DNA of 64,000 nt from NCBI GenBank assembly GCA_016288215.1, contig JAEEYQ010000041.1, forward strand, positions 62,001 through 126,000, read 5' to 3'. The position numbers and the translations under genes were made by a program. This DNA is from Lentisphaeria bacterium. Lineage in GTDB: Bacteria; Verrucomicrobiota; Lentisphaeria; Oligosphaerales; Oligosphaeraceae. Below, in pieces: positions 1 through 64,000 of the stretch. Position 1 is the stretch's first letter. Each line of letters begins with the position of its first letter. A model generated the notes under the pieces. It was not told where the DNA came from, did no database searches, and saw only the letters and a list, made by a program, of their open reading frames with translations.

Positions 1-666
1 CTGGGTGTCGATGAAATATTCCCCTGTCTTCTGGACTTCGCCGGTGATGTAGACGGGCGGGGCCTTGGGGACGATGATCATGTCTCCCGGATGCAGGACG
101 AATTCCTTGCTCTGACCGTTGTCGGACACCAGAGCGGACACATCGATGGGAAGCCGTTCGTGAATCTTGTTCTTCGGGTCGAAACGCTGGACCACGACCT
201 TAGTCAAGTCCGCGCTGGGGGTGAAGCCGCCTGCCGTGCTGATGGCCTGCAAGGCGGTCATGATGCTGTTGGTGGGCAGTTCCAGAGAAATGCCGCTGCG
301 GGCGACTTCGCCAAGGATGTTGACGGTTCGCGGTCCCCAATTGACCACGTTCACTTCCACAAAGGGATTGGCCACCTTGCTCGCAATTTTCTCCGTCAGA
401 ATCAAGGCGACCTCCTTTGTGGTCTTGCCGGCCGCGGGAATCTCTCCAATGAGCGGAAAGCGGAAGGTGCCGTCGCTGTCAATGCGGACGACTGAGTTGA
501 ATTCTGCGGCGCGGAACACCTTGATGCTGAGCTCATCGCCTGTCTTCAACAGGCTAGGTTCCACATATTCAGAGGGATCCGACGTGGCGGAAGCCCCCTC
601 CTGGGCATGCAGGATGAACGAAAAGGACAACAGAATTGCGAAAAGACGGAAAAAAACCTTGGTCAT
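1..666 (-). CDS. Polysaccharide export protein, Wza/SLBB family (3' end outside window)
   Basis: The gene reads leftward off the window edge, so only the first 222 codons are present and no stop is seen. It starts with a signal peptide (MTKVFFRLFAILLSFSFILH, cleaved near HAQ), then a poly-export domain beginning at about residue 35 (LLKTGDELSIKVFRAAEF) with the family's DGTFRFPLIGEIPAAGKT stretch, followed by SLBB-like beta-grasp sequence (NILGEVARSGI, then VYITGEVQKTGEYF at the edge). Wza-type proteins form the outer-membrane or periplasmic channel for capsule or exopolysaccharide export. An AGGTGA ribosome-binding site lies about 7 bases before ATG 666. A terminator-like hairpin separates it from the beta-barrel gene upstream, so it may have its own promoter. 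The family is clear; the exact partner polysaccharide is unknown. Confidence 0.88.
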   Translation of the reverse strand, partial: MTKVFFRLFAILLSFSFILHAQEGASATSDPSEYVEPSLLKTGDELSIKVFRAAEFNSVVRIDSDGTFRFPLIGEIPAAGKTTKEVALILTEKIASKVANPFVEVNVVNWGPRTVNILGEVARSGISLELPTNSIMTALQAISTAGGFTPSADLTKVVVQRFDPKNKIHERLPIDVSALVSDNGQSKEFVLHPGDMIIVPKAPPVYITGEVQKTGEYFIDTQ

Positions 667-731
667 GACTTCACCTGAAACGATGACGTTGATTGATGGT
701 ACCTTCATGATGATTTGTGATGCCAATGCGT

Positions 732-778
732 AAAAAGGCGGACAGAAGCCGGAACTGAAATGATGGCTACCGTCCGCC
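732..778 (-). terminator. Rho-independent terminator after the outer-membrane beta-barrel gene
   Basis: Read on the minus strand: stem GGCGGAC / GTCCGCC with an inner AGCC/GGCT pairing, immediately followed by a run of five T. It lies 32 bases past the stop of the gene at 810-2000 and before the start at 666. Confidence 0.7.
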
Positions 779-809
779 AAATGATCGCAAGAGCAGAAAG
801 CGGGGACGA

Positions 810-2000
810 TTAGAACTGATAATTTAACCCCATTTTCACGATATGGCAATCATAATCGCTGGAATTCCTGTATTTATAGTCAGTTTTTGTGTAGGAATAG
901 CCGCCAGTCAGCGCAATGTTTCCACGCAGCTTGTAGCGGGCGTTGATGCTGTAGCCATATTCGTCATAGTCGGACGCGGTGCCTTTTTCCTCCCGTTCCA
1001 GAAGGAAGACACGCTGGGTGATGCTCAGCTTGGGGTTTGGCTTCCACAGGAAACCCAAGGAGTTGCGAATTCGCGTGTAGGTTCCGCGGGAGCTGGAGGA
1101 ATCGTCCGGATCGATGCTGAAACTGTAGTCCAGCCCCATGGTGGAGGACAGGACATAGCGGGCGTTGAAATCTCCGGCCACCTTCCAGTCGCCGTCGCCT
1201 TCGTATTTTGCCCTGGAGTTGTCATACTCCTTGCGGTCTCCGCCCACGGACAAGCTGGTGTAGAGGCGTTCGGTTGGCGAGTAATGGACAAAGCCACGGA
1301 GTGACACGGTGTTGGAGTCCCGATTGTTCGTCAGCCGGTAGAGATATTCCTTTTCCTTATAGCCGATGGACGTACCCACCTTGACCTTTGGGGAGATGAC
1401 GTAATAGGGGGCGATGGAGCCTCCGTAGGTGTCATAGCTCTCATTGCGGCGGCGGCGGGTGTTGTAGTAGGTCTGCTTCCAGTTTCCGTTCAGGGCAAGA
1501 TGCCACTTTTCGGAGAAATGCAGATCAAAGACGGGGCTGATTCCGGTTCGGGTGACTTCGTTGCGCTCACGGCCCTGAGAGGTGTCTTCGTTCTCAAAGG
1601 TGTGGCTGGCGATTCCGCTGACGCCCAGGGACCAATGCCCATGGTTGTAGTGAAACTGCGGAGCCACGGAGTAGCGGTAGTCATCATAGTCCGAATTCTT
1701 GTTCAGATAGATTTCATAGCCGAATCTTCCGTTGAGGAGGCAGCGGAAGCGGTCGTGGTCTTTGACGACGTTCATGGAAAGGCCTGAATTCAGAATCCAG
1801 CCCTCTTCCTTGTTGGCGCTGTCATTGATGTTGCTTTCGTACCTCAGCTCTTCGGAGAGCTCAAAGCGGGTCTCCAAATCCAGAAGAGGGGCAAAGGCGA
1901 ACGTGAAATAGTCTGAATACACATCAGCTGCTTTCGCGTCCATCCACAGAAGGGAGGAAAACACAAAAGCAGCTGAGGCTAGTTTCCTGAATGTTCCCAT
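810..2000 (-). CDS. Outer-membrane beta-barrel protein, putative porin/exopolysaccharide-associated
   Basis: 396 aa. An N-terminal signal peptide (about residues 1-24, ending DAKAAD) is followed by repeated amphipathic beta-strand segments rich in Y, S, R and G, for example YSVAPQFHYNHGHWSLGVSG and YSINARYKLRGNIALTGGYS. The protein ends in GLNYQF, a terminal aromatic residue typical of proteins inserted by the BAM machinery. Size and pattern fit putative beta-barrel porin-2/OMP families that often sit beside Wza-type export genes. The neighbour at 1-666 supports a role in polysaccharide secretion, but a terminator between them argues against a single transcript. No clear Shine-Dalgarno is seen before ATG 2000. 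Specific function not assigned. Confidence 0.75.
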   Translation of the reverse strand: MGTFRKLASAAFVFSSLLWMDAKAADVYSDYFTFAFAPLLDLETRFELSEELRYESNINDSANKEEGWILNSGLSMNVVKDHDRFRCLLNGRFGYEIYLNKNSDYDDYRYSVAPQFHYNHGHWSLGVSGIASHTFENEDTSQGRERNEVTRTGISPVFDLHFSEKWHLALNGNWKQTYYNTRRRRNESYDTYGGSIAPYYVISPKVKVGTSIGYKEKEYLYRLTNNRDSNTVSLRGFVHYSPTERLYTSLSVGGDRKEYDNSRAKYEGDGDWKVAGDFNARYVLSSTMGLDYSFSIDPDDSSSSRGTYTRIRNSLGFLWKPNPKLSITQRVFLLEREEKGTASDYDEYGYSINARYKLRGNIALTGGYSYTKTDYKYRNSSDYDCHIVKMGLNYQF

Positions 2001-2020
2001 TAGTAGGAATTAGGCTGTGC

Positions 2021-2050
2021 AGCGGCCGGCCAGGAATCCTGCCGGCCGCT
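2021..2050 (-). other. Perfect 10-bp hairpin in the gap between two exported-protein genes
   Basis: AGCGGCCGGC at 2021-2030 and its exact reverse complement at 2041-2050 flank a 10-base loop. It lies between the stop at 2064 and the start at 2000. There is no T tract, so it may stabilise or process the mRNA, or attenuate expression, rather than act as a full terminator. Confidence 0.6.
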
Positions 2051-2063
2051 GACGGCGTTTAAC

Positions 2064-2570
2064 TTACTTGCGGTTCGCGCTGTTGCTGACGACGCTGGCC
2101 TTCACGCTGACGGCGTTCTGGGCATAGCTGGAGTTCTTGCGCGGGGCACCGACGGCTTCGGGAGCCTGGGCGATGGTCTCGTTGGCAGAGCTCACCATGG
2201 CCTTCACGCGGGAGCTGACCTGCTCATTGGCCATGAAGGCGTTGACGACCATTTCGCGGTCCTCGGCGTTGAAGTTGGACAGATAGGCCATGATCTCGTT
2301 GTAGCTGCGGAGGCGCAGCAGCTCGGAGTTCTTGTCGGCCACGGCGACCATGTCTTTGACCTGGCTGCTGACCGTCGTGCTGGCGCTGATGGCTTTCACC
2401 ACTTCAGCGGAGGACTTGGCGTCCAACTTGGCCAGATAGGCGGCGACTTCGGAGATGTTCTTCATGTTGGACAGGGCCGCGACGTGGTTCTCCACGTTGG
2501 CAGCCTGTGCGGTGATGGCCATCATGGCGAAGACGGCCGCGATGCTCAATGCTTTGGCGATGCGATTCAT
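2064..2570 (-). CDS. Small secreted protein with an internal domain duplication, function unknown
   Basis: 168 aa. Signal peptide residues 1-24 (cut after AQA). The mature part contains two similar units of about 40 residues, roughly 40-80 and 90-130, with shared pattern AYLxxxxAxxxxxVVxA then VSSxVKxMV. Both are predicted helical, and the C-terminal 35 residues look disordered (QAPEAVGAPRKNSSYAQNAV). GGGAG before ATG 2570 is a good ribosome-binding site and a sigma-70-like promoter lies about 75 bases upstream. The gene is first in the minus-strand run leading to the beta-barrel and the Wza-like gene, suggesting an envelope role. I do not recognise the family. Confidence 0.7.
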   Translation of the reverse strand: MNRIAKALSIAAVFAMMAITAQAANVENHVAALSNMKNISEVAAYLAKLDAKSSAEVVKAISASTTVSSQVKDMVAVADKNSELLRLRSYNEIMAYLSNFNAEDREMVVNAFMANEQVSSRVKAMVSSANETIAQAPEAVGAPRKNSSYAQNAVSVKASVVSNSANRK

Positions 2571-2643
2571 GGTTGTTCTCCCTTTCTTAGGTTGTTAATG
2601 AGAATCTTTTTGTTAAAAAGCAAATTCAGCCAATAGAACATTA

Positions 2644-2673
2644 TTAATATCCTCTATATTTTAGGTTAGTCAA
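2644..2673 (-). promoter_or_regulatory. Sigma-70-like promoter for the gene starting at 2570
   Basis: On the minus strand TTGACT (-35, 2668-2673) and TATTAA (-10, 2644-2649) are separated by 18 bases in an AT-rich stretch. The leader to ATG 2570 would be about 65 nt. Confidence 0.5.
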
Positions 2674-2878
2674 GCGAATTCATCAAAAAAAATGAATTTT
2701 CAGACAAAAAATTGTGCCAGGACATTATTTTTGGGGCTTGGAATTTAGAATGATAGCCATAGGGGAAAAGAGTGTTCCATCAATGCATAAAAGTGAAAAG
2801 GCGGCTCAAAGCCAGTTTTCCGAAGAGGGGATGACAGGAGGTTTCGAGCTTCCGTCAAATGGAGGCGTGGTCCTGCAA
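2674..2878. other. Intergenic, no gene seen
   Basis: Together with the promoter region, 2571-2878 is a 308-base gap between the MATE gene's stop and the secreted-protein gene. Apart from the promoter, a poly-A/T patch near 2684-2712 and ordinary sequence, I see no gene, RNA or clear terminator. Confidence 0.5.
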
Positions 2879-4252
2879 TCAGACTTCGGCAACCTTGATG
2901 GCCTCCCATTTTCGACTGCGGATGCGAAGAATCCAGACGGGAGCGATGAGAATGATGTACAGGGATGCCCATAGCCAGATTAGGATGATTCCGCCATGCA
3001 GATAATCCGTCAGAACCAGGGCGACGGTGAGCAGTCCGGCGGCGATGGAGAGGGCCTTTGTGGTCCATTGTGTGTCTCCCACGGCCTGAAGACCGCTGAT
3101 GAGGGCCATGTTGATGCCGTCGAAGAAGCAGTTGACGGCGACGAAGCGCAGAATGATGACGCCGGTGGAGCAGATGTCCTGAAAGCTGACGGTTTCCGCG
3201 GGGTCCTGGCTTTTGAACATGGCGTAGTATTGGTTGGAGAAGAAGAAGTAGCTGAGGGCGACCAGACCCATCCAGATTTGGCAGAGCAGAGTGCCGATGA
3301 ACATGCATTGGATGGTCTCTTCATGGTCTTGGCGGCCATGGGCCTTGCCCGCCATGGTGCGAAGGGCTTCGGTGAGTCCAATCAGCGGCAGGAAGGCGAC
3401 GGAGTTGATGCGGAAAGCGATGTTGCTGGCGGTCAGCTCCACGGTGCCGAGGCGGCCGATGAAGACGAGAAGGAGCGTCCACACGAAGCTGTCCACGAAA
3501 AATCGGATTCCGGTGGGGATGCCGAAGCGGAGGAGGTTTCGCATGATGACGGGGGAGCGCCAGTTGGGGGAGGCTGTGCGGTAGAGCTGCCGATTCTGTT
3601 TTGAGAAGAAGAAGGCGAGCAGAATGGCGAAGGAGACGATTTGCGAGATTCCGGTGGCCCATGCGGCTCCGTTGATGCCTGTGCGGGGGAGTCCGAGTTT
3701 GCCGAAGATGAGAGCGTAGTCCAAGACGATATTGGTGACTTGGCCGGCGAGTTGGGAGGCCATGAGGCGGTGGTTGTCTCCCCTTCCGCTGAAGAAACCG
3801 GTCAGGGAGCATTGCAGGCAGTGGAAGGGATAGAAGAGGAGGACGATGCGGAAATAGCCGATTTCCATGGTCTGTAAGTCGGGCGCGTGTCCGAACCATG
3901 AGAACATGACAGGAAAGAGCGGATAGAGGGCGATGAGGCCAAGGCCGCAGATGAGGGCGAGGATGTTGCCCTGCCAGATGACGTCGCCGATGTGCTCCGG
4001 TGCGCCGGCGCCCACGTAGTTTGCGGTCATGTCGGAGGTGTAGTGGAGCAGGCCGATGAAGAAGCAGACGATGAGCCAGGAGCACATGCCGGCGGTGCCG
4101 GCGGCAGCCATGCCGGCAGAGCTGTGCCACGAAAGCATGAGGCTGTCGGCCAAATGCATGAGAGTCAGGCCGGCGGAGGACAGGATGAGGGGAATGGCCA
4201 GTTTGACCATTTCCCGGGTGAGGCGATGATTGTAGGGCGGGAGGGAGAGCAT
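2879..4252 (-). CDS. MATE family multidrug/drug-sodium antiporter
   Basis: 457 aa with about twelve hydrophobic segments and no signal peptide, the usual MATE length. Family features include the N-terminal EMVKLAIPLILSSAGLTLMH helix, LADSLMLSWHSS, a duplicated-half layout, GRGDNHRLMASQLAGQVTNI (the GxGdxxxxm loop) and FGIPTGIRFFVDSFVW opening the second half. MATE proteins export cationic compounds from the cytoplasm using Na+ or H+ gradients. The start at 4252 has only a weak ribosome-binding site. The C-terminus (IRSRKWEAIKVAEV) is basic and cytoplasmic. AT-rich boundary motifs lie upstream at 4291-4312 and 4427-4456. Substrate cannot be told. Confidence 0.9.
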   Translation of the reverse strand: MLSLPPYNHRLTREMVKLAIPLILSSAGLTLMHLADSLMLSWHSSAGMAAAGTAGMCSWLIVCFFIGLLHYTSDMTANYVGAGAPEHIGDVIWQGNILALICGLGLIALYPLFPVMFSWFGHAPDLQTMEIGYFRIVLLFYPFHCLQCSLTGFFSGRGDNHRLMASQLAGQVTNIVLDYALIFGKLGLPRTGINGAAWATGISQIVSFAILLAFFFSKQNRQLYRTASPNWRSPVIMRNLLRFGIPTGIRFFVDSFVWTLLLVFIGRLGTVELTASNIAFRINSVAFLPLIGLTEALRTMAGKAHGRQDHEETIQCMFIGTLLCQIWMGLVALSYFFFSNQYYAMFKSQDPAETVSFQDICSTGVIILRFVAVNCFFDGINMALISGLQAVGDTQWTTKALSIAAGLLTVALVLTDYLHGGIILIWLWASLYIILIAPVWILRIRSRKWEAIKVAEV

Positions 4253-4290
4253 ACTGTGGAACGCGTGAAGTGGAGGCGGTGTGGAGATTT

Positions 4291-4312
4291 TGTATACTAT
4301 GTATATATAATG
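4291..4312. repeat. AT-rich boundary motif (TATATA family)
   Basis: An alternating T/A segment with TATACTATGTATATATA, 40 bases upstream of the MATE start. It resembles the ATATGGTATA elements elsewhere in the window but lacks the exact core. It may supply the -10 region of the MATE promoter on the minus strand. Confidence 0.4.
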
Positions 4313-4426
4313 TAAAGATGATTATCTCGTCTGGCCGATGGGATGAAGGGGGCAAGGAGGACGTGAGAGGGGGAAGTGAAAAGACAAAAGGGGAAGAGAA
4401 GCGGAGGCAGGCGGATTTGGCGGTGT

Positions 4427-4456
4427 CCTATACAATATATATATGGTATATATAGG
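4427..4456. repeat. ATATGGTATA boundary element, copy 1
   Basis: A near-palindrome opening with CCTATA and closing with TATAGG; core ATATGGTATA at 4441-4450. It lies between the fucose isomerase stop and the MATE start, both minus-strand genes. The same 10-base core recurs at 16983, 33517 and 46533, always between genes. Confidence 0.55.
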
Positions 4457-4483
4457 GGCGAGGGGGGAAGCCGCCTGGACGGA

Positions 4484-4526
4484 ACAGGGGGCAGCGGACG
4501 ACGAATCGTCCTGCCCTGCCCCCTGT
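4484..4526. terminator. Long GC-rich stem-loop downstream of fucose isomerase
   Basis: Arms ACAGGGGGCAG (4484-4494) and CTGCCCCCTGT (4516-4526) enclose a second stem GGACGA/TCGTCC closed by a CGAA tetraloop, giving about 17 paired bases. It lies 25 bases past the fucI stop. No T tract follows on the minus strand, so it is either a weak terminator or a 3' mRNA stabiliser. Confidence 0.55.
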
Positions 4527-4550
4527 CGGCGCCGTTGTCAGGCGATGGGC

Positions 4551-6440
4551 TTATGCGTAGATGGGCCCAAGGAAGGCGCAGGCGCGATAGTCGTCGCCGC
4601 CGAAGCGGGTCCACATGGTGGGACGGAAGATCTGGTCTTCAGGGACGTTGTGCATGTCCACGGGAATGCGCAGCATGGCATTGAAGGTGATCATGTCCGC
4701 GCCGATGAGACCGAAGCTGTTGGCATCGTGATTGGGGCCGATTTTGGACATGTATTCGTAGGATGTGATGTCTCGGGGGCTCCAATAGGTCTCCGGCCAG
4801 GTGGGGTCGGTGACGCGGGAGATGTGGGCGGCCACGTTCTCCGGCAGCTTGACGGTCTCGCCTTCGACGACGGAGCAGGTCAGCAGGTCGCCCACCATGT
4901 TGTAGCGGTAGGAGGTCATGGGGATGCCGCCGGGGGTGGTGAAGTGGCTGGAGTAGCCGTCGCCGGGGAAGTAGAGCAGGTCGGCGGTCATGTAAGTTGT
5001 TGCAGCCTTGATTTTTGCGATCATTTCCTGCTGAAGTTCGGGGCTGGCGACGATCAGTTTCCAAACGTCTTGGATGCTCTTGCACTTGCAGGCCTTGGCG
5101 ATCTCATAGATGTCGACGGCGTATTCCAGTGCGCCGGCTCCGGAGTTGCGCTTGTCAATGAGGCCGCGGGGGCAGATGGACTCCACGTCCACGCCGGTGG
5201 CCTTTTTGATGGAGCTGGGGGTCCAGTTGGTGCGGATGTCCGCGAACAGCTGGGGGACGCCGCCAGTGAGCAGATTGGCGACCAGCATGCCGATGCCGTT
5301 TTTGGAGTCGTTTTCGGTTGCGCAGGGATGGGCGCCGGTGAATCCGTTCCAGTCAAAGGAGCTGTTCAGGATGGATTCGGTCACGTCAAAATTGGGATTG
5401 TAGTCCGTCCACTGACGCTGTCCCTGGGTGCCGGCCACGATGGCGTTGGTGCCTTGGGCGTATTCCACGTCGGCGACGAAGCCGTGCTTCTTCCCGTATT
5501 CCGCGTCGGCCAGCTTGGCGTTGCCGACCATTAGGTCGCGGACGATCAGCGTCATCTTGACGCATTTCTCCAGCAGCTGCTCGTCGGAGAAATGATTGCG
5601 GCGCTTTTCGGGAGTGTTCTTGCGGAAGTCATTGTCCAGCTTGAAGCTCTTCATGAAGGCCAACGCCTTCTCATATTCTTCAGGGTCGAAGAAATTCGTG
5701 TCGATGCGGCCGTTGAGGATGGACATGTCCACGGAGACCGTTCCCATGCCGAGGTAGTTCATGAAGGTGTTGCGGCGCACGTCGGAGCCGATGATGCCCA
5801 TGGCGACGCCACCGACGGAGAGGTAGTTCTTGCCGCGCATGTAAGCGACAGCGGCGGCGCAGCGGGCGAAGCGCAGCAGGCGCTCGGCGACGAAGTCGGA
5901 GAGCGGGCCGCTTTCATCCTCCAGATCAGGGGAGTAGACGCAGAAGATGGGGCGCTTCTTTTCGTCCATGGCGGCGGTGAAGGCCTTCAGCCAGACGGCG
6001 CCGGGGCGGTCAGTCTGGTTGAGGCCGTAGGCGCACTGCTGCCATTCGGTGGAGCCGATGCCCATGGCGGCGCCCATGAGCTCGTCGGAATAGGACCAGC
6101 TGCGGCCAATCCAGATGTTGGCGCTGACGCCTTGCGTGGCATAGTAGGCCTGTGCGCGGGCGGCGGTGCGGGCGCCGTAGACAATCTCCGGCGCGACGAC
6201 CACGCGGACGGGCCGTCCGTCCGGCTGTGTGACCTTGCTGGTGATCAGGTCGTAGACCTTCTCCACCATGGCCCAGGTCTTGACCACATTGTCTTCATAG
6301 GCGCCGCGGCGTCCATCGGAGACAGGAGTCAGCGCGATGGTGGGCACGGGGCCCAGAATGGTCTTGTCGGCTTCCTGGAAGGAGCGGACGGGATTGGCGA
6401 GTTTCTCAAAATCGGGACGTTGGCAGCAGCAGCAACCCAT
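4551..6440 (-). CDS. fucI: L-fucose isomerase
   Basis: 629 aa; catalyses L-fucose to L-fuculose (also D-arabinose to D-ribulose) in the cytoplasm. The stretch at residues 338-410 closely follows FucI: GTQGQRQWTDYNPNFD, NSSFDWNG, ATENDSKNG and FADIRTNW. E376 and D401 match the manganese-binding Glu and Asp of the E. coli enzyme (E337, D361). It is about 40 residues longer than the E. coli protein. Unusually, the N-terminus is MGCCCCQRPDFE, four consecutive cysteines. AGGAG about 8 bases before ATG 6440 supports this start. It follows the rhamnose isomerase gene by 130 bases, probably in one operon; no fuculokinase or aldolase gene is present nearby, so the downstream steps must be encoded elsewhere. 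Confidence 0.93.
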   Translation of the reverse strand: MGCCCCQRPDFEKLANPVRSFQEADKTILGPVPTIALTPVSDGRRGAYEDNVVKTWAMVEKVYDLITSKVTQPDGRPVRVVVAPEIVYGARTAARAQAYYATQGVSANIWIGRSWSYSDELMGAAMGIGSTEWQQCAYGLNQTDRPGAVWLKAFTAAMDEKKRPIFCVYSPDLEDESGPLSDFVAERLLRFARCAAAVAYMRGKNYLSVGGVAMGIIGSDVRRNTFMNYLGMGTVSVDMSILNGRIDTNFFDPEEYEKALAFMKSFKLDNDFRKNTPEKRRNHFSDEQLLEKCVKMTLIVRDLMVGNAKLADAEYGKKHGFVADVEYAQGTNAIVAGTQGQRQWTDYNPNFDVTESILNSSFDWNGFTGAHPCATENDSKNGIGMLVANLLTGGVPQLFADIRTNWTPSSIKKATGVDVESICPRGLIDKRNSGAGALEYAVDIYEIAKACKCKSIQDVWKLIVASPELQQEMIAKIKAATTYMTADLLYFPGDGYSSHFTTPGGIPMTSYRYNMVGDLLTCSVVEGETVKLPENVAAHISRVTDPTWPETYWSPRDITSYEYMSKIGPNHDANSFGLIGADMITFNAMLRIPVDMHNVPEDQIFRPTMWTRFGGDDYRACAFLGPIYA

Positions 6441-6490
6441 GATAAATCTCCTGTAATCAAATGGTTATGATTTTATTGTTGGAAATGTGG

Positions 6491-6549
6491 CCGACGGATG
6501 CGGTTTTGGGGTTCCGTCGGGCTTGCGGCGTCGCCAAACGGGACGCCGC
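6491..6549 (-). other. Two tandem hairpins between rhaA and fucI
   Basis: GCGGCGTC/GACGCCGC (6525-6532 with 6542-6549) and CCGACGG/CCGTCGG (6491-6497 with 6514-6520) sit just after the rhaA stop. Neither is followed by a T tract. They probably set relative mRNA levels of the two isomerases. Confidence 0.55.
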
Positions 6550-6570
6550 ATGGCGGGGGAAACCGGTTGG

Positions 6571-7827
6571 TCAGGCGCGCTCCGCGAGGATCTTCTTCTC
6601 GTAGGCGCGGATCGGGGTGAGGATGTCGTAGTCGGGCAGGACGGAGCGGGACTCGCAGTAGTAGTTCCACACGGCGTTCCAAGGCAGGGTCTTGGCGGCT
6701 TCCTGGAGGGCCAGGCGGGTGGTGAAGTCGCCGGCGGCTTCGCTGGCGAAGGTGCGGGTCTTGGGGAGCAAGAGGCCGCAGAGCAAGGACTTCTGCATAT
6801 TGCGGGCGCCGATTACCCACGCCGCGATGCGGTTGATGGTCGCGTCAAAGTAGTCCAGACAGAGGAAAACGTCCTTGAAGAGGTTATGGACGGCGATTTC
6901 CTGCCCCAACGCGCTCAGGTCGTCGTTCAGGACGATGACATGATCGCTGTCCCAACGGACGCCGCGGCTGACGTGAAGCAGAATCTGCAGCCCGTTGCAG
7001 ACAATGCTGGAAAGCTTGTCCGGAATGGATTCGGTGGGGTGGTAATGGCCCATGTCCAGACAGAGCATCAGGTTCCGCTTTGCCGCGTAGGTGGCGTAGA
7101 AGTCATAGGAGCCGATGGTGCAGCTTTCGACGCCGATGCCGAAGAGCTTGGCCTCCACGGCGTCCAGCAGCTCGGTTTTGGGGAACGCTTCGGCGAAGCA
7201 TTCGTCAAGGGAATCGCGCAGGCGAATGCGGGGGCTCATGCGGTCAGCAGGCGTGTCTTTGAAGCCGTCTGGCATCCAGAAGTTGCAGACGCAGGGGGTG
7301 CCCAGTTCGCGTCCGAACTGGGCGCCGATGCGGCGGATGGCCTTGCCGTGGTTGATCCAGAACTTGCGGATTTCGGGGTCGGGATGGGAGAGGGACAGGC
7401 CGTAGTCCAGTTTTGGGTGGGAATAGAAGCAGGGGGCGATGTCCATGCCGTATTTGTGTTCCTTCGCCCACGCGAGCCAGCCCGCGAAGTTCTCCATGGT
7501 GAAGGAGTCCCGGTCCTGGCCAGGCAGCATGACGTCCACTTCATGGCCCTGCAGGCAGACGCGGTGGGGGCCTGGAATCAGGGTCATGCCCAAATCCAGA
7601 TCGCTGCGCAGCTCCTCCGACGTGCGGGCCACTCCGGGATAGTTGCCCGTGACCTGGCAGCCGCCGGTCAGAGTCTTCTGCTTATTCTCGAAGCCGACCA
7701 CATCATCGCCCTGCCATGCGTGAATGGAGATGGGGGTGCTGTCCAGAGTCTTCAGGGCCAGTTCCACATCAACACCGTGCTCCGCATACTGTTCGCAGGC
7801 CAGAGAATACATTTTCTCCACGTTCAT
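6571..7827 (-). CDS. rhaA: L-rhamnose isomerase
   Basis: 418 aa, the normal family length; converts L-rhamnose to L-rhamnulose in the cytoplasm. Metal ligands are intact and lie at positions matching the E. coli enzyme, most with a constant offset of nine: E234 (VESCTIG), D258 (CLDMGHYHPTE), H261, H285 (LLHVSRG), D293 and D295 (RWDSDH), D325 (LCLDYFD). N-terminal SIHAWQGDDVVGFE and TGGCQVTGNYPG are also characteristic. AAAGGAG six bases before ATG 7827 fixes the start. It is first gene of the rhaA-fucI pair; a rhamnosidase-like gene at 12.3 kb could supply substrate. No rhaB, rhaD or AraC-type regulator is found in the window. Confidence 0.96.
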   Translation of the reverse strand: MNVEKMYSLACEQYAEHGVDVELALKTLDSTPISIHAWQGDDVVGFENKQKTLTGGCQVTGNYPGVARTSEELRSDLDLGMTLIPGPHRVCLQGHEVDVMLPGQDRDSFTMENFAGWLAWAKEHKYGMDIAPCFYSHPKLDYGLSLSHPDPEIRKFWINHGKAIRRIGAQFGRELGTPCVCNFWMPDGFKDTPADRMSPRIRLRDSLDECFAEAFPKTELLDAVEAKLFGIGVESCTIGSYDFYATYAAKRNLMLCLDMGHYHPTESIPDKLSSIVCNGLQILLHVSRGVRWDSDHVIVLNDDLSALGQEIAVHNLFKDVFLCLDYFDATINRIAAWVIGARNMQKSLLCGLLLPKTRTFASEAAGDFTTRLALQEAAKTLPWNAVWNYYCESRSVLPDYDILTPIRAYEKKILAERA

Positions 7828-7897
7828 TGTCCTCTCCTTTGTAAAGATGGGTTAAGGGTATCCGTCTTGGAATGTCACATGTCATGCTCTTCATAGT

Positions 7898-7926
7898 ACA
7901 ATATATCCTGTCTGCCAGCTGCGCAA
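7898..7926 (-). promoter_or_regulatory. Possible sigma-70 promoter for rhaA-fucI
   Basis: On the minus strand TTGCGC (7921-7926) and TATTGT (7898-7903) are 17 bases apart, about 70 bases before ATG 7827. Overlapping TATATT would also serve as a -10. Confidence 0.35.
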
Positions 7927-8063
7927 GTTGGAGAATGACGAAAATCGCACAATAGGGCGACGGAGCACATTCTTCCAGATGAATAAAACGCGGCACATGG
8001 CTTGCGGGACATGGAACTCGGCAAGAAGTCATGAAGGGCAAAGGGGTTTCAGATTCGATTTTG

Positions 8064-8326
8064 TTGCAATTATCGCATTATAATGAATTCAAATAATGAA
8101 AATCCATCATCTTGCCAAAAAGAGGGGAAAATGGTCAAAATTGTCTCCTAAAGGGCTAAAAATGACCCTGTTTTTTTCGAAGGAAGCCCGTAAAGGCCCC
8201 TGGAGTGCCCTCTGTCGCATTTTATGCCCAATCCTGTATATTAATACCTCTCCTTATAAAAGGCCCAAAATAGGGCCACTTTTTCGATTGAGGTCATTAT
8301 TGCGTTTTCTTTCATTATTTGAAAGA
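8064..8326. repeat. 263-bp dispersed element, copy A
   Basis: Aligns over its whole length, inverted, with 60182-60444. The outer 90 and 40 bases are moderately similar. The 127-base core (8158-8284) is strongly conserved, including GTATATTAATACCTC and GGAAGCCCG. The core begins AAAAATGACC and ends GGCCACTTTTT, which can pair with each other; an inner GCAT-TTT-ATGC hairpin is shared. Ends carry TTGCAAT-like, AT-rich inverted termini. An open frame crossing it is interrupted in the other copy, so it is probably non-coding. It lies 237 bases upstream of rhaA and 140 bases beyond the pseudopilin terminator. Candidates are a MITE-like element or a structured RNA. Confidence 0.75.
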
Positions 8327-8450
8327 AGTTGGGGGGAATGTGTCTCCTCTGATTCCACGGCTTTGGCGGGGCCGGGTTATGACCGTGAACATTGTCTTTG
8401 CTGTATGTTCTGAATCATAGCGTCAAGTTTTCAACCGCTAATTCCTCCGC
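8327..8450. other. Spacer, nothing recognised
   Basis: Between the 263-bp element and the pseudopilin terminator I see no gene or structured feature. Bases 7828-8063 on the other side hold only the rhaA leader and promoter candidate. Confidence 0.4.
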
Positions 8451-8490
8451 CAAAATAAAAAAGACGCCCCGCCGGAAACGGCCGGCGGGG
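8451..8490 (-). terminator. Rho-independent terminator of the pseudopilin gene
   Basis: Minus-strand stem CCCCGCCGG/CCGGCGGGG (8467-8475 with 8482-8490), six-base loop, followed by CGTC and six T. It lies 48 bases beyond the stop at 8538. Confidence 0.85.
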
Positions 8491-8537
8491 CTAGAAAGGA
8501 AAAAACATAAAGAAACGCTCAGGGAAAATGAAAACGA

Positions 8538-9218
8538 TCAATCGCCGCTGGAGGTGGTGCCTTCCGTCCAGAGGGAGTTCTCGTCAATATCGGAATCAAT
8601 GTAATATTCGTTGTCGCTGCTCTTGATGATGTCGGACTTCATCTTGAAGCAGTCGTTGGTGGCGAACCATTCCGTGCTGTTCTTCTTGGAGCCGGTGAAG
8701 GTCTCCACATGGGTGTCCATGAAGAGGACATTGCCCACGTTTTTGTGGTTCTTATTCTTGTCGCGCACGATGCCGCGTTCGGACTTGTAGGACACGTCGT
8801 CCCAAAGGCCGCCGTAGTAGAGATAGCTGCACTTTTCGGTCTTGGTGCCGTTGGCGGTGTCCGACGCGCTGTCCAGATCATCGGAATTGTTGGCCTTGGT
8901 CATGCGGGAGCTGCGGCAGATGAGGACGGCGGTGCTGTCCAGGTACTTGTCCTCCAGCAGTCGGACGAAGCCCTTGCTGTTGTGGCCCACGTTGTCCCGT
9001 TCGGAGCCGTCCACGTCCTTGAGGGGATTGGGGTAGTTGCCGCGGTGGTCATTGGCGAACATGTTGAGGGCCAGTCCGATCTGCTTGAGCTGATTTGTGC
9101 AGTCGATCTGGTTGGCCTTCTCCTTTGCCTTTCCCAAGGCGGGCATCAGCATGGACGCAAGAACGGCGATGATGCCGATAACGACAAGCAGTTCAATTAG
9201 GGTAAAGCTTTTTTTCAT
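8538..9218 (-). CDS. Prepilin-type N-terminal methylation protein (type II secretion/pseudopilin-like, H-X9-D family)
   Basis: 226 aa. Residues 1-8 are a very short basic leader with the type IV prepilin site ([20 protein letters not shown]; methylated Phe5, Glu9 present), then one hydrophobic helix and a soluble domain. Such proteins are processed by a prepilin peptidase and assembled or anchored at the inner membrane. They are very abundant in Lentisphaerota and Planctomycetota. The conserved C-terminal signature is present as H158-X9-D168 followed by T instead of the usual G ([15 protein letters not shown]). The tail is acidic. GAGG before ATG 9218 supports the start. It is transcribed alone, with a strong terminator. 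What it secretes or binds is unknown. Confidence 0.9.
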
Positions 9219-9353
9219 GGAATCCTCGTGTGTGTTGGCATTGTCAAGGTTGAAATGTCATGGCGTGAAGTATTGTCACGAAATAAACGAATCACATTTG
9301 CAATTTATTGATAGTTTCCGAAAAGAAATGCAACAAAGTGGTCATGTGGCGAA

Positions 9354-10175
9354 TCACGGTTCCTGTGGGGCGGCATCTTTGGAGGCCGCCGTCTCCGGCT
9401 GATGGCCGGCGGTGATGCCACGGCTGGTGCTTCCGACAAAGTCCAAAAACTCGCGGATTTCGGGCAGGTCGGCGACCTTCTCGCGGATTTCGGCCATGGC
9501 GTTCATCCGGTTGAGGCCGTTGAAGAAATAGATTTTGATGGCGTTTCGGATGGCATGGCGGGTGGCGTCGTCCAGGCCGGAGCGGCGGAGGCCCACGATG
9601 TTCGGGCTTTGGATGGCATTATCCTGAAGGAGACAGAAGGGGGGCACGTCCTGTTTGACGGCGTTGCCGCCGCCGATCATGGCCAGCCGCCCGATGCGGA
9701 CGAACTGGTGGACCTTGACGTCGCCGCTGATGAAGGCGTGGGGGGCGACTTCCACTCGGCCAGCCAGCAGGGAGGCGTTGGCGATGACCACCTCATCGCC
9801 GATTTGGCAATTGTGGCCCAGATGGACGAAGGCCATCAGCAGCACGTTGTTGCCCACGACGGTATGGCTGCCTTCTTCCGTGCCGCGATGGATGGTGACA
9901 TATTCGCGGATGACGCAGTTTTCGCCGATGTCCACGTAGCTGAGCTCGCCGTTGTAGTGGAGATCCTGCGGCTCGTCGCCGATGACGGCGCCCGCATGGA
10001 TGTTGGTTCCGCCTCCGATGGTGGTGTGTCCCGTCAAGTAGACGTGGGGACCGATGACGCAGCGGTCGCCAAGGCGCACATGCTCTTCGATGACCGCATA
10101 GGGGCCGATGGTGACGTCACTGCCGATTTCGGCGCCGGGGGCGATGATGGCGCTGGGGTGGATGGATGAAGCCAT
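9354..10175 (-). CDS. lpxA: Acyl-ACP--UDP-N-acetylglucosamine O-acyltransferase
   Basis: 273 aa; first step of lipid A synthesis, transferring a 3-hydroxyacyl chain to UDP-GlcNAc in the cytoplasm. The N-terminal two thirds is a left-handed beta-helix of hexapeptide repeats (IHPSAIIAPGAEIGSDVTIG onward). The catalytic His lies in VHLGHNCQIG (H121, matching E. coli H125), and the family segment VHQFVRIGRLAMIGGGNAVKQDVPPFCLLQDN is intact. A C-terminal helical region ends with a 20-residue polar extension (AGHQPETAASKDAAPQEP) not typical of the family. Start 10175 has GGAG nearby. It follows tyrS by 21 bases, probably cotranscribed. Shows that the organism makes lipid A-type lipopolysaccharide. 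Confidence 0.95.
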   Translation of the reverse strand: MASSIHPSAIIAPGAEIGSDVTIGPYAVIEEHVRLGDRCVIGPHVYLTGHTTIGGGTNIHAGAVIGDEPQDLHYNGELSYVDIGENCVIREYVTIHRGTEEGSHTVVGNNVLLMAFVHLGHNCQIGDEVVIANASLLAGRVEVAPHAFISGDVKVHQFVRIGRLAMIGGGNAVKQDVPPFCLLQDNAIQSPNIVGLRRSGLDDATRHAIRNAIKIYFFNGLNRMNAMAEIREKVADLPEIREFLDFVGSTSRGITAGHQPETAASKDAAPQEP

Positions 10176-10196
10176 GGGGGTTCTCCGCGGAAGGGG

Positions 10197-11474
10197 TCAG
10201 TTCAATTTGATGCGCTTTCGGGACTTCTTGCCTGCCTTCAGGGTCAGGACGCCGTTTTGGAAATCCGCTGAGGTGACGGTGTATTTGGCGTCGCCGATGC
10301 GTCGGTCGTCGATGCTGCAGCCGCCGCCCTGGATGAGTCGGCGAGCGTCGCTGTTGGTGTTGCAGAGCCCTGCCTTGACCAGAAGGGTGAGCAGGCCGAT
10401 GCCGTCTTCCAGCTCCGCTTGCGGAAGTTCCAGCGTGGGAATGTCTTCGGTGACGGAGAAGGCGGCGGCTTCCGTGATGCGGCTGCTGGTGGGAATCTTG
10501 TTTTCGGGATCCGCGAAGCCGAATTCGCGGCCGGCGGCCAGGAAGGCCTGGATGGCGGTCTCGTGGCCATGGGCGAGGGCCGTGGCCTCATAGCCGAGAA
10601 TCTCCTTGGCGCGGTTGATGGCGGGAGCCTGAAGGCTGCCCAAGGCGCGCACTTCGTCCATGGGCAGGGGTGAGAAGAAGCCCAGGAGCTTGGTCACGTC
10701 GGCATCGTCGCAGTTGCGCCAGAATTGATAGTATTGGAAAGGACTGGTGCGGGCGGGATCCAGCCAGACGGCGCCGCCGGCGGTCTTGCCGAATTTGGTG
10801 CCGTCGCTTTTGAGGAGCAGAGGGACGGTGGCTCCGTAGACTTCGCGGCCGGCCAGTTTGCGGGTCAGGTCCACGCCGGCCACGATGTTGCCCCATTGGT
10901 CCTGTCCACCGAACTGGAAGTCACAGCCATAGGTTTTGCTCAGGGAGCAGAAGTCGTAGGCTTGCAGCAGCGGATAGCTGAACTCCAGGAAGGAGAGGGT
11001 GGTCTCCAGCCGCATCTTGACGGACTCCGCGCTCAGCATGCGGGGCACGCTGAACTGGCTGCCCACGATGCGGAGGAAGTCCAGCAGATTCATGTTGCGC
11101 AGCCAGTCCGCGTTGTTGACCATGCGGGCGGCGCCTTCGCTGAAGTCAAGGAAGCGGGACAGCTGGCTCTGGATGGCCTTCACATTGGCGTCGATGACAT
11201 CGGTGGTCATGATGGGGCGGGCCTCCGTCTTGCCGGAGGGGTCGCCGACCATGGCGGTGCCGCCGCCCACCAGCGCGATGGGGCGGTTGCCGCATTTCTG
11301 AAGCCAGCGCATGGCCATGATGGGAAGCAGATGCCCCACATGCAGGCTGTTTCCCGTGGGGTCGAAGCCCACATAGAAGGTGACCGGCCCTTCGTCAAGG
11401 CGCTTGCGCATGGCCTCCTCATCCGTGATCTGGTAGAGGAAACCCCGTTCCTTTAAGACGTCCAATGCGTTCAT
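10197..11474 (-). CDS. tyrS: Tyrosyl-tRNA synthetase
   Basis: 425 aa class I synthetase that charges tRNA-Tyr. The HIGH motif is HVGH (residues 45-48, SLHVGHLLP), the KMSKS motif is KFGKT (227-231), and the tyrosine-pocket sequence includes YVGFDPTG, QAYDF and GGQDQWGNI. The C-terminal S4-like RNA-binding domain is present (LLVKAGLCNTNSDARRLIQGGGCSI). No convincing Shine-Dalgarno is seen before ATG 11474. It sits between rplU and lpxA, all minus strand, so a housekeeping operon is likely. The 179-base gap to rplU has no clear terminator. Confidence 0.97.
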   Translation of the reverse strand: MNALDVLKERGFLYQITDEEAMRKRLDEGPVTFYVGFDPTGNSLHVGHLLPIMAMRWLQKCGNRPIALVGGGTAMVGDPSGKTEARPIMTTDVIDANVKAIQSQLSRFLDFSEGAARMVNNADWLRNMNLLDFLRIVGSQFSVPRMLSAESVKMRLETTLSFLEFSYPLLQAYDFCSLSKTYGCDFQFGGQDQWGNIVAGVDLTRKLAGREVYGATVPLLLKSDGTKFGKTAGGAVWLDPARTSPFQYYQFWRNCDDADVTKLLGFFSPLPMDEVRALGSLQAPAINRAKEILGYEATALAHGHETAIQAFLAAGREFGFADPENKIPTSSRITEAAAFSVTEDIPTLELPQAELEDGIGLLTLLVKAGLCNTNSDARRLIQGGGCSIDDRRIGDAKYTVTSADFQNGVLTLKAGKKSRKRIKLN

Positions 11475-11653
11475 AGTGAATCAGCAATTTGTAAATGGCA
11501 ATTTAGGAATTAGGACCTGCGGCGGGGAGGAGGGTTCCCATGGAAACAGTTCAGCGCGGAACCGCCGGATTTTCATCTGGCTGCCCCGCGCTTTCCTCTG
11601 TCTTCATTCAGGTCGTGACGTGAACCCCATCACCGAAGGTTCCTGTTGAAGAC

Positions 11654-11974
11654 TCAATCTTTGGCAATGCCTTTGACGACCACTTTGGTCAAATCCTGCC
11701 GATGGCCCTTCTTCAGCCGATAGCGCTTGCGGCGCTTCATCTTGAAGACGATGAGCTTGGGGCCGCGGAGATGGTCTTTGACTTCCAATGTGACCGTGGC
11801 GCCGGGGACCGTGGGGGTGCCCACCACCGTGCCGTTGTCATCACTGAGCAAAAGGACACTGTCATTGAGCACAACGGTGTCTCCGGGATTCTTGTCGGCC
11901 AGGCGATTGACTTCGAACACGCTGCCGGGTTCGATCTTGTACTGCCTGCCGCTGGTCTTGATAATCGCGTACAT
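11654..11974 (-). CDS. rplU: 50S ribosomal protein L21
   Basis: 106 aa from the preferred start at ATG 11974 (MYAIIKTSGRQYKIEPG), which has AGGAAG seven to eight bases upstream. An in-frame ATG at 12007 would add 11 non-conserved residues and is not favoured. Conserved segments are GRQYKIEPGSVFEV and KMKRRKRYRLKKGHRQ followed by V-rich C-terminus. L21 binds 23S rRNA in the large subunit. It is usually followed by rpmA (L27), but here the next gene is tyrS, so the usual rplU-rpmA-obg order is broken. Confidence 0.96.
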   Translation of the reverse strand: MYAIIKTSGRQYKIEPGSVFEVNRLADKNPGDTVVLNDSVLLLSDDNGTVVGTPTVPGATVTLEVKDHLRGPKLIVFKMKRRKRYRLKKGHRQDLTKVVVKGIAKD

Positions 11975-12005
11975 GTGTTTCTTCCTGTTGATAAGGCAAT
12001 TCCCC

Positions 12006-12027
12006 ATGCCGCGTCACCACGGCATGA
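12006..12027 (-). promoter_or_regulatory. Hairpin in the rplU leader
   Basis: CATGCCG and CGGCATG form a 7-bp stem with an 8-base loop, about 32 bases before the rplU start. It could be a ribosomal-protein autoregulatory leader, but only this simple stem is visible. Confidence 0.35.
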
Positions 12028-12053
12028 TTCACGTTTTACAAAATTTTAACTCT

Positions 12054-12326
12054 ATAATGTAACATATCTTGGAAATAGTTCAATCTGACAGGTCGCATTA
12101 TCGTTGAAAATTCTGAAAGTGGTGGAGAATCTGAAGGCTCCGGAAGCCTGCCGTTGCGAGAGGGCGTGGCTCTGGCAGCGCCGATGCTTTACAGCGGCTC
12201 GATGATCGGCAGGTCGATGTTGCGCTTCTTCGGTCACGGCCATAGAGCGTTGATAAACTTGCACCGCCACTTCTGGCTTTAAGCATCTAACTATTTCATA
12301 ATCAATATGTTACAAATTTATAATGG
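12054..12326. other. Intergenic region upstream of rplU, two boundary motifs, no gene
   Basis: A 331-base gap. TAACATAT near 12060 and a fuller minus-strand copy of the TTTGTAACATATTGATTAT motif at 12291-12316 frame a GC-rich middle section (about 12110-12280). That middle section has coding-like composition but no ribosome-binding site or recognisable protein, and may be a gene remnant. Confidence 0.45.
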
Positions 12327-12338
12327 TTAATTCTCCCC

Positions 12339-15299
12339 TTATTCCTCTTCTTGCAGGATGGTGACTTTGTCGTTGACGTTGAGAGTGGTCTTTTCTGCCA
12401 GTTCAGGAGGCATGATGGGAATGACGGAGATGTGGCTTTGAGCGCCGATGGCGGCCTCGAAGCTTCCGTCCTCCAGCAACTTCCATTCGACGGACAGGGG
12501 GCCGGTAGGGGTCGGGATCTGGGCTTTGACCCAGGTGGTCTTGCCTGGCAGGGGGTTGAAATAGACGGTCTTCATGCCTGGCAGGGCAGGGCGGATTCCG
12601 ACCAGTTCGGAAATCAGGAAGATGTTCGGGGAGACACCATAGCCATGACAGGGGCTGCAGAGGTTGAGCTGGCCGGGAGCGTGGTTGGGGTCATAGAGCT
12701 CCCACCATGTGACGGCGCCGTCCCGCGCCATGCTGCCCCAGTAGTGTTTCATGAGGGCCAGGGCCCAGTCCCGTTTGCCAAGGGCGAAGGCGGCCTCCAG
12801 AAGGAAGTATTTGAAGTAGGGGTTGTTGGTGTCGATGTCCACCAGCTTCTCGAAGGGGGCGTCATCGCTGAAGAGCTGCTCCCAGATGAGGGGGATTTGA
12901 TCGGAAGTGGCGACGCCGCCCCAGATGGCGAGGACGTTGGTCTGCCAGGAGGAGAAGGGGGACTGCGCCTTGTCGTGATAGCCGTCCGCGAAGAGCCGGT
13001 TTTCGTCATTCCAGGTCAGCTGGCGGAGTTTCCGCGCGATGCGGGAGGCGCGGTGCATGTAGAGGATGGCGCGTTCCTTCAGGTTGAGCTGTTCGGAGAG
13101 CCAGGCGGCGGAGAGCAGGGCGCGGCAGTAAATGGCGTTGAGGGCGGTGGAGACGCCCTGACGGTCAATGGGACCGTGGTCAAGGAAGCAGTGGAGACCG
13201 TTGTAGTCCTTCAGCGGCGGGATGAGGGCGTCGTGTTTGCCGCCGATGGTGTCGTAGAAATGCAGCAGATTCTCCATGACGGGGTAGAGCTGCTTCAGCA
13301 GAGCCATGTCGTTGGTGTAGAGGATGTGGCGTTTAAGCCAGACAGGCCAGAGCAGGGAGTAGTCCGGCACGCATTGGAAGAGGCCGGAGGGGCTGAGGGC
13401 GTTGATGTCTCCAGTCTCCAGCTGGGAGAGGGCGAAGGCCTGAAGCGCCTGCCCCGCCATGTCAAAGGCGCCGTAGACATGGTAGGCGGCGGCGGACTGG
13501 ATCATGGCGTCCGCCACGCCTTGAGTGGTGTCGGTGGAGGGGGAAGTCATGAACTGGCTCGTCATGGTGGAGCCCAAGGTGTCCTCTCCAATCTTCCAGA
13601 TCGTGTTCAAGGTGCGGGAGGAGCAGCTGAATTCCCCCAGCGGCTTGGCGGCGTAGCGATGCAGCCATGGGGTGATTTCGCGGATCCGCACGGTGTCGGC
13701 GGCTTTGCGCACCACGAGCATCAGATAGCGGAAGCCCTTGGGGGCGCTGCTGAACCAGGTGTCGCAGGTTCCTGCCTTCCCTTGCCGCAGAATTATGGTT
13801 AATGCATTGCGGCGCAAAATGTTAGGCATATATGACAAGACCATGGAGTTGGCGATGACGTCTCCGAAGACCACATCGATGATGTCTCCCGCATTGCCGG
13901 ACAAGGCAAGGGACAAGGTGGCGTAGATGGTCTTTTTCGCGTCCAAAATGATGACATTGCCCTCTTTCAGCTCGATGGGCATGCGGGGCGGGGTCTCGGA
14001 GGGGGTGAAGGCACACGTTTCGTAGTAGGTGCTTGGGTCGAAGACGGGCTGCTGACCCGACAGGATGGAGACTTTGGGCTGCTGATCCAACGGGAAGCCC
14101 GCATAGATGAGGGAGAGGGGGGCGTGGAAGGGGCCGGCGGCGAGCCAGCCGGCGGGGGAGTCGGTGTCCGGCTTCTGATGGAAGGACAGGCCATCTCCGG
14201 GGAGCTCCGTCCAGTTAAGCTGGAAGCCGCTGTTGAAGTCCGGAATGTCCTGATAGACGGTGATGGGGTTCCAGCCGGGATTGAGGGTGACCTCAAAACT
14301 GGCGGAGACGATGTCGTTGACCGCCAGCTGGTCACGGGGCGGGGTGTCCAACGCCACGCGGACGGGGGGCGGCGGCACGGCCTGCTGTTTGACCAACGTC
14401 CTGTTGATGTAGAGCCGATAGGCGTCCTTGCAGTGGAAGGTGCCGCTGGCGGGGCCGCCGTTTTCCGAATAGACATGGCATTCGGCGGCGTAGAGGCCGG
14501 GGGTGGCCCGCAGGGTTCGCATGGGCTCGAAGTTGAGCCAGGTGGAGGGGGTCTTGGGAGCCACGCTGCCCATGGCGGTGATGCGCAGTTGCCGCAGGGC
14601 CTCCGGCGGCCGTCCGGAGAAGGGGTTCACAGGCAGCTTGTCCAACGGAGCGGTGGTGGCCTGGACGGCGGGTCGCCATTCGAAGCTGGCGGGGTTCGGC
14701 TCGGGGGCCTCCTGCTCGCCGAGCATGATGGCCATGCGGAAGTCCAGAGGGGCGTCACGTCCTTCCTGTAGCGCCTTCATGGCGCAGACTTTCCAGAATG
14801 CGGGATAGAGGTCGAAGTCAAAGCACTCCGTCTGGATGTCCGTTGGGGAGACACGGAGGGCGGTTTTGCGGAAGCATGTGGCGTCCAGGCAGAGCCAATG
14901 GTCATCGGTCCAGAAGACAGGATAGTCGTTGACATGGATTTGGAGCCAAAGGCTTTTGGTGGTTTTGGGGAGAGGGGCCAGGGGGATGGCAGGGTCGAAG
15001 ACATGGACGGCGATGGGGTTGGCTCCCACTTCCAGCAGGTGGGAGATGTCCACGCGGGAGACGTAGGCGGTGTCGGTGCGGTTGCCGGGGTAGGGGGTTG
15101 GTCCGGCGGCGCAGAAGCGTCCGTTGATGAAGACTTGGTAATAGGAGCGGGAGGCGATCCACAGTTCGGCGCTGGAGGGGATTTCGTCGAGAGTCAGGTC
15201 GTTGCGGAAGAAGACGTGTTCCGTGCCCGCGTGGGGGTTGTCATGCAGCCAGATGGGGAATCCCCTGACAGTCTCCAAGGTCGGTGTGGGGTTGCGCAT
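12339..15299 (-). CDS. Alpha-L-rhamnosidase-like glycoside hydrolase (GH78-related, divergent active site)
   Basis: 986 aa without signal peptide, so probably cytoplasmic. The N-terminal half is built of jelly-roll beta domains typical of rhamnosidases (AELWIASRSYYQVFINGRFCAAGPTPYPGNRTDTAYV). Residues from about 540 form an (alpha/alpha)6 six-hairpin domain (FMTSPSTDTTQGVADAMIQS, LSPSGLFQCVPDYSLLWPVWL, SPCHGYGVSPNIFLISELVGI), and a C-terminal beta domain contains KAQIPTPTGPLSVEW. In classical GH78 the acidic motif reads DCPQRDERLGWTGD; here the equivalent region is STDTTQGVADA, so the catalytic residues are changed or assigned differently. GAGGAG nine bases before ATG 15299 supports the start. 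A role near rhaA in rhamnoside use is plausible but inferred. Confidence 0.72.
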   Translation of the reverse strand: MRNPTPTLETVRGFPIWLHDNPHAGTEHVFFRNDLTLDEIPSSAELWIASRSYYQVFINGRFCAAGPTPYPGNRTDTAYVSRVDISHLLEVGANPIAVHVFDPAIPLAPLPKTTKSLWLQIHVNDYPVFWTDDHWLCLDATCFRKTALRVSPTDIQTECFDFDLYPAFWKVCAMKALQEGRDAPLDFRMAIMLGEQEAPEPNPASFEWRPAVQATTAPLDKLPVNPFSGRPPEALRQLRITAMGSVAPKTPSTWLNFEPMRTLRATPGLYAAECHVYSENGGPASGTFHCKDAYRLYINRTLVKQQAVPPPPVRVALDTPPRDQLAVNDIVSASFEVTLNPGWNPITVYQDIPDFNSGFQLNWTELPGDGLSFHQKPDTDSPAGWLAAGPFHAPLSLIYAGFPLDQQPKVSILSGQQPVFDPSTYYETCAFTPSETPPRMPIELKEGNVIILDAKKTIYATLSLALSGNAGDIIDVVFGDVIANSMVLSYMPNILRRNALTIILRQGKAGTCDTWFSSAPKGFRYLMLVVRKAADTVRIREITPWLHRYAAKPLGEFSCSSRTLNTIWKIGEDTLGSTMTSQFMTSPSTDTTQGVADAMIQSAAAYHVYGAFDMAGQALQAFALSQLETGDINALSPSGLFQCVPDYSLLWPVWLKRHILYTNDMALLKQLYPVMENLLHFYDTIGGKHDALIPPLKDYNGLHCFLDHGPIDRQGVSTALNAIYCRALLSAAWLSEQLNLKERAILYMHRASRIARKLRQLTWNDENRLFADGYHDKAQSPFSSWQTNVLAIWGGVATSDQIPLIWEQLFSDDAPFEKLVDIDTNNPYFKYFLLEAAFALGKRDWALALMKHYWGSMARDGAVTWWELYDPNHAPGQLNLCSPCHGYGVSPNIFLISELVGIRPALPGMKTVYFNPLPGKTTWVKAQIPTPTGPLSVEWKLLEDGSFEAAIGAQSHISVIPIMPPELAEKTTLNVNDKVTILQEEE

Positions 15300-15332
15300 C
15301 GTCGAAATCTCCTCTGGGGTTAGGGCAGGCGG

Positions 15333-15605
15333 TTAGCGTTTGAAGTCGAAATTCCGTTGAAAAAGCTCCACAAGCTGGTCGCACATCGCCTCTTCGTCTG
15401 GGCCGTCGACGGTGATGGTGACTTCCGCTCCGCAGACCAGAGCCAAGGCAATGATGGCCAGCGAGCTGGCGGGCTCCGTGGTGCTGCCGGAGGGGCCGAC
15501 AATCTCAATCTTGCCCGGATAGCCTTTGGCGGCCTGGGCAATGAGCAGGGACGGACGGCAGTGGATGCCGTAGGCGTTGCGGACTGTGGCGTGTTTGCAG
15601 ATCAT
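15333..15605 (-). CDS. HPr family phosphocarrier protein
   Basis: 90 aa, the normal HPr size. The active-site histidine is H15 in NAYGIHCRPS (typical GIHARPA), and S48 in PASSLAIIALAL matches the serine phosphorylated by HPr kinase in Firmicutes-type HPr. The C-terminal VTITVDGPDEEAMCDQLVEL also fits. HPr carries phosphate from enzyme I to sugar transporters, or acts as a regulator in organisms without a full PTS. No enzyme I, IIA or HPr kinase gene is near; it is flanked by two glycosidase genes. The start at 15605 has no clear Shine-Dalgarno, and an AT-rich palindrome sits 20 bases upstream. Confidence 0.88.
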   Translation of the reverse strand: MICKHATVRNAYGIHCRPSLLIAQAAKGYPGKIEIVGPSGSTTEPASSLAIIALALVCGAEVTITVDGPDEEAMCDQLVELFQRNFDFKR

Positions 15606-15624
15606 GGCGGGCTTGTGGTCTATA

Positions 15625-15656
15625 TTATAAGTTATTGCAATGCAATATGTTATGCA
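15625..15656. repeat. TAACATATTG-type palindrome, copy upstream of the HPr gene
   Basis: Read on the minus strand it contains ATAACATATTGCATTGCAAT and ends in TTATAAT, about 20 bases before the HPr start. Inverted arms meet at ATTGC/GCAAT. It overlaps the stop codon of the gene at 15650. It belongs to the family also found at 12291, 20355, 47503, 49786 and 55146. Confidence 0.55.
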
Positions 15657-16891
15657 TTTTTCAACAAATTAGCGGCCTGAATGGGGTCGAAGCCTGTGAA
15701 GTGACGGGCGGCCTCAATGCAGAGGAGCAGGGAGGGGGAGTATTTGCCGGCGGAGGGCAAGATCTTGCGGGTCAAGGGGTTGACTTCCTGTCCGAAATCG
15801 CCGTCGCTGTCGATGAGCACGCGGCCCCATTCGCCCAACAGCTTCTCCAGCTCGTCGGGCCGGTTGTATTCCTTCAGCCAGATGACGGCTCGGAGGGCGG
15901 TGTTGGCCTGGGCGTTGGCTCCCCAGCAGTTTTGGGGGCACGAGGCGACAAAGGCGGGGTCGGAGATGGAGATGGCGGGATAGGGGAACGGGGTGTCAAA
16001 CTCCTGCGGATTCTCAAAATAGCGGGCGTAGATGCGGTCGAAATCCTTCTGGTCCAGAACATGGTTGAGGAAGATGCGGGTGATGTGCTCCGTGCGGTAT
16101 TTGCGGAGGCCTTGGGGGCTACGGTCATAGTAGAAGTCCGTCTCCTCATCGTAGAGGAGCTCCTGCATTTTCGCCTTGAGGGCGGCGGCGTCCTGCCGCC
16201 AGCGGGCGGCCTCTTCCGGTTTCCCAAGTCGTTCCGCCAGAGCGGCTAATGCGATTCGGTCGCCGTAGCGGGTCGCGGAGAGGTCGGCGGCGATGAGGGG
16301 CATGCAGGGGAGGTTGGGCATGTTGTTGGCGTCGTTTTCAGGGCAGGAGTGGGGGATGCCGCCGTCGATGACGCGGGGGCTGTTGTCATGGCCGGTGTCG
16401 TATTCGCAGTACATTTCCACGAGTCCAGTTCCGCTGCGGTCCCGATGCCGACGGAACCATTGGTCGTAGCGGCAGCCGACGTCGTAGATGCGGCGGAAAT
16501 CCTCCTCTGGCCGATGGGCCTTCTCCGCGATGGCGACAGCGCCTCGCACAAAGGAGAAGACCGTCTGGACTTGCCAGTAGACAGCGGGGGCCTTGAAGAA
16601 GCCGCCGACGGGATCCCGCGGCAGACAGAAGGGCAGAAGACCGTCCTCCCGCTGACGGCGGAGAAAGAGCTCCGTGGTCGCCCATGCGTTCTCCGGCGCG
16701 TATTCCGCCAAAAACATGGCGTCTTGATTATGCTCCAGCCAGGTGCCCGCATAGGTGGCTCCCACCAGCAGAACCGGAACGTCGACGATGGTGGAGGAAT
16801 GCAGATTCTCCGTCAAAAGGATTTTAACGGCCCTATGGGCAAGGTCATTGAGGGCTTTCAGGTCGTCGGAGGTGAAATTTGGAGTGCGCAT
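15650..16891 (-). CDS. Glycoside hydrolase of the GH63/trehalase-like (alpha/alpha)6 type
   Basis: 413 aa, no signal peptide. The protein is all-helical in pattern and carries motifs of the mannosylglycerate-hydrolase-like/GH63 C-terminal fold: CEYDTGHDNSPRVIDGG (acid plus DNSPR), GKPEEAARWRQDAAALKAKM followed by LYDEETDFYYDRS, and NCWGANAQANTALRAV near the C-terminus. These enzymes cleave alpha-linked glucose, mannose or related sugars by inversion. It follows the MFS gene at 17133 and precedes the HPr and rhamnosidase-like genes, so a sugar-utilisation set is likely. Start 16891 has an AGGA eight bases upstream. Substrate cannot be assigned. Confidence 0.75.
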   Translation of the reverse strand: MRTPNFTSDDLKALNDLAHRAVKILLTENLHSSTIVDVPVLLVGATYAGTWLEHNQDAMFLAEYAPENAWATTELFLRRQREDGLLPFCLPRDPVGGFFKAPAVYWQVQTVFSFVRGAVAIAEKAHRPEEDFRRIYDVGCRYDQWFRRHRDRSGTGLVEMYCEYDTGHDNSPRVIDGGIPHSCPENDANNMPNLPCMPLIAADLSATRYGDRIALAALAERLGKPEEAARWRQDAAALKAKMQELLYDEETDFYYDRSPQGLRKYRTEHITRIFLNHVLDQKDFDRIYARYFENPQEFDTPFPYPAISISDPAFVASCPQNCWGANAQANTALRAVIWLKEYNRPDELEKLLGEWGRVLIDSDGDFGQEVNPLTRKILPSAGKYSPSLLLCIEAARHFTGFDPIQAANLLKNA

Positions 16892-16973
16892 GGAAAGGAT
16901 CCTGAACGGTTGGCATGAAAAAACGAATCAAAACCCAATATACAATACCGCCGTTTATGAAAAACTCCAGCGC

Positions 16974-16996
16974 ATAATATATATATGGTATATAAA
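16974..16996. repeat. ATATGGTATA boundary element, copy 2
   Basis: Core ATATGGTATA at 16983-16992 inside an alternating A/T run, in the 241-base gap between two minus-strand genes. About 85 bases upstream of the glycosidase start at 16891. Confidence 0.55.
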
Positions 16997-17132
16997 AGCA
17001 AGTTCCATGCCAATTTTTTGCTTACGATCTCGCTGTCGACCGATTTTTCATCGATTTTTCATCAGGACTCCAATGGGCTGAATTACCGTCACACCTCTTG
17101 CCTGGCGGGATGGGTGCTGCATCGCAAAATTC

Positions 17133-18374
17133 CTAATTCCTTATGGTTCTTGGACTTGCGCGTTTGACGACGGGAAGGAAGAGGGGAGTGGAGAGAAAGG
17201 CGAAGGCCCCGCCGACGATAAAGACGGCGGAGATGCCACCGATGTTCATGACGGCGCCGCCGATGGTGGAGGCCAAAATGCCGCCGACGGCGAAGGCGGT
17301 GGTGGCGATGCCAAAGGCCAGGCCCCGCTTGTCGCGTGGCGTTTGGATGGTCAGCAGCTTCTGAAGCAGGGGCTGAATGGCGCCGGCGATGAAATAGCAG
17401 AGGGTGCGGCTTCCCATGAAGAGCCATAGGTTGTCAAAGACGCCTTGGAGAAGGGTGAACACGCCAGTCCCGAAGAGGATGGGCAGGATGAGGCGGGGTG
17501 GAGGAATCCGATCCACCAGACGGCCGATGATGACGCCAGAGAGGATGGCACCAGCGCCGACGGCGAAGCTGACGATGCCTGTCCAGTAGTCGGCGCTCTG
17601 TTGGGAGGTCAGCTGTTCCACCCGCAGGGCGACGAAGGGCAGGTCCGTCCGGCGGATGAGGGCGTTCATGACAAAGAGGCCAAGGAGCATCCATGCCATG
17701 GGGGGAAGCAGGAGGCGGCGTTGGGGGCGTGGGGCATTCGCCGTTTGCGGAGTCTGCGCGGCGGCGGTGTCGATGGTGTCGATGGTGTCGATGGTGTCGT
17801 TGCTGCCCTTGTCTTCGGTGAACAGGATGAAGAATCCGGCCAGAAGATACATGGCGCCGCAGAGCCAGAAGGCGGCGCGGTGGCTGTAGTAGTGGATGAT
17901 GAGGCCGCCGGCCAGGTTGCCGAGCATGGAGCCGGAGAAATAGGCGGAGAGCAGCAGGCCTTGCGCGAAGCCGAGGCGCTCCAGCGGGGTGTTGCGGGCG
18001 ATCATCATCTGAGAGGCGGCCGTGGTGCCCGCCAAAAAGGCGGTGGTGAATCGAAGGAGCGCAAGTGTCACGGGGGAAGAGACATGGGCCATCATGGGCC
18101 AGAACAAGGCGGAGAGAAACGTGCCCCGAAGCAGCATGACCTTCATGCCGTAGCGGTCCCCCAGCCATCCCCAGAGGGGATTGGCGATGCCGTAGCCCAG
18201 AAACCCCATGATGCTGTATAGGGAGATGTAGAAGGGCAGTCCCGTCTCCTCCGTCAAGCCCAGGCCGGTTTTCATGAACAGGGGGATGAAGGGGTTCATG
18301 GCGTCAAAGCCGGCCATCACCATCAGCTGGGAGCAGCTGAGCATGATGACGTTTCGTTTCCAATTGGCGCTCAT
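17133..18374 (-). CDS. Major facilitator superfamily transporter
   Basis: 413 aa with twelve hydrophobic segments and the MFS loop 2-3 motif GYGIANPLWGWLGDRYGMK (G-X3-D-R-Y-G). The second half repeats a degenerate version (GVIIGRLVDRIPPPR). The middle cytoplasmic loop holds a threefold DTI repeat encoded by a perfect 9-bp tandem repeat. Overall it looks like the multidrug/sugar-efflux branch (TCR/Tet- or MdtG-like) rather than a sugar-proton symporter; the surrounding glycosidases would instead suggest sugar import, so the direction is uncertain. The ribosome-binding site before ATG 18374 is weak. Confidence 0.87.
   Translation of the reverse strand: MSANWKRNVIMLSCSQLMVMAGFDAMNPFIPLFMKTGLGLTEETGLPFYISLYSIMGFLGYGIANPLWGWLGDRYGMKVMLLRGTFLSALFWPMMAHVSSPVTLALLRFTTAFLAGTTAASQMMIARNTPLERLGFAQGLLLSAYFSGSMLGNLAGGLIIHYYSHRAAFWLCGAMYLLAGFFILFTEDKGSNDTIDTIDTIDTAAAQTPQTANAPRPQRRLLLPPMAWMLLGLFVMNALIRRTDLPFVALRVEQLTSQQSADYWTGIVSFAVGAGAILSGVIIGRLVDRIPPPRLILPILFGTGVFTLLQGVFDNLWLFMGSRTLCYFIAGAIQPLLQKLLTIQTPRDKRGLAFGIATTAFAVGGILASTIGGAVMNIGGISAVFIVGGAFAFLSTPLFLPVVKRASPRTIRN
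17767..17802. repeat. Four-unit 9-bp tandem repeat inside the MFS gene
   Basis: GTGTCGATG is repeated three times exactly, then once with one change. The unit is a multiple of three, so length changes would add or remove Asp-Thr-Ile triplets in the central loop without a frameshift. Confidence 0.85.
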
Positions 18375-18401
18375 GGCGTTAAGGAGTGCCCGAAGGATTG
18401 G

Positions 18402-20201
18402 TCACTCGCCAAACTGGAAGGTGCCGAACAGGTTGTGGCTCAAGAAGCCGCGCTTCATGGAAGTCCAGCTGGACAATTCTTTCTGCGGCGCGTTCTGGCG
18501 CGCGAAATTGCCGTGAAGCTTAGTGCCTCCCGCCGGCGCCGCCATGCCAAGGGACGCCCATGGGACGCATGCCTCCACGAGCCATGCGTCTTCGGTCTTG
18601 GAGGTGGCGCACTGCCATTTGGGGTTGAAACCGGCGTCCACGTGCGAATCGTGGATGCCGTCCCATGTGGTGCCGTTGGGGTCCACGATCAGATGAATGA
18701 AGGGAATGGTGCTTTCGGGGCTGCAGGCCAGGAAGAACTCGAAATCGTCTCCATGCCAGATGGTATCCGTGTCGTGTTTGGGGGTGGCGGTTTTGAGTTT
18801 GTCCATGTTCGGTTCATTGCATACGGCGGTGAAATACAGGTTCTCTTGGTCGAACATGACGCGGACGGTGGTTTTCCCTTTGGGCTCCTTGCCCATCTCC
18901 TTTCCCACGAGAGTCAGGGGCTTCAGGACGGTGGCCAAAGCCCATGCGTCGTCATTCAGCTGGCCGTCGATGGTGGGCAAGGGGGTGCCGGCGGGGAGTC
19001 GGCGGATTTCCGCTGTGGGAATGATGGCTTTGTTGCGGAAGTCCTCCGCCTCCTTCTCCTTCGCCCGCTGGATAATGGCGTCCATGGTGTATCCAAGTCC
19101 TTCTCCAGCAGAGACTTTTCCCTTGGCGGCGACAATGGCGTCCTCCGCCCCCGCTGGCAGGTTCCAATCGCTCCACCAGTTCATCTTCTCGCTGTAGCAC
19201 CAGACGTAGCGGTCGGTGGTGGAGAGAGCCCAGAAGATGTTGTGCACGAACCACATCCGCCGTTCGTCAGGAGTCATGAACTGGCAGAAGGAGGCAAAGG
19301 GGCTGTATTCGAAATAATAATCGACGTAGAGGGACTGGCCGACCTGGACCTGGTTGTGGTACTTGACCTGGTTCTCCGCCGCGACCAGCAGCTTGCCGCT
19401 TTGGCGAACCTGATGGTATTCTGTGAAATAGGGCTCCGCCTTCGAGTAGTAGTAGGCGTTTTCGTTGCCGTCGACAATCTGCGCCTGAGGCGACGCGACA
19501 TCCAGCATGCCGTTGAGGAAGGCGGGAAGGAAGGCATAGTACATGTTCATGAGATTGTGTTCCCGCACGGCGGGATCCATGGGTTTGGTCAGGTTGGCGA
19601 AATAACTGAGCTGGAAGAATGTAAGTATCGTCAAGCCAGGAAGTTCTGATTCAAATGCCTGCATGAGCTGCGCTCCGCGCTGCCGCACTTTGGCCTCGTA
19701 TTCCGCAAAGCTCTTCTCGTTGCGGTGGGCGGCCGTCGTATAGCTCCATGGATTGGTGCCGTAGGGCTCATGGTCCAGGCAGATGCCGACGCAGCGGGCC
19801 AGTTTGGCGGCATGGGCCATCAGCTTGGCCCGCGCAAGGATGTTCTCCCAATGCTCGTCGTTGAACCAGTCCTGCTCTGACGCGGAAAGCATAATGAGAA
19901 AGTTGTCGGTGAATTTCTCCCATTGGATGTTCTGGCACGCTTTGAAGTCCGCTTCAAATTGGGCGGGATCCGGCTTGTCGAAGTCAAAGACTTTCATGCC
20001 GCTGTCCAGCTTGAAGATGATGCCGTCGAAGGGGCGCTTCTCCATCTGACGGATGTTCTCCGCCACATAAGTGGCGAAGGGGCAGTCCCATCCGTATTCA
20101 ATCAGCTTTTTCTCCAACGCCGCTTTCGTCGAAGCCGTGTTCTGCGCCATGGCTGAACCGATGAGGGCAAATGCCAAAAGACCGATTTGAATTGATTTCA
20201 T
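18402..20201 (-). CDS. Secreted glycosidase-like protein with C-terminal family 9-like carbohydrate-binding domain
   Basis: 599 aa. Signal peptide residues 1-19 (MKSIQIGLLAFALIGSAMAQ). Residues 30-380 look like a TIM-barrel hydrolase domain: FDGIIFKLDSG, CVGICLDHEPYGTNPW, LLVAAENQVKYHNQ and YVWCYSEKMNWW; candidate acids are in LDHEPYG and the later SEKMNW. From about 415 there is a CBM9-like domain (PTIDGQLNDDAWALAT, VRVMFDQENLYFTAVC, DFEFFLACSPESTIPFIHLIVDPNG). Such domains bind sugar ends or help place hydrolases on polysaccharide. GGAG eight bases before ATG 20201 supports the start. The MFS gene follows by 27 bases, probably in one operon. Substrate unknown. Confidence 0.75.
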   Translation of the reverse strand: MKSIQIGLLAFALIGSAMAQNTASTKAALEKKLIEYGWDCPFATYVAENIRQMEKRPFDGIIFKLDSGMKVFDFDKPDPAQFEADFKACQNIQWEKFTDNFLIMLSASEQDWFNDEHWENILARAKLMAHAAKLARCVGICLDHEPYGTNPWSYTTAAHRNEKSFAEYEAKVRQRGAQLMQAFESELPGLTILTFFQLSYFANLTKPMDPAVREHNLMNMYYAFLPAFLNGMLDVASPQAQIVDGNENAYYYSKAEPYFTEYHQVRQSGKLLVAAENQVKYHNQVQVGQSLYVDYYFEYSPFASFCQFMTPDERRMWFVHNIFWALSTTDRYVWCYSEKMNWWSDWNLPAGAEDAIVAAKGKVSAGEGLGYTMDAIIQRAKEKEAEDFRNKAIIPTAEIRRLPAGTPLPTIDGQLNDDAWALATVLKPLTLVGKEMGKEPKGKTTVRVMFDQENLYFTAVCNEPNMDKLKTATPKHDTDTIWHGDDFEFFLACSPESTIPFIHLIVDPNGTTWDGIHDSHVDAGFNPKWQCATSKTEDAWLVEACVPWASLGMAAPAGGTKLHGNFARQNAPQKELSSWTSMKRGFLSHNLFGTFQFGE

Positions 20202-20230
20202 GAGGCAAGCTCCATGAGAGGGAATATCTG

Positions 20231-20320
20231 TTAGGAATTAGGAATTAGAAATTAGAAATTAGGAATTAAGAATTAGAAGTTGGAAGTTGGAAGTTGGAAT
20301 TAGGAATTAGGAAGTTGGAT
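20231..20320. repeat. Degenerate heptamer array (GGAATTA / GGAAGTT)
   Basis: About twelve seven-base units, first TTAGGAA/ATTAGAA-type, then GTTGGAA, in a 90-base stretch between the gene starting at 20201 and lplA. Single relics of the same unit occur at 2005, 11505 and 17125. It is a simple-sequence expansion, not a CRISPR, as there are no spacers. Confidence 0.8.
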
Positions 20321-20350
20321 AGGGTTTGTGGCGTTTTCTGCGGCGTTTTC

Positions 20351-20392
20351 TGAATTCATTTGCATTCAATATATTACATTAACTTGCAATGG
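20351..20392. repeat. TAACATATTG-type boundary motif overlapping the lplA stop
   Basis: On the minus strand it reads GTAATATATTGAATGCAAAT, a close variant of the palindrome found at 55146-55186. It covers the lplA 3' end and lies about 160 bases upstream of the gene starting at 20201. Confidence 0.4.
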
Positions 20393-21380
20393 ACACAAGT
20401 TCCGCCAGCTCAGCCGCCGTGATGCCACCAATCCATTCATGAATTGGCAGGGTGTTCAGGAAGGTCTCCATGGACTGTCGTCGAGGGCATTGCCCCACAA
20501 TGTGTTCCACCAGCCCCTCAATGGGATGGGTTCCGAAGAAATCACCCGTGAAGCGCAGGTCGGCGATGCGATTCTGGCGGACATTGAATTCGGCGTGGAC
20601 GGTTCCCGCGCCGCAATGAATGCGATTGTGGACCTCGTAGTCCAGATGGGAGCCGAAGTTCCACTCCCAGGTGCGGTATTTGCTGGCCGCCAGCGCCTCC
20701 GCCCCCTGCCGCAGGGCCTCCGGAACCTCGTCAAAGGCCTGAGCACCAAAATGTTCCACCGCCGTCTGCTTTAGGGATTCCAAAAATTCCGCCATGGTCA
20801 TGTTCTGCCGTTCCGGCGGCAGCATCTCCTTCAGGTTACCCACTCTGGCCCGAACGGATTTGATGCCCTTGGAGAGAATCTTCTCCGGATCCGGCTTCAG
20901 CGCAAGGGAAAGGATGTCCAAATCCGTGTCGAAGAGCAGGGTGCCATGGAACAGCGTGTGGTCTTTCGGCACACTGCGCGCACAGCCGGAGACCTTGCGG
21001 CCATTGGCCAGAATGTCATTGCGGCCAGAAAACTCCGCCTGTATTCCAAGTTGTTGCAGCGCAAGGACTACGGGGGAGACAAAGGTAGCGGCGGAAGCCG
21101 GGCCCCATTCCCGCTCCAACGAGATGCAGCTGTAGTTCACGTTGCCCAAATCATGGTACACGGCTCCCCCGCCCGTGATGCGGCGGACAACCTGAATGCC
21201 GCGGGAGGCCACAAATGCCTCGTCAATCTCCGCCGCCGTGTTCTGATGACAACCCACAATGACGGAAGGCGCATTCTGCCATAGCATGAACACAGGCTCC
21301 GTCGCCTGCCGCGCGAGCAGTTCCTCAAGGGCCAAATTGAAAGTCGGATCTGTTGACGAAAGGCTATAAAGTATTGTCAT
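20379..21380 (-). CDS. lplA: Lipoate--protein ligase A
   Basis: 333 aa, normal LplA length. It activates lipoate with ATP and attaches it to lipoyl domains of dehydrogenase complexes or GcvH in the cytoplasm. Diagnostic segments are RRITGGGAVYHDLGNVNYS (lipoate/ATP pocket), GRNDILANGRKVSGCARSV and FHGTLLFDTDL with the adenylate-binding lysine region. The C-terminal accessory domain is present (FNVRQNRIADLRFTGDFF). AAGGA lies eight bases before ATG 21380. The acyl-CoA synthetase gene upstream is 36 bases away; whether they share a transcript is not clear. Free-lipoate scavenging would fit a gut lifestyle. Confidence 0.93.
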   Translation of the reverse strand: MTILYSLSSTDPTFNLALEELLARQATEPVFMLWQNAPSVIVGCHQNTAAEIDEAFVASRGIQVVRRITGGGAVYHDLGNVNYSCISLEREWGPASAATFVSPVVLALQQLGIQAEFSGRNDILANGRKVSGCARSVPKDHTLFHGTLLFDTDLDILSLALKPDPEKILSKGIKSVRARVGNLKEMLPPERQNMTMAEFLESLKQTAVEHFGAQAFDEVPEALRQGAEALAASKYRTWEWNFGSHLDYEVHNRIHCGAGTVHAEFNVRQNRIADLRFTGDFFGTHPIEGLVEHIVGQCPRRQSMETFLNTLPIHEWIGGITAAELAELVSIAS

Positions 21381-21416
21381 GCCGATCCTTGAATGCTAAT
21401 CATCAATTGCAAATCG

Positions 21417-23252
21417 CTAATTGACGACTTGGCCGTCTTTGAGCTCAGCGACTTTCTTCAGGCTTTCCTGCACTTTGGAGCTGGCGATGCCGATGTCATG
21501 CTTGGTGGCGACCTCTTCGCCATTGCTCCGCAGGAACTCCTCAATTTCCTTCTTGTAGGCCTCCATGATCTTGTATCGACGGACCTTAAGGCTGCCGGTC
21601 AGCATGCCGTTGTCCATGGTGAAATCCGGAAGGATGAGCACATCCTTTGGCTTCTGATAGGCGGCCAGATGGGAGGTTCGCTGCTGCACATCTTCCCGAA
21701 CCCGCTTCTTCAGCTCCTCCTCCGACAGTTTTCGGGCGGCCTCATCATTCACATTCACAAGGACATAGACATTCTTGCACTTCTCGCCGATGACCATGGC
21801 CTCCGTAATCAGCGGAGATTGTTTCACGGCGTCCTCCACATGTTCCGGATGCAGCTTTTCGCCGCCGATGAGGACAATCATGTTGCCCATCCGGCCATGG
21901 ATGTAGATGAAGCCGTCCTTGTCGCAGTGGCCCACGTCCCCTGTGTTCAGCCAGCCATCCTTCATGGTCTTTGCGCTGGCATCCGTGTGGCGCCAATAGC
22001 CCTTCATGACGCAGTCGCCTTTCACAAGTAGCTGACCATGAAGGTCTTTGCCCAAGTTTCCGTCCTCGTCCATGAACGTGTAGTCGCCGCCGTGTTCAGG
22101 CAGCAGCCAAGGGAAGACCTTTCCCGTGCTGCCCAGACGGTGCATTTCGGGCAGGTTGGCGCTGATGACAGGGGAGGTTTCCGTAAGGCCGTAGCCCACC
22201 ACCACCAGAACTCCCATGAACTTGAAGAAGATCTGCAGCTCCAGGTCCAGCGGGGCGCCGCCGCAGACGATGCAGCGCAGTTTGCCGCCGAAGGCCTTGC
22301 GGAACTGGCGGAAGACCAGAGGGTCGTAGAAGCAGTGATGGGTCACCATGCGCAGGATGCCGCCGTCCAGCCGAGACTCCGCCGTGAAGATGCGGGACGC
22401 ATTGTAGATGGCCTTCTCGATGAGGGCTTTCTTGCGGGGAGGCTGGCTCTCGATTTGCTTGTCAATGCCCATCTTGACGGTTTCCACCACCCTCGGGACC
22501 GCCAGCATCAAATCAGGCTGATAGGCGGCCAGGTTTCGGCGGAAGTCCTTCATGTCCTTCGGCACGGCACAGACGCCCCCCGCCATCAACGGACAGAGCA
22601 TCTCGCACACGAGAGCAAAGCTATGCCAATACGGCAGAAGGGAAATCAGCCGCTCCCCCTCCTCGAATTTGAAGGCGCTGAATGCCCAATAAGCGTTGGT
22701 CCACAGGTTCCGATGGGTCAGCATGACCCCTTTGGGCATGCCTGTGGAGCCACTGGTGTAGATCAGAGTGGACACCGCGTCCAATTCCGTGTCGCTGGCT
22801 GGCACGTCCGCCGCCGCGGGCTCGCCACAAGGGGGCATGTCCGCCAAATTGATCACGGGGACACCGCCGCTGCACTCCTCCACCTTTTTCAGAAAATGGT
22901 TGTCGGCAATAATCAGCTTCGGATCCGCGTCCTTCAGGATGAAGCTCATCTCCACGGTGCCTAATGTCTCGCACACAGGCACCGCAATGGCTCCCATGTG
23001 CCAGCAGGCGTGGAAAAAGGGAAAGTGCTCCAAGCACTTTGTGCTGATCATCGCCACCCGGTCCCCCTGCGTGACGCCATGCTCTTCATAGAAATGGCGC
23101 CACGCCAGCACTTGTGTGCGTAACTGGTTGTAACTCAAGAACTTAAGCTCTGAGCCATCCATCTGGGCCAGGGCGTGGGCAGAACCGCTGCGGGCACACC
23201 ATTCGTCAAAACAGGCCCCCAGATTCTTCTTCATCACCCATGCTTCCGCCAT
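21417..23252 (-). CDS. Long-chain fatty acid--CoA ligase (AMP-binding family)
   Basis: 611 aa from ATG 23252, chosen because GGAGG stands seven bases upstream; an in-frame start at 23315 lacks a ribosome-binding site and adds a non-conserved Cys-rich leader. The adenylate-forming signature is YTSGSTGMPKGVMLTHRN, followed by GYGLTETSPVISAN, GWLNTGDVGHCDKDGFIYIHGR and the C-terminal lysine segment. The product fits the FadD15-like long-chain acyl-CoA synthetases that lack membrane anchors. It activates fatty acids for phospholipid synthesis or oxidation. Genes for rpsT (upstream) and lplA (downstream) are housekeeping neighbours. Chain-length preference cannot be read from sequence. Confidence 0.9.
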   Translation of the reverse strand: MAEAWVMKKNLGACFDEWCARSGSAHALAQMDGSELKFLSYNQLRTQVLAWRHFYEEHGVTQGDRVAMISTKCLEHFPFFHACWHMGAIAVPVCETLGTVEMSFILKDADPKLIIADNHFLKKVEECSGGVPVINLADMPPCGEPAAADVPASDTELDAVSTLIYTSGSTGMPKGVMLTHRNLWTNAYWAFSAFKFEEGERLISLLPYWHSFALVCEMLCPLMAGGVCAVPKDMKDFRRNLAAYQPDLMLAVPRVVETVKMGIDKQIESQPPRKKALIEKAIYNASRIFTAESRLDGGILRMVTHHCFYDPLVFRQFRKAFGGKLRCIVCGGAPLDLELQIFFKFMGVLVVVGYGLTETSPVISANLPEMHRLGSTGKVFPWLLPEHGGDYTFMDEDGNLGKDLHGQLLVKGDCVMKGYWRHTDASAKTMKDGWLNTGDVGHCDKDGFIYIHGRMGNMIVLIGGEKLHPEHVEDAVKQSPLITEAMVIGEKCKNVYVLVNVNDEAARKLSEEELKKRVREDVQQRTSHLAAYQKPKDVLILPDFTMDNGMLTGSLKVRRYKIMEAYKKEIEEFLRSNGEEVATKHDIGIASSKVQESLKKVAELKDGQVVN

Positions 23253-23372
23253 GCTTTTCCTCCAGCAAGACCCTTGCGTATAGGGCATTACACAATAAAG
23301 GCACCAAGCCCGCATAGAACTTGATGCCCCTTCGTCTTGTCGCTAGTTCCTAACGACTCCCACGCTACTCGT

Positions 23373-23636
23373 CTAGGCCATCTTCGCCACACGGGCGGCC
23401 AGACGCTGTTTCTTGCGGTCCGCCTTGTTGGCATGGATGACGCCCTTCTTCGCGGCCTTGTCCAGCTCAGAATAGCATTTGGACAGCAGCGCCTGCACGG
23501 CTTCCTTGTTGCCGGCGGCGATGCCTTCGTCCAGACGGTTCTCGCTGGTGCGGACACGGGACTTGCGCATGCGGTTGATCAGATTGCGTTTCTTGCTCTG
23601 CCGTAATCTCTTGGCAGCAGATTTGATGTTTGGCAT
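23373..23636 (-). CDS. rpsT: 30S ribosomal protein S20
   Basis: 87 aa, strongly basic, helical. It begins MPNIKSAAKRLRQSKKRNLIN and has the conserved KAAKKGVIHANKADRKKQRL segment. S20 binds 16S rRNA in the small subunit. GGAAG lies about ten bases before ATG 23636. It is transcribed divergently from the plus-strand genes that begin at 23878 and is followed by the acyl-CoA synthetase gene 120 bases later. Confidence 0.97.
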   Translation of the reverse strand: MPNIKSAAKRLRQSKKRNLINRMRKSRVRTSENRLDEGIAAGNKEAVQALLSKCYSELDKAAKKGVIHANKADRKKQRLAARVAKMA

Positions 23637-23827
23637 AGTTGGAACTCTTCCTTTGATGCTCTATCGTATTCAAAACACATAAATGACATATTTTCACAAA
23701 TTTGAAAGATATAATATGGCACGGATTTTTCAAAAGTCAATTCGCCACGGTGCCCTTTCTCCTGTCATTGATGGAATCGGCGGGTCATCCATGTGGAAAC
23801 GGTAAGAGCGAAATCTGAAAAAGCAGT

Positions 23828-23855
23828 GATATAGTATAAGTGGTATATATAGAGG
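23828..23855. repeat. Boundary element related to ATATGGTATA
   Basis: Contains GTGGTATATATAGAGG, ending 22 bases before ATG 23878. It differs from the core by one base pair and is the only copy of this type in a divergent promoter region (rpsT minus, next gene plus). Confidence 0.45.
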
Positions 23856-23877
23856 TCGTGGTCTTGAAGGACATGCC

Positions 23878-24174
23878 ATGAAAGCCATCAACACCAGCAC
23901 ATTCAATTTCCCCAATGTCATCATCAATGATTTCCTCTATGTGGACAAGACGGCCGTCATCGCCAAACTCGTGCAACCCAAGATAGGGGAATATTTCCTC
24001 TTTTTCGAGTTCAAGCTGAACAAGGCTGCCCGCAAGACCGTCGGCCAGATCATGGACCGCCGTTACGTTGAGAAGTTCATGGGAAGCGGCCTTCCCATCG
24101 TCTGTGTCGGCGCCAACTTCAATGCGAAAAAAAGCCAGCTGGACAGCTGGAAGGAATTGGAAATCAGCCATTAA
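23878..24174 (+). CDS. Internally deleted AAA-ATPase-like/PD-(D/E)XK nuclease protein (remnant)
   Basis: 98 aa open frame. Residues 1-35 match the N-terminus of the AAA-ATPase-like family common in gut anaerobes (FPNVIINDFLYVDKTAVIAKLV). Residues 40-95 match that family's C-terminal PD-(D/E)XK nuclease domain (YFLFFEFKLNKAARKTVGQI, then PIVCVGANFNAKK). Family members are about 500-600 aa; the roughly 400 residues between, including Walker A and B, are absent, yet the reading frame is kept. This is best read as an in-frame deletion remnant. The EFK of the nuclease motif survives. An SIS isomerase gene begins 72 bases downstream. Probably non-functional, although expression cannot be excluded. 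Confidence 0.72.
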   Translation: MKAINTSTFNFPNVIINDFLYVDKTAVIAKLVQPKIGEYFLFFEFKLNKAARKTVGQIMDRRYVEKFMGSGLPIVCVGANFNAKKSQLDSWKELEISH

Positions 24175-24245
24175 TGGCGTGCCTCTGACCTTTGGCGACG
24201 GTTCCGCGACAATCAAAATCCATATCCAATCACAGGAGATTTCAC

Positions 24246-24989
24246 ATGTTCTTTGACAACTATCAGACGACGCTTTCAAAACAGCTGGTCAAACTGCAAA
24301 GCAACAGGCCCGTCATCGAGTCCGCCGCTCATGCCATCGTGGACGCCATGCGCAGCGGCCATTTCGTGTTCTGCTCCGAAATCGGCCATGGCATTCAGGG
24401 CGACTTCTTCAATCGGGCTGGCGGCCTCGCCAACGTGAGGCTGTTCACATGGAGCCTGAACCTGAACAATGCCATGCCCGCCTGTGCGCAGAACCGCCCC
24501 GGCGGCCGGCCTGGCAACGCGGAGCTGGAGCTGACCCGCGCCGCGGTGAACGCCAGCAATATGCGAGCGGGAGATATAATCATAACATGCTCTGTATCAG
24601 GAAGAAACGTTCGTCCGATTGAAACAGCCCTGGCCTGCAGGGACATCGGCATGAAGGTCATCGCCATGACCTCGGTGGACTATGCGAAACGCACGCCGTC
24701 CTCCCATCCGTCAGGCAAAAGCCTGCATGAGTGTGCCGATTGGGTCATTGACCTCATGACCCCCTATGGCGACGCGGGAGTTGACATCGAAGGGTATGAG
24801 AGCAGCCTGATTCCGCTTTCAAGCTTCTCCGAAGACATCACAGGCTGGATGCTGTGGGGCCGTGTCATGGAAATCATGGGAACGCTTCCCAAGGAGGAGC
24901 GCCCCGCCGTCTTTGTCAGCTACAACGGCGCCGGCGGCGAAAACGCCTACAGGCTTACCCATGAGCTGCTTGACAGGAGGGGCTACTGA
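24246..24989 (+). CDS. SIS-domain sugar phosphate isomerase-like protein (first of a pair)
   Basis: 247 aa from ATG 24246, preceded by AGGAG at the right distance; an upstream in-frame start at 24192 lacks one. It is a single SIS domain of the UPF0309/sugar-isomerase type: FCSEIGHGIQGDFFNRAGG in the first part, GDIIITCSVSGRNVRPIE as the phosphosugar loop (S-x-S-G-R-N), then KVIAMTSVDYAKRTPSSHPSGKSL. These bind and isomerise aldose/ketose or amino-sugar phosphates. Its stop overlaps the next gene's start by one base (TGATG), showing translational coupling to a second SIS protein. Substrate unknown. Confidence 0.85.
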   Translation: MFFDNYQTTLSKQLVKLQSNRPVIESAAHAIVDAMRSGHFVFCSEIGHGIQGDFFNRAGGLANVRLFTWSLNLNNAMPACAQNRPGGRPGNAELELTRAAVNASNMRAGDIIITCSVSGRNVRPIETALACRDIGMKVIAMTSVDYAKRTPSSHPSGKSLHECADWVIDLMTPYGDAGVDIEGYESSLIPLSSFSEDITGWMLWGRVMEIMGTLPKEERPAVFVSYNGAGGENAYRLTHELLDRRGY

Positions 24990-25729
24990 TGAACGGTGCG
25001 GAGTCCTATCTGCATGGAGCCGAAGCCGCCCTTGCCAAGGTGCGTGGCGGTCTCGCCAACATCAAAGCAGCCGCCAGACTCATCGCCGACACCATCATGG
25101 AGGGGCATGGCATCTTCTCTTTTGGGGCAAGCCATTCCTTCATCATGACGGAAGAGCTTGTGTACCGCTCCGGCGGCCTCATGCTGATCAACCCCATTCA
25201 GCCTTACGGAATGAATCTTACCGTGCGGCCCATGACGTTGACAAGCCGCCTTGAACGGCTGCCCGGACTGGGCCGCGAGCTTCTTGACCAGTCTCCCGCC
25301 AAAGAAGGGGATGTCCTGTTGCTGACCTCCACTTCGGGCCGAAACGACATTGTTGTCGACATGGCTCTCACCGCCCGCGAACGCCGCATGCATGTCATCG
25401 CGCTGACGTCGGAGGCGTACTCCGGCAAGGTCGTCAGCCGCCATTCCAGCGGCAAAAAGCTGGCGGACCTTGCGGAGATTGTCCTCGAAAATGGCGCCCC
25501 CTACGGCGATGCCGTGGCGGAAATCGATGGGTTCCCGCAGCGCGTCGGCCCCGTCTCCACGGTCGGCGGCTGCGCATGCATGAACGCGGTCGTCGCCGAA
25601 ACCGTGCAGCTTCTTGTGGACGCCGGCTACGAGCCGCCTGTGTTCATGAGCGCCAACATGGATGGCGGAGACGAATTCAACGCGAGGAAGCTCAAAGAGA
25701 ACGCCTCGCGGATTCACTATATGAACTGA
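24989..25729 (+). CDS. SIS-domain sugar phosphate isomerase-like protein (second of a pair)
   Basis: 246 aa, a homologue of the preceding protein with the same domain layout: IFSFGASHSFIMTEELVYRSGG, GDVLLLTSTSGRNDIVVDMA, HVIALTSEAYSGKVVSRHSSGKKL. ATG 24989 overlaps the previous stop by one base, so the two are made together and could form a heterodimer. Followed at 25760 by a BadF-type sugar kinase. The SxSGRN loop is kept in both copies, indicating both bind phosphosugar. Which step each catalyses is not known. Confidence 0.85.
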   Translation: MNGAESYLHGAEAALAKVRGGLANIKAAARLIADTIMEGHGIFSFGASHSFIMTEELVYRSGGLMLINPIQPYGMNLTVRPMTLTSRLERLPGLGRELLDQSPAKEGDVLLLTSTSGRNDIVVDMALTARERRMHVIALTSEAYSGKVVSRHSSGKKLADLAEIVLENGAPYGDAVAEIDGFPQRVGPVSTVGGCACMNAVVAETVQLLVDAGYEPPVFMSANMDGGDEFNARKLKENASRIHYMN

Positions 25730-25759
25730 CCTGTCGATGACAACAGCCAACGCAATGAC

Positions 25760-26806
25760 ATGATGTCTTCACCTGAGCGAATCATCATCGCCGCCGACTT
25801 TGGCGGCACAAAAGGCGACATGCTCATCGTGGACGCCGACAGCGGCAAGCTGCTGAAGCGCAGCCAAAACGACTTCATGGACATGCCGCCTGAAATCGTG
25901 GCCAAAGCCGTCGCGTCGTGGTCGGGGCTTGGTCGCTCCGTGGAAATGGGCAGCTATTGCCTCGGCCAGGCGCTTGACGGCATTCGCCCCAAAGAGGCCT
26001 TTTTGGTCTACAACGGCCTGAAGTTCGACCGCGGCGTGCTCTCAAGCCTCGGCATCGAACTGCGGGACAAGATCTTGGTCATCGAGGAGGATGGCATCAT
26101 GGCTGCGGAGGAACTGCAGGAGGGGGTCTGCGTCATTCTTGGCACAGGGGCGACATCGGCTGTCTACATGAAAGGCCGAAAGCCTTTCCTTATCGATGCT
26201 TACGGCCCCCTTTGCGGCGACTGGGGCGGCGGCTATCAGATCGGCCGCAATTTCGTCCGAAACGCGCTTCGGGAGCAGAATTTCACGGATGATGTGTTGA
26301 GCGAGACCCAAGAGATTCTCACTTTCCTTCAAAGCGTGGTGACTGGCTACGATGTCATCCTGTCAAATCCGCTGGGCAACTGCGATGCCACATGGAAGAT
26401 CATCGGCATCCTGCTGCAAAGGGAAAATCGCTCCATCGTGGCCTCGTTGGCCAAAGTCTGCGACGCCTGCGCCAGAAAGGGCAGCCGACTGGCCATTGAT
26501 GTTTTGGAGGATGCGGGAAGGGAGGCCGCCGAAAATGTCCGTCGGGGGGCTGTCCACGTGGGAATCGACGGCATGGAGCGCATTCCGGTTCTGGCCAGCG
26601 GCAGCGTCCTGCTGCACTCCGATTTCGTCTATGACAGTTTTCGGCGCAACGTGAAGGCAAGTCTGCCGAACGCGGAGGTGTGGCGCTCCCGAAAGTCCCA
26701 GACCTACGGGCAGACGCTCATCATGCTCAAGACGCTCCATGGACAGGCCGCCGCCGCCGCCAAAATCGAACGGTTCAAGGCTGAGTTTGAGGCAATAGGC
26801 CATTAG
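25760..26806 (+). CDS. BadF/BadG/BcrA/BcrD ATPase family sugar kinase (N-acetylglucosamine kinase-like)
   Basis: 348 aa with the actin-like ATPase fold. Phosphate 1 motif IIAADFGGTKGDMLIVDA; phosphate 2 region CVILGTGATSAVYMKG; GPLCGDWGGGYQIGRNFVRNAL matches the N-acetylglucosamine kinase-like branch; adenosine region VLASGSVLLHSDFV. It probably phosphorylates an amino sugar or related sugar taken up by the cell. It lies 30 bases after the second SIS gene, giving a three-gene unit of two isomerases and a kinase. Two adjacent ATG codons (25760 and 25763) could serve; the ribosome-binding site is poor, consistent with coupled translation. Confidence 0.85.
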   Translation: MMSSPERIIIAADFGGTKGDMLIVDADSGKLLKRSQNDFMDMPPEIVAKAVASWSGLGRSVEMGSYCLGQALDGIRPKEAFLVYNGLKFDRGVLSSLGIELRDKILVIEEDGIMAAEELQEGVCVILGTGATSAVYMKGRKPFLIDAYGPLCGDWGGGYQIGRNFVRNALREQNFTDDVLSETQEILTFLQSVVTGYDVILSNPLGNCDATWKIIGILLQRENRSIVASLAKVCDACARKGSRLAIDVLEDAGREAAENVRRGAVHVGIDGMERIPVLASGSVLLHSDFVYDSFRRNVKASLPNAEVWRSRKSQTYGQTLIMLKTLHGQAAAAAKIERFKAEFEAIGH

Positions 26807-26910
26807 CAATTTGTCAACATATTGGGGTTGAGATAGTTATGGAATGAACTCCAAAAGCGGCGCCGCGGCACTCGCAAGGTCTTCATTTCCAGCTCCTCCA
26901 GCTCAGTTGC

Positions 26911-28311
26911 TCATTGTTCATTGCTCGTTGAAAGATGGCGGTCCACCTCGTTGGCCACGATGACGCCGTAGTTGGCGGCGCCAAGCCAGCCGGACATGAT
27001 GATGCCCACGGAGCCGGCGTGGAACAGTCCCGCCACCTGCTTATGGATGTCCATGCTGTAGGGAAGGCCCTCGAATTTCGTCCCGAAGGTGGCGCCGTCC
27101 ATGTGGCCGGTGTAGCGGCGGAAGGTGCAGGGGGTGGCGGCCTCCGTGTAGTCCGCGATTTGGCGGATGTTGGGGATGTGGACGGACAGCGCGTCGAGAG
27201 TGTCCTCGATCATGGCCGCTTTGGTGGCGCGGTAGGTTTCCTTGTCCATGGCGGCCCAGTCGCCGAAGCGTGCGTTCATGGAGGCGACCACGCTGTATTT
27301 GTTCGTGCCTGGCCGGATCTCCGGATAGTAGACGGAATAGGTGCGGCTGGTCACATGGCGGTCCAGCAGCGCATTGGAGTCGAATTCCGGCCATGTGGAG
27401 GTGAAGAGCAAATCGCCGATGAAGGGCAGCTTCTCCCCCTCTTTGATGCCGATGTAGACTTGGCAGCTGCTGGTGCTCAGCCGCACCTCCTTCAGGCCGT
27501 TGAGATAGTCGGCGGCGAATTCGTCCGGCCCGACCAGCTCATTGACCAGCCGGGGCAGGCTTCCGTTGAACACCACGGCGCGGCAGCCTATCTCCTTGCC
27601 GTTGATGACGATGCCGCGAACGCGATGGCCTTCGCAGACAATTCGCTCCGCGCGGGCGCAGGTCTCCAACTCCACGCCGTTGCGGGCCAGCTCCTCCGTC
27701 ATCATCTTCAACATCAGGTCTGTGCCGCCGCTGAAGGTGTAGACGCCCTCGCTCATGAAGTTGCCGAAGACGATGCCATAACTGATGGCCGGCTCGTCCA
27801 GCGTGGAGCCGTTGGCGTAGGTGATGGGCTCCATGAGGAAGCGCCACACGTCGGTGCGGCCGGGGAAGAAGCGGTTGAAGAACTCGCGAGTGGTCTCGGT
27901 CTGGCTGTCGTAGTAGTTCATGGCGGCGATGGCGGCGAAAAAGGCCTCCACCGTGCGGGCGTCCACCCCGAAATGCCCTGTGAGCTTGGTGCTGAAGTCC
28001 GCCGTGTCGAAAGTGCTTTCCAGCCGGTATTGCGGATTGTCAAAGCGGATGGACTTGACCTGGACCACTTGGTCCGCAAATGCCTTCCCCCAATATTTGC
28101 GGAAACTCTTTTTCATGCCCACGGGAAAGCCGTGGAGGGCCACGTCGAAAATGTGGCTGCGGCGGCGGAAATAGGTGGCCAGGCCGCCGATCTGACTGTG
28201 CTGCTCCACCAGAAGCACGGAATGCCCCGCCCGTGCCAGCCGGTTGGCCGCCGTCAGTCCGGCCAGTCCGCCGCCGGCCACCACCACATCATATGAGTCT
28301 TTTATTTCCAT
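26911..28311 (-). CDS. FAD-dependent oxidoreductase of the phytoene desaturase/carotenoid isomerase type
   Basis: 466 aa. An N-terminal Rossmann dinucleotide motif (VVAGGGLAGLTAANRLARAGHSVLLVEQ region) is followed by GGLATYFRRRSHIFDVALHGF, matching CrtI/CrtISO-like enzymes, and the C-terminal FAD signature GLFHAGSVGIIMSGWLGAANYG. Family members desaturate or isomerise polyenes or saturate retinoids, but many bacterial members have other, unknown substrates. It lies 13 bases after the stop of the LRR gene, so it seems to be the last gene of the secreted-protein operon. No phytoene synthase or other carotenoid gene is near. Weak ribosome-binding site. Confidence 0.82.
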   Translation of the reverse strand: MEIKDSYDVVVAGGGLAGLTAANRLARAGHSVLLVEQHSQIGGLATYFRRRSHIFDVALHGFPVGMKKSFRKYWGKAFADQVVQVKSIRFDNPQYRLESTFDTADFSTKLTGHFGVDARTVEAFFAAIAAMNYYDSQTETTREFFNRFFPGRTDVWRFLMEPITYANGSTLDEPAISYGIVFGNFMSEGVYTFSGGTDLMLKMMTEELARNGVELETCARAERIVCEGHRVRGIVINGKEIGCRAVVFNGSLPRLVNELVGPDEFAADYLNGLKEVRLSTSSCQVYIGIKEGEKLPFIGDLLFTSTWPEFDSNALLDRHVTSRTYSVYYPEIRPGTNKYSVVASMNARFGDWAAMDKETYRATKAAMIEDTLDALSVHIPNIRQIADYTEAATPCTFRRYTGHMDGATFGTKFEGLPYSMDIHKQVAGLFHAGSVGIIMSGWLGAANYGVIVANEVDRHLSTSNEQ

Positions 28312-28324
28312 GATTTATAACTAC

Positions 28325-29701
28325 CTAATATTCAATGATTTGTAACTTTCTGCCCCCAAGAAGCGCCGCCAGCTCCGCCTTCCGACCCCGACGGACGGTC
28401 ACGCGCTCCAACTGCGGCAGCGATGCAATCATCGCCAAATCCACATCGCTCTGACAGGCGACCGACAGCTCTTTCAGCTGGCGGCATTCAGAGACCGCTT
28501 CAAAGTTCTTTGCATTTATCTTGTTGATATGCAATTCCTTAAGATTTGACGCAAGGGATTTCAGAAACTCCAGATTGAGAGGAAGCACCAACCGTCCTTT
28601 GGTGTTGGCGTGGTTCAGATTCAACACCTCCAGAGGGCATTTGGCCAACGCGGCCAAACCGTCTTCGTTGGCCATCAATGTGCGCTCTATCGACAGTTCC
28701 TTCAGGGGCGCCTGAGCGAGTCCTTCTGCTAACTCGTTGATGTCCAATGGATTACGCATATCCATCAATTTCAGCCGTTCCAAATGGCGGCATTGGGCCA
28801 GAGGCGCATAGTGGTCGCAGGCTTCGCCGACCATCGAAAGGTGTTTCAGCTTTGGCAGCCGCGGCGCCCAATCCAGCTCCGCCATGCCCGTCAGGCCTGT
28901 CTCCAATTCCTCCAGCGACTGGATTTCTCCAAGCCATGCAAAGTCCTGTATCTCTTTGACTGCGTATATGTTAAGGGATTTCAGGCCTTTGCATCCGGCC
29001 AGCAGGGCAAGAGACAGCTTTCGGGAGCCATACAGATTCAGCGACTCCAGATTCGGCACGGCCGCCAGCGGCGCAAGTTCCAGCCCCGTGGTGCTCAGAA
29101 GCTCCACGCTTTGCAGGGACGGACATGACGACAGTCCGCCCAAATCGACCTTGCCGCCGTTGTGCGCGAGGGCGAACTGCCGCAGCTTTCCGCAGCCCTC
29201 AATGCCGCGGACAGACGCAAAAGTCGGCGGCGTCCATGACAGGCTCAGCTCCGTCAGCTCATGGAGGGCGGCGCAGAAGCCGAGGTCGCCGTTGGCGAAG
29301 CCGACTCGTGTCAGCTTCATGCTCTCCAGAAGCGGCATGCTCCCCAAGACGGAGACATCCTTCACGTTCGGCAACGCCTCCAGCACCACCATGCGGCAGT
29401 TCTCCGCGCCGCGCAGTGCCTCCAGGCTCGTCAGCTTCGGACTCCCCTTCAGGCAGAGCGCCCTGAAACCGCCAAATGTCCTTGCGGCGACAGCCAGCCC
29501 CTCGTCCGTGCAGCCGTTGAGCACCAATTCCAGCCCGCCGCGTTCCCATCCTTTTGCAACATATTCCGCAAGAGCATGTTCTGCATTTTCAACTGTGACA
29601 TCCTCGTCAAAGAAGATGTGATTCTCAGTCACGTTTATGCGTCCGAAGGCGGACATGCAGGCCAACACAAAAATGAAAATGATGGCTAGACTGTTTTTCA
29701 T
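28325..29701 (-). CDS. Secreted leucine-rich-repeat protein
   Basis: 458 aa. Signal peptide residues 1-20 (MKNSLAIIFIFVLACMSAFG). From about 70 to the end it has repeated LRR units of 22-25 residues with LxxLxLxxxxxL spacing, for example LESLNLYGSRKLSLALLAG, LKSLNIYAVKEIQDFAWLG and LKELSIERTLMANEDGLAAL. LRR proteins form curved binding surfaces; here it is exported, probably to the periplasm or cell surface. Ribosome-binding site AAAGGGAAG before ATG 29701. It follows the 544-aa secreted protein and precedes the FAD enzyme on the minus strand. Ligand unknown. Confidence 0.82.
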   Translation of the reverse strand: MKNSLAIIFIFVLACMSAFGRINVTENHIFFDEDVTVENAEHALAEYVAKGWERGGLELVLNGCTDEGLAVAARTFGGFRALCLKGSPKLTSLEALRGAENCRMVVLEALPNVKDVSVLGSMPLLESMKLTRVGFANGDLGFCAALHELTELSLSWTPPTFASVRGIEGCGKLRQFALAHNGGKVDLGGLSSCPSLQSVELLSTTGLELAPLAAVPNLESLNLYGSRKLSLALLAGCKGLKSLNIYAVKEIQDFAWLGEIQSLEELETGLTGMAELDWAPRLPKLKHLSMVGEACDHYAPLAQCRHLERLKLMDMRNPLDINELAEGLAQAPLKELSIERTLMANEDGLAALAKCPLEVLNLNHANTKGRLVLPLNLEFLKSLASNLKELHINKINAKNFEAVSECRQLKELSVACQSDVDLAMIASLPQLERVTVRRGRKAELAALLGGRKLQIIEY

Positions 29702-29779
29702 TGCTTCCCTTTCATCTCAGTTCTGCCTCAACAACCCTGTCAATCATCAACGTACGCATTATGCCACAACCCAATGCCG

Positions 29780-31414
29780 TCACGGATTCTTCCTTTCCGC
29801 CATCTTCTCGTCCCTGTACTTTTCATACATGGGCTTCAGCGTGGAGAATGCCTTGAGCGCCGTTTCGTCCAGGCCGTTGATGGCGGCCTCCGGATGCTCA
29901 AAGTCCGGCAGGAGAAGCCAGCTGTCTGACCATACTGGCTTAACCACGCATGCTCCTTTCATCTCGAGGTTTTCCGGATTCTCCGTTGGCCAGAGGCGCA
30001 TGGGAACAATGGCGAAATCGCCAAACGCGAAGGCAACGGGGGCAACGGCGCCCCTTGTCTTGCCCGACAGGAAGCGGGGGATGGTCTCGTCCAGATATTC
30101 CTTCACATGGTCTTTCTGCTCCTGGCTGTCAGCGAGAAAATTGGGAACGATCGCCTCCCTATAGCCGTATGCAAGATTGAGCAGAAAAACGTCTACAGTG
30201 TACAAGACAAGACTGAAGGGTGAGTCTGACAAGGCCTTGTGGCGGGCCATCAGTTCGTCCAGTCTCTGCCGCTGTACCCTTGCAAGGCGATTCTCCTCCT
30301 CTAGCTCCTGCTTCGCCCTTATGGCCTCCGGATCGTAGCGATTTTTGGGATCATCCTCTAGATTGGTGTCGTTCGGGGTGGGGTTGGTGCGCCATTCCAT
30401 GCGAATCCGGCCTCCTGTAAAGCCAATGGCCCTTAGAGTCTTCGAGTAATGGCAGGAAATGACATGATCCTCCGCGTCCCGCCGTGTGCGTGTGCGGAAC
30501 ACCAGATAGTCCTTGTCTGTGATTTGGTTCTCCGAAACAAGATGCTCTTCTTTTTCCCCCTCCGCCCAGCCAGACGTGATGAGCTTGTATTTAACTTTCC
30601 TGTGCAGCAACATCTTGCTTTCATACATGCTGTCATCCGTGGAGGCATTGTAGTCCGTTTGATACCAAGACGTTCTGAAGCAATGTCTCCGATAGACGCC
30701 GTCGCCCTTGTTGGGGAAGGTGATGGTCAGCGTCTCGAGCTTTTCCTCCTCCCCGTCTTCAATGTCGTATTGTAGGAACAAATCCGTCATTTCCCCCTTT
30801 CCGTATGGCTCCACCCAGTCGCTGAGAAACAAGTCTACCCCCAAAGGGATTCCCGACACCGGAACCTGCCTGTCGCCAAACGAATCTTTGAAGGGACACA
30901 TGAGAATTTGGTTGCGGATAGGCCGCAGAATGATTTCATGGGTCACGCCCCATGGCTGCCACTTGCCGTCCTTCAAGGAGATGTTTTGCATATAGAAGAA
31001 ATGCAGATGGCGAATTTCCGAAGAATAGTAACCTTCCTTTCCCACACTGAAATACAACTCTCCCCCGCATTTGCCCTCAACATGCACCATTCCATTATTA
31101 TTGGAAATCTTACGCAAAGCAACATGATCATTGCCGAAGGGATTGCCCCACAGGCATACAAAAACGGAGGCTCCCTCAACAGGCTTTCCCTCCTCGTCGA
31201 CGACAAGCACGTCAAAAGCCACTTTCGCCCCATGGTCCAAGGCCTTCCTGAATTCCTCTTGAGTGGGATGATAGGGGAATGGAACCCCTTCTTGTATACG
31301 GCCGTAATTCAATTCCCACCGGCCTGTTTCTTCCTCTACATAGGTTATTTCCTCCCCCTGTAGGAACGCCATGCAACAGACAAAACAGGCAAATATAGCT
31401 ATAAAGTACTTCAT
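29780..31414 (-). CDS. Secreted protein of unknown function, paralogue A (carboxypeptidase-regulatory-like domain)
   Basis: 544 aa. Signal peptide about 1-20 (cut near LQGEE). Residues 60-130 look like a carboxypeptidase-D regulatory-like/Ig-type beta domain (VAFDVLVVDEEGKPVEGASV then GKEGYYSSEIRHLHFFY). A conserved central region follows (KWQPWGVTHEIILRPIRNQ, TLTITFPNKGDGVYRRHCF, YLVFRTRTRRDAEDHVISCHYS), then a charged coiled-coil stretch about 380-420 and a C-terminal domain. It is clearly homologous, roughly half identical over long stretches, to the protein at 31722-33344. Eight bases separate its start from the 100-aa gene upstream. Function not recognised. Confidence 0.75.
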   Translation of the reverse strand: MKYFIAIFACFVCCMAFLQGEEITYVEEETGRWELNYGRIQEGVPFPYHPTQEEFRKALDHGAKVAFDVLVVDEEGKPVEGASVFVCLWGNPFGNDHVALRKISNNNGMVHVEGKCGGELYFSVGKEGYYSSEIRHLHFFYMQNISLKDGKWQPWGVTHEIILRPIRNQILMCPFKDSFGDRQVPVSGIPLGVDLFLSDWVEPYGKGEMTDLFLQYDIEDGEEEKLETLTITFPNKGDGVYRRHCFRTSWYQTDYNASTDDSMYESKMLLHRKVKYKLITSGWAEGEKEEHLVSENQITDKDYLVFRTRTRRDAEDHVISCHYSKTLRAIGFTGGRIRMEWRTNPTPNDTNLEDDPKNRYDPEAIRAKQELEEENRLARVQRQRLDELMARHKALSDSPFSLVLYTVDVFLLNLAYGYREAIVPNFLADSQEQKDHVKEYLDETIPRFLSGKTRGAVAPVAFAFGDFAIVPMRLWPTENPENLEMKGACVVKPVWSDSWLLLPDFEHPEAAINGLDETALKAFSTLKPMYEKYRDEKMAERKNP

Positions 31415-31422
31415 GTGGCCTC

Positions 31423-31725
31423 CTACTTAAGCATCTCATTAAACAATTCATATATGTAGAAAAACGCCATGTTCTTGATGTCACTGTGGAGCCATGGCGT
31501 CTGGTTATTGGCATCCGGAGGCCGTCCCCATCCGTTTCTTTTCCAGCCTTCCATATTTTCGTTGTTCAGACCCGTGACCGTTCCTGCTCCGCAGGGTGGT
31601 GAAAGGGCGGGAATGCCTTTTGCAAGCAACTCGTTCTGAAGGGTCTGCGAAATTGTCGGCGAATTCATGGCTGTTGGATTCATGTGGAAGACAGGGCTTG
31701 CAGCCAATTGCGCGTAGGCCGTCAC
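31423..31725 (-). CDS. Small protein of unknown function, GTG start, coupled to the upstream gene
   Basis: 100 aa. The GTG start overlaps the stop of the preceding gene in the sequence GTGA, so translation is probably coupled. No signal peptide. The C-terminal half (GWKRNGWGRPPDANNQ, then PWLHSDIKNMAFFYIYELFN) is rich in Trp, Asn and Pro and looks like real protein rather than a chance frame; ATG start or frame alternatives are worse. The next gene starts eight bases after its stop. It may be a C-terminal fragment of a larger family. I do not recognise it. Confidence 0.6.
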   Translation of the reverse strand: MTAYAQLAASPVFHMNPTAMNSPTISQTLQNELLAKGIPALSPPCGAGTVTGLNNENMEGWKRNGWGRPPDANNQTPWLHSDIKNMAFFYIYELFNEMLK

Positions 31726-33344
31726 GGCGCCTTCCTCTCCGCCATCCTCTTCGTCTTGTATTCATCATACAGTGTATTCAAGGTGGCGAACTTCCCGCGC
31801 GCCGTTTCGTCCAGACCGTTGACGGGTGCGTTCGGCCGTTCGAAATTCGGCAGCAGCAGCCATTTGTCCCCTTGAGACGACTTGACCAGGCACGTGATTT
31901 CCATTTCAAACGCTTCCGGCGCTCCGGCATGCCACTGGCGGATTGGCACAATGGCGCAGCCGTCCAGCAAAAAGGCAATCGGTTCGACGGCGGACTCCAC
32001 CTTGCCCGACGAGAAGAACGGAATGGCCTTTGCCAGAAACCTTTCCGCCTGATCCTTCTGTTTCTGATCATTGGCAAGGACGAGGGCGGCCGCAGCCTCC
32101 TTTTCCCCATGTAAAAGGGCGTCCAGATAATCGTCGACGGCGCAGATGGCAGGTGCGCCCGGATTTTTCTCAAAGAGTTTCCGCCGGGCCAGTCTTTCCT
32201 CCTGCCTCTTTTTCTGCGCATTTGGCGCAGCCGCCTCCGCCGCCTTCTTCGCCTGCCGTTTTGCGGCCTTCGGATCATAGCGTCGCTGGAGATCCTCCTC
32301 CAGATTGGCGTCGTTTGGAGTCGGATTGGTGTTCCACTCCATATGGATGCGCGCGTTCATGCAATCAAAATGGCGAAGAGTCTTCGAGTAGTGGCAGGAG
32401 ACGACACGGCCCGTGAGATTTCTCCGCGTGCGTGTGCGAAACACCAGATACTCCTGTTCTCCAAGCAGATTCTCGGAAACCACCTGCTCTTTCTTGATGT
32501 CTTCCCCTGAATCAGTTGTGACATGTTCGTATTTCACCTTCCTGTGCAGCACCATTTTGCTTTCGTATGCGCTGTCGTCCGTGGATGCCGTGTAGTCCGT
32601 GTTGTACATGGAGCCTTCGAAGCAGCGCCTCCTGTAGACGCCGTCCCCCTTGTTGGGGAAGGTGATGGTCAGCGATTCGGTCTTTCCCTCTTCGTCTTGC
32701 GCAAGATCGTATTGCAGGAACAAATCCGCTGTCTTCCCCTGACCGTATGGCTTCACAAAGTCGCACAGGAACAGATCCACGCCCAAAGGCTTCCCTACCT
32801 TCTCGAACCACTTCCCCAGCACGCCGTTGGCCGGATACATGGGAACGGGATTCCGTATGGGCCTCAGGACCACCTTGTGTGTCACGCCCCATGGCTGCCA
32901 CCTGCCGTCCTTCAGAGAATAGTTCTGCTTGTGGAAGAAATTCAGATAGCGGGCAAGCGAGCCATAGTAGCCGTCCTTCACCACGCTGAGGACCACGCGC
33001 CCTCCGCAGTTTTCCTCCACATGCACTTCCCCTTTTTCATCGGTCTTCCGGTCGAAATTGGCAAAGGCCTTCTTGCCGGGGGAAGCGGCCGGCAATTCCA
33101 CGGTGACGGTGGCCCCCTCCAGGGGATTCCCTTCCTCGTCGACGACCACCACGTCCAGCGACACTTCCGCCCCCTCTTCCATGGCCTTCTCATATTCCTC
33201 CTGCGCAGGATGATAGGGGAATTGGGCGTTTTCGGGAACCTGGCCGTAGTTCACTGTCCATCGGTCAGGTTCCTTCCTATAGGCTGTCTCTTCGCCAAAT
33301 AGGGAGGCCACAAAAATCACAAGGCATGCCAACCAAAATTTCAT
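31722..33344 (-). CDS. Secreted protein of unknown function, paralogue B (carboxypeptidase-regulatory-like domain)
   Basis: 540 aa from ATG 33344, which has AAAGGAG six bases upstream; a start at 33404 would bury the signal peptide (MKFWLACLVIFVASLFGEE) behind 20 polar residues. The layout matches paralogue A: beta domain at 50-120 (VSLDVVVVDEEGNPLEGATV, NCGGRVVLSVVKDGYYG), central block (RWQPWGVTHKVVLRPIRNP, SLTITFPNKGDGVYRRRCF, YLVFRTRTRRNLTGRVVSCH), a lysine- and alanine-rich coiled coil near 370-410, and a shared C-terminus ending in ERKAP (ERKNP in A). First gene of the operon leading to the LRR and FAD genes. Function unknown. Confidence 0.77.
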   Translation of the reverse strand: MKFWLACLVIFVASLFGEETAYRKEPDRWTVNYGQVPENAQFPYHPAQEEYEKAMEEGAEVSLDVVVVDEEGNPLEGATVTVELPAASPGKKAFANFDRKTDEKGEVHVEENCGGRVVLSVVKDGYYGSLARYLNFFHKQNYSLKDGRWQPWGVTHKVVLRPIRNPVPMYPANGVLGKWFEKVGKPLGVDLFLCDFVKPYGQGKTADLFLQYDLAQDEEGKTESLTITFPNKGDGVYRRRCFEGSMYNTDYTASTDDSAYESKMVLHRKVKYEHVTTDSGEDIKKEQVVSENLLGEQEYLVFRTRTRRNLTGRVVSCHYSKTLRHFDCMNARIHMEWNTNPTPNDANLEEDLQRRYDPKAAKRQAKKAAEAAAPNAQKKRQEERLARRKLFEKNPGAPAICAVDDYLDALLHGEKEAAAALVLANDQKQKDQAERFLAKAIPFFSSGKVESAVEPIAFLLDGCAIVPIRQWHAGAPEAFEMEITCLVKSSQGDKWLLLPNFERPNAPVNGLDETARGKFATLNTLYDEYKTKRMAERKAP

Positions 33345-33504
33345 GCACGACTCCTTTGCTTTGATTTTTGAACCATTAACAGACCGTCTCTCATGGACTT
33401 GCATTCCATCTCCATGAGAGGTTCAGAGCGGAATGTCCGTTGCCCCTGAAACAAATGGCCGCTATGACGAGATGTCATGGCTATGTCTCATAAACCGTAT
33501 CTCC

Positions 33505-33529
33505 CTTATATATATAATATGGTATAGAG
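33505..33529. repeat. ATATGGTATA boundary element, copy 3
   Basis: Core at 33517-33526, preceded by alternating TA. Lies in the 217-base gap upstream of the operon starting at 33344 and downstream of the gene ending at 33562. Confidence 0.55.
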
Positions 33530-33561
33530 CGCATGATGCATGCGGGGGGATGGAGCGCCGT

Positions 33562-34842
33562 CTAATGGAGACGGAGGGACTTCATGAGGAAGCCTTCGCC
33601 GCATTTCAACGTCAGCCGACGGGAGATGAGGCTTTCCAGCTTCATCTGGACCTCGTGCTCTCCGGTGGGAAGGGCTTTGGTCTCGCCGCGGGCCATTTCA
33701 AGGGAGGCTTCCTGGCTGGATTGATAGGCGATGGTGACGGTCACGTTCGTCAGCTCCCGCTCCACCGTCATCAGCATCCAGTTCAGCGTGCCGTCGGGAG
33801 CCAGCCGCCGCAGTCCCTCCCGTGTCACCCGCCAGTTTCGCGGGTCGTCGATGTTGGTGACGTCCGCGATGGTGAAATTGTTGCCTTTGACGACGGCGTT
33901 GAGCGTGCCGTCGTCTTCGGGCTTCAGCCGCAGCCACTTGTCGATGGGCTTCACGGGAGGTGGGGGCGTGGAGGGCATGGCGTGGAGATAGGCCTTGATG
34001 GCATCGCGGTAGGCCACAAACTCGGCGGGCTTTCCCGTGTCGGTTCCGCCGTAGTACCAGCGATTTACGCTGCCGTCGTCGCCGTAGACCGCAAAGACGA
34101 TGACCGGCAGGTTGAAGCCGCGGCACCACTCCATCCGCCGCCATAGAATCGCCTGCTGCTCATGGATGTCCTTGCCCTTGTAGTAGCCCCAGCTGCCGCC
34201 CCAGTCGGCGCTGCCCCACACGATGGGCACCACGGGCTTGCCGTAGAGGAGGAACTTCTCGATGCGGGCGAAGAACTGCTCGTTGGTGTCCGAATAGGCG
34301 TCGAAGACCCATCCGTCGGCCCGCAGATCCAACGTGGGAGGCCAAGGCTCCGTGAGCCATTGGTAGCATTTGGCGTGGTAGCGGGTTCGGATGTAGTCGC
34401 CGATGCGGTCCAGCAGCTGGATGTCCGTGTTCTCCTCCTCCGGAATGACGCCGGAAAGCAGTTCCGGACAGGCGGGGCATTGGTCGCTGCCGCCGAACCA
34501 TGCGTCAATCTGCCGTTTGGCGGAATCGAAATCCGGCAGAGTGCCCTTCCAGCCGGCCGGCTTCTCGAAGCGCATCAGAAACAGCTCCCGACGGGGCTTC
34601 CCCGCCTCGGCCGCCTCTCGCACGGAGTTCCAGAAGCCGTCCCGATTTTCAGGATCTGGCTTCTCAGACAGCCGCAGCGTCAGCATGAGCGGCGGCATGT
34701 CATTTGCCTCGAAAAGCCACAGACCGCCGTCGTGGGCGTCAAACGCCTTGGGGGGCGTCGCCGCCATTGCCGTCAAAGCCGTCAAGGCCATTGCAAGCGC
34801 CTTCGCCGTCATTCGGTTCATCCGCCATATGAGTTTGTTCAC
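33562..34842 (-). CDS. Secreted TIM-barrel-like protein, putative glycosidase
   Basis: 426 aa from a GTG at 34842, chosen because GGGAGG lies five bases upstream; ATG codons at 34821 and 34812 are possible but lack a comparable site. The signal peptide runs to about residue 28 (ALAMALTALTAMAA). Residues 50-300 resemble barrel-type hydrolases or surface glycan-acting proteins: GWVFDAYSDTNEQFFARIEK, KPVVPIVWGSADWGGSWGYY, FNLPVIVFAVYGDDGSVNRW. The C-terminal 120 residues look like a beta sandwich. It follows the DUF1667 gene by 41 bases on the minus strand. The fold guess is moderate; the substrate is unknown. Confidence 0.6.
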   Translation of the reverse strand: MNKLIWRMNRMTAKALAMALTALTAMAATPPKAFDAHDGGLWLFEANDMPPLMLTLRLSEKPDPENRDGFWNSVREAAEAGKPRRELFLMRFEKPAGWKGTLPDFDSAKRQIDAWFGGSDQCPACPELLSGVIPEEENTDIQLLDRIGDYIRTRYHAKCYQWLTEPWPPTLDLRADGWVFDAYSDTNEQFFARIEKFLLYGKPVVPIVWGSADWGGSWGYYKGKDIHEQQAILWRRMEWCRGFNLPVIVFAVYGDDGSVNRWYYGGTDTGKPAEFVAYRDAIKAYLHAMPSTPPPPVKPIDKWLRLKPEDDGTLNAVVKGNNFTIADVTNIDDPRNWRVTREGLRRLAPDGTLNWMLMTVERELTNVTVTIAYQSSQEASLEMARGETKALPTGEHEVQMKLESLISRRLTLKCGEGFLMKSLRLH

Positions 34843-34883
34843 TTCAACCTCCCTCTGGAGATTTGCTGATTTCCAATTGCACA

Positions 34884-35246
34884 TTATCCTTCAAGGGGTT
34901 CTGTGGCAATGACATCAATGCCCGTGTCCATGGCGTTTGGCAGCACCACGTCCCCCATGGCCAGCGGCGGCTGGACCGTCAGCGTATAAAGATAATTTAA
35001 CAGCTTGGGTATCAACGGTTTAGGAAATTCCTTCGCGGTGCGCACGGGAAGCAGGGGCAGGGCGGCGCTGGTGGTGCGGACCACGGCCGTCACCGTGCGG
35101 CGGGGGTCCGTCATCTCCTGCGTCGCGTAGGAAACGCCTCTGGGGCAATGATTTCCCGTGACGGTGCAGGCTCCGGTCTCCGGAGAGTAGTCCACCGTTA
35201 GATGGCAGCCTCTGGGGCAGTTGATGCAAATCAGGTTCTTAATCAT
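34884..35246 (-). CDS. DUF1667 protein, accessory to a glycerol-3-phosphate-dehydrogenase-like system
   Basis: 120 aa. Four cysteines at the N-terminus (C7, C10, C14, C34 in ICINCPRGCHL and GNHCPRG) could bind an iron-sulfur cluster or zinc. The C-terminal part (LPVRTAKEFPKPLIPKLLN) is typical of DUF1667. This family travels with FAD-dependent GlpA-like and NAD(P)/FAD enzymes in anaerobes, probably as an electron-transfer subunit. ATG 35246 overlaps the end of the upstream FAD gene by eight bases, with AGGAGG six bases before it. Confidence 0.85.
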   Translation of the reverse strand: MIKNLICINCPRGCHLTVDYSPETGACTVTGNHCPRGVSYATQEMTDPRRTVTAVVRTTSAALPLLPVRTAKEFPKPLIPKLLNYLYTLTVQPPLAMGDVVLPNAMDTGIDVIATEPLEG

Positions 35247-36516
35247 GGGACGCCTCCTTTTCCAGCTTGAAGACCAGCTCGCCGTCTCCCGTGAGCAGCG
35301 CTCCGTCCAATTCGGCGGTCAGCATTTCCGCGGGCCGCACGAAGGGCACCCGCTTCCGCCAGATTTCCTTTCCGCCCAAAGTGGCCGTCAGCAGTCCATT
35401 GTCGGTGACGATGAGGGGGCGGAAGGAGAAGACGGTCCTGCGGCCAGGGAAGAAGGAGTTGGGGACCACATATTTCAGATTGGCGCCCGCCGTGGCCGGC
35501 TGAGTCGTGGCGGCGGCGTCCTCTCCGTCCAGCCGCTTGAGGACCATGGCGGCGGCGCGGGCGGCCTCCTCTGCCACAAAGTCAACCAAATCATGGACAT
35601 GGAGCACATTGCCAGCGGAGAAGATGCCTGGGACGTTGGTCTCGTAGTTGGCGTCCACCATGGCGCCGCCGGTGGCGGGATTCAGTTGGACGCCCGCATT
35701 GACCGCCAGTTCGTTTTCGGGAATCAGCCCCACGGAGAACAGCAGCGTGTCGCAGTCGATATGGAATTTTTTCTCCATGTCGGGCATGCCATTGACCAGC
35801 GGGGCCACGTCCACGCCCTCCACGCGGTCCTTTCCGTAGATGCGGACGACGGAATGCTCCAGCCACAGGGGGATGTTGAAGTCATGGAGGCATTGGACGA
35901 TGTTGCGGGTCAGGCCGGAGGGATAGGGCATGATTTCGACCACCGCCTTGACCTCGATGCCGCTCCAGCGGAGGCGTCGGGCCATGATGAGGCCGATGTC
36001 CCCCGAGCCAACGATGACGGCGGAGGTGCCCGGCAGTCGTCCCTCGATGTTCAGCAGCTTTTGGGCGGAGCCGGCGGTGAAGACGCCGGCGGGGCGGGTG
36101 CCTGGCGTGGCGATGTTGCCGCGGTTCCGCTCGCGGCAGCCCATGGCCAGAACCACGGCTCTGGCTTCAATGAGCTGGACGCCGTCTTTGGCGGAGAGGA
36201 CCTGAAGCTGTAACTTGCCGTCCTCCAGTTTCTTAAGTTCGGTCACGGTGGCGTCCAGCTGGAAGCGGGCCCCCGCGTCCCGTGCCTTGACGAACATGCG
36301 TTGGGCGAATTCGGGGCCCGTGAGCTCCTCTTTAAAATAGCGCAGGCCGAAGCCGTTGTGGATGCATTGGCGCAGAATGCCGCCCGTCATGCCCTCGCGG
36401 TCGATGACCACGGTGGAACGGCCGGCGGCCGCGGTGACGGCGGCGGCGGAAAGTCCGGCGGCTCCCGCTCCGATGACGGCCACGTCAATTGTCGTTGTCT
36501 GAATGGTTTCCATCAT
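35239..36516 (-). CDS. FAD/NAD(P)-dependent oxidoreductase (GlpB-like partner subunit)
   Basis: 425 aa from ATG 36516, which overlaps the upstream stop as ATGA; a longer open frame to 36759 lies inside the upstream gene and is not used. Pyridine nucleotide-disulphide oxidoreductase fold: FAD motif VAVIGAGAAGLSAAAVTAAAG, NAD motif VIVGSGDIGLIMARRL, and FAD C-terminal motif VPGIFSAGNVLHVHDLVDFV. No redox-active CxxC pair is seen near the active site. It is the middle gene of a glpA-like/this/DUF1667 trio, so it probably transfers electrons from the GlpA-like subunit to NAD or a membrane carrier. Product assignment is by context. Confidence 0.85.
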   Translation of the reverse strand: MMETIQTTTIDVAVIGAGAAGLSAAAVTAAAGRSTVVIDREGMTGGILRQCIHNGFGLRYFKEELTGPEFAQRMFVKARDAGARFQLDATVTELKKLEDGKLQLQVLSAKDGVQLIEARAVVLAMGCRERNRGNIATPGTRPAGVFTAGSAQKLLNIEGRLPGTSAVIVGSGDIGLIMARRLRWSGIEVKAVVEIMPYPSGLTRNIVQCLHDFNIPLWLEHSVVRIYGKDRVEGVDVAPLVNGMPDMEKKFHIDCDTLLFSVGLIPENELAVNAGVQLNPATGGAMVDANYETNVPGIFSAGNVLHVHDLVDFVAEEAARAAAMVLKRLDGEDAAATTQPATAGANLKYVVPNSFFPGRRTVFSFRPLIVTDNGLLTATLGGKEIWRKRVPFVRPAEMLTAELDGALLTGDGELVFKLEKEASHD

Positions 36517-37961
36517 GCCTTCACCTCCAGCTCGCCCAGTTTGCCCGCCAGCAGACGGCTCTTGCCGCCCCGTTTGGTCAGTTCCTCCAGCGGTATTCCG
36601 CTCTCTCTGGAAATGATCTTCATGATTTTCGCGGAGCAGAAGCCGCCTTGGCATCGGCCCATGCCCGCCCGTGTGTAGAATTTCACGCCATCCAATGTGG
36701 TGTGCCCCTTGCGGACCGCCTCCACGATCTCCGCTTCGGAGATCTTCTCGCAGCGGCATACGATGTGGGTCCAGGCGGGATTCTCCGCATGGAGCCGCTG
36801 AAGGGATTCGGGGGTCTCCGAGCGGGCGTGGCGGTGGGGGCGCAGCTCATAGGTGAAGCGGGACTTTTCCATCAGGCACAGCCCCTGCTCCTTCAGCAGG
36901 TCCTTGACATATTCGCCGATGGCCGGAGAGGCGGTCAGGCCGGGGGACTGGATGCCGGCCACCTGGATGAAGCAGGGTGCCTTCTCCGACGGCGCGATGT
37001 AGAAGTCCTCCGTGTCCAGAACGGGCCGCAGCCCCGCGAAGGAGGTGATGAGGTCCCGCTGGCTGATGCCCGTGATCATATTGCGGACCAGTACCATGAT
37101 GCGCTGCAGGTGGTTGGCCGTGGTCTCCGTGTCCGTCTTGTCCTCCACGGGATCCGCCGTGGGGCCGATCATGGTCGTGCCCTCCGCCGTCGGAATGACC
37201 AGAACGCCTTTGGAGTGGGCGGAAGGGACAGGGAAGATGACATGCTCCGGCCGGGCGGCGCTGCTGCGGTCCAGCAGGTACTCCTCCCCTTTGCGGGGAT
37301 GGATGTGGAAAATCTCGCCGCCGCAGACGCGGGAGACGTCGTCGGCATAGAGGCCGGCGGCGTTGACCACATAGCGGGCCTCGATTTCACCACCGTCCTC
37401 CGAACAGAGGTGCCAATGGTCCCCGTCATGGAAACCCTTGATTAGACGCCAGTTGCAAAGCAGATTGACGCCGTTGAGCGTGGCGGATTCCACCAACGAG
37501 AACACATAGCGGTAGGGCTCCACCGTGCCGCCGCCGGGGGCGTAGAAGCCGCCCACCACGTCCGGATTCAGCTTGGGCTCCAGCCGCAGCATCCGCTCCC
37601 GTCCGCACATCTCCAATGTGTGGACGCCGTTGGCAAGCCCCTGCTCGTACAGCTTGCGGATGGTGGGCATCTCGTCTTCGCTGAAGGCCGCCACGAGAAT
37701 GCCCGTGCGTTTGAACGGAAAGTCCAGCTCGTGCTGAAGCCGCTCGAACATCAGATTGCCGCGAATCTCCAGCTTCGCCTTCAGGGTGCTTGCCGGATGA
37801 TGGAAGCCCCCATGGACAATGCCTGAATTCGCCTTGGAGATTCCCATGCCCACGTCCGCGTTCTTCTCCAGAAGAATGGTCTTCACGTCATAGTGGGACA
37901 ACTGCCAAGCCGTGGCCGCCCCGGAGACGCCGGCGCCCACAATGGCCACATCGTAAATCAT
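36513..37961 (-). CDS. FAD-dependent glycerol-3-phosphate dehydrogenase-like protein with BFD [2Fe-2S] domain (GlpA-like)
   Basis: 482 aa. DAO-type FAD domain: VAIVGAGVSGAATAWQLS at the N-terminus, SKANSGIVHGGFHHP substrate loop, VVNAAGLYADDVS and SFAGLRPVLDTEDFYI. The C-terminal part from about 400 is a BFD-like [2Fe-2S] domain with cysteines C402, C404, C437 and C442 (CRCEK and GRCQGGFC). This combination is typical of anaerobic GlpA and related L-2-hydroxyacid oxidases. AAGGAG six bases before ATG 37961. First gene of the triad; no glycerol kinase or facilitator gene is present, so glycerol-3-phosphate as substrate is inferred. Confidence 0.87.
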   Translation of the reverse strand: MIYDVAIVGAGVSGAATAWQLSHYDVKTILLEKNADVGMGISKANSGIVHGGFHHPASTLKAKLEIRGNLMFERLQHELDFPFKRTGILVAAFSEDEMPTIRKLYEQGLANGVHTLEMCGRERMLRLEPKLNPDVVGGFYAPGGGTVEPYRYVFSLVESATLNGVNLLCNWRLIKGFHDGDHWHLCSEDGGEIEARYVVNAAGLYADDVSRVCGGEIFHIHPRKGEEYLLDRSSAARPEHVIFPVPSAHSKGVLVIPTAEGTTMIGPTADPVEDKTDTETTANHLQRIMVLVRNMITGISQRDLITSFAGLRPVLDTEDFYIAPSEKAPCFIQVAGIQSPGLTASPAIGEYVKDLLKEQGLCLMEKSRFTYELRPHRHARSETPESLQRLHAENPAWTHIVCRCEKISEAEIVEAVRKGHTTLDGVKFYTRAGMGRCQGGFCSAKIMKIISRESGIPLEELTKRGGKSRLLAGKLGELEVKA

Positions 37962-38213
37962 TTTCTTCTCCTTTTGCTCCCTGATGGGAGATTTTCCTCT
38001 GCCTCATCCCACATTGCGGCCGCCGTCGCGGCCTTTTCGCTTCCATGCCATGATTCGAATTCCACATCAACGACAAGGCCACGAGCCCGTCGTCGCCCTT
38101 TTAGTCGGCGCACGGCCGCGGGCGGCATGGACTCGTGGTCCTCCAATGGGATTGATCATGACTAAACGCCTTGCAACGAATGGGTTGCATGCGGTTTCGC
38201 CATGCTGCCGAAA

Positions 38214-39098
38214 TCAGCCCCTCAGCGCGTCAATCTCCTTGACCAGCTTGGCGGCGGTGTCCGCGTCAATGGCCGGCTTCGGGAAGGCGGGGACGCCCAT
38301 GTCGAAGCCCTTGGCGGTCAAATAGGCCTTGATGGCGGGCAGGCAGCCGTATTTCAGCAGAACCTGAATGACCTTGTTGATGCGGTACTGCTGCTGCCGC
38401 GCCCCCTCGAAGTCCCCTGCGGTGAACTTCTTGAAGAGGTTCGCGTACCAGTCCGTCATGACATTGTAGGTGGAGCCGATGCCGCCGTCCGCCCCCATGG
38501 TCAGACCGCAGATGAGCATTTCATCGGGGCCGTTGATGATGTTGATGTCCCCGTTGTTCAGCTGGCGGAGCTGCCACATGGCATAGTAGTTGGCCCGGGT
38601 GTCCTTCAGTCCGCAGATGTTCTCCACGCTGAGGAGCTTGGCCATCATGCCGTTGATGTCCAGGTTGGCCATGTAGGGCACGGCATAAAGGATGAAGGGC
38701 AGGTTCGTGCTGCCGGCCATGCGCTTGTAGTACTCGACGATTTCTGTTTCATTGTAGGTGAAATAGAAGTTCGGGGGGACGGAGGAGATGCCGTTGGCGC
38801 CTGCCGCCGTCGCGTGTTTGGTCAGGTCGACGCCCGCCGCGCAGTCGATGGAGCCGGTGTGGGCGATGACCGGAACCCGGCCCTTCACCGTGTCCAGAAC
38901 CTCCTCCAACATCTCCTTGCGGACGGAGGCGGGAAGGACGGGGCCCTCTCCCGTGGAGCCGCAGACGTAGAAACCATAGGTCCCCTGCTGGATTTCCCAT
39001 TCGACCAGTTCGCGGACGGTCTTCTTGAGAAGCTTGCCGCTGGCGTCAAAGGGGGTGGGGAGCGCGGACATGGTGCCGGTGAATCTGTGTTTTGCCAT
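38214..39098 (-). CDS. DapA/NanA family aldolase (N-acetylneuraminate lyase-like)
   Basis: 294 aa from ATG 39098, with GAGG upstream; an earlier ATG at 39158 gives an implausible Arg-rich leader. Class I TIM-barrel aldolase: GSTGE at residues 47-51, catalytic Tyr138 (ILYAVPY) and Schiff-base Lys165 (CGLKDTRANYY), positions nearly the same as in E. coli NanA (Y137, K165). NanA-like members cleave sialic acid to pyruvate and N-acetylmannosamine; others act on keto-deoxy sugar acids or dihydrodipicolinate. Neighbours (a large glycosidase-like gene and an enolase-superfamily enzyme) favour sugar catabolism over lysine synthesis. The 252-base gap downstream (37962-38213) holds nothing I recognise. 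Confidence 0.87.
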   Translation of the reverse strand: MAKHRFTGTMSALPTPFDASGKLLKKTVRELVEWEIQQGTYGFYVCGSTGEGPVLPASVRKEMLEEVLDTVKGRVPVIAHTGSIDCAAGVDLTKHATAAGANGISSVPPNFYFTYNETEIVEYYKRMAGSTNLPFILYAVPYMANLDINGMMAKLLSVENICGLKDTRANYYAMWQLRQLNNGDINIINGPDEMLICGLTMGADGGIGSTYNVMTDWYANLFKKFTAGDFEGARQQQYRINKVIQVLLKYGCLPAIKAYLTAKGFDMGVPAFPKPAIDADTAAKLVKEIDALRG

Positions 39099-39237
39099 AT
39101 TGTCCTCTTTCAGGTTGCGTTGTGAAGGCCTGCCCCGACATGGGGCGAAAACGACCACAACAATAACGTAATGCAGGAAGCTGTTTTGTCACATGAACCC
39201 GCCGCAATATTCCTGCCGCAGGCCATGAAAATCATTG

Positions 39238-39272
39238 GTGTCTTCTGTGTCCTTCCGTGTCTTCTGTGGACT
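39238..39272. repeat. 19-bp-period CACAGAAGACA tandem repeat
   Basis: TGTCTTCTGTG occurs at 39239-39249 and 39258-39268 (19-base period); on the minus strand the unit reads AGTCCACAGAAGACA. It lies ten bases beyond the stop of the gene at 39282. A second array with the same unit and period is at 43385-43418. Confidence 0.7.
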
Positions 39273-39281
39273 CCTTTTGAA

Positions 39282-41966
39282 TTATTGCTGATTCTCTTGC
39301 AGCAGGAGCCATCCGGCCTTGGCGGGATTGAAGTCCATGTGGGTCAGCCGATGGGGGAACAGGGGACCCGGGGCCCAGGAGGCGGTGGCGTTGGACATCT
39401 CATGCACGTTGAAGCGCAGGGGGAAGCCATCGCGGTGGAAGCCCTTGAGAAGGGCTTTGGGGATGGTGGCCTGCACGGCGTTTTCTCTCATGTCGAAGGC
39501 GATGTTCGGAACAGTGGGGTATTGGTGGTCATAGGTGCCCGTCTGGGTTTTGCAGACTTCCAGCCGCAGGGGCATCCAGCCGCGGCACGGCTCCAGCTCC
39601 GCGATGAAGTGCTTTCCCGCCGTGTTTTCGAAAAGAAGATAAATATTTGCGTCGTCGTGGGTTGCGGACCAGGTGATGCCGCCTTCGATGGCCTGCCGCT
39701 CCACGGGCTGGCCCTTCCATGCGCAGACGGCGGCCAGGCCTTTGGGTGTCTTGCCCGTGAACTCGTCGATCCATGGGGCATGAATGTCGAAGGCGGGGAA
39801 GTCATCGTGGAGCAGCTCCTCCAAGAGGGCGATGCGGGCGTCCAGCTTTTCGGGGAAGAAGAGGTAGCCTTCGGCCTCCGAATGATAGCCCAGCCGGCTG
39901 TCCTCAAGACATAACTCCTTCATGCGACGGGAGTTGACAATCTCCTTCCGAACCAGTTCCGCCATGGGGGCCAGATTGTCCCTGTGGCAATAGAGCAGTT
40001 CCTCCCGCAGGCGGTAGAATTCCAGCATGTTCACGGCGCTTTGAATCTGGAGTCCGACGGCCTCCGCCAGTCCTATATCCATAAGACGTTCTCTATCAGT
40101 TAGATATGACTTTCGCAGAGGAAGCAGCTCCTGCAGGCCTTCCTGCCAGAGGCGATTCATGTCGCCGCACAGCTCCAAGGCCTCCTGCAGGGTATGGTGG
40201 AAGCCGAGGCACTCGCCCACGCGGTCGCCGCTGACTTCGGGGAAGTTCTTGAGGAGCCAAGTGGGGGAGATGGGCTCGTCCACAGGGAACAGATGGAGGG
40301 GCCAGGCGATGGCGTTGTGCAGGGGGCCGTACCACTCGAATTGGATGTTCATGGGGAACTGGCGGTAGGCCATGGAGAACAGGTGCCACGCCTTGGCCAC
40401 CTGCGGCGCGTCGCGGCGCCAGTCGGGGCGGGCCAGCTCCTCCAAAAAGGCCATGGGGTTTGGGGGGAAGGGGAGGAAGGAAAGCTCGCCGGCGGCTTTG
40501 TTCATGAGGCCGGGGTAGTTGCCGAAGTACCAGCACTGCATGGCGGCGTCCACATGGTTGGCTTCCATGAAGCGGTATTTGTCGTAGAGGTTCTCCGGCA
40601 CGGGCATGAAGGGGACGGAGGCGTTTTCATGGGAGCAGCCCACCTGGAGCTTGGCGGCCATGTGTTTGGCATGGCGGCAGGCGTCCGCAAAGAGTTGAGA
40701 GGGACCCACAAAGGCCAATGAATAATCGAAGACGACCCGTGTCTTGCCCAGCTGGAGGGCCTGGGCTCCGGACTCGAAGTTGAACATGAGAGTGGCGTTG
40801 TCCGGCCAACGTTCCGCGATGCGGCGCAGCCGTTTGTTGAATTCACCGCCGTCCCGCTGCATGGGGGTGTAGAACCAGCCGATGTAGACGGCGTCAGGAT
40901 TGACGCGATGGATTTCGGAGGCGAAGATTTCCGTGGTCTCCAAGAAGATGTCCACATCGTCCCTCTGGGAGCAGAGCGGGCATTTCCACGTGTTCCAACC
41001 TCCTGTGCTACAATGATATGCAGCGCATGAGCCATTGTCCTCCCCCAACATGATGTTGATGATGCCGCCCAATTGGGGAACCGCCTGGAAGATTCGGCGG
41101 ACGCACTCTCGAATGTATTGCTTTCCTGCTTCGGAGGAGGTGCAGGCGTGGCCCGTCTGATTCAGGTCCGGATAGGCGGCCGCCTCCTCTGGATGGATGC
41201 TGTAGCGGTAGGAGCGGATGGGTTTGGGTTCGCTGAGGAAGACGTAGATGCGGATGCCGTAGCGGCCGCAGCGCTCCACGGTCTTCCGCAGTTTGGCGAA
41301 GCGGATTTCGGCCTGTGCGCCATGCTCGGGGAAGAGGGAGGAGGGCAGATCCTGAAAATACATGGTCAGCCAGAGGCCGTTGACGCCCTCATGGGCCAGT
41401 CGGTTCAGATACTCCTCCGGATAGTAGTCGATGTCGTTGGTCAGCTCGTCGATGAAGAAGGGCGGGCGAGTGGTGGGGCCGAAGAAGCAGCGGGAGATGC
41501 GGTGTTTCACAAAGGGCCGACGGCGCCAGTGGCCGGGCATGGCGGCTGCCCCCTCCGCCTCCCGCAGCCGGTCCTCCAGAAAATAGACGCCGCGGCGAAG
41601 GCCGTCGCTGTCCGCCGCCGCCACGGTGATTTCCGTGGGGGTGATATCAACCTGATACTCCTCCTGAACGAGACTGTCGTCGCGCACGAAGCGGGCGGGG
41701 AAGCCCTCTGCCGTTTCTGCTATCCCTTTGGCGCTGAGTATGTTGCGTAAAGAGTCGAAGGCGGTGGACGGAAAATCCTCCCCTTGGGGGAAGGAGATGT
41801 CCAGCCGGATGCCACGGTCAAGGGCATGGCGCATTTCCCCTGGATCGCAGCCTCGCCCTTCCTGAAAACGGCATTCTGCCTTTTGGCGGAGCTCGGTCAT
41901 GAATTTGGCCTCCTCCCGTGGCGGCTGCGGAATCTTCGCGTAACGTTCAATGTGCTGTGTGTTCAT
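39282..41966 (-). CDS. Large glycosidase-like protein with GH20-type N-terminal domain and C-terminal CBM9-like domain
   Basis: 894 aa without signal peptide. Residues 65-135 resemble the alpha/beta domain preceding the barrel in GH20, GH67 and GH84 enzymes (YQVDITPTEITVAAADSDGL, RRGVYFLEDRL). A TIM-barrel region follows (DYYPEEYLNRLAHEGVNGLW, YGIRIYVFLSEPKP, INIMLGEDNGSC) with a CxxC in WKCPLCSQRDD. A long helical region spans about 560-720. The C-terminal 140 residues look like a family 9 carbohydrate-binding domain (GITWSATHDDANIYLLFENT). A hexosaminidase or glucuronidase-like role is plausible, and the catalytic acids are not firmly identified (candidate E and D in MLGEDNG). Upstream gene is the enolase-superfamily enzyme. 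Confidence 0.65.
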   Translation of the reverse strand: MNTQHIERYAKIPQPPREEAKFMTELRQKAECRFQEGRGCDPGEMRHALDRGIRLDISFPQGEDFPSTAFDSLRNILSAKGIAETAEGFPARFVRDDSLVQEEYQVDITPTEITVAAADSDGLRRGVYFLEDRLREAEGAAAMPGHWRRRPFVKHRISRCFFGPTTRPPFFIDELTNDIDYYPEEYLNRLAHEGVNGLWLTMYFQDLPSSLFPEHGAQAEIRFAKLRKTVERCGRYGIRIYVFLSEPKPIRSYRYSIHPEEAAAYPDLNQTGHACTSSEAGKQYIRECVRRIFQAVPQLGGIINIMLGEDNGSCAAYHCSTGGWNTWKCPLCSQRDDVDIFLETTEIFASEIHRVNPDAVYIGWFYTPMQRDGGEFNKRLRRIAERWPDNATLMFNFESGAQALQLGKTRVVFDYSLAFVGPSQLFADACRHAKHMAAKLQVGCSHENASVPFMPVPENLYDKYRFMEANHVDAAMQCWYFGNYPGLMNKAAGELSFLPFPPNPMAFLEELARPDWRRDAPQVAKAWHLFSMAYRQFPMNIQFEWYGPLHNAIAWPLHLFPVDEPISPTWLLKNFPEVSGDRVGECLGFHHTLQEALELCGDMNRLWQEGLQELLPLRKSYLTDRERLMDIGLAEAVGLQIQSAVNMLEFYRLREELLYCHRDNLAPMAELVRKEIVNSRRMKELCLEDSRLGYHSEAEGYLFFPEKLDARIALLEELLHDDFPAFDIHAPWIDEFTGKTPKGLAAVCAWKGQPVERQAIEGGITWSATHDDANIYLLFENTAGKHFIAELEPCRGWMPLRLEVCKTQTGTYDHQYPTVPNIAFDMRENAVQATIPKALLKGFHRDGFPLRFNVHEMSNATASWAPGPLFPHRLTHMDFNPAKAGWLLLQENQQ

Positions 41967-42057
41967 GGTTGTGCCCTGCGTTGTGGATGTGTCTTGTGAA
42001 TGTGTCTTGTATGTATTTGTTATGCAACTTGTTGGAAATTTGGGATGGGCGGCATGG

Positions 42058-43350
42058 CTATTGGATGTCCTTCATGGCCCATTGGAAGCCGGGGCCATGG
42101 AGGGTGGAGAGATCGACGACCCCATGGCGGCGTTCGTAGAGCCATGGATGGGTGGCGGCCTCCTTTTGGGAAGCGGTGGGATAGAATTGGGGCGCGTTGC
42201 ACTCCACGCCTTTTATTGTTCCAAACCATTGCGCCAGAAGAATATGAGGAATTGTAGCCAACATGGCGTTGGTCAAATCCTGCACCATTAGCTGCATGTG
42301 GTGTTCCCGTGCCCAACAGCCGGAGAGAACGGCTCCCGTCCAGGTTTTGCAGACTTTCAGAGCCACGCCGTTCCAGCCCCGCTCCCAACCCCGCCGCACT
42401 TGGCGCCAGTCGTGGGCGCTTTCATCCATGAAAAGAGGACAGCGGGCGGAAACGTCGCGGACATCTTGCGGGCCCTCCTCCAGCTCCATGGGAAACGGCT
42501 GTTCCACATATATCAGCCGCGCAAAGACTTGCGGAGTCCGTGCCCGCAGCGTGTCCAAAATGGCCGTCACATATTCAGGGTCCCTCACTTGGCAGTTGAA
42601 ATCGGCGGAGAGGGCCTCGACGTCCATCTCCACCGCCATTCGGCCGACGGCCAGAAGCCGCTCCAGGTCCCATGCGGAGTCCGTGCCTGTCAATTTGACC
42701 TTCAGACATTTCAGTCCATCCCGCTGAATCCATTCCCGCAAGGTCTCCGGATAGCCATCGTTGAGCTGGTTTTCACCGTCAAGACGGTCTTTGCCGCCCA
42801 CTAAATGCCACACGGGAAGGGTGGTGGGAAGAGGGGCTTTGGCGAAATAGTCCTCCGGAAAGCGGTCGGCGAAGCGGCTGTCGCTGTAGAACCATGCCAA
42901 ATCATGTTTCATGAAGGCGGCGTTGCAGGTCTGGTTGACGGGAAGCCCCAATGACTTGCCGAAGGCGTCGTGCAGCGCGATGTCAAAAGGGGAGGCGCAG
43001 ATTAGGGCGGCCAGAAGGGGCAGCGGATAGGGCTCATTGCGGTTGAATTCCGCACGGAGAAGCGGAAGTCGTTCATCCAGAAAGACTTTGCCATATTCCA
43101 GCGGATGTTCGGCGGGGTCGTCCAGCCGTTGGGAGAGAAAGACGCAGAAGCGCTTCATCGCGTCTTCGCGGAGCGCGAAGGGCAAGGGGCCAGGCCAGCC
43201 CCAGCCCACCGAAAGGGGCGTCTCCCCCCAGCCCGTGCGGCCATAGGCCTGTCGACGGACTCTCGCAAAGACGATGGAGTCCACGGTTTGGCTTCCGAAT
43301 TTGAGGGGCAGCCGCATTCGGACGGGAAGAAAGCTGAGCTGGCAATTCAT
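42058..43350 (-). CDS. Enolase-superfamily enzyme, muconate-lactonizing (MLE) subgroup
   Basis: 430 aa from ATG 43350, with AAGGAG seven bases upstream; the longer frame to 43419 starts in an AT-rich motif. The C-terminal barrel carries the MLE-subgroup residues: K217-V-K219 (CLKVKLTG), metal ligands D250 (SADFNCQ), E283 (YVEQPF) and D309/E310 (LFMDES), and K332 (GVALKVCKT). The KxK plus Lys pattern points to a racemase, epimerase, cycloisomerase or syn-dehydratase rather than a His-Asp sugar-acid dehydratase. Next gene is the large glycosidase-like protein 91 bases away. Substrate unknown. Confidence 0.82.
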   Translation of the reverse strand: MNCQLSFLPVRMRLPLKFGSQTVDSIVFARVRRQAYGRTGWGETPLSVGWGWPGPLPFALREDAMKRFCVFLSQRLDDPAEHPLEYGKVFLDERLPLLRAEFNRNEPYPLPLLAALICASPFDIALHDAFGKSLGLPVNQTCNAAFMKHDLAWFYSDSRFADRFPEDYFAKAPLPTTLPVWHLVGGKDRLDGENQLNDGYPETLREWIQRDGLKCLKVKLTGTDSAWDLERLLAVGRMAVEMDVEALSADFNCQVRDPEYVTAILDTLRARTPQVFARLIYVEQPFPMELEEGPQDVRDVSARCPLFMDESAHDWRQVRRGWERGWNGVALKVCKTWTGAVLSGCWAREHHMQLMVQDLTNAMLATIPHILLAQWFGTIKGVECNAPQFYPTASQKEAATHPWLYERRHGVVDLSTLHGPGFQWAMKDIQ

Positions 43351-43365
43351 TAGTCGTCTCCTTTT

Positions 43366-43389
43366 CCTATATAATATATTGTATAGTCC
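43366..43389. repeat. AT palindrome directly before the enolase-family gene
   Basis: CCTATA and TATAG arms flank an AT centre (ATAATATATTG). On the minus strand it ends within 16 bases of ATG 43350, so it would lie in or next to the promoter or leader. Relative of the ATATGGTATA elements. Confidence 0.45.
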
Positions 43390-43469
43390 ACAGAAGACAT
43401 ATAAGTCCACAGAAGACACAAAATAAACAGAAGCGTTCCGCTGTGAACTGCTGTTCGTGTCTGTTTATT
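43385..43469. repeat. CACAGAAGACA array (19-bp period) with adjoining inverted repeat
   Basis: AGTCCACAGAAGACA at 43385-43399 and 43404-43418, then AATAAACAGA (43422-43431) paired with TCTGTTTATT (43460-43469). The same sequence style recurs at 39238 and 60072. The 204-base gap between divergent genes (43420-43623) is otherwise empty except for the next gene's ribosome-binding site. Confidence 0.6.
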
Positions 43470-43623
43470 CCATGGCCGAATTGGAGTTGGAAGCCCCGAA
43501 GTGATTTGCAGTTCAGGCTCCTGGGAGATATACTATTGGGACAAAGGGCAGAGTGGCCGCGACGCAAGGCGGCTTCTGTTGACAACATGGATTTCAGCGA
43601 TAACATAGGAGGCATTGGACATC

Positions 43624-45327
43624 ATGAGAGCGACAATCAAGGCCATGCTGCTTTTAGGGGCGGCGTTTGCGGCGGGCGTCTCCGCGGCGGAGAAGAAGCC
43701 CGCGTTTTCAACCACCATTGACTATTTGGACTATGTGTTCTTCGAGAAGGAGACGAAGGACATGCCCTACTATCCGCTGGAGGTCTACGAGAAGCGCATT
43801 CGGGAGATGGCCGAAGGCGGCATTAAAAAGATCTATCTGCGGGTCAACATCTGCGGACTGACCCATTACCCAAGCAAGGTGTCCGCGCTCTATGGCGAAA
43901 ACGGCGCCTTCCATTGGGAGAGCAATCTGGTGGCGGGGGCCCTGCGGCTCATCGAGACCTACAAACACTACAACCCCTGCACGGAGACCATCCGTCTGGG
44001 TAAGAAATACGGCATGGAAGTGTGGGCGTGGGAGAGTCTTTTCGACGATGCAGGCGTGATTTACGACGAGATGAAATGCGAGCCGGCTTACGTGGAATTC
44101 TATCGCCGCCATGAAGGCTGGGCCCTGCTGGACCCCTTCTACCGCAACAACATGGACGCCCTCGCGCAGCGGGACCCGCGCCATGTTCCTTCCGAAGAGG
44201 ATCTGGAGAAGAGCAATCGGGAGGCACGGAAGAATCCCATTGCGAAGATCACGTTCACGAACCACTCCCGGTATAAAAATCCTATCACATTGGAAGCCAA
44301 GGACATACGGATTTTGACCAGTGCTGACAACAGGGAGTGGAAGCCCGTGGAGACCCCCTTCGTGTTCACGCCGTCGGTCACCGCCGATGGCTTTAACCGC
44401 TTTGAAATCACGGGGTTGGAGATTACGGATCCCTACGTCAAGCTGGTGGGCAGCAAGCCCTTCGGCTCGCGGCCATTCTCCGTGGTATTGCTGAATCAGC
44501 GTGGTCAGGGCGAGATATTCGACAACACAGGGCGGAAAGTGAGTTCCGTGTGGAGCTGGCTGGAGGCGGACGGCGACAAGGGCTCCCTTCAGTTCGACCG
44601 TTTTCAGGGCAACGCGGCATGGGACTGGGGCAACCGCCAAATGGGCTTCATCGTGGGCGAGCCGCAACCGCAGCGCTGGTACTATGGCGTGGCGGAGTTC
44701 AACGTGCCCAAGGCCATGAAACACAAGGTGGACCGCTTCCGCGAGCTGGCGGAATACCCCTTCGACGGGTTCATGTTCAACATCCGCTGCCACAGCACCA
44801 CGGATAGTCCGGAACAGTACGGCTACAACCCCGAAGTGCGTGAAATCTACAAAGCCCGATACGGCAAGGACATATGGAAGGATGACGTGGATGTGGACAA
44901 GCTCTTCGAAATTCGTGCGGAAGGCATCGCGGACTTCTTCAAGAACTGCAAGGCCATTTCCGGTGGCCGTCCCATCTACATGTCCGGCCCGACGCCAGTC
45001 GGAAGCAACACGCATGACTACGGCGACATGTTCGGCCCCCTTCCGTGGCTCTACAAACGCTATTTCGCCGACGGCTCCATCGACGGCGTCATCATGATTG
45101 TCCGCTCCAAAGAGGACTTTTTGGACTATTTCACGGACGAGATCACAGGCGGCAAGCCCGTCAAATTCGGGGTCTTCCGCGAGATGGGCTACTATCCCCA
45201 ACATTCGGAAATGGTCATTGAGGACATTCGTAACCTTAAGAAGCGCAATGATTTAGATGAAGTCGAACTGTACGAGACCATGATTCTGAGCCACTATCCG
45301 AAAATCTATGATGTCATCAAAGAGTAA
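43624..45327 (+). CDS. Secreted putative glycoside hydrolase
   Basis: 567 aa from ATG 43624; AGGAGG lies 11 bases upstream, and the TTG nine bases earlier is too close to it. Signal peptide 1-22 (MRATIKAMLLLGAAFAAGVSA). Residues 30-170 and 340-560 resemble split TIM-barrel sequence (GIKKIYLRVNICGLTHYPSK, GKKYGMEVWAWESLFDD, EYPFDGFMFNIRCHS, GSIDGVIMIVRSKEDFLDYF). A beta-sandwich insert or domain occupies about 215-330 (ITLEAKDIRILTSADNREWK). This pattern matches proteins called glycosyl hydrolase-like in Lentisphaerota, with no family I can name. First gene of the plus-strand cluster that runs to 49632. Confidence 0.65.
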   Translation: MRATIKAMLLLGAAFAAGVSAAEKKPAFSTTIDYLDYVFFEKETKDMPYYPLEVYEKRIREMAEGGIKKIYLRVNICGLTHYPSKVSALYGENGAFHWESNLVAGALRLIETYKHYNPCTETIRLGKKYGMEVWAWESLFDDAGVIYDEMKCEPAYVEFYRRHEGWALLDPFYRNNMDALAQRDPRHVPSEEDLEKSNREARKNPIAKITFTNHSRYKNPITLEAKDIRILTSADNREWKPVETPFVFTPSVTADGFNRFEITGLEITDPYVKLVGSKPFGSRPFSVVLLNQRGQGEIFDNTGRKVSSVWSWLEADGDKGSLQFDRFQGNAAWDWGNRQMGFIVGEPQPQRWYYGVAEFNVPKAMKHKVDRFRELAEYPFDGFMFNIRCHSTTDSPEQYGYNPEVREIYKARYGKDIWKDDVDVDKLFEIRAEGIADFFKNCKAISGGRPIYMSGPTPVGSNTHDYGDMFGPLPWLYKRYFADGSIDGVIMIVRSKEDFLDYFTDEITGGKPVKFGVFREMGYYPQHSEMVIEDIRNLKKRNDLDEVELYETMILSHYPKIYDVIKE

Positions 45328-45354
45328 TTTGGATTTTGACTTCGGAGCCCTGTC

Positions 45355-46506
45355 ATGACGAAGAAAGCCAATCTTGCGGTGGTCGGCTGCGGCCATTTGG
45401 CCCAGCGGCAGCACATCTCCAACATCCTGAAGAGCCGGAACGCCAATCTGCACACGCTTTGTGACATTGACGAATCCATCCTGCGCGACCTCAATGGCCG
45501 TTTCCCCGCTGCAAAGACATGCACGGACATACGGCTAGTCATGGCGGATCCGGAGGTGGACGGCGTCGTGATCGCCACAAAGACGGATTTGCATGTTCCT
45601 CTTGCTCTGGAGTTTCTGCAAGCTGGAAAGCATGTCTACGTGGAGAAGCCGTTGGCGGAGACGCCTGACGCCTGCGAGAAGGTCATTGCGGCGGAGAAGG
45701 CTGCCGGCAAAAAGCTCATCGTGGGCATGAACCGCCGCATGGCTCCCTCCTACCGCGATGCGAAGCAGATCCTCCTTCGCCACGGCGGTGCAAAGGCGCT
45801 CTACTACCGCATCGCCGACGCCTATTCCATCGACTGGGGCAAAGGCTTCGAGCCCGGCTATCGACTCGTTGTCGAAGTCTGCCACATCTTTGACATTTGC
45901 CGCTTTCTGACGGGAGACGAAGTGGCGGAGGTCTATTGTCTCAGCCGCCGCAACGACGAAGACAACATCGTCCTCAACTTCGCCTCCGGCGCGACCGCCA
46001 TGATTTTGAGCACGGGCTATGCGCCATGGGAGACCCCGAAAGAGCATATGGAAGTTGTTGCAGATACGGGAGTTATAACGGTAGATGAGTTTTGCGAGCT
46101 GCACTGTTTCGGCATGGAGGGCGAAGTCCCTGAAAGACTTTATCCAGGCCATAGCCATGTGGAGCGGGAACAGAGCCATGTGGCGTGGATAGGCTCCGCG
46201 GGTCTTGCGGGGGACATTGGGCTGAGGCGGATGCTGGCGGATTTCCGCCGCGAGACAGAGAGGATGGACCATGGCAGCGACGCCTATCGTCGCCGTTGCC
46301 ATCAGCTCGACGAGCAGCTTCCCATGATCAACTACAGCGTGGACAAAGGCTGGCTGGCCGCCGTGGAGCATTTTGCCGACGTGATTCTGAACGGTGTCGA
46401 TGTGGAGGCGGCCACCGCAATGGACGCCTACGAGGCCGCGCGCATCACACGGGCCGCCGTCCTCAGCCGAAAAGAAAAGCGCATCGTCTCCATGACGGAA
46501 ATCTGA
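45355..46506 (+). CDS. Gfo/Idh/MocA family oxidoreductase (first of two in the window)
   Basis: 383 aa. N-terminal NAD(P)-binding motif LAVVGCGHLAQRQHI, then DGVVIATKTDLHVPLALEFL and the signature EKPLAETPDAC with the catalytic Lys. The substrate-binding domain contains HIFDICRFLTGDEV (His-x3-C variant of the usual GxHxxD motif). These enzymes oxidise or reduce sugar hydroxyls, inositols or sugar acids. GGAG seven bases before ATG 45355. It lies 27 bases after the secreted hydrolase gene, suggesting that it acts on the released sugar. Substrate not known. Confidence 0.88.
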   Translation: MTKKANLAVVGCGHLAQRQHISNILKSRNANLHTLCDIDESILRDLNGRFPAAKTCTDIRLVMADPEVDGVVIATKTDLHVPLALEFLQAGKHVYVEKPLAETPDACEKVIAAEKAAGKKLIVGMNRRMAPSYRDAKQILLRHGGAKALYYRIADAYSIDWGKGFEPGYRLVVEVCHIFDICRFLTGDEVAEVYCLSRRNDEDNIVLNFASGATAMILSTGYAPWETPKEHMEVVADTGVITVDEFCELHCFGMEGEVPERLYPGHSHVEREQSHVAWIGSAGLAGDIGLRRMLADFRRETERMDHGSDAYRRRCHQLDEQLPMINYSVDKGWLAAVEHFADVILNGVDVEAATAMDAYEAARITRAAVLSRKEKRIVSMTEI

Positions 46507-46520
46507 CAGGGCGGCATCTC

Positions 46521-46546
46521 CATATATTATATATATGGTATAGGGG
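46521..46546. repeat. ATATGGTATA boundary element, copy 4
   Basis: Core at 46533-46542, 26 bases before ATG 46568 with AAAGGAG between. It fills nearly the whole 61-base gap between two plus-strand genes, so it may be an internal promoter. Confidence 0.55.
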
Positions 46547-46567
46547 CTAGACGAAAGGAGTTTTCAC

Positions 46568-47500
46568 ATGCGCAGATTCACAGTTGCGGCATTGGGGCCG
46601 GAGCCCCCGACGGAACGGCCGCCTGTCGGCGAGGAGACCGCCGCCATGAAACGGCATTGGAACCGCTGGCTTGACCAAGTTCTTCCCGCGGCTCCCGACC
46701 TAATCGTGCTCCATGAATGCTGCGACCGCTTTCCCGCCATGCCGCTGGCCGACCGGCTGGCCTGCTATCGCGAGCACGGCGAACAGATGGCGGACATCTT
46801 TCGCCAAAAGGCGGTGGACAACCATTGCGCCATCGCCTACTCCGCCGTCCGTGCCCTGCCGGACGGCACGCTCCGCAACAGCACGCGGCTCTTCGACCGG
46901 AACGGAAACGTCATCTCCTTCTACGACAAGAACTTCCCCATGATTGAGGAGACTTTGGAGCAAGGCATCCTGCCTGGCCGGGAGGAGACCGTGGTGGAGA
47001 CCGAATTCGGGCGGGTGGGCTTCGCCATCTGCTTCGACCTGAATTTTGACGCGCTGCGCCTCCGCTATGTCAAGCGGAACGTGGACCTGATGCTGTTCAG
47101 CTCCATGTACCACGGCGGCCTGATGCAGGCCTATTGGGCATACAGCAATCGCTGCTATTTCATCGCCGCCGTGTCGGGGGGCGGAAAGAAATGCGCCGTG
47201 GTCAATCCCGTGGGAACGACCATTGCGGAATCCACAAACTACTATCCCTGGCTGACTTGCAATGTCAACACCGATTTTGAGGTCGTCCATCTGGACGGCA
47301 ATTTCGATAAGCTGCAGACCCTTCGGAAGGCCTATGGAAGGGCCGTCACCGTCACGGACCCCGGCTATTTGGGCAGCGTGCTCATCACGTCCGAAACGGC
47401 GGAGACAACGGCGGCGGAAATGGTCCGCCAATTCGAGATCGAGCGGCTGGACGACTATTTCGGCCGCGTGATGGCCTTTCGTTGCGATCATTGCCAATGA
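46568..47500 (+). CDS. Carbon-nitrogen hydrolase (nitrilase superfamily amidase)
   Basis: 310 aa. The Glu-Lys-Cys triad is visible: E50 (LIVLHECCD), K121 (SFYDKNFP) and C155 (GFAICFDLNFD). The surrounding motifs are those of the amidase branches rather than true nitrilases. These enzymes hydrolyse amides, carbamoyl groups or omega-amides in the cytoplasm. AAAGGAG is placed correctly before ATG 46568. It is between a Gfo/Idh/MocA oxidoreductase and a PIG-L deacetylase; removing amide-linked groups from an amino sugar or a sugar lactam would fit this setting. Substrate unknown. Confidence 0.87.
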   Translation: MRRFTVAALGPEPPTERPPVGEETAAMKRHWNRWLDQVLPAAPDLIVLHECCDRFPAMPLADRLACYREHGEQMADIFRQKAVDNHCAIAYSAVRALPDGTLRNSTRLFDRNGNVISFYDKNFPMIEETLEQGILPGREETVVETEFGRVGFAICFDLNFDALRLRYVKRNVDLMLFSSMYHGGLMQAYWAYSNRCYFIAAVSGGGKKCAVVNPVGTTIAESTNYYPWLTCNVNTDFEVVHLDGNFDKLQTLRKAYGRAVTVTDPGYLGSVLITSETAETTAAEMVRQFEIERLDDYFGRVMAFRCDHCQ

Positions 47501-47502
47501 TA

Positions 47503-47541
47503 TTTGTAACAAGTTGATTATTAATATGATATGACTATAAA
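47503..47541. repeat. TAACATATTGATT-type motif upstream of the PIG-L gene
   Basis: TTTGTAACAAGTTGATTATT followed by AATATGATATG, then TATAAA. It matches the 12291-12316 copy in 16 of the first 18 bases and the 55146 palindrome in register. TTGATT and TATAAA, 16 apart, could be a promoter 55 bases before ATG 47596. Confidence 0.5.
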
Positions 47542-47595
47542 AAGGAAATTTGGAATGCTGCCGAGAGTCGATTCCCTTTGGAGAGAGGAGCAACC

Positions 47596-48276
47596 ATGAA
47601 AAAGCATGTGTACATCGTCAATGCGCACCCCGACGATCTGATCGCCGCGGCGGGACTGGCCTTCATTTTGATGAAGCGGCCTGAGTTTGCCCTTCATGTG
47701 GTGGACTTTACGCGTGGAGAACGGGGGCTAGCCAGCCAGGGCGTCTCCATGAAGGACTGCGCCGCCATGCGGATGGTGGAGGAACACAACGCCTGCGGCA
47801 TGCTTGGGGTCGAACCTATCTTCCTCAATGAAATAGACGGCGAAGCCTGTGCCCCACGGGAAACCTGCGAGGAGCTGGCGGAGCTGTTCCGCCGGAATCC
47901 GCCGTCCGTGGTGATCACCCACTGGCCGGTGGACCGTCACATCGACCATGTGATGTGCGGCGCGACGACCCTGAACGCCCTTCGTTTCGCCGCCATGGCT
48001 CCGGAGGTCTATTTCCATCATGAGACCCATCAGACGGTCGCCATGCCGTTCATGCACTATGCGGGCTTCGGCAAGCGCATCATGGACCTGAAATGCGAGC
48101 TCTGCCGCAAGTATGTGTGCCAGAGCGGAGAAGAGATGGCGGAGCGCAAGCTCTGCGAAGCCCGCTTTTTCGGCTGGAAGGCCGGCGCCCCCTATGCGGA
48201 GGGCTTCGGCTCCTATCGCGCCCCGCTGTCCGGACAGCACACCCTCTTCGATGAGCTGCCTCCCGTGACCGAATAA
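47596..48276 (+). CDS. PIG-L family deacetylase
   Basis: 226 aa from ATG 47596, with GAGAGGAG five bases upstream; a TTG at 47578 in the same frame is less likely. Zinc-binding motifs are intact: NAHPDDLIAAAG (H11, D14) and PVDRHIDHVM (H115, H118). The family removes N-acetyl groups from GlcNAc-containing molecules, as in bacillithiol or mycothiol synthesis or glycan breakdown. The C-terminal region has four cysteines (CELCRKYVC and KLCEARF). It lies 95 bases after the nitrilase gene and 30 before the NodB-like gene, so the cluster carries three different amide-cleaving enzymes. Confidence 0.92.
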   Translation: MKKHVYIVNAHPDDLIAAAGLAFILMKRPEFALHVVDFTRGERGLASQGVSMKDCAAMRMVEEHNACGMLGVEPIFLNEIDGEACAPRETCEELAELFRRNPPSVVITHWPVDRHIDHVMCGATTLNALRFAAMAPEVYFHHETHQTVAMPFMHYAGFGKRIMDLKCELCRKYVCQSGEEMAERKLCEARFFGWKAGAPYAEGFGSYRAPLSGQHTLFDELPPVTE

Positions 48277-48306
48277 CGAACCCCCTATTGGAAAGCCCCG
48301 ACGACC

Positions 48307-49632
48307 ATGACAACAGAAGTTCTCTTTGCCTTTGACACTGAAGATTTTACGACTCAACGTAACGCCGATGCGATTCTCGGTCTGGCCAATATGCTGATGG
48401 AGGAGGGGGTCACGGGGCATTTTGCCGTCGTGGGGCTGGTGGCGCAACAGCTGCTCGCGTGGAAACGGCAGGATGTCATCGCGGCGCTGGCCCCCCATGT
48501 CATCGGCTACCACACCTACAGCCACTCCGTCCATCCCGTGCTGGCGGAAATGTGCGACGTGGAGGACGTGAAAATCGCGGAGGAGCGGGCGACCCGCCAA
48601 GAGGAGCTGGGTCTGGAACTCATTCATAAAGCCTTCCCCGACAAGAAGATCCTGTTTGCGGTGCCGCCGGGCAACGACGTTTCCTATCCCGCCCTCTACT
48701 ACTATGCGGAGCAGGGCATCCCCTTCTATTTCGGCGGCTATATCCACGATGAGACCAACACCCTGCTGGACTACTGCGGCCTCACCCAAATCCCCTACAC
48801 CATCAGCATGGAGGAGCTCTTCCTTTGGGAACCCCGCAAGGACTTGGACAAGGTCTTGGACAAGCTCAGCCGCTGCCGCCGCGTCATCATCTACCATCAC
48901 CCCAACATGTCCGTCAAGAAGGTCTTCTGGGACATGGCGAACTACAACGGGCGGAATATCCGCGAATTCGGCGACTGGATCGAGACGGAGGACCGGACCT
49001 TGGGGGAGACGATCACCTTCTGGGGGCAGTTCCGCCGCTTCATCCGCCGCCTGAAGGCCGACAGCCGCTTCACTCTCACGGACGCCCATGCCATCCTGAA
49101 GGCGAGGAACCACCATCTGCCGCCGCCCATCACCCAAGCGGACCTTCCCCCTTTGGCCAACGAGCTGAACGCCGCCCTGGCCCCCACCCGCCGCGGTCCC
49201 TATTGCATCGCGGACATCTTCTACGCGCTGACGGAATTCCTGCGCGGCGGCGAAGTCTATAAACCAGGTCTGGTCAAGGGGTTCCTCGCCGAACCTCATG
49301 GTATCCGAGAGGAGGTCACGCTGACTCGGGCGGACATCGTGCAGGCCGCCCAATCCATCACCACAGGGGAGTACATCCCCGAAACTCTTTGGGTCGGCGG
49401 CACCGCCGTGGGCCCTGCGGACTTCCTCCACGCCATGCTCCAGACCCTGCTTTCCGACCAGCCGGCCGTTTCTGTCACGCCACGGCCCCAGCGGGTGGAC
49501 ATCCGCCACCTGCAGGAGCTCTGCACCCTCGCCATGAAAGGAACGTGGATCTTCTCTCCGGACTTTCAGGACACCTACATCACCTCCCGCCTGCGGCTGC
49601 AGGACTGGACGTTGCGCTCCTACGACTTCTGA
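48307..49632 (+). CDS. Polysaccharide deacetylase-like protein (NodB homology domain)
   Basis: 441 aa, no signal peptide. Residues 1-240 carry NodB-type motifs: motif 1 as FAFDTED (D10, D13), motif 2 as H69-T-Y-S-H73 (GYHTYSHSVHP), motif 3 region VPPGNDVSYPALYYY, and IIYHHPNMS near 200. The C-terminal 170 residues are an additional domain (LADEL-like helical stretches, GEVYKPGLVKGFLAEP, PETLWVGGTAVGPADFL) that also occurs in archaeal and PVC pseudomurein-like deacetylase relatives. Catalysis would be metal-dependent de-N-acylation. Last gene of the plus-strand cluster; the ribosome-binding site is weak. Substrate unknown. Confidence 0.75.
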   Translation: MTTEVLFAFDTEDFTTQRNADAILGLANMLMEEGVTGHFAVVGLVAQQLLAWKRQDVIAALAPHVIGYHTYSHSVHPVLAEMCDVEDVKIAEERATRQEELGLELIHKAFPDKKILFAVPPGNDVSYPALYYYAEQGIPFYFGGYIHDETNTLLDYCGLTQIPYTISMEELFLWEPRKDLDKVLDKLSRCRRVIIYHHPNMSVKKVFWDMANYNGRNIREFGDWIETEDRTLGETITFWGQFRRFIRRLKADSRFTLTDAHAILKARNHHLPPPITQADLPPLANELNAALAPTRRGPYCIADIFYALTEFLRGGEVYKPGLVKGFLAEPHGIREEVTLTRADIVQAAQSITTGEYIPETLWVGGTAVGPADFLHAMLQTLLSDQPAVSVTPRPQRVDIRHLQELCTLAMKGTWIFSPDFQDTYITSRLRLQDWTLRSYDF

Positions 49633-49702
49633 ACGCCGCAGGGGGCGACATGGGGAGCCTCGACAGCGGCGACATGGGCCTTGGACAGGTGTGACAAAAT
49701 GT

Positions 49703-49754
49703 CCCATGTGTGACAGGACTTTCGGGTAAGCTCCCGTTTTGTGTCACACATGGG
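49703..49754. other. 13-bp perfect stem-loop with TGTGACA boxes, upstream of dnaK
   Basis: CCCATGTGTGACA (49703-49715) and TGTCACACATGGG (49742-49754) are exact reverse complements; the loop holds a second CGGG/CCCG pairing. Another direct GTGTGACA lies at 49689-49696. No T tract follows. It could end the upstream transcript or serve as a protein-binding site. Confidence 0.6.
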
Positions 49755-49785
49755 CCAAAAATGCGCCAAGGGCCCCCTTCGAGAC

Positions 49786-49827
49786 AAAATTTATAATATA
49801 TTGATATTCAATAAGTTATAAAATTTT
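49786..49827. repeat. TATTGA-type AT palindrome upstream of dnaK
   Basis: Arms of about 20 bases (ATAATATATTGA and TTCAATAAGTTATAAA) are symmetrical around 49805, with few mismatches. 120 bases before ATG 49946. Family member, compare 55146-55186. Confidence 0.55.
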
Positions 49828-49945
49828 ATCTCCTTTTTCTTCGATGCCTTGAAAAGATGGCATGCTTTCTGCTAATGATGTCTTCGTCTGTTGATGAAGC
49901 ACGAAAGCAAATAAAGTAAATTGGAATAGAAAAGGAGAATGAATT

Positions 49946-51880
49946 ATGGGAAAGATTCTAGGCATTGATTTGGGCACGACCAATTCCTGCATGGCAGTTT
50001 TGGAAGGCGGGGAGCCCACTGTCATTCCGAATGCGGAAGGCAGCCGTACCACGCCGTCTGTGGTGGCATTCACGAAATCCGGAGAGCGTCTGGTGGGCGC
50101 GGTGGCCAAGCGTCAGGCCGTCACCAACCCGAAGCAGACCATTTTCTCCATTAAGCGGTTCATGGGACGCCGGTTCAGCGAAGTCCAGCGGGACATCAGC
50201 CTGGTTCCTTATGAAGTGGTGGAAGGCAAGAATGGCGACGCCTGCATCAAGATCGGTGACAAGATTTACACGCCGCCGGAAATCTCCGCCATTATTCTGC
50301 AGAAACTGAAGACGGACGCGGAGGCCTATTTGGGCGAGAGCGTGACGGAAGCCGTCATCACGGTTCCGGCCTATTTCAACGACAGCCAGCGGCAGGCCAC
50401 GAAAGACGCGGGCCGTATCGCCGGCTTGGACGTGAAGCGTATCATCAATGAGCCGACGGCCGCCTCTCTGGCCTATGGCCTGGACAAGAAGAAGGACGAG
50501 AAGATCGCCGTCTACGACTTGGGTGGCGGCACCTTCGACATCTCCATTCTGGAGTTGGGCGAAGGCGTCTTCGAAGTGAAAGCCACCAACGGCGACACCC
50601 ACCTGGGCGGCGATGACTTCGACGAAGCCGTCATCAACTGGCTTGTGGAGGACTTCAAGAAGGAGAACGGCATTGACCTGCGCAAGGACCAGGTGGCCCT
50701 GCAGCGGCTGAAGGAAGCCGCCGAAAAGGCGAAATGCGAGCTTTCCAGCAGCACGACCACGGAAATCAATCTGCCGTTCATCACGGCGGATCAGACCGGC
50801 CCGAAGCACCTGACCAAGACCTTGAGCCGTGCGCAGCTGGAGGCCATGACCGCCGACTTGGCGGCCCGCTCCGCTGAACCATGCCGTAACTGCCTGCGGG
50901 ACGCGGACATGCGCGCCTCCGACATCGATGAGGTCATTTTGGTCGGCGGCATGACCCGGATGCCCCGCATTCCCGAACTGGCCAAAGAGATCTTCGGCAA
51001 GACCCCGAACAAGGGCGTGAACCCCGACGAAGTGGTCGCCATCGGCGCGGCCATCCAGGGTGGCGTGCTCGGCGGCGAAGTGAAGGACGTCCTTCTGCTG
51101 GATGTGACGCCGTTGTCCTTGGGCATCGAGACCATGGGCGGCGTGTTCACCCGCCTGATCGAGCGCAACACGACGATTCCGACCAAGAAGAGCGAAATCT
51201 TCAGCACGGCCAGCGACAACCAGCCCTCCGTGGACCTGCACGTCCTCCAGGGTGAGCGTGAGTTCGCCAACCAGAACAAGACCATCGGCCGCTTCAACTT
51301 GGATGAGATTCCGCCGGCTCCCCGCGGCGTGCCGCAGATTGAGGTGACCTTCGACATTGATGCCAACGGCATCCTCAAGGTCTCCGCCAAGAACCTGGGC
51401 ACCGGCAAGGAGCAGAAGATCACCATCACCGCCAATTCCGGCCTCAGCGAAGACCAGATCAAGGAGATGGTCAACGACGCGAAGGCCCATGCGGAGGAGG
51501 ACAAGAAGCGCCGTGAGGCCGTCGACACCAAGAACCGCGCGGACTCCATGGTCTATCAGACCGAAAAGCAGCTGAAGGACATGGGGGACAAGATGCCGGA
51601 GAACATCAAGAAGGAGATTGAGGACAAGGTTTCCGCTCTGAAGGATGCGATTTCCTCCGACAACACGGACCGCATGAACGACGCGATGAAGGACTTGGAG
51701 AGCAAGCTCCACGCCTTCGCCGAAGACCTCTACCGCAACGCCCAGCAGCAGGGCGCCGCTGGCAACCCGGGCGCGGGCGGCTTCAATCCGCAGGACGCCG
51801 CCGGCAACGCGGGCCAGCAGGGCGGTCGCAAGAAGGGCGGCGACGATGATGTGATCGACGCCGATTTCACTGAAAAATAA
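49946..51880 (+). CDS. dnaK: Chaperone protein DnaK (Hsp70)
   Basis: 644 aa, full length. ATPase domain signatures are [25 protein letters not shown] and [20 protein letters not shown]; the substrate-binding domain includes [17 protein letters not shown]. The C-terminal lid ends in a Gly/Gln/Ala-rich linker and [12 protein letters not shown] (the conserved GDDDVIDAD tail). It folds nascent and stressed proteins in the cytoplasm with DnaJ and GrpE, neither of which is next to it. AAGGAG eight bases before ATG 49946. It is followed by groES and groEL on the same strand, an order in which the usual dnaJ is absent. A cysteine pair in [10 protein letters not shown] replaces the more usual sequence. 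Confidence 0.99.
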
Positions 51881-51986
51881 GCCATGAAGGCGCCAGGCCA
51901 TCCTGTTGAGGGGTGGTCTGGAGAACAAGAAGGTATCGGGAACTGTCCCGTTTTAGGTAAATAACATAACATCAAGGAGATTGAGA

Positions 51987-52277
51987 ATGAACATCAAACC
52001 GTTGGGTGACCGTGTGTTGGTTCAGGCCAGAGAGCAGGAGGAGCAGATCAAGGGCGGTATCTATATTCCGGACAGCGCCAAAGAGAAGCCCCAGGAAGCC
52101 GTGGTCATCGCCGTTGGCCCTGGAAAGCTTGACGACGACGGCAAGCGCATCGCCATGGACGTGAAGGTGGGCGATGTGGTGCTGACCTCCAAATACGGCG
52201 GCACGGAAATCAAAGTCGACGACAAGGAATACAAGATCCTGAATGCCAGCGACATCCTGGCCATTGTGGAGAAATAA
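51987..52277 (+). CDS. groES: Co-chaperonin GroES
   Basis: 96 aa from ATG 51987 (AAGGAG upstream; the in-frame TTG two codons earlier is not needed). Conserved segments are [29 protein letters not shown] (mobile loop), [18 protein letters not shown] and the C-terminal ILAIVE. Seven copies cap the GroEL ring. It lies 106 bases after dnaK and 36 before groEL, so groES and groEL almost certainly share a transcript. Confidence 0.98.
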
Positions 52278-52313
52278 TCCAAAGGAAAAATAGGAAAGAT
52301 AGGAGAGATTACC

Positions 52314-53954
52314 ATGGCTGCAAAACAGATTCAATACGATACGAAGGGGCGTCAGGCCCTGCTGAATGGCGTTGCCGCTTTGAGCAAGGCCGTGAAGACC
52401 ACGCTGGGCCCCAAAGGCCGCAATGTGATCATCGACAAGAAGTTCGGCTCCCCGCAGGTCACCAAGGACGGCGTGACCGTCGCGAAGGAAATCGAGCTGC
52501 CCAACCCCTTTGAGAACATGGGCGCCCAGATGGTCCGTGAAGTCGCCAGCAAGACCAACGACAAGGCCGGCGACGGCACCACCACCGCCACCGTTCTGGC
52601 CGAGGCGATTTTCCGTGAAGGTCTGCGCAATGTGACCGCCGGCGCCAACCCCATGGGCCTGAAGCGCGGCATTGACCTGGCCGTCAACGCCATCGTCGAC
52701 GAGCTGGCCGCCCAGTCCGTCAAGGTGGACAGCACCGCCCAGATCAAGCAGGTCGCCACCATCTCCGCCAACGCGGACGCCACCATCGGCGGCATCATCG
52801 CCGACGCCATGGACAAGGTGGGCAAAGACGGCACCATCACCGTCGAAGAGGCCAAGACCATCGAGACCACGTTGGACGTTGTGGAAGGCATGCAGTTCGA
52901 CAAGGGCTATCTGTCCCCCTACTTCTCCACCAACGCGGAGAACATGGAATGCGTTCTTGAGGACGCCTATGTGCTGATCCACGAGAAGAAGATCAGCAGC
53001 ATGCAGGATCTGCTGCCCGTGCTGCAGTTGGTTGCCAAACAGGGCAAGCCCTTGCTCATCATTGCAGAAGATGTTGATGGTGAAGCACTTGCGACGTTGG
53101 TTGTCAACAAGCTGCGGGGCACGCTGAATGTTTGCGCCGTGAAGGCCCCTGGCTTCGGCGACCGCCGCAAGGCCATGCTGGAAGACATCGCCATCCTGAC
53201 TGGCGGCGTCTGCATCACGGAAGACCTGGGCATCAAGCTGGAGAACGTGAAGGCCGATCAGCTGGGCCGCGCCAAGCGCATCACCGTTGACAAGGAAAAG
53301 ACCACAATCGTGGAAGGCGCTGGCGAAAGCAGCAAGATCGCCGGCCGCGTCAACCTGATTCGCCATCAGATTGAGGAGACCACCTCCGACTACGACCGCG
53401 AGAAGCTGCAGGAACGTCTGGCCAAGCTGGCCGGCGGTGTTGCCGTCATCAAAGTCGGTGCCGCCACCGAGACGGAAATGAAGGAGAAGAAGGACCGCGT
53501 TGACGATGCGCTGCACGCCACCCGCGCCGCTGTGGAAGAGGGCATTGTCCCTGGCGGTGGTGTCGCTCTGGTTCGTGCCGCTGAAAAGGCCGCCGCGAAG
53601 CTGAACTGCACGGGCGACGAGGCCACGGGCGCCGCCATCATCATGCGCGCCATCGAAGAGCCCATGCGTCAGATCGCGACCAACGCCGGCGTGGAAGGCT
53701 CCATCGTCGTGATGAAGGTCAAGGAGATGAAGGGCGGCATGGGATTCGATGCTGCCAAGAACGAATACGTTGACATGCTGAAGTCCGGCATCATCGACCC
53801 GAGCAAGGTTGTCCGCTGCGCTCTGCAGAACGCCTCCTCCGTGGCCGGCATGCTGCTGACCACCGAATGCATGATCACCGATCTGCCTGAGGAGAAGAAG
53901 GATGCTCCCGCTCCCGGCGCCGGCATGGACGGCGGCATGGGCGGCATGATGTAA
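52314..53954 (+). CDS. groEL: Chaperonin GroEL (Hsp60)
   Basis: 546 aa. N-terminal [19 protein letters not shown], nucleotide loop [19 protein letters not shown], apical domain region, [16 protein letters not shown], and a C-terminal Gly/Met tail (GGMGGMM) typical of the cavity-lining end. ATP-driven folding in a double ring with GroES. AGGAGAG upstream of ATG 52314 and a strong terminator 33 bases after the stop complete the unit. Only this groEL copy is present in the window. Confidence 0.99.
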
Positions 53955-53986
53955 TCCATTCCGCCTCATAGCGTTATCCATTCAAA

Positions 53987-54028
53987 GGGCCGTCGTTGCG
54001 AAGACCAATCGTGACGGCGGCCCTTTTT
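53987..54028 (+). terminator. Rho-independent terminator after groEL
   Basis: Stem GGGCCGTCGT / ACGGCGGCCC (53987-53996 with 54014-54023; one G-U pair), followed by TTTTT at 54024-54028. Confidence 0.88.
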
Positions 54029-54218
54029 CGTGTGGTGGAGACTCTTCATGTCCCGCGGCGACCCGGTCCCGCGGTGCCTTCCGTTCTTTCGCCACCGTGT
54101 TCCGCGTTTGAGCAGTCAATCCTTTCGCTTGATTCCGTGGCATATGGCTCTATAGTAATCTTCATGACATCCGGCGGAATGACGCCGTCACACCATGAAC
54201 CCCAAAAGGAGACGCCTG

Positions 54219-55142
54219 ATGAATTGTTTCACCCCTTTGTCCCTGCTGTCCTGCCTGCTGCTGTCTGCGGCGGCGGGGCCGGTGGTCACTTTCGCGGATC
54301 CCTTCATCTTGCTTCATGAAGGCACCTATTATGCTTATGGAACCCATGCGGACCATGGAATCGCCTGCGCCGTCTCCACAGACCTGATGCAGTGGCGCAT
54401 GGCGGGAAACGCATCGGAGGGGCTGGCCCTTCACATGAACGACGCCTATGGTGAAAAATGGTTCTGGGCCCCCGAAGTCTATCGTCACAAAGGGAAATTC
54501 TATATGCTCTACACGGGAGACGTCCATGCCTGCATCGCGGTGTCGGACAGCCCGCTGGGGCCCTTCGTCCAACAGGAGAAACGTCCTTACTTCCTGGACG
54601 AGACCACGTTAGACAACACACTCTGCTTTGATGCGGAGGGCACGCCCTATATGTTCTACGTGCGCACCAACGACGGCAACAACATCTGGAGCGTCCAGCT
54701 GACGGATGACCTGCTTGCCGCCAAGGAGGAGACCATGCGATACTGTCTGCGGGCGGACAAGCCGTGGGAACGGGTCAGGGCCAAGGTGGTGGAGGGGCCC
54801 TTTGTGTTGCGGTGCAATGACAAATACCTTCTGACCTATTCGGCCAATGACTACCAGTCCCCGATGTACGGCGTCGGATTCGCCACAAGTAATTCTCTTG
54901 GAGGGCTTTGGAAAAAACATGACAAGAACCCGGTGCTGCAGAGGCGCAACGGGCTGGTGGGATTGGGGCATCACTCCTTCTTCCGAGACCGCGACGGACG
55001 GCTTCGCATTGTCTTCCATGCCCACGCCAGCGAACAGGCCGTTCACCCACGATTCATGGTCATCAGCGAGGCTTTCCTTTCTTCGGACGGCGTGCTGTCC
55101 ATTTCCGACGATTTTCTCATCCCCCAACTGGCGACGGAATGA
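54219..55142 (+). CDS. Secreted GH43 family glycoside hydrolase
   Basis: 307 aa from ATG 54219, which has AAGGAG seven bases upstream; ATG 54195 is possible but has none. Signal peptide about 1-20 (LLSCLLLSAAAG; a Cys at 12 makes a lipoprotein form possible). Five-bladed beta-propeller pattern with likely catalytic residues: D27 (FADPFILLHEG, nucleophile/base), D132 (LDNTLCFDAEGT) and E192 (VVEGPFVL). GH43 enzymes release arabinose or xylose from arabinan and xylan, or sometimes galactose, at the cell surface or outside. The gene stands alone between the groEL terminator and a palindrome. Sugar specificity is not determinable. Confidence 0.85.
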   Translation: MNCFTPLSLLSCLLLSAAAGPVVTFADPFILLHEGTYYAYGTHADHGIACAVSTDLMQWRMAGNASEGLALHMNDAYGEKWFWAPEVYRHKGKFYMLYTGDVHACIAVSDSPLGPFVQQEKRPYFLDETTLDNTLCFDAEGTPYMFYVRTNDGNNIWSVQLTDDLLAAKEETMRYCLRADKPWERVRAKVVEGPFVLRCNDKYLLTYSANDYQSPMYGVGFATSNSLGGLWKKHDKNPVLQRRNGLVGLGHHSFFRDRDGRLRIVFHAHASEQAVHPRFMVISEAFLSSDGVLSISDDFLIPQLATE

Positions 55143-55145
55143 GGA

Positions 55146-55186
55146 AAATTTCATAACATATTGATTGCCAATATGTTACGAAATTT
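55146..55186. repeat. TAACATATTG palindrome, best copy
   Basis: 18-base arms AAATTTCATAACATATTG (55146-55163) and CAATATGTTACGAAATTT (55169-55186) match with one difference around a 5-base ATTGC loop. It begins three bases after the GH43 stop. It could be a terminator-like hairpin or a regulator site. The following 250 bases (55187-55438) contain no other feature that I can support apart from the next gene's leader. Confidence 0.7.
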
Positions 55187-55438
55187 CTGGCTGACCGGAC
55201 GCGGGACATGGGACGCAAGGCGATTTGCTCTGCCATTGGCGGCCGGTTTCCACTCATTCCATGAGAATGCGAAAAAAAGCCGACATTGTGATTGGCAAAA
55301 CCGCATTTATGTATTAAGTTCTTTCTAATTATAAATTTTCTTTTTTTCAAACGGGATTGGTCTGTTTTCCATGGCAGACGCGGTCCCCATCACCCAAACG
55401 GCGCCCTGCGCCAAGCATCACAAGCAAGGAGTCATGGT

Positions 55439-56743
55439 ATGGCAACAGCAGCAAAGAAACAGAAACTTGCAATTGACGGCGGCAAGAAGGTCATCAACGA
55501 AGCATTTCCGGCATGGCCGCAGTTCAACCCCAAAACCGACAAAGCCGTGCTCGACATCCTGCACTCCGGCAAGGTGAACTACTGGACCGGCCAGGCGGCA
55601 GGCGAGGATCCCCACTTTTCAATCGGCATGAAGTTTGAGAGAGAGTGGGCGAAGTGGCTGGGCGTCAAGAACGCCATCAGCGTCTCCAACGGCACGGCCG
55701 CCCTGCATGTCGCCCTTTCCTCTTTGGGCGTCGGCCCTGGCGACGAGGTCATCTGCACCTCCTACAGCTTCATTGCCTCCAGCTTCTGCGCCCTGCAGGC
55801 TGGTGCGCTGCCCGTCTTTGTGGATGTCAGCACCGACCATCTGCTCGACCCCGCCAAGATTGAGGCGGCCATCACCGAGCGGACCAAGGCCATCGTCGTC
55901 GTCCACCTGTACGGCATGGTTGCGGACATGGATCCCATCATGGCCATTGCGAAGAAGTACAACCTGTACGTGGTCGAAGACTGCGCGCAGTGCTTCGGCG
56001 GCGTCTACAAAGGCAAGAAGGCCGGCACCATCGGCAACGTCGGCTGCTTCAGCTTCTGCCAGAGCAAGCACTTCACCACCGGCGGCGAAGGCGGCATGGT
56101 CTGCACGAACGACGATGATCTCGCCTGGGAGTGCCGCTCCTTCCGCGACCACGGCTATGATGTGCGCGCCAAACTCAACCTGCTCACCATGGAAGGCAAG
56201 CAGCTCTACATCCATCGCCGCGTCGGCTTCAACTTCCGCATGACGGAAATCCAGAGCGCCATCGGTCTGGGCGAGCTGGAGCGCTTCGACAGCTGGAACC
56301 TGCCGCAGCGCAAGAAACTGGGCAAGATGCTCATCAAGGGTCTTGCCAAGCATCCGCTTGTGAAGTATGCTCCGGTTGACACCAAGGATCGTCAGAATTG
56401 CTTCTGGCTGGTTCCCTTCGTGCTGGACACCGACAAGCTGAAGGTCTCCTGCCAGCAGTTCATCGCCGCCGTCCAGGCGGAAGGCGCCGCCGCCTACAGC
56501 GTGCTGTGGCCTGAAATGTACAAGGAAGAGGCCTTCACGGCCCGCAAGGGCTTCGGCGTGGTCGGCTATCCCTTCAACGACCCGCGCTCCCGCAACATCG
56601 ACTACACCAAGTGCAACTGCGAAATGGCCCATTGGCTCACCGACCGCACCATCAGCTTCTGGACGCATCCGACCTACGAGGAGAAGCACATCCAGGCTGA
56701 CATCGATGCGTTCAACAAGGTTGCCGATGCCTATATGAAATAA
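55439..56743 (+). CDS. DegT/DnrJ/EryC1/StrS family PLP aminotransferase
   Basis: 434 aa from ATG 55439, with AAGGAG seven bases upstream; an upstream in-frame ATG at 55292 gives a leader of unrelated composition and is rejected. Fold type I aminotransferase: NGTAALHVALSSLGVGPGDE, VVEDCAQCFGGVYKGK (D181), and PLP Lys210 in FCQSKHFTTGGEGGM. The C-terminal half (VGFNFRMTEIQSAIGLGELE) fits sugar aminotransferases. These add an amino group to keto-sugars in nucleotide-sugar or aminocyclitol synthesis. The next gene, a Gfo/Idh/MocA dehydrogenase 13 bases away, could make the ketone. Confidence 0.92.
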   Translation: MATAAKKQKLAIDGGKKVINEAFPAWPQFNPKTDKAVLDILHSGKVNYWTGQAAGEDPHFSIGMKFEREWAKWLGVKNAISVSNGTAALHVALSSLGVGPGDEVICTSYSFIASSFCALQAGALPVFVDVSTDHLLDPAKIEAAITERTKAIVVVHLYGMVADMDPIMAIAKKYNLYVVEDCAQCFGGVYKGKKAGTIGNVGCFSFCQSKHFTTGGEGGMVCTNDDDLAWECRSFRDHGYDVRAKLNLLTMEGKQLYIHRRVGFNFRMTEIQSAIGLGELERFDSWNLPQRKKLGKMLIKGLAKHPLVKYAPVDTKDRQNCFWLVPFVLDTDKLKVSCQQFIAAVQAEGAAAYSVLWPEMYKEEAFTARKGFGVVGYPFNDPRSRNIDYTKCNCEMAHWLTDRTISFWTHPTYEEKHIQADIDAFNKVADAYMK

Positions 56744-56756
56744 GGGGACGGAACCC

Positions 56757-57830
56757 ATGACCATCGTCAAATACGGTCTGGTCGGCTTTGGCGGCATTGC
56801 GGAAAACCGTGTCGCCAAAGAAGGCTATGCATGTGACACATCCCGTTTCACGCCGTTGCAGCATGCGAAACTCGTGGCTGCGACGGATGTGAACCCCGCC
56901 CGTCAGGCCGCGGCGGAAGCGCTGGGCCTGAAGTGGTACGGCAAACTGGAGGACATGCTGGCGGATGCAAGCATCGACGCCGTCTACATCGCGACGCCGA
57001 ACTCCACCCATGTCCCGCTGGCCATTCAGGCCATGAAAGCCGGCAAGCACGTCATCTCCGAAAAGCCCATGGCGACCAGCTCGGCCGACGCGAAGAAGGC
57101 CATTGAGATGGCCCGCGAGCTGAAGCTCTCCTATGCGGTGGACCACATGATGGTCTACAACGCATGGAACAAGGAAGCGGCGGCGCTGGTGCAGAAGGGC
57201 GAGCTTGGCGCGGTGAACGACAGCTGCTTCCACATGGAGTTCGCCTACGGCTACGCTCCGGAGGAAGCCGCCAGCTGGCGCTGCTCCAAGATTGAAGAGG
57301 TGGGCGGCCCCATCGGCGATGTGGCCAGCCACTGCTTCTATGTGGCCGAATATGTCTTCGGCAAGAAGATCACGAAAATCGCCGCCGTGTACTATCCCAA
57401 ACTGATGGGCATCAAGGCGGAAGACGGCGCGTTCATCCGCTTCTTCTTCGAGGACGGCGTCATGGGAAGCGCGAAGGTCTCCTTCTGCGACTACCGCGGC
57501 GGTCTGGGCGGCACCCTGTCCAACCTGGGCTTTGAGGTCTATGGCGACAAGGCGGCCCTGCGCTCCTACGGAACGATGTTCCAGCTCTCCGGCCACAAGG
57601 GCGAACCCATCGTTCAGCGGTTGGAATTGGACCGCTTCGACGGCAAGCCCGTCAGCATCGTTCCCGCCGCATTCCCCAACATCTATCAGAGCCTGATTGA
57701 AAACCATGCGCTGTCCGTTCTGGAAGGCAAGCCGATTGCGGGAGCCGATGGCTGCCACAACCTGCTGCTCTGCGAAGCGGCCCACAAGTCCGCTCAGAAC
57801 GGCGGCATCCTGATTGAGGTGGCGGAATGA
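56757..57830 (+). CDS. Gfo/Idh/MocA family oxidoreductase (second of two)
   Basis: 357 aa. NAD motif VKYGLVGFGGIAENRVAKEG, then DAVYIATPNSTHVPLAIQAM and signature EKPMATSSADAKKA with the catalytic Lys. Substrate domain has GGPIGDVASHCFYVAEYVFG (D and H of the GxxxDxxxH-type motif). Dehydrogenation of a sugar or cyclitol is expected. It sits between a DegT aminotransferase (13-base gap) and the ceramidase-like gene (ATGA overlap). A dehydrogenase plus aminotransferase pair suggests conversion of a sugar hydroxyl to an amine through a keto intermediate. Substrate unknown. Confidence 0.9.
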   Translation: MTIVKYGLVGFGGIAENRVAKEGYACDTSRFTPLQHAKLVAATDVNPARQAAAEALGLKWYGKLEDMLADASIDAVYIATPNSTHVPLAIQAMKAGKHVISEKPMATSSADAKKAIEMARELKLSYAVDHMMVYNAWNKEAAALVQKGELGAVNDSCFHMEFAYGYAPEEAASWRCSKIEEVGGPIGDVASHCFYVAEYVFGKKITKIAAVYYPKLMGIKAEDGAFIRFFFEDGVMGSAKVSFCDYRGGLGGTLSNLGFEVYGDKAALRSYGTMFQLSGHKGEPIVQRLELDRFDGKPVSIVPAAFPNIYQSLIENHALSVLEGKPIAGADGCHNLLLCEAAHKSAQNGGILIEVAE

Positions 57831-59164
57831 TTCGCTTCGGATACGCAAAGGAAGACATCACCCCGCGCCGCGGCATTCCGCTGTGCGGCTATTTCACGCC
57901 CCGCCCGAACGTCGGCATGCATGACCCGCTTCAGGTCAAGGCCGCCGTCTTCGAATGCAACGGCGTCAAGACCGGCATCGTCTCCTTCGACCTCTGCGAA
58001 GTCGACCGCACCGTCTTCACCCGCTTCATCACCGCCCTGAAGGCCGTCGGCATCTCGTATGCGGACGACATTCTGTTCACGGCCACCCACACCCACACCG
58101 GCCCCTACGTCTGCAATCTGTTCGGCGACGATCCAGTCGACGACAATTACATGACGGAGTTGACCGCGAAGGTGGTTTCGGCCGTCGGAAAGGCGGACAT
58201 GAGCCTGGCCGATGCGGAACTGTTCGTCGGCCGCTCCGAATGCACGACCTTGGCCTTCAACCGCCGCTTCTGGATGAAGGACGGCGGCGTCCTGACCAAC
58301 CCTGGCAAACTGAACCCCAACATCGTGAAGCCGGAAGGCGGCATCGATGCGGAGATTCCCTTTGCCGCAGTCAAGCAGGACGGACTGGTCCGCCTTATCA
58401 TCGCCAACATCTCCAACCACACGGATACCATTGGCGACGAGATGGTGTCGGCCGACTGGCCGGGCCGCATGGAGCGCGAGGTGCAGAACCGCTTGGGCTA
58501 CGACGTGCAGGTCATGACGCTCATCGCCCCGCAGGGCAACATCAACCACTTCAATGTGGAGACCGATTTCGACCAGACCAACTACGCGGAAGCCTGCCGC
58601 ATCGGCAAGGGCTATGCGGAGGCGCTGCTTTCCATGCTCTATACGGCCAAACCCGTGGACGTGGACGAAATCAAGATCTTCAGCGAAGAGTTCGAGGCCC
58701 CAGCCTACAAGGTGACCGACGCCGAATACGCCGAATCCAAGAAGATTTTGGATGAGATCGGCGAAGTCAGCATGCAGGATGCGAAGGACAACACCAGCGA
58801 GGGCATTGCCGCCGGCAATCTCTTCGTGAAGAAGTTCTTTGCGCAGCGTGTGGTGGACAACCGCGACAAACCCATGACCGAGAAGCGCATCGAGCGGATG
58901 ACCTCCATCCACTTCGGCAAGGCGCTTGGAATCGTCTCCATGCCGGCGGAGCCCTTCATCGAGCTTGGCCTCGCCGTCAAGAAGGCGTCTCCCTTCCCGT
59001 TCACCATGGTTGCCGCCCTCGGCCAAGGCGCCTTCGGCTACATTGGCCTGCCGGAGCACTATGAGCGCGGCGGCGGCTACGAGACGCGGCCGTCACCGAC
59101 CGCTCCCGACCACAATCTGGCCCCGAAGCTGATTGAGATTGGCATCCGCTTGATTAACAAGTAG
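57827..59164 (+). CDS. Neutral/alkaline non-lysosomal ceramidase-like hydrolase
   Basis: 445 aa. Its ATG overlaps the previous stop as ATGA. N-terminal domain features are GYAKEDITPRRGIPLCGYF and the zinc-binding FTATHTHTGPYVCN, with LIAPQGNINHFNVE further on; these match the N-terminal ceramidase family that is abundant in Planctomycetota and Lentisphaerota, where substrates are mostly unknown. It lacks a signal peptide, unlike true ceramidases, so a cytoplasmic amide hydrolase is more likely. Last gene of the operon; a strong terminator follows 25 bases after the stop. Confidence 0.82.
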   Translation: MIRFGYAKEDITPRRGIPLCGYFTPRPNVGMHDPLQVKAAVFECNGVKTGIVSFDLCEVDRTVFTRFITALKAVGISYADDILFTATHTHTGPYVCNLFGDDPVDDNYMTELTAKVVSAVGKADMSLADAELFVGRSECTTLAFNRRFWMKDGGVLTNPGKLNPNIVKPEGGIDAEIPFAAVKQDGLVRLIIANISNHTDTIGDEMVSADWPGRMEREVQNRLGYDVQVMTLIAPQGNINHFNVETDFDQTNYAEACRIGKGYAEALLSMLYTAKPVDVDEIKIFSEEFEAPAYKVTDAEYAESKKILDEIGEVSMQDAKDNTSEGIAAGNLFVKKFFAQRVVDNRDKPMTEKRIERMTSIHFGKALGIVSMPAEPFIELGLAVKKASPFPFTMVAALGQGAFGYIGLPEHYERGGGYETRPSPTAPDHNLAPKLIEIGIRLINK

Positions 59165-59188
59165 TTGCAAATCACAACCGTTTGAAGC

Positions 59189-59225
59189 AAAAACCGTGAG
59201 GACTCCCACGTCTTCACGGTTTTTC
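59189..59225 (+). terminator. Rho-independent terminator after the ceramidase-like gene
   Basis: Stem of about 15 pairs, AAAAACCGTGA with TCACGGTTTTT extended by GAC/GTC, 6-base loop TCCCAC, ending in T tract; the A/T flanks make it work on both strands. Confidence 0.9.
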
Positions 59226-59327
59226 GTTTTTCATGGGCAAGTCAAAAACTCAGGAAGTCCGCTTGATATTCTGCTAAATTCTACTAAATTATAATAATGT
59301 CTAATACAAAATGCAAGAGGTTCGATT

Positions 59328-59591
59328 GTGTACAATGTCATTGTGAAGAAGAGAGTCGCCAAAGCAGTGGGGAAACTGCCATTGACCGTGCAGCATCTCT
59401 TCGCCAATTTGCTTGAGGACCTGGAGGAAAGTGGCCCCGTGCAGACGACATGGCCGCATTATTCCAAGCTGTCCAAAAACACACATCATTGTCATTTGGG
59501 CTACCGCCATGTTGCATGCTGGCGGTGTGAAGAGGAATCCATTGAAGTCGAGGTGTATTATGCCGGAAGTCGTGAAGACGCCCCATATTAA
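59328..59591 (+). CDS. RelE/ParE-HigB-like toxin of a type II toxin-antitoxin pair
   Basis: 87 aa, GTG start at 59328 with GAGG seven bases upstream. The sequence MYNVIVKKRVAKAVGKLPL followed by LGYRHVACWRCEEESIEVEVYYAG fits the compact alpha/beta RelE-type fold, whose members cleave ribosome-bound mRNA. It overlaps the antitoxin gene by 32 bases, toxin first, the order seen in HigBA pairs. The RH and Tyr residues near the C-terminus may be catalytic. No phage or plasmid genes are nearby; the 263-bp element follows about 200 bases after the antitoxin. Confidence 0.78.
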   Translation: MYNVIVKKRVAKAVGKLPLTVQHLFANLLEDLEESGPVQTTWPHYSKLSKNTHHCHLGYRHVACWRCEEESIEVEVYYAGSREDAPY

Positions 59592-59967
59592 TCTTTCCTA
59601 TGAACATTGCGATTCTGCTGTCATCGGCGAACTGGTCGATATTCTCCATTCAAAGTTCAAGAGAGTCATCATCACCGTCATCAATTCTTGTCAGGAGGAA
59701 GCACTGGACAATGACGAGGAACGGGTCAACGTCTTTGAGACCGATTGGTGGAAGTCGTTGAGACCAGGCGACTTATTGGCCGGTTGCCGGCTGAAGCACC
59801 AACTGACGCAAAAACAGCTGGCGGAGATGACGGGCATGAGCTATGCCACCATCAGCGCGTATGAGACGGGAAAGCGGCCGCTCTCTCAGCGTGCCGCAAT
59901 CAAGCTGGCAAACGCAATGAATGAAAAGCCAGAACGGTTTTTCAGGCACATCGCAGAGGAGAAATGA
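59560..59967 (+). CDS. XRE-family HTH antitoxin
   Basis: 135 aa from ATG 59560, with GAGG six bases upstream. Residues 1-65 are an uncharacterised N-terminal part. The C-terminal half is a Cro/C1-type helix-turn-helix (GCRLKHQLTQKQLAEMTGMS, YATISAYETGKRPLSQRAAI), which would bind the TA promoter and neutralise the toxin. The HTH is at the C-terminus, which is compatible with the HigA/MqsA-like family. Coupled to the toxin gene by a 32-base overlap. Confidence 0.82.
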   Translation: MPEVVKTPHINLSYEHCDSAVIGELVDILHSKFKRVIITVINSCQEEALDNDEERVNVFETDWWKSLRPGDLLAGCRLKHQLTQKQLAEMTGMSYATISAYETGKRPLSQRAAIKLANAMNEKPERFFRHIAEEK

Positions 59968-60071
59968 CAGACGAGCCAATCCAAATTGAAGCCATGTGCA
60001 TGAAACCGGCCTTTCCCATGGGATGAATGAGACAACGCGTTTGCTTTGTTTTCCATAAGGGGTTTTATTAG

Positions 60072-60151
60072 CCACAGAACACCCAGAATAGACAGAATCA
60101 TTCAGCCGCCCGAGCAGAAGTTCGCATCTGTTTATTCTGTGTATTCTGTGG
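60072..60151. repeat. 25-bp inverted repeat of the CACAGAA type
   Basis: Arms 60072-60096 (begins CCACAGAACACCCAGAATAG) and 60127-60151 (ends TATTCTGTGG) match in 22 of 25 positions around a 30-base loop. Similar CACAGAA/AATAAACAGA sequence occurs at 43385-43469. Confidence 0.7.
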
Positions 60152-60181
60152 ATAAAAAGCAGTTCCTTGTCTGTCGCTCAT

Positions 60182-60444
60182 TTGCAATATAATGCAATAA
60201 AATGCAATAAAGGCCAAAGCTCAAAAAGTGGCCATTTTAGGGCATATAGGGCAGGGGAGGTATTAATATACAGGGTCGGGCATAGAATGCCATAGAGGGC
60301 CCTCTAGGGGCATTGGCGGGCTTCCTCCCCAAAAAGAAAGGCCATTTTTCACTCCTCCGGACCCGATTTTCGCCAACTTTTCCGCTTGTCGCATCAAGCA
60401 GACGGCATTCATTAAATGTATTCATAAAGGTGCGTTAAATGCAA
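60182..60444. repeat. 263-bp dispersed element, copy B (inverted relative to copy A)
   Basis: Aligns with the minus strand of 8064-8326 end to end. The core 60223-60349 has the same 127-base length as copy A. On the minus strand the core starts AAAAATGGCC and ends GGCCACTTTTT; these pair fully except for one bulged C, a better stem than copy A. An inner GGCAT-TCT-ATGCC hairpin and the palindrome AGAGGGCCCTCT also occur. Relative to the downstream gene (glnN) it has the same orientation as copy A has to rhaA. Confidence 0.75.
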
Positions 60445-60500
60445 GCCTTTTGGGCCATGATTTTGACAGGCCTTCCGGCCATGACTCCAAATACAAAACC

Positions 60501-60556
60501 TGTAAGGCCATTACATGGAATGTAACGCCTTTGGGCATTTTTTACATTATATGTAA
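60501..60556. promoter_or_regulatory. Phased TGTAA/TTACA half-sites upstream of glnN
   Basis: TGTAA at 60501, TTACA at 60511, TGTAA at 60521, TTACA at 60542 and TGTAA at 60552: starts spaced 10, 10, 21 and 10 bases, so all lie on one face of the helix. They form two TTACAT-N3-ATGTAA palindromes 31 bases apart. Positioned 120-175 bases before the promoter candidate, as enhancer sites often are. Confidence 0.55.
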
Positions 60557-60673
60557 GAAAAATGGGCCATGAGACGATATCCTGCCATCGCTGTCACCTT
60601 TTGTCCTCTTGTGACGATTCGGAATTCGGTTGCCATGTGTCGATATTTCAGGCGGGGCATGAGAAGACCCGTT

Positions 60674-60690
60674 CTGGATTGTTCTTTGCT
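60674..60690 (+). promoter_or_regulatory. Sigma-54-like promoter for glnN
   Basis: CTGGATTGTTCTTTGCT has GG (60676-60677) and GC (60688-60689) separated by exactly ten bases, with TTTGC at the -12 side. Transcription would start near 60701, leaving a leader of about 185 nt. An overlapping sigma-70 reading (TTGTTC, 16 bases, TATATT) is also possible. Confidence 0.45.
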
Positions 60691-60705
60691 GTCCCTGTGC
60701 TATAT

Positions 60706-60740
60706 TATTATAACAAACTTAACATCAGTATATTATAACA
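60706..60740. repeat. TATTATAACA direct repeat in the glnN leader
   Basis: TATTATAACA at 60706-60715 and 60731-60740, exact, 25 bases apart, with AACATCAGTATA between. It resembles the TAACATATTG family. Confidence 0.5.
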
Positions 60741-60886
60741 GCTTATGCCCGTGATGGGCTGTTGGCCTTGCTGTGGAATCATCCATGTCATCCATGCAAA
60801 TTCCAACTTGGCATAGTAATTGCTAATATAGTGGCATACTGGCCAGGGAGCCGGAACAAGCCATGAATTTTCAGGAGATATGACCC

Positions 60887-62980
<2,094 letters not shown>

Positions 62981-62998
62981 TTCCGCAGGAGGGCGTTC

Positions 62999-64000
62999 AT
63001 GTCCGACAGCATCAAGCATGAATGTGGGCTCGCGCTGCTCCGGCTGCGCAAGCCCCTTGCCTATTATGAGGACAAATACGGTACGCCGGCCTATGGCTTC
63101 GCCCGAACCAGCCTTCTCATGGAGAAGCAGCACAACCGGGGGCAGGACGGCGCCGGCATGGCCTGCGTGGGACTTGACGTGCCGCCGGGGCGGCCCTTCT
63201 ACAGCATGGAGAAGAGCTGCTCCGCCATGCCGCTGGCGGATCTGCTGGAGCGCATCTCGAACCAACTCAATGCATATTCTGTAAATCATTCTGCTAGAAC
63301 AACTTGCACATGCGATTTGGAACGCCCCTTCTGTGGAGAGGTCTATCTGGGCCATGTGCGCTACGGCACCTTTGGCACCCGCAGCCTGGACGCCTGCCAT
63401 CCCATGGTCTGCGACAGCCCACGGCGGGACCACACATTGCTGGCCGCCGGCAACTTCAATCTGACCAACACGGCGGACGTCTTCAACACGTTGGTGAAGC
63501 TTGGCTATCATCCGCGGGGCCTGCAGGACTGCCGCATCCTGCTCATCTGCCTGGCTCATTACCTCGGCGAATGCCACGGCGACCTTCTAGAGGCGGTCCG
63601 TCAGTCCGCCAGTCAATGGGACGGCGGCTTTGTCATCGGAGGAGTTGTCGGCAACGGCGACGCCTTTGCCTTCCGAGACGCCCACGGCATCCGTCCCGCC
63701 TTCTATTACATGGATGACGAGGTGGTCGCGCTGGCCTCCGAGCGGGTGGCGCTGCAGACCGCCTTCGACCTTTCCAGCCAAGAGGTTACGGAGCTTCCTG
63801 GCGGCCATCTGCTGCAGATTCCCGCCCATGGGGAGGTGACCGTGCGGCCCTGCCTTCCTCCTGCGCCGCCCCGCCATTGCGTCTTCGAGCGCATCTATTT
63901 CTCCAGAGGCAACGACGCGGACATTCAGCAGGAGCGCCGCGCCCTTGGACGGGCGGTGGTGCCGCAGGTGCTCAAGGCCATTGACGACGACATCGAACAC
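62999..64000 (+). CDS. Amidophosphoribosyltransferase-like protein (PurF family), cut by window end
   Basis: 334 codons are visible; the gene runs off the right edge. ATG 62999 has GGAGGG five bases upstream. A short propeptide (MSDSIKHE) precedes Cys9, the N-terminal nucleophile of class II glutamine amidotransferases (ECGLALLRLR). Other signatures are MEKQHNRGQDGAGMA, VYLGHVRYGTFGTRS and GNFNLTN in the ammonia-channel domain, and FRDAHGIRPAFYYMDDEVVA, which is typical of PurF. The phosphoribosyltransferase domain with its PRPP loop lies beyond the window, so activity cannot be confirmed. Linked to glnN, which would supply glutamine. Confidence 0.88.
   Translation, partial: MSDSIKHECGLALLRLRKPLAYYEDKYGTPAYGFARTSLLMEKQHNRGQDGAGMACVGLDVPPGRPFYSMEKSCSAMPLADLLERISNQLNAYSVNHSARTTCTCDLERPFCGEVYLGHVRYGTFGTRSLDACHPMVCDSPRRDHTLLAAGNFNLTNTADVFNTLVKLGYHPRGLQDCRILLICLAHYLGECHGDLLEAVRQSASQWDGGFVIGGVVGNGDAFAFRDAHGIRPAFYYMDDEVVALASERVALQTAFDLSSQEVTELPGGHLLQIPAHGEVTVRPCLPPAPPRHCVFERIYFSRGNDADIQQERRALGRAVVPQVLKAIDDDIEH

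Follow-up and report, generated by a model that had tools for sequence, protein, structure and literature searches.

A dispersed family of diverged, length-fixed intergenic DNA elements with helically phased arms in Lentisphaeria

Two related stretches of the window, the 64,000-nucleotide stretch of Lentisphaeria DNA that we analyzed, belong to a dispersed family of intergenic DNA elements that resemble REP sequences and MITEs in genomic behavior and whose copies, in the explanation that we favor with about even confidence, act as DNA. Each copy is a scaffold of fixed length and predicted intrinsic curvature. Its common part of ~190 bp surrounds the palindrome GGTATATTAATACC, from about -125 to +66, and in the genome carrying the window, arms that bear TTGCA-type end motifs lengthen it to 267 bp in type A and 282 bp in type B. 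A protein complex may wrap the DNA, with its focus at the palindrome; this is the simplest reading of a fixed length combined with curvature, a palindromic focus, and helical phasing that extends over 190-280 bp. Copies would have spread by transposition in the past and would now be kept by selection on phasing and length, and their most plausible job would be to serve gyrase or a nucleoid-associated protein as a chromosome-topology or chromosome-organizing site where genes end. In the open-access papers that we searched, no description of this family was found.

A previous sequence-only reading of this DNA had aligned bases 8064 to 8326 with the minus strand of 60182 to 60444, and this relationship was confirmed (blastn E = 2.9e-27, 71% identity over 255 bp), as was a core of exactly 127 nt in both copies, which aligns without gaps and is identical at 96 of 127 positions. 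The family boundaries place copy 1 at 8061-8326 on the plus strand and copy 2 at 60180-60447 on the minus strand. Both are type A elements: copy 1 can be aligned over its full length with 29 other type A copies (263-269 bp) and scores 181.6 bits (E 1.6e-53) against R1, a sequence-only profile built from type A copies, and copy 2, likewise included in the family alignment, scores 194.1 bits (E 2.5e-57). An invariant core palindrome, CCTGTATATTAATACCTC, occupies 8233-8250 (+) in copy 1 and, in identical form, 60257-60274 (-) in copy 2; across the genome, this sequence has 44 matches at ≤3 mismatches versus 2 for a reversed control. The long arm of copy 1 (8061-8232, +) carries phased A-tracts, a 10- to 10.5-bp periodicity of AA/TT and GC, and an outer end with TTGCAAT/TGAAT motifs. 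Its short arm (8251-8326, +) carries phased T-tracts and GC peaks about every 9.5 bp, has TTTCATTATTTGAAA as its outer end, and is conserved in the 30-copy alignment.

The proposed placement of the two copies upstream of metabolic genes (rhaA and glnN) did not hold, since both sit between convergent genes, 3' of both neighbors. A gene for a 469-aa protein with no Pfam match (6487-7896, +) ends 164 bp before copy 1, and a convergent DUF1559/N-methyl pseudopilin-like gene (8538-9218, -) lies to its right. Copy 2 is flanked on the left by a gene for an HTH protein (59413-59967, +), whose 3' end points toward the element, and on the right by a convergent gene for a 929-aa protein, again with no Pfam match (60788-63577, -). 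The pseudopilin gene has a strong intrinsic terminator (8466-8491, -), a 10-pair GC stem and then a T-run, between itself and copy 1, and copy 1 is therefore outside that transcription unit. The only sugar isomerase found in the vicinity is a fucose isomerase (4551-6440, -) that another gene separates from copy 1.

The family is far larger than the two copies first described. In the draft genome containing the window (G000; 3.7 Mb in 73 contigs), blastn returned 40 matches at E ≤ 0.001, and a search with R1 detected 42 full-length copies at 121-208 bits together with ~35 weaker matches, which a type B profile confirmed as a sister subfamily, B. In total, about 77 copies were placed in G000, mostly in intergenic positions, comprising 43 of type A (~267 bp) and 34 of type B (~282 bp). 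Type B elements have the ends TTGCATTTATTGCAA and TTGCAAAAAATGCAA and the core AGGTATATTAATACCT. In most of them, the TTGCA end motifs have fixed distances to the core, -163/-154 on one side and +103/+113 on the other. Type B ends are inverted (TTGCAWWWWWTGCAA), whereas those of type A are only loosely so. Five B-like copies (L110, L114, L124, L132, and L138) lack TTGCA ends and may represent a third subfamily. Solo TTGCAW5TGCAA sites were considered as elements and rejected, being mostly pseudopilin codons (VIAIIAI); in DUF1559-like pseudopilin genes at L173-L176, L178, and L179, TTGCAATTATTGCAA within the VIAIIAI signature mimics the type B end motif.

Outside G000, about 60 copies were present in G020, a genome of another genus in the same family that matches the horse-faeces Lentisphaeria MAG JAKSPA and that gave 64 matches to its own profile. 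Fewer matches were detected in G019 (8), G027 (6), G001 (4), G009 (2), and G010 (1), and the remaining genomes of the same taxonomic family had none. Across the class (198 genomes from 86 genera), convincing matches occurred in four genera only. We treated three weak class-level matches with E about 1e-3 as chance and dismissed a single Spirochaetes match to the G020 pattern likewise; the viral, phage, and plasmid collections that we searched yielded no match.

Members of the family have diverged strongly and yet kept their length. The 30 extended type A copies, with only occasional gaps, are constant in total length to 2-3 bp (263-269 bp) despite a mean pairwise identity of 64% and a best pair at 76%, and there are no recent duplicates among them. 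Copies are solitary rather than clustered. In the type A alignment, the interior of the element is better conserved than the ends. A 14-bp core palindrome is the only conserved hairpin. Over the phased stretch around the palindrome, consensus sequences of type A, type B, and the G020 copies are only 50-54% identical to one another and agree in S/W class at 68-74% of positions. Within each subfamily, transversions that keep the S/W class exceed those that change it (0.33-0.37 versus 0.27-0.28), and the two are equal when shuffled.

Helical phasing was evident, and curvature predicted, in each subfamily that we analyzed for them; neither entered the sequence-only reading. Type A copies showed AA/TT autocorrelation at lags of 10 and 21 and autocorrelation of GC/GG/CC steps at 10, 19-20, and 30-31, and the type B and G020 copies had the same step periodicity; the surrounding window had codon periodicity only. 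The phasing is centered on the invariant palindrome. Spectral power of the type A GC profile near the helical period reached 15.1, compared with a permutation maximum of 9.6. With ungapped sequences anchored at the palindrome, GC peaks fell at nearly the same offsets in types A and B and in G020, with small local departures (on the left at about -125, -115, -106, -96, -85, -75, -63, -54, -44, -33, -24, and -7, and on the right at about +5.5, +14, +23, +33, +44, +52, and +61). Correlations between the three GC profiles were 0.57-0.66 without a shift and became negative when the profiles were offset by half a turn. Strong curvature was predicted by a wedge model with published parameters, for which the direction was validated on A4T4, which must bend, and T4A4, which must not. 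In this model, the ratio of end-to-end distance to contour length was 0.81 for the type A long arm (-130 to -20, 30 copies) versus 0.965 for shuffled sequence and 0.86 for the type B arm versus 0.97, and the flanks of copies showed no curvature effect. Phasing and curvature of the DNA look like the main constraint on the element.

A structured non-coding RNA, one half of the original proposal, would account for a conserved length, an intergenic location, and strand asymmetry, and GGCC hairpins form locally in some copies. However, RNAalifold found no structure on either strand of the 30 type A copies and, in type B, only the pairs of the core palindrome, without compensatory change. The pairing of the core ends (AAAAATGGCC / GGCCACTTTTT) and the inner GCAT/ATGC hairpin, both described from the two window copies, were not kept across copies beyond the level of shuffled columns (for the two helices, 72.9% of cells pair versus 73.8% in shuffles), and in a covariation check on the collected copies the score of these helices was below the shuffled mean. 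Rfam gave zero matches at gathering scores over the whole window and none that was credible at E ≤ 1 at four loci. Together with the convergent location and the terminator standing between copy 1 and its neighboring gene, these results from 30 diverged copies (RNAalifold, helix pairing against shuffles, and Rfam) rule out a structured RNA, to which we give next to no credence. The accompanying statement that the element is not a protein was borne out: any one reading frame is open in at most 5 of 30 type A, 10 of 30 type B, and 4 of 20 G020 copies, and no 3-base periodicity is seen in conservation.

Type A copies were enriched between convergent genes. Among copies for which a simple ORF caller, used for neighbor orientation, called both neighbors, 14 of 28 type A copies lay between convergent genes and 2 between divergent genes, compared with 6 and 5, respectively, of 33 gaps in the window; type B was less clear (9 of 25 convergent, 5 divergent). 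Types A and B together were also spaced more evenly than expected from random placement within contigs (P about 0.004-0.013 for the 77 placed copies), with 4 intervals under 10 kb versus 10.4 expected and a median of 28.5 kb versus 18.1 kb, although this even spacing is only suggestive because the contigs are drafts.

Location 3' of genes would suit a bidirectional transcription terminator or insulator at convergent gene ends, and copy 1 does contain a GGCCCAAAATAGGGCC stem followed by a T-run. However, this stem was found neither in copy 2 nor in the consensus, a strong terminator belonging to the pseudopilin gene lies outside the element, and 190-280 bp of phasing would be left unexplained. 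We consider such a role very improbable.

The preferential position at gene ends also bears on the idea that copies are strong DNA gyrase sites, with the arms wrapped, cleavage in the palindrome (GTATATTAATAC), and positive supercoils relieved at gene ends, as for BIME-2 and the Mu SGS. This is a special case of the wrapped-DNA explanation that we favor, so that our confidences in the two overlap. The E. coli gyrase motif is symmetric over 130 bp, with phased GC arms at -63:-17 and 20:66 in a nucleosome-like pattern with a 10.75-bp period (PMC6379681); BIME-2 repeats act as gyrase sites, and some REP/BIME sequences are bound and cleaved by gyrase (PMC6379681). Around the palindrome of the elements, GC peaks are nearly symmetric at about ±24, 33.5, 44, 53, and 62, and a scan with the element GC profile ranked the known Mu cut site among the best-scoring 0.15-2.3% of positions in Mu, to within about 4 bp, although other Mu positions outscored it. 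The period within ±66 bp is, however, 9.6-9.9 bp rather than 10.75 bp, a departure opposite to that expected of a right-handed gyrase wrap. The phased region of 190-280 bp exceeds one gyrase footprint, and the enzyme is universal whereas the element is lineage restricted. Gyrase is thus a possible but doubtful partner, and a nucleoid-associated protein or a transposase complex is at least as likely because of the short period, the long phased region, and the lineage restriction.

A transposase complex is central to a different explanation, in which the element is a selfish, non-autonomous, MITE-like transposon whose phased arms and TTGCA ends form that complex, its length being needed for transposition and not by the host. 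The mobile half of the original proposal stands in part, in that copies are dispersed and occupy different sites in each genus; genes next to copies in G020 are not found again next to those in G000, one weak match or weak similarities aside. One type A copy (L026) directly adjoins the right half of a type B element, and the junction falls exactly at the B core, as if the type A copy had inserted there. Lineage restriction with unequal copy numbers (77, 64, 4, 8, 6, and 0) and the inverted type B ends, which are nearly exclusive to elements bar chance matches in pilin-coding sequence, likewise favor a MITE. The usual signs of a MITE were, however, not found: neither A nor B ends have a target-site duplication, flank similarity being the same within as between copies; G000 has no near-identical copies except in one segmental duplication; conservation of the interior over the ends and a constant length are also at odds with it; and a longer autonomous element with the same ends was not seen. 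The segmental duplication (L128, G000 C47:23461-25893) comprises a pair of almost identical type B copies that are separated by 2 kb and whose flanks, duplicated as well, surround an ATPase-like gene. We regard a purely selfish element as somewhat unlikely while taking it seriously, and the best fit is mobility in the past with long maintenance since then.

The palindrome is an insertion hotspot that IS1634-family transposons split in two genera. One type B copy in G000 is divided at its core into a left half (C33:78433-78613) and a right half (from C33:87131) by a transposon of ~8.5 kb (L170:620-9130, equivalent to G000 C33:78619-87129), which has inverted ends CCRTAACTCCCCAAAATTGGTGAATAA, a 6-bp duplication, ATTAAT, taken from the core, and one IS1634-family transposase beside cargo genes. 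Its cargo ORFs, named by eye, are GNAT-like, metallo-hydrolase, alpha/beta hydrolase, flavoprotein, TetR-like, and rubrerythrin-like; its left end carries a remnant of a transposase C terminus, and a composite origin is suggested. Another IS1634-family element has inserted at this core position in G027, where it splits a copy and duplicates ATATATAT, and the same holds for G010. The insertion is the same and near-identical in sequence in these MAGs of two different genera (L197:362-2276 in G027 and L198 in G010), suggesting recent transfer or contamination. Half-copies that end at the core or within about 20 bp of it were found three more times in G000 (C31, C19, and C23) and once in G009. At the C23 contig end (L192:1240-1416), a right half-element is joined at the core to other sequence that runs to the end of the contig and is probably another insertion sequence.

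Recurrent half-elements broken at the core could also reflect a complex recombination site of the attP or cer kind, with the palindrome as crossover and the arms binding accessory proteins, and the anatomy of the element resembles that of lambda attP, which has a long arm, a core, and a short arm. The two resolved core breaks are, however, IS1634 insertions with duplicated target bases and not recombinase products, and the genome has only two tyrosine recombinases (PF00589), as expected for XerC and XerD alone. We rejected half-elements as attL/attR, with the C33 pair explained by the transposon insertion instead, and find a recombination site highly unlikely. One type A copy (L016, G000 C59:6143-6991) lies ~80 bp past one of these two recombinase genes.

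For the favored explanation of a protein-wrapped DNA element, an essential host function is made less likely by the presence in 4 of 86 genera, with very unequal numbers, and the phasing might be there for a transposition complex and not for the chromosome. More speculatively, and with little weight from us, copies might be DNA-wrapping sites for an undescribed Lentisphaeria nucleoid or topology protein, mobile-born repeats domesticated as evenly spaced chromosomal anchors and forming a bacterial equivalent of nucleosome-positioning sequences whose period is short and of the left-handed type. Bacterial repeats are usually recognized by hairpins or terminal repeats; the conserved property here is apparently DNA shape and length over 190-280 bp, between genera with half-identical consensuses. 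If a protein wraps the element, the family would offer dozens of natural variants from which to read a bacterial DNA-wrapping code and would represent a rare route to chromosome organization in a poorly cultured phylum. The family also shows insertion sequences aiming at such sites.

Among known systems, the elements resemble the REP/BIME sequences of enterobacteria and pseudomonads, which likewise occupy intergenic positions at the ends of genes and number from tens to hundreds. Specific insertion sequences are known to target REPs (PMC1525189), and the element core, hit by particular insertion sequences, provides a close parallel. In contrast to REPs, which are short hairpin palindromes associated with TnpAREP and occur singly or in alternating clusters, the unit here is 267-282 bp, solitary, without hairpin architecture, and helically phased throughout. 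As in the phage Mu strong gyrase site and the E. coli gyrase motif, phased GC/AT variation forms two arms of bendable DNA around a center, but the elements span about 190-280 bp, have a period of 9.6-9.9 bp near the center, and occur as many homologous copies that share a conserved palindrome. MITEs such as Correia elements are short, non-coding, and dispersed, with inverted end motifs, all of which the elements share; unlike those MITEs, they lack target duplications and recent copies and are conserved more in the interior than at the ends. Lambda attP and the plasmid cer/psi sites are wrapped DNA of ~240-280 bp with an off-center core and unequal arms, and the elements match them in length, core position, and arms but exist in many chromosomal copies with no matching recombinase found. 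The elements form a real repeat family at the DNA level, REP/MITE-like in its ecology and unusual in that shape and length seem to be what is conserved.
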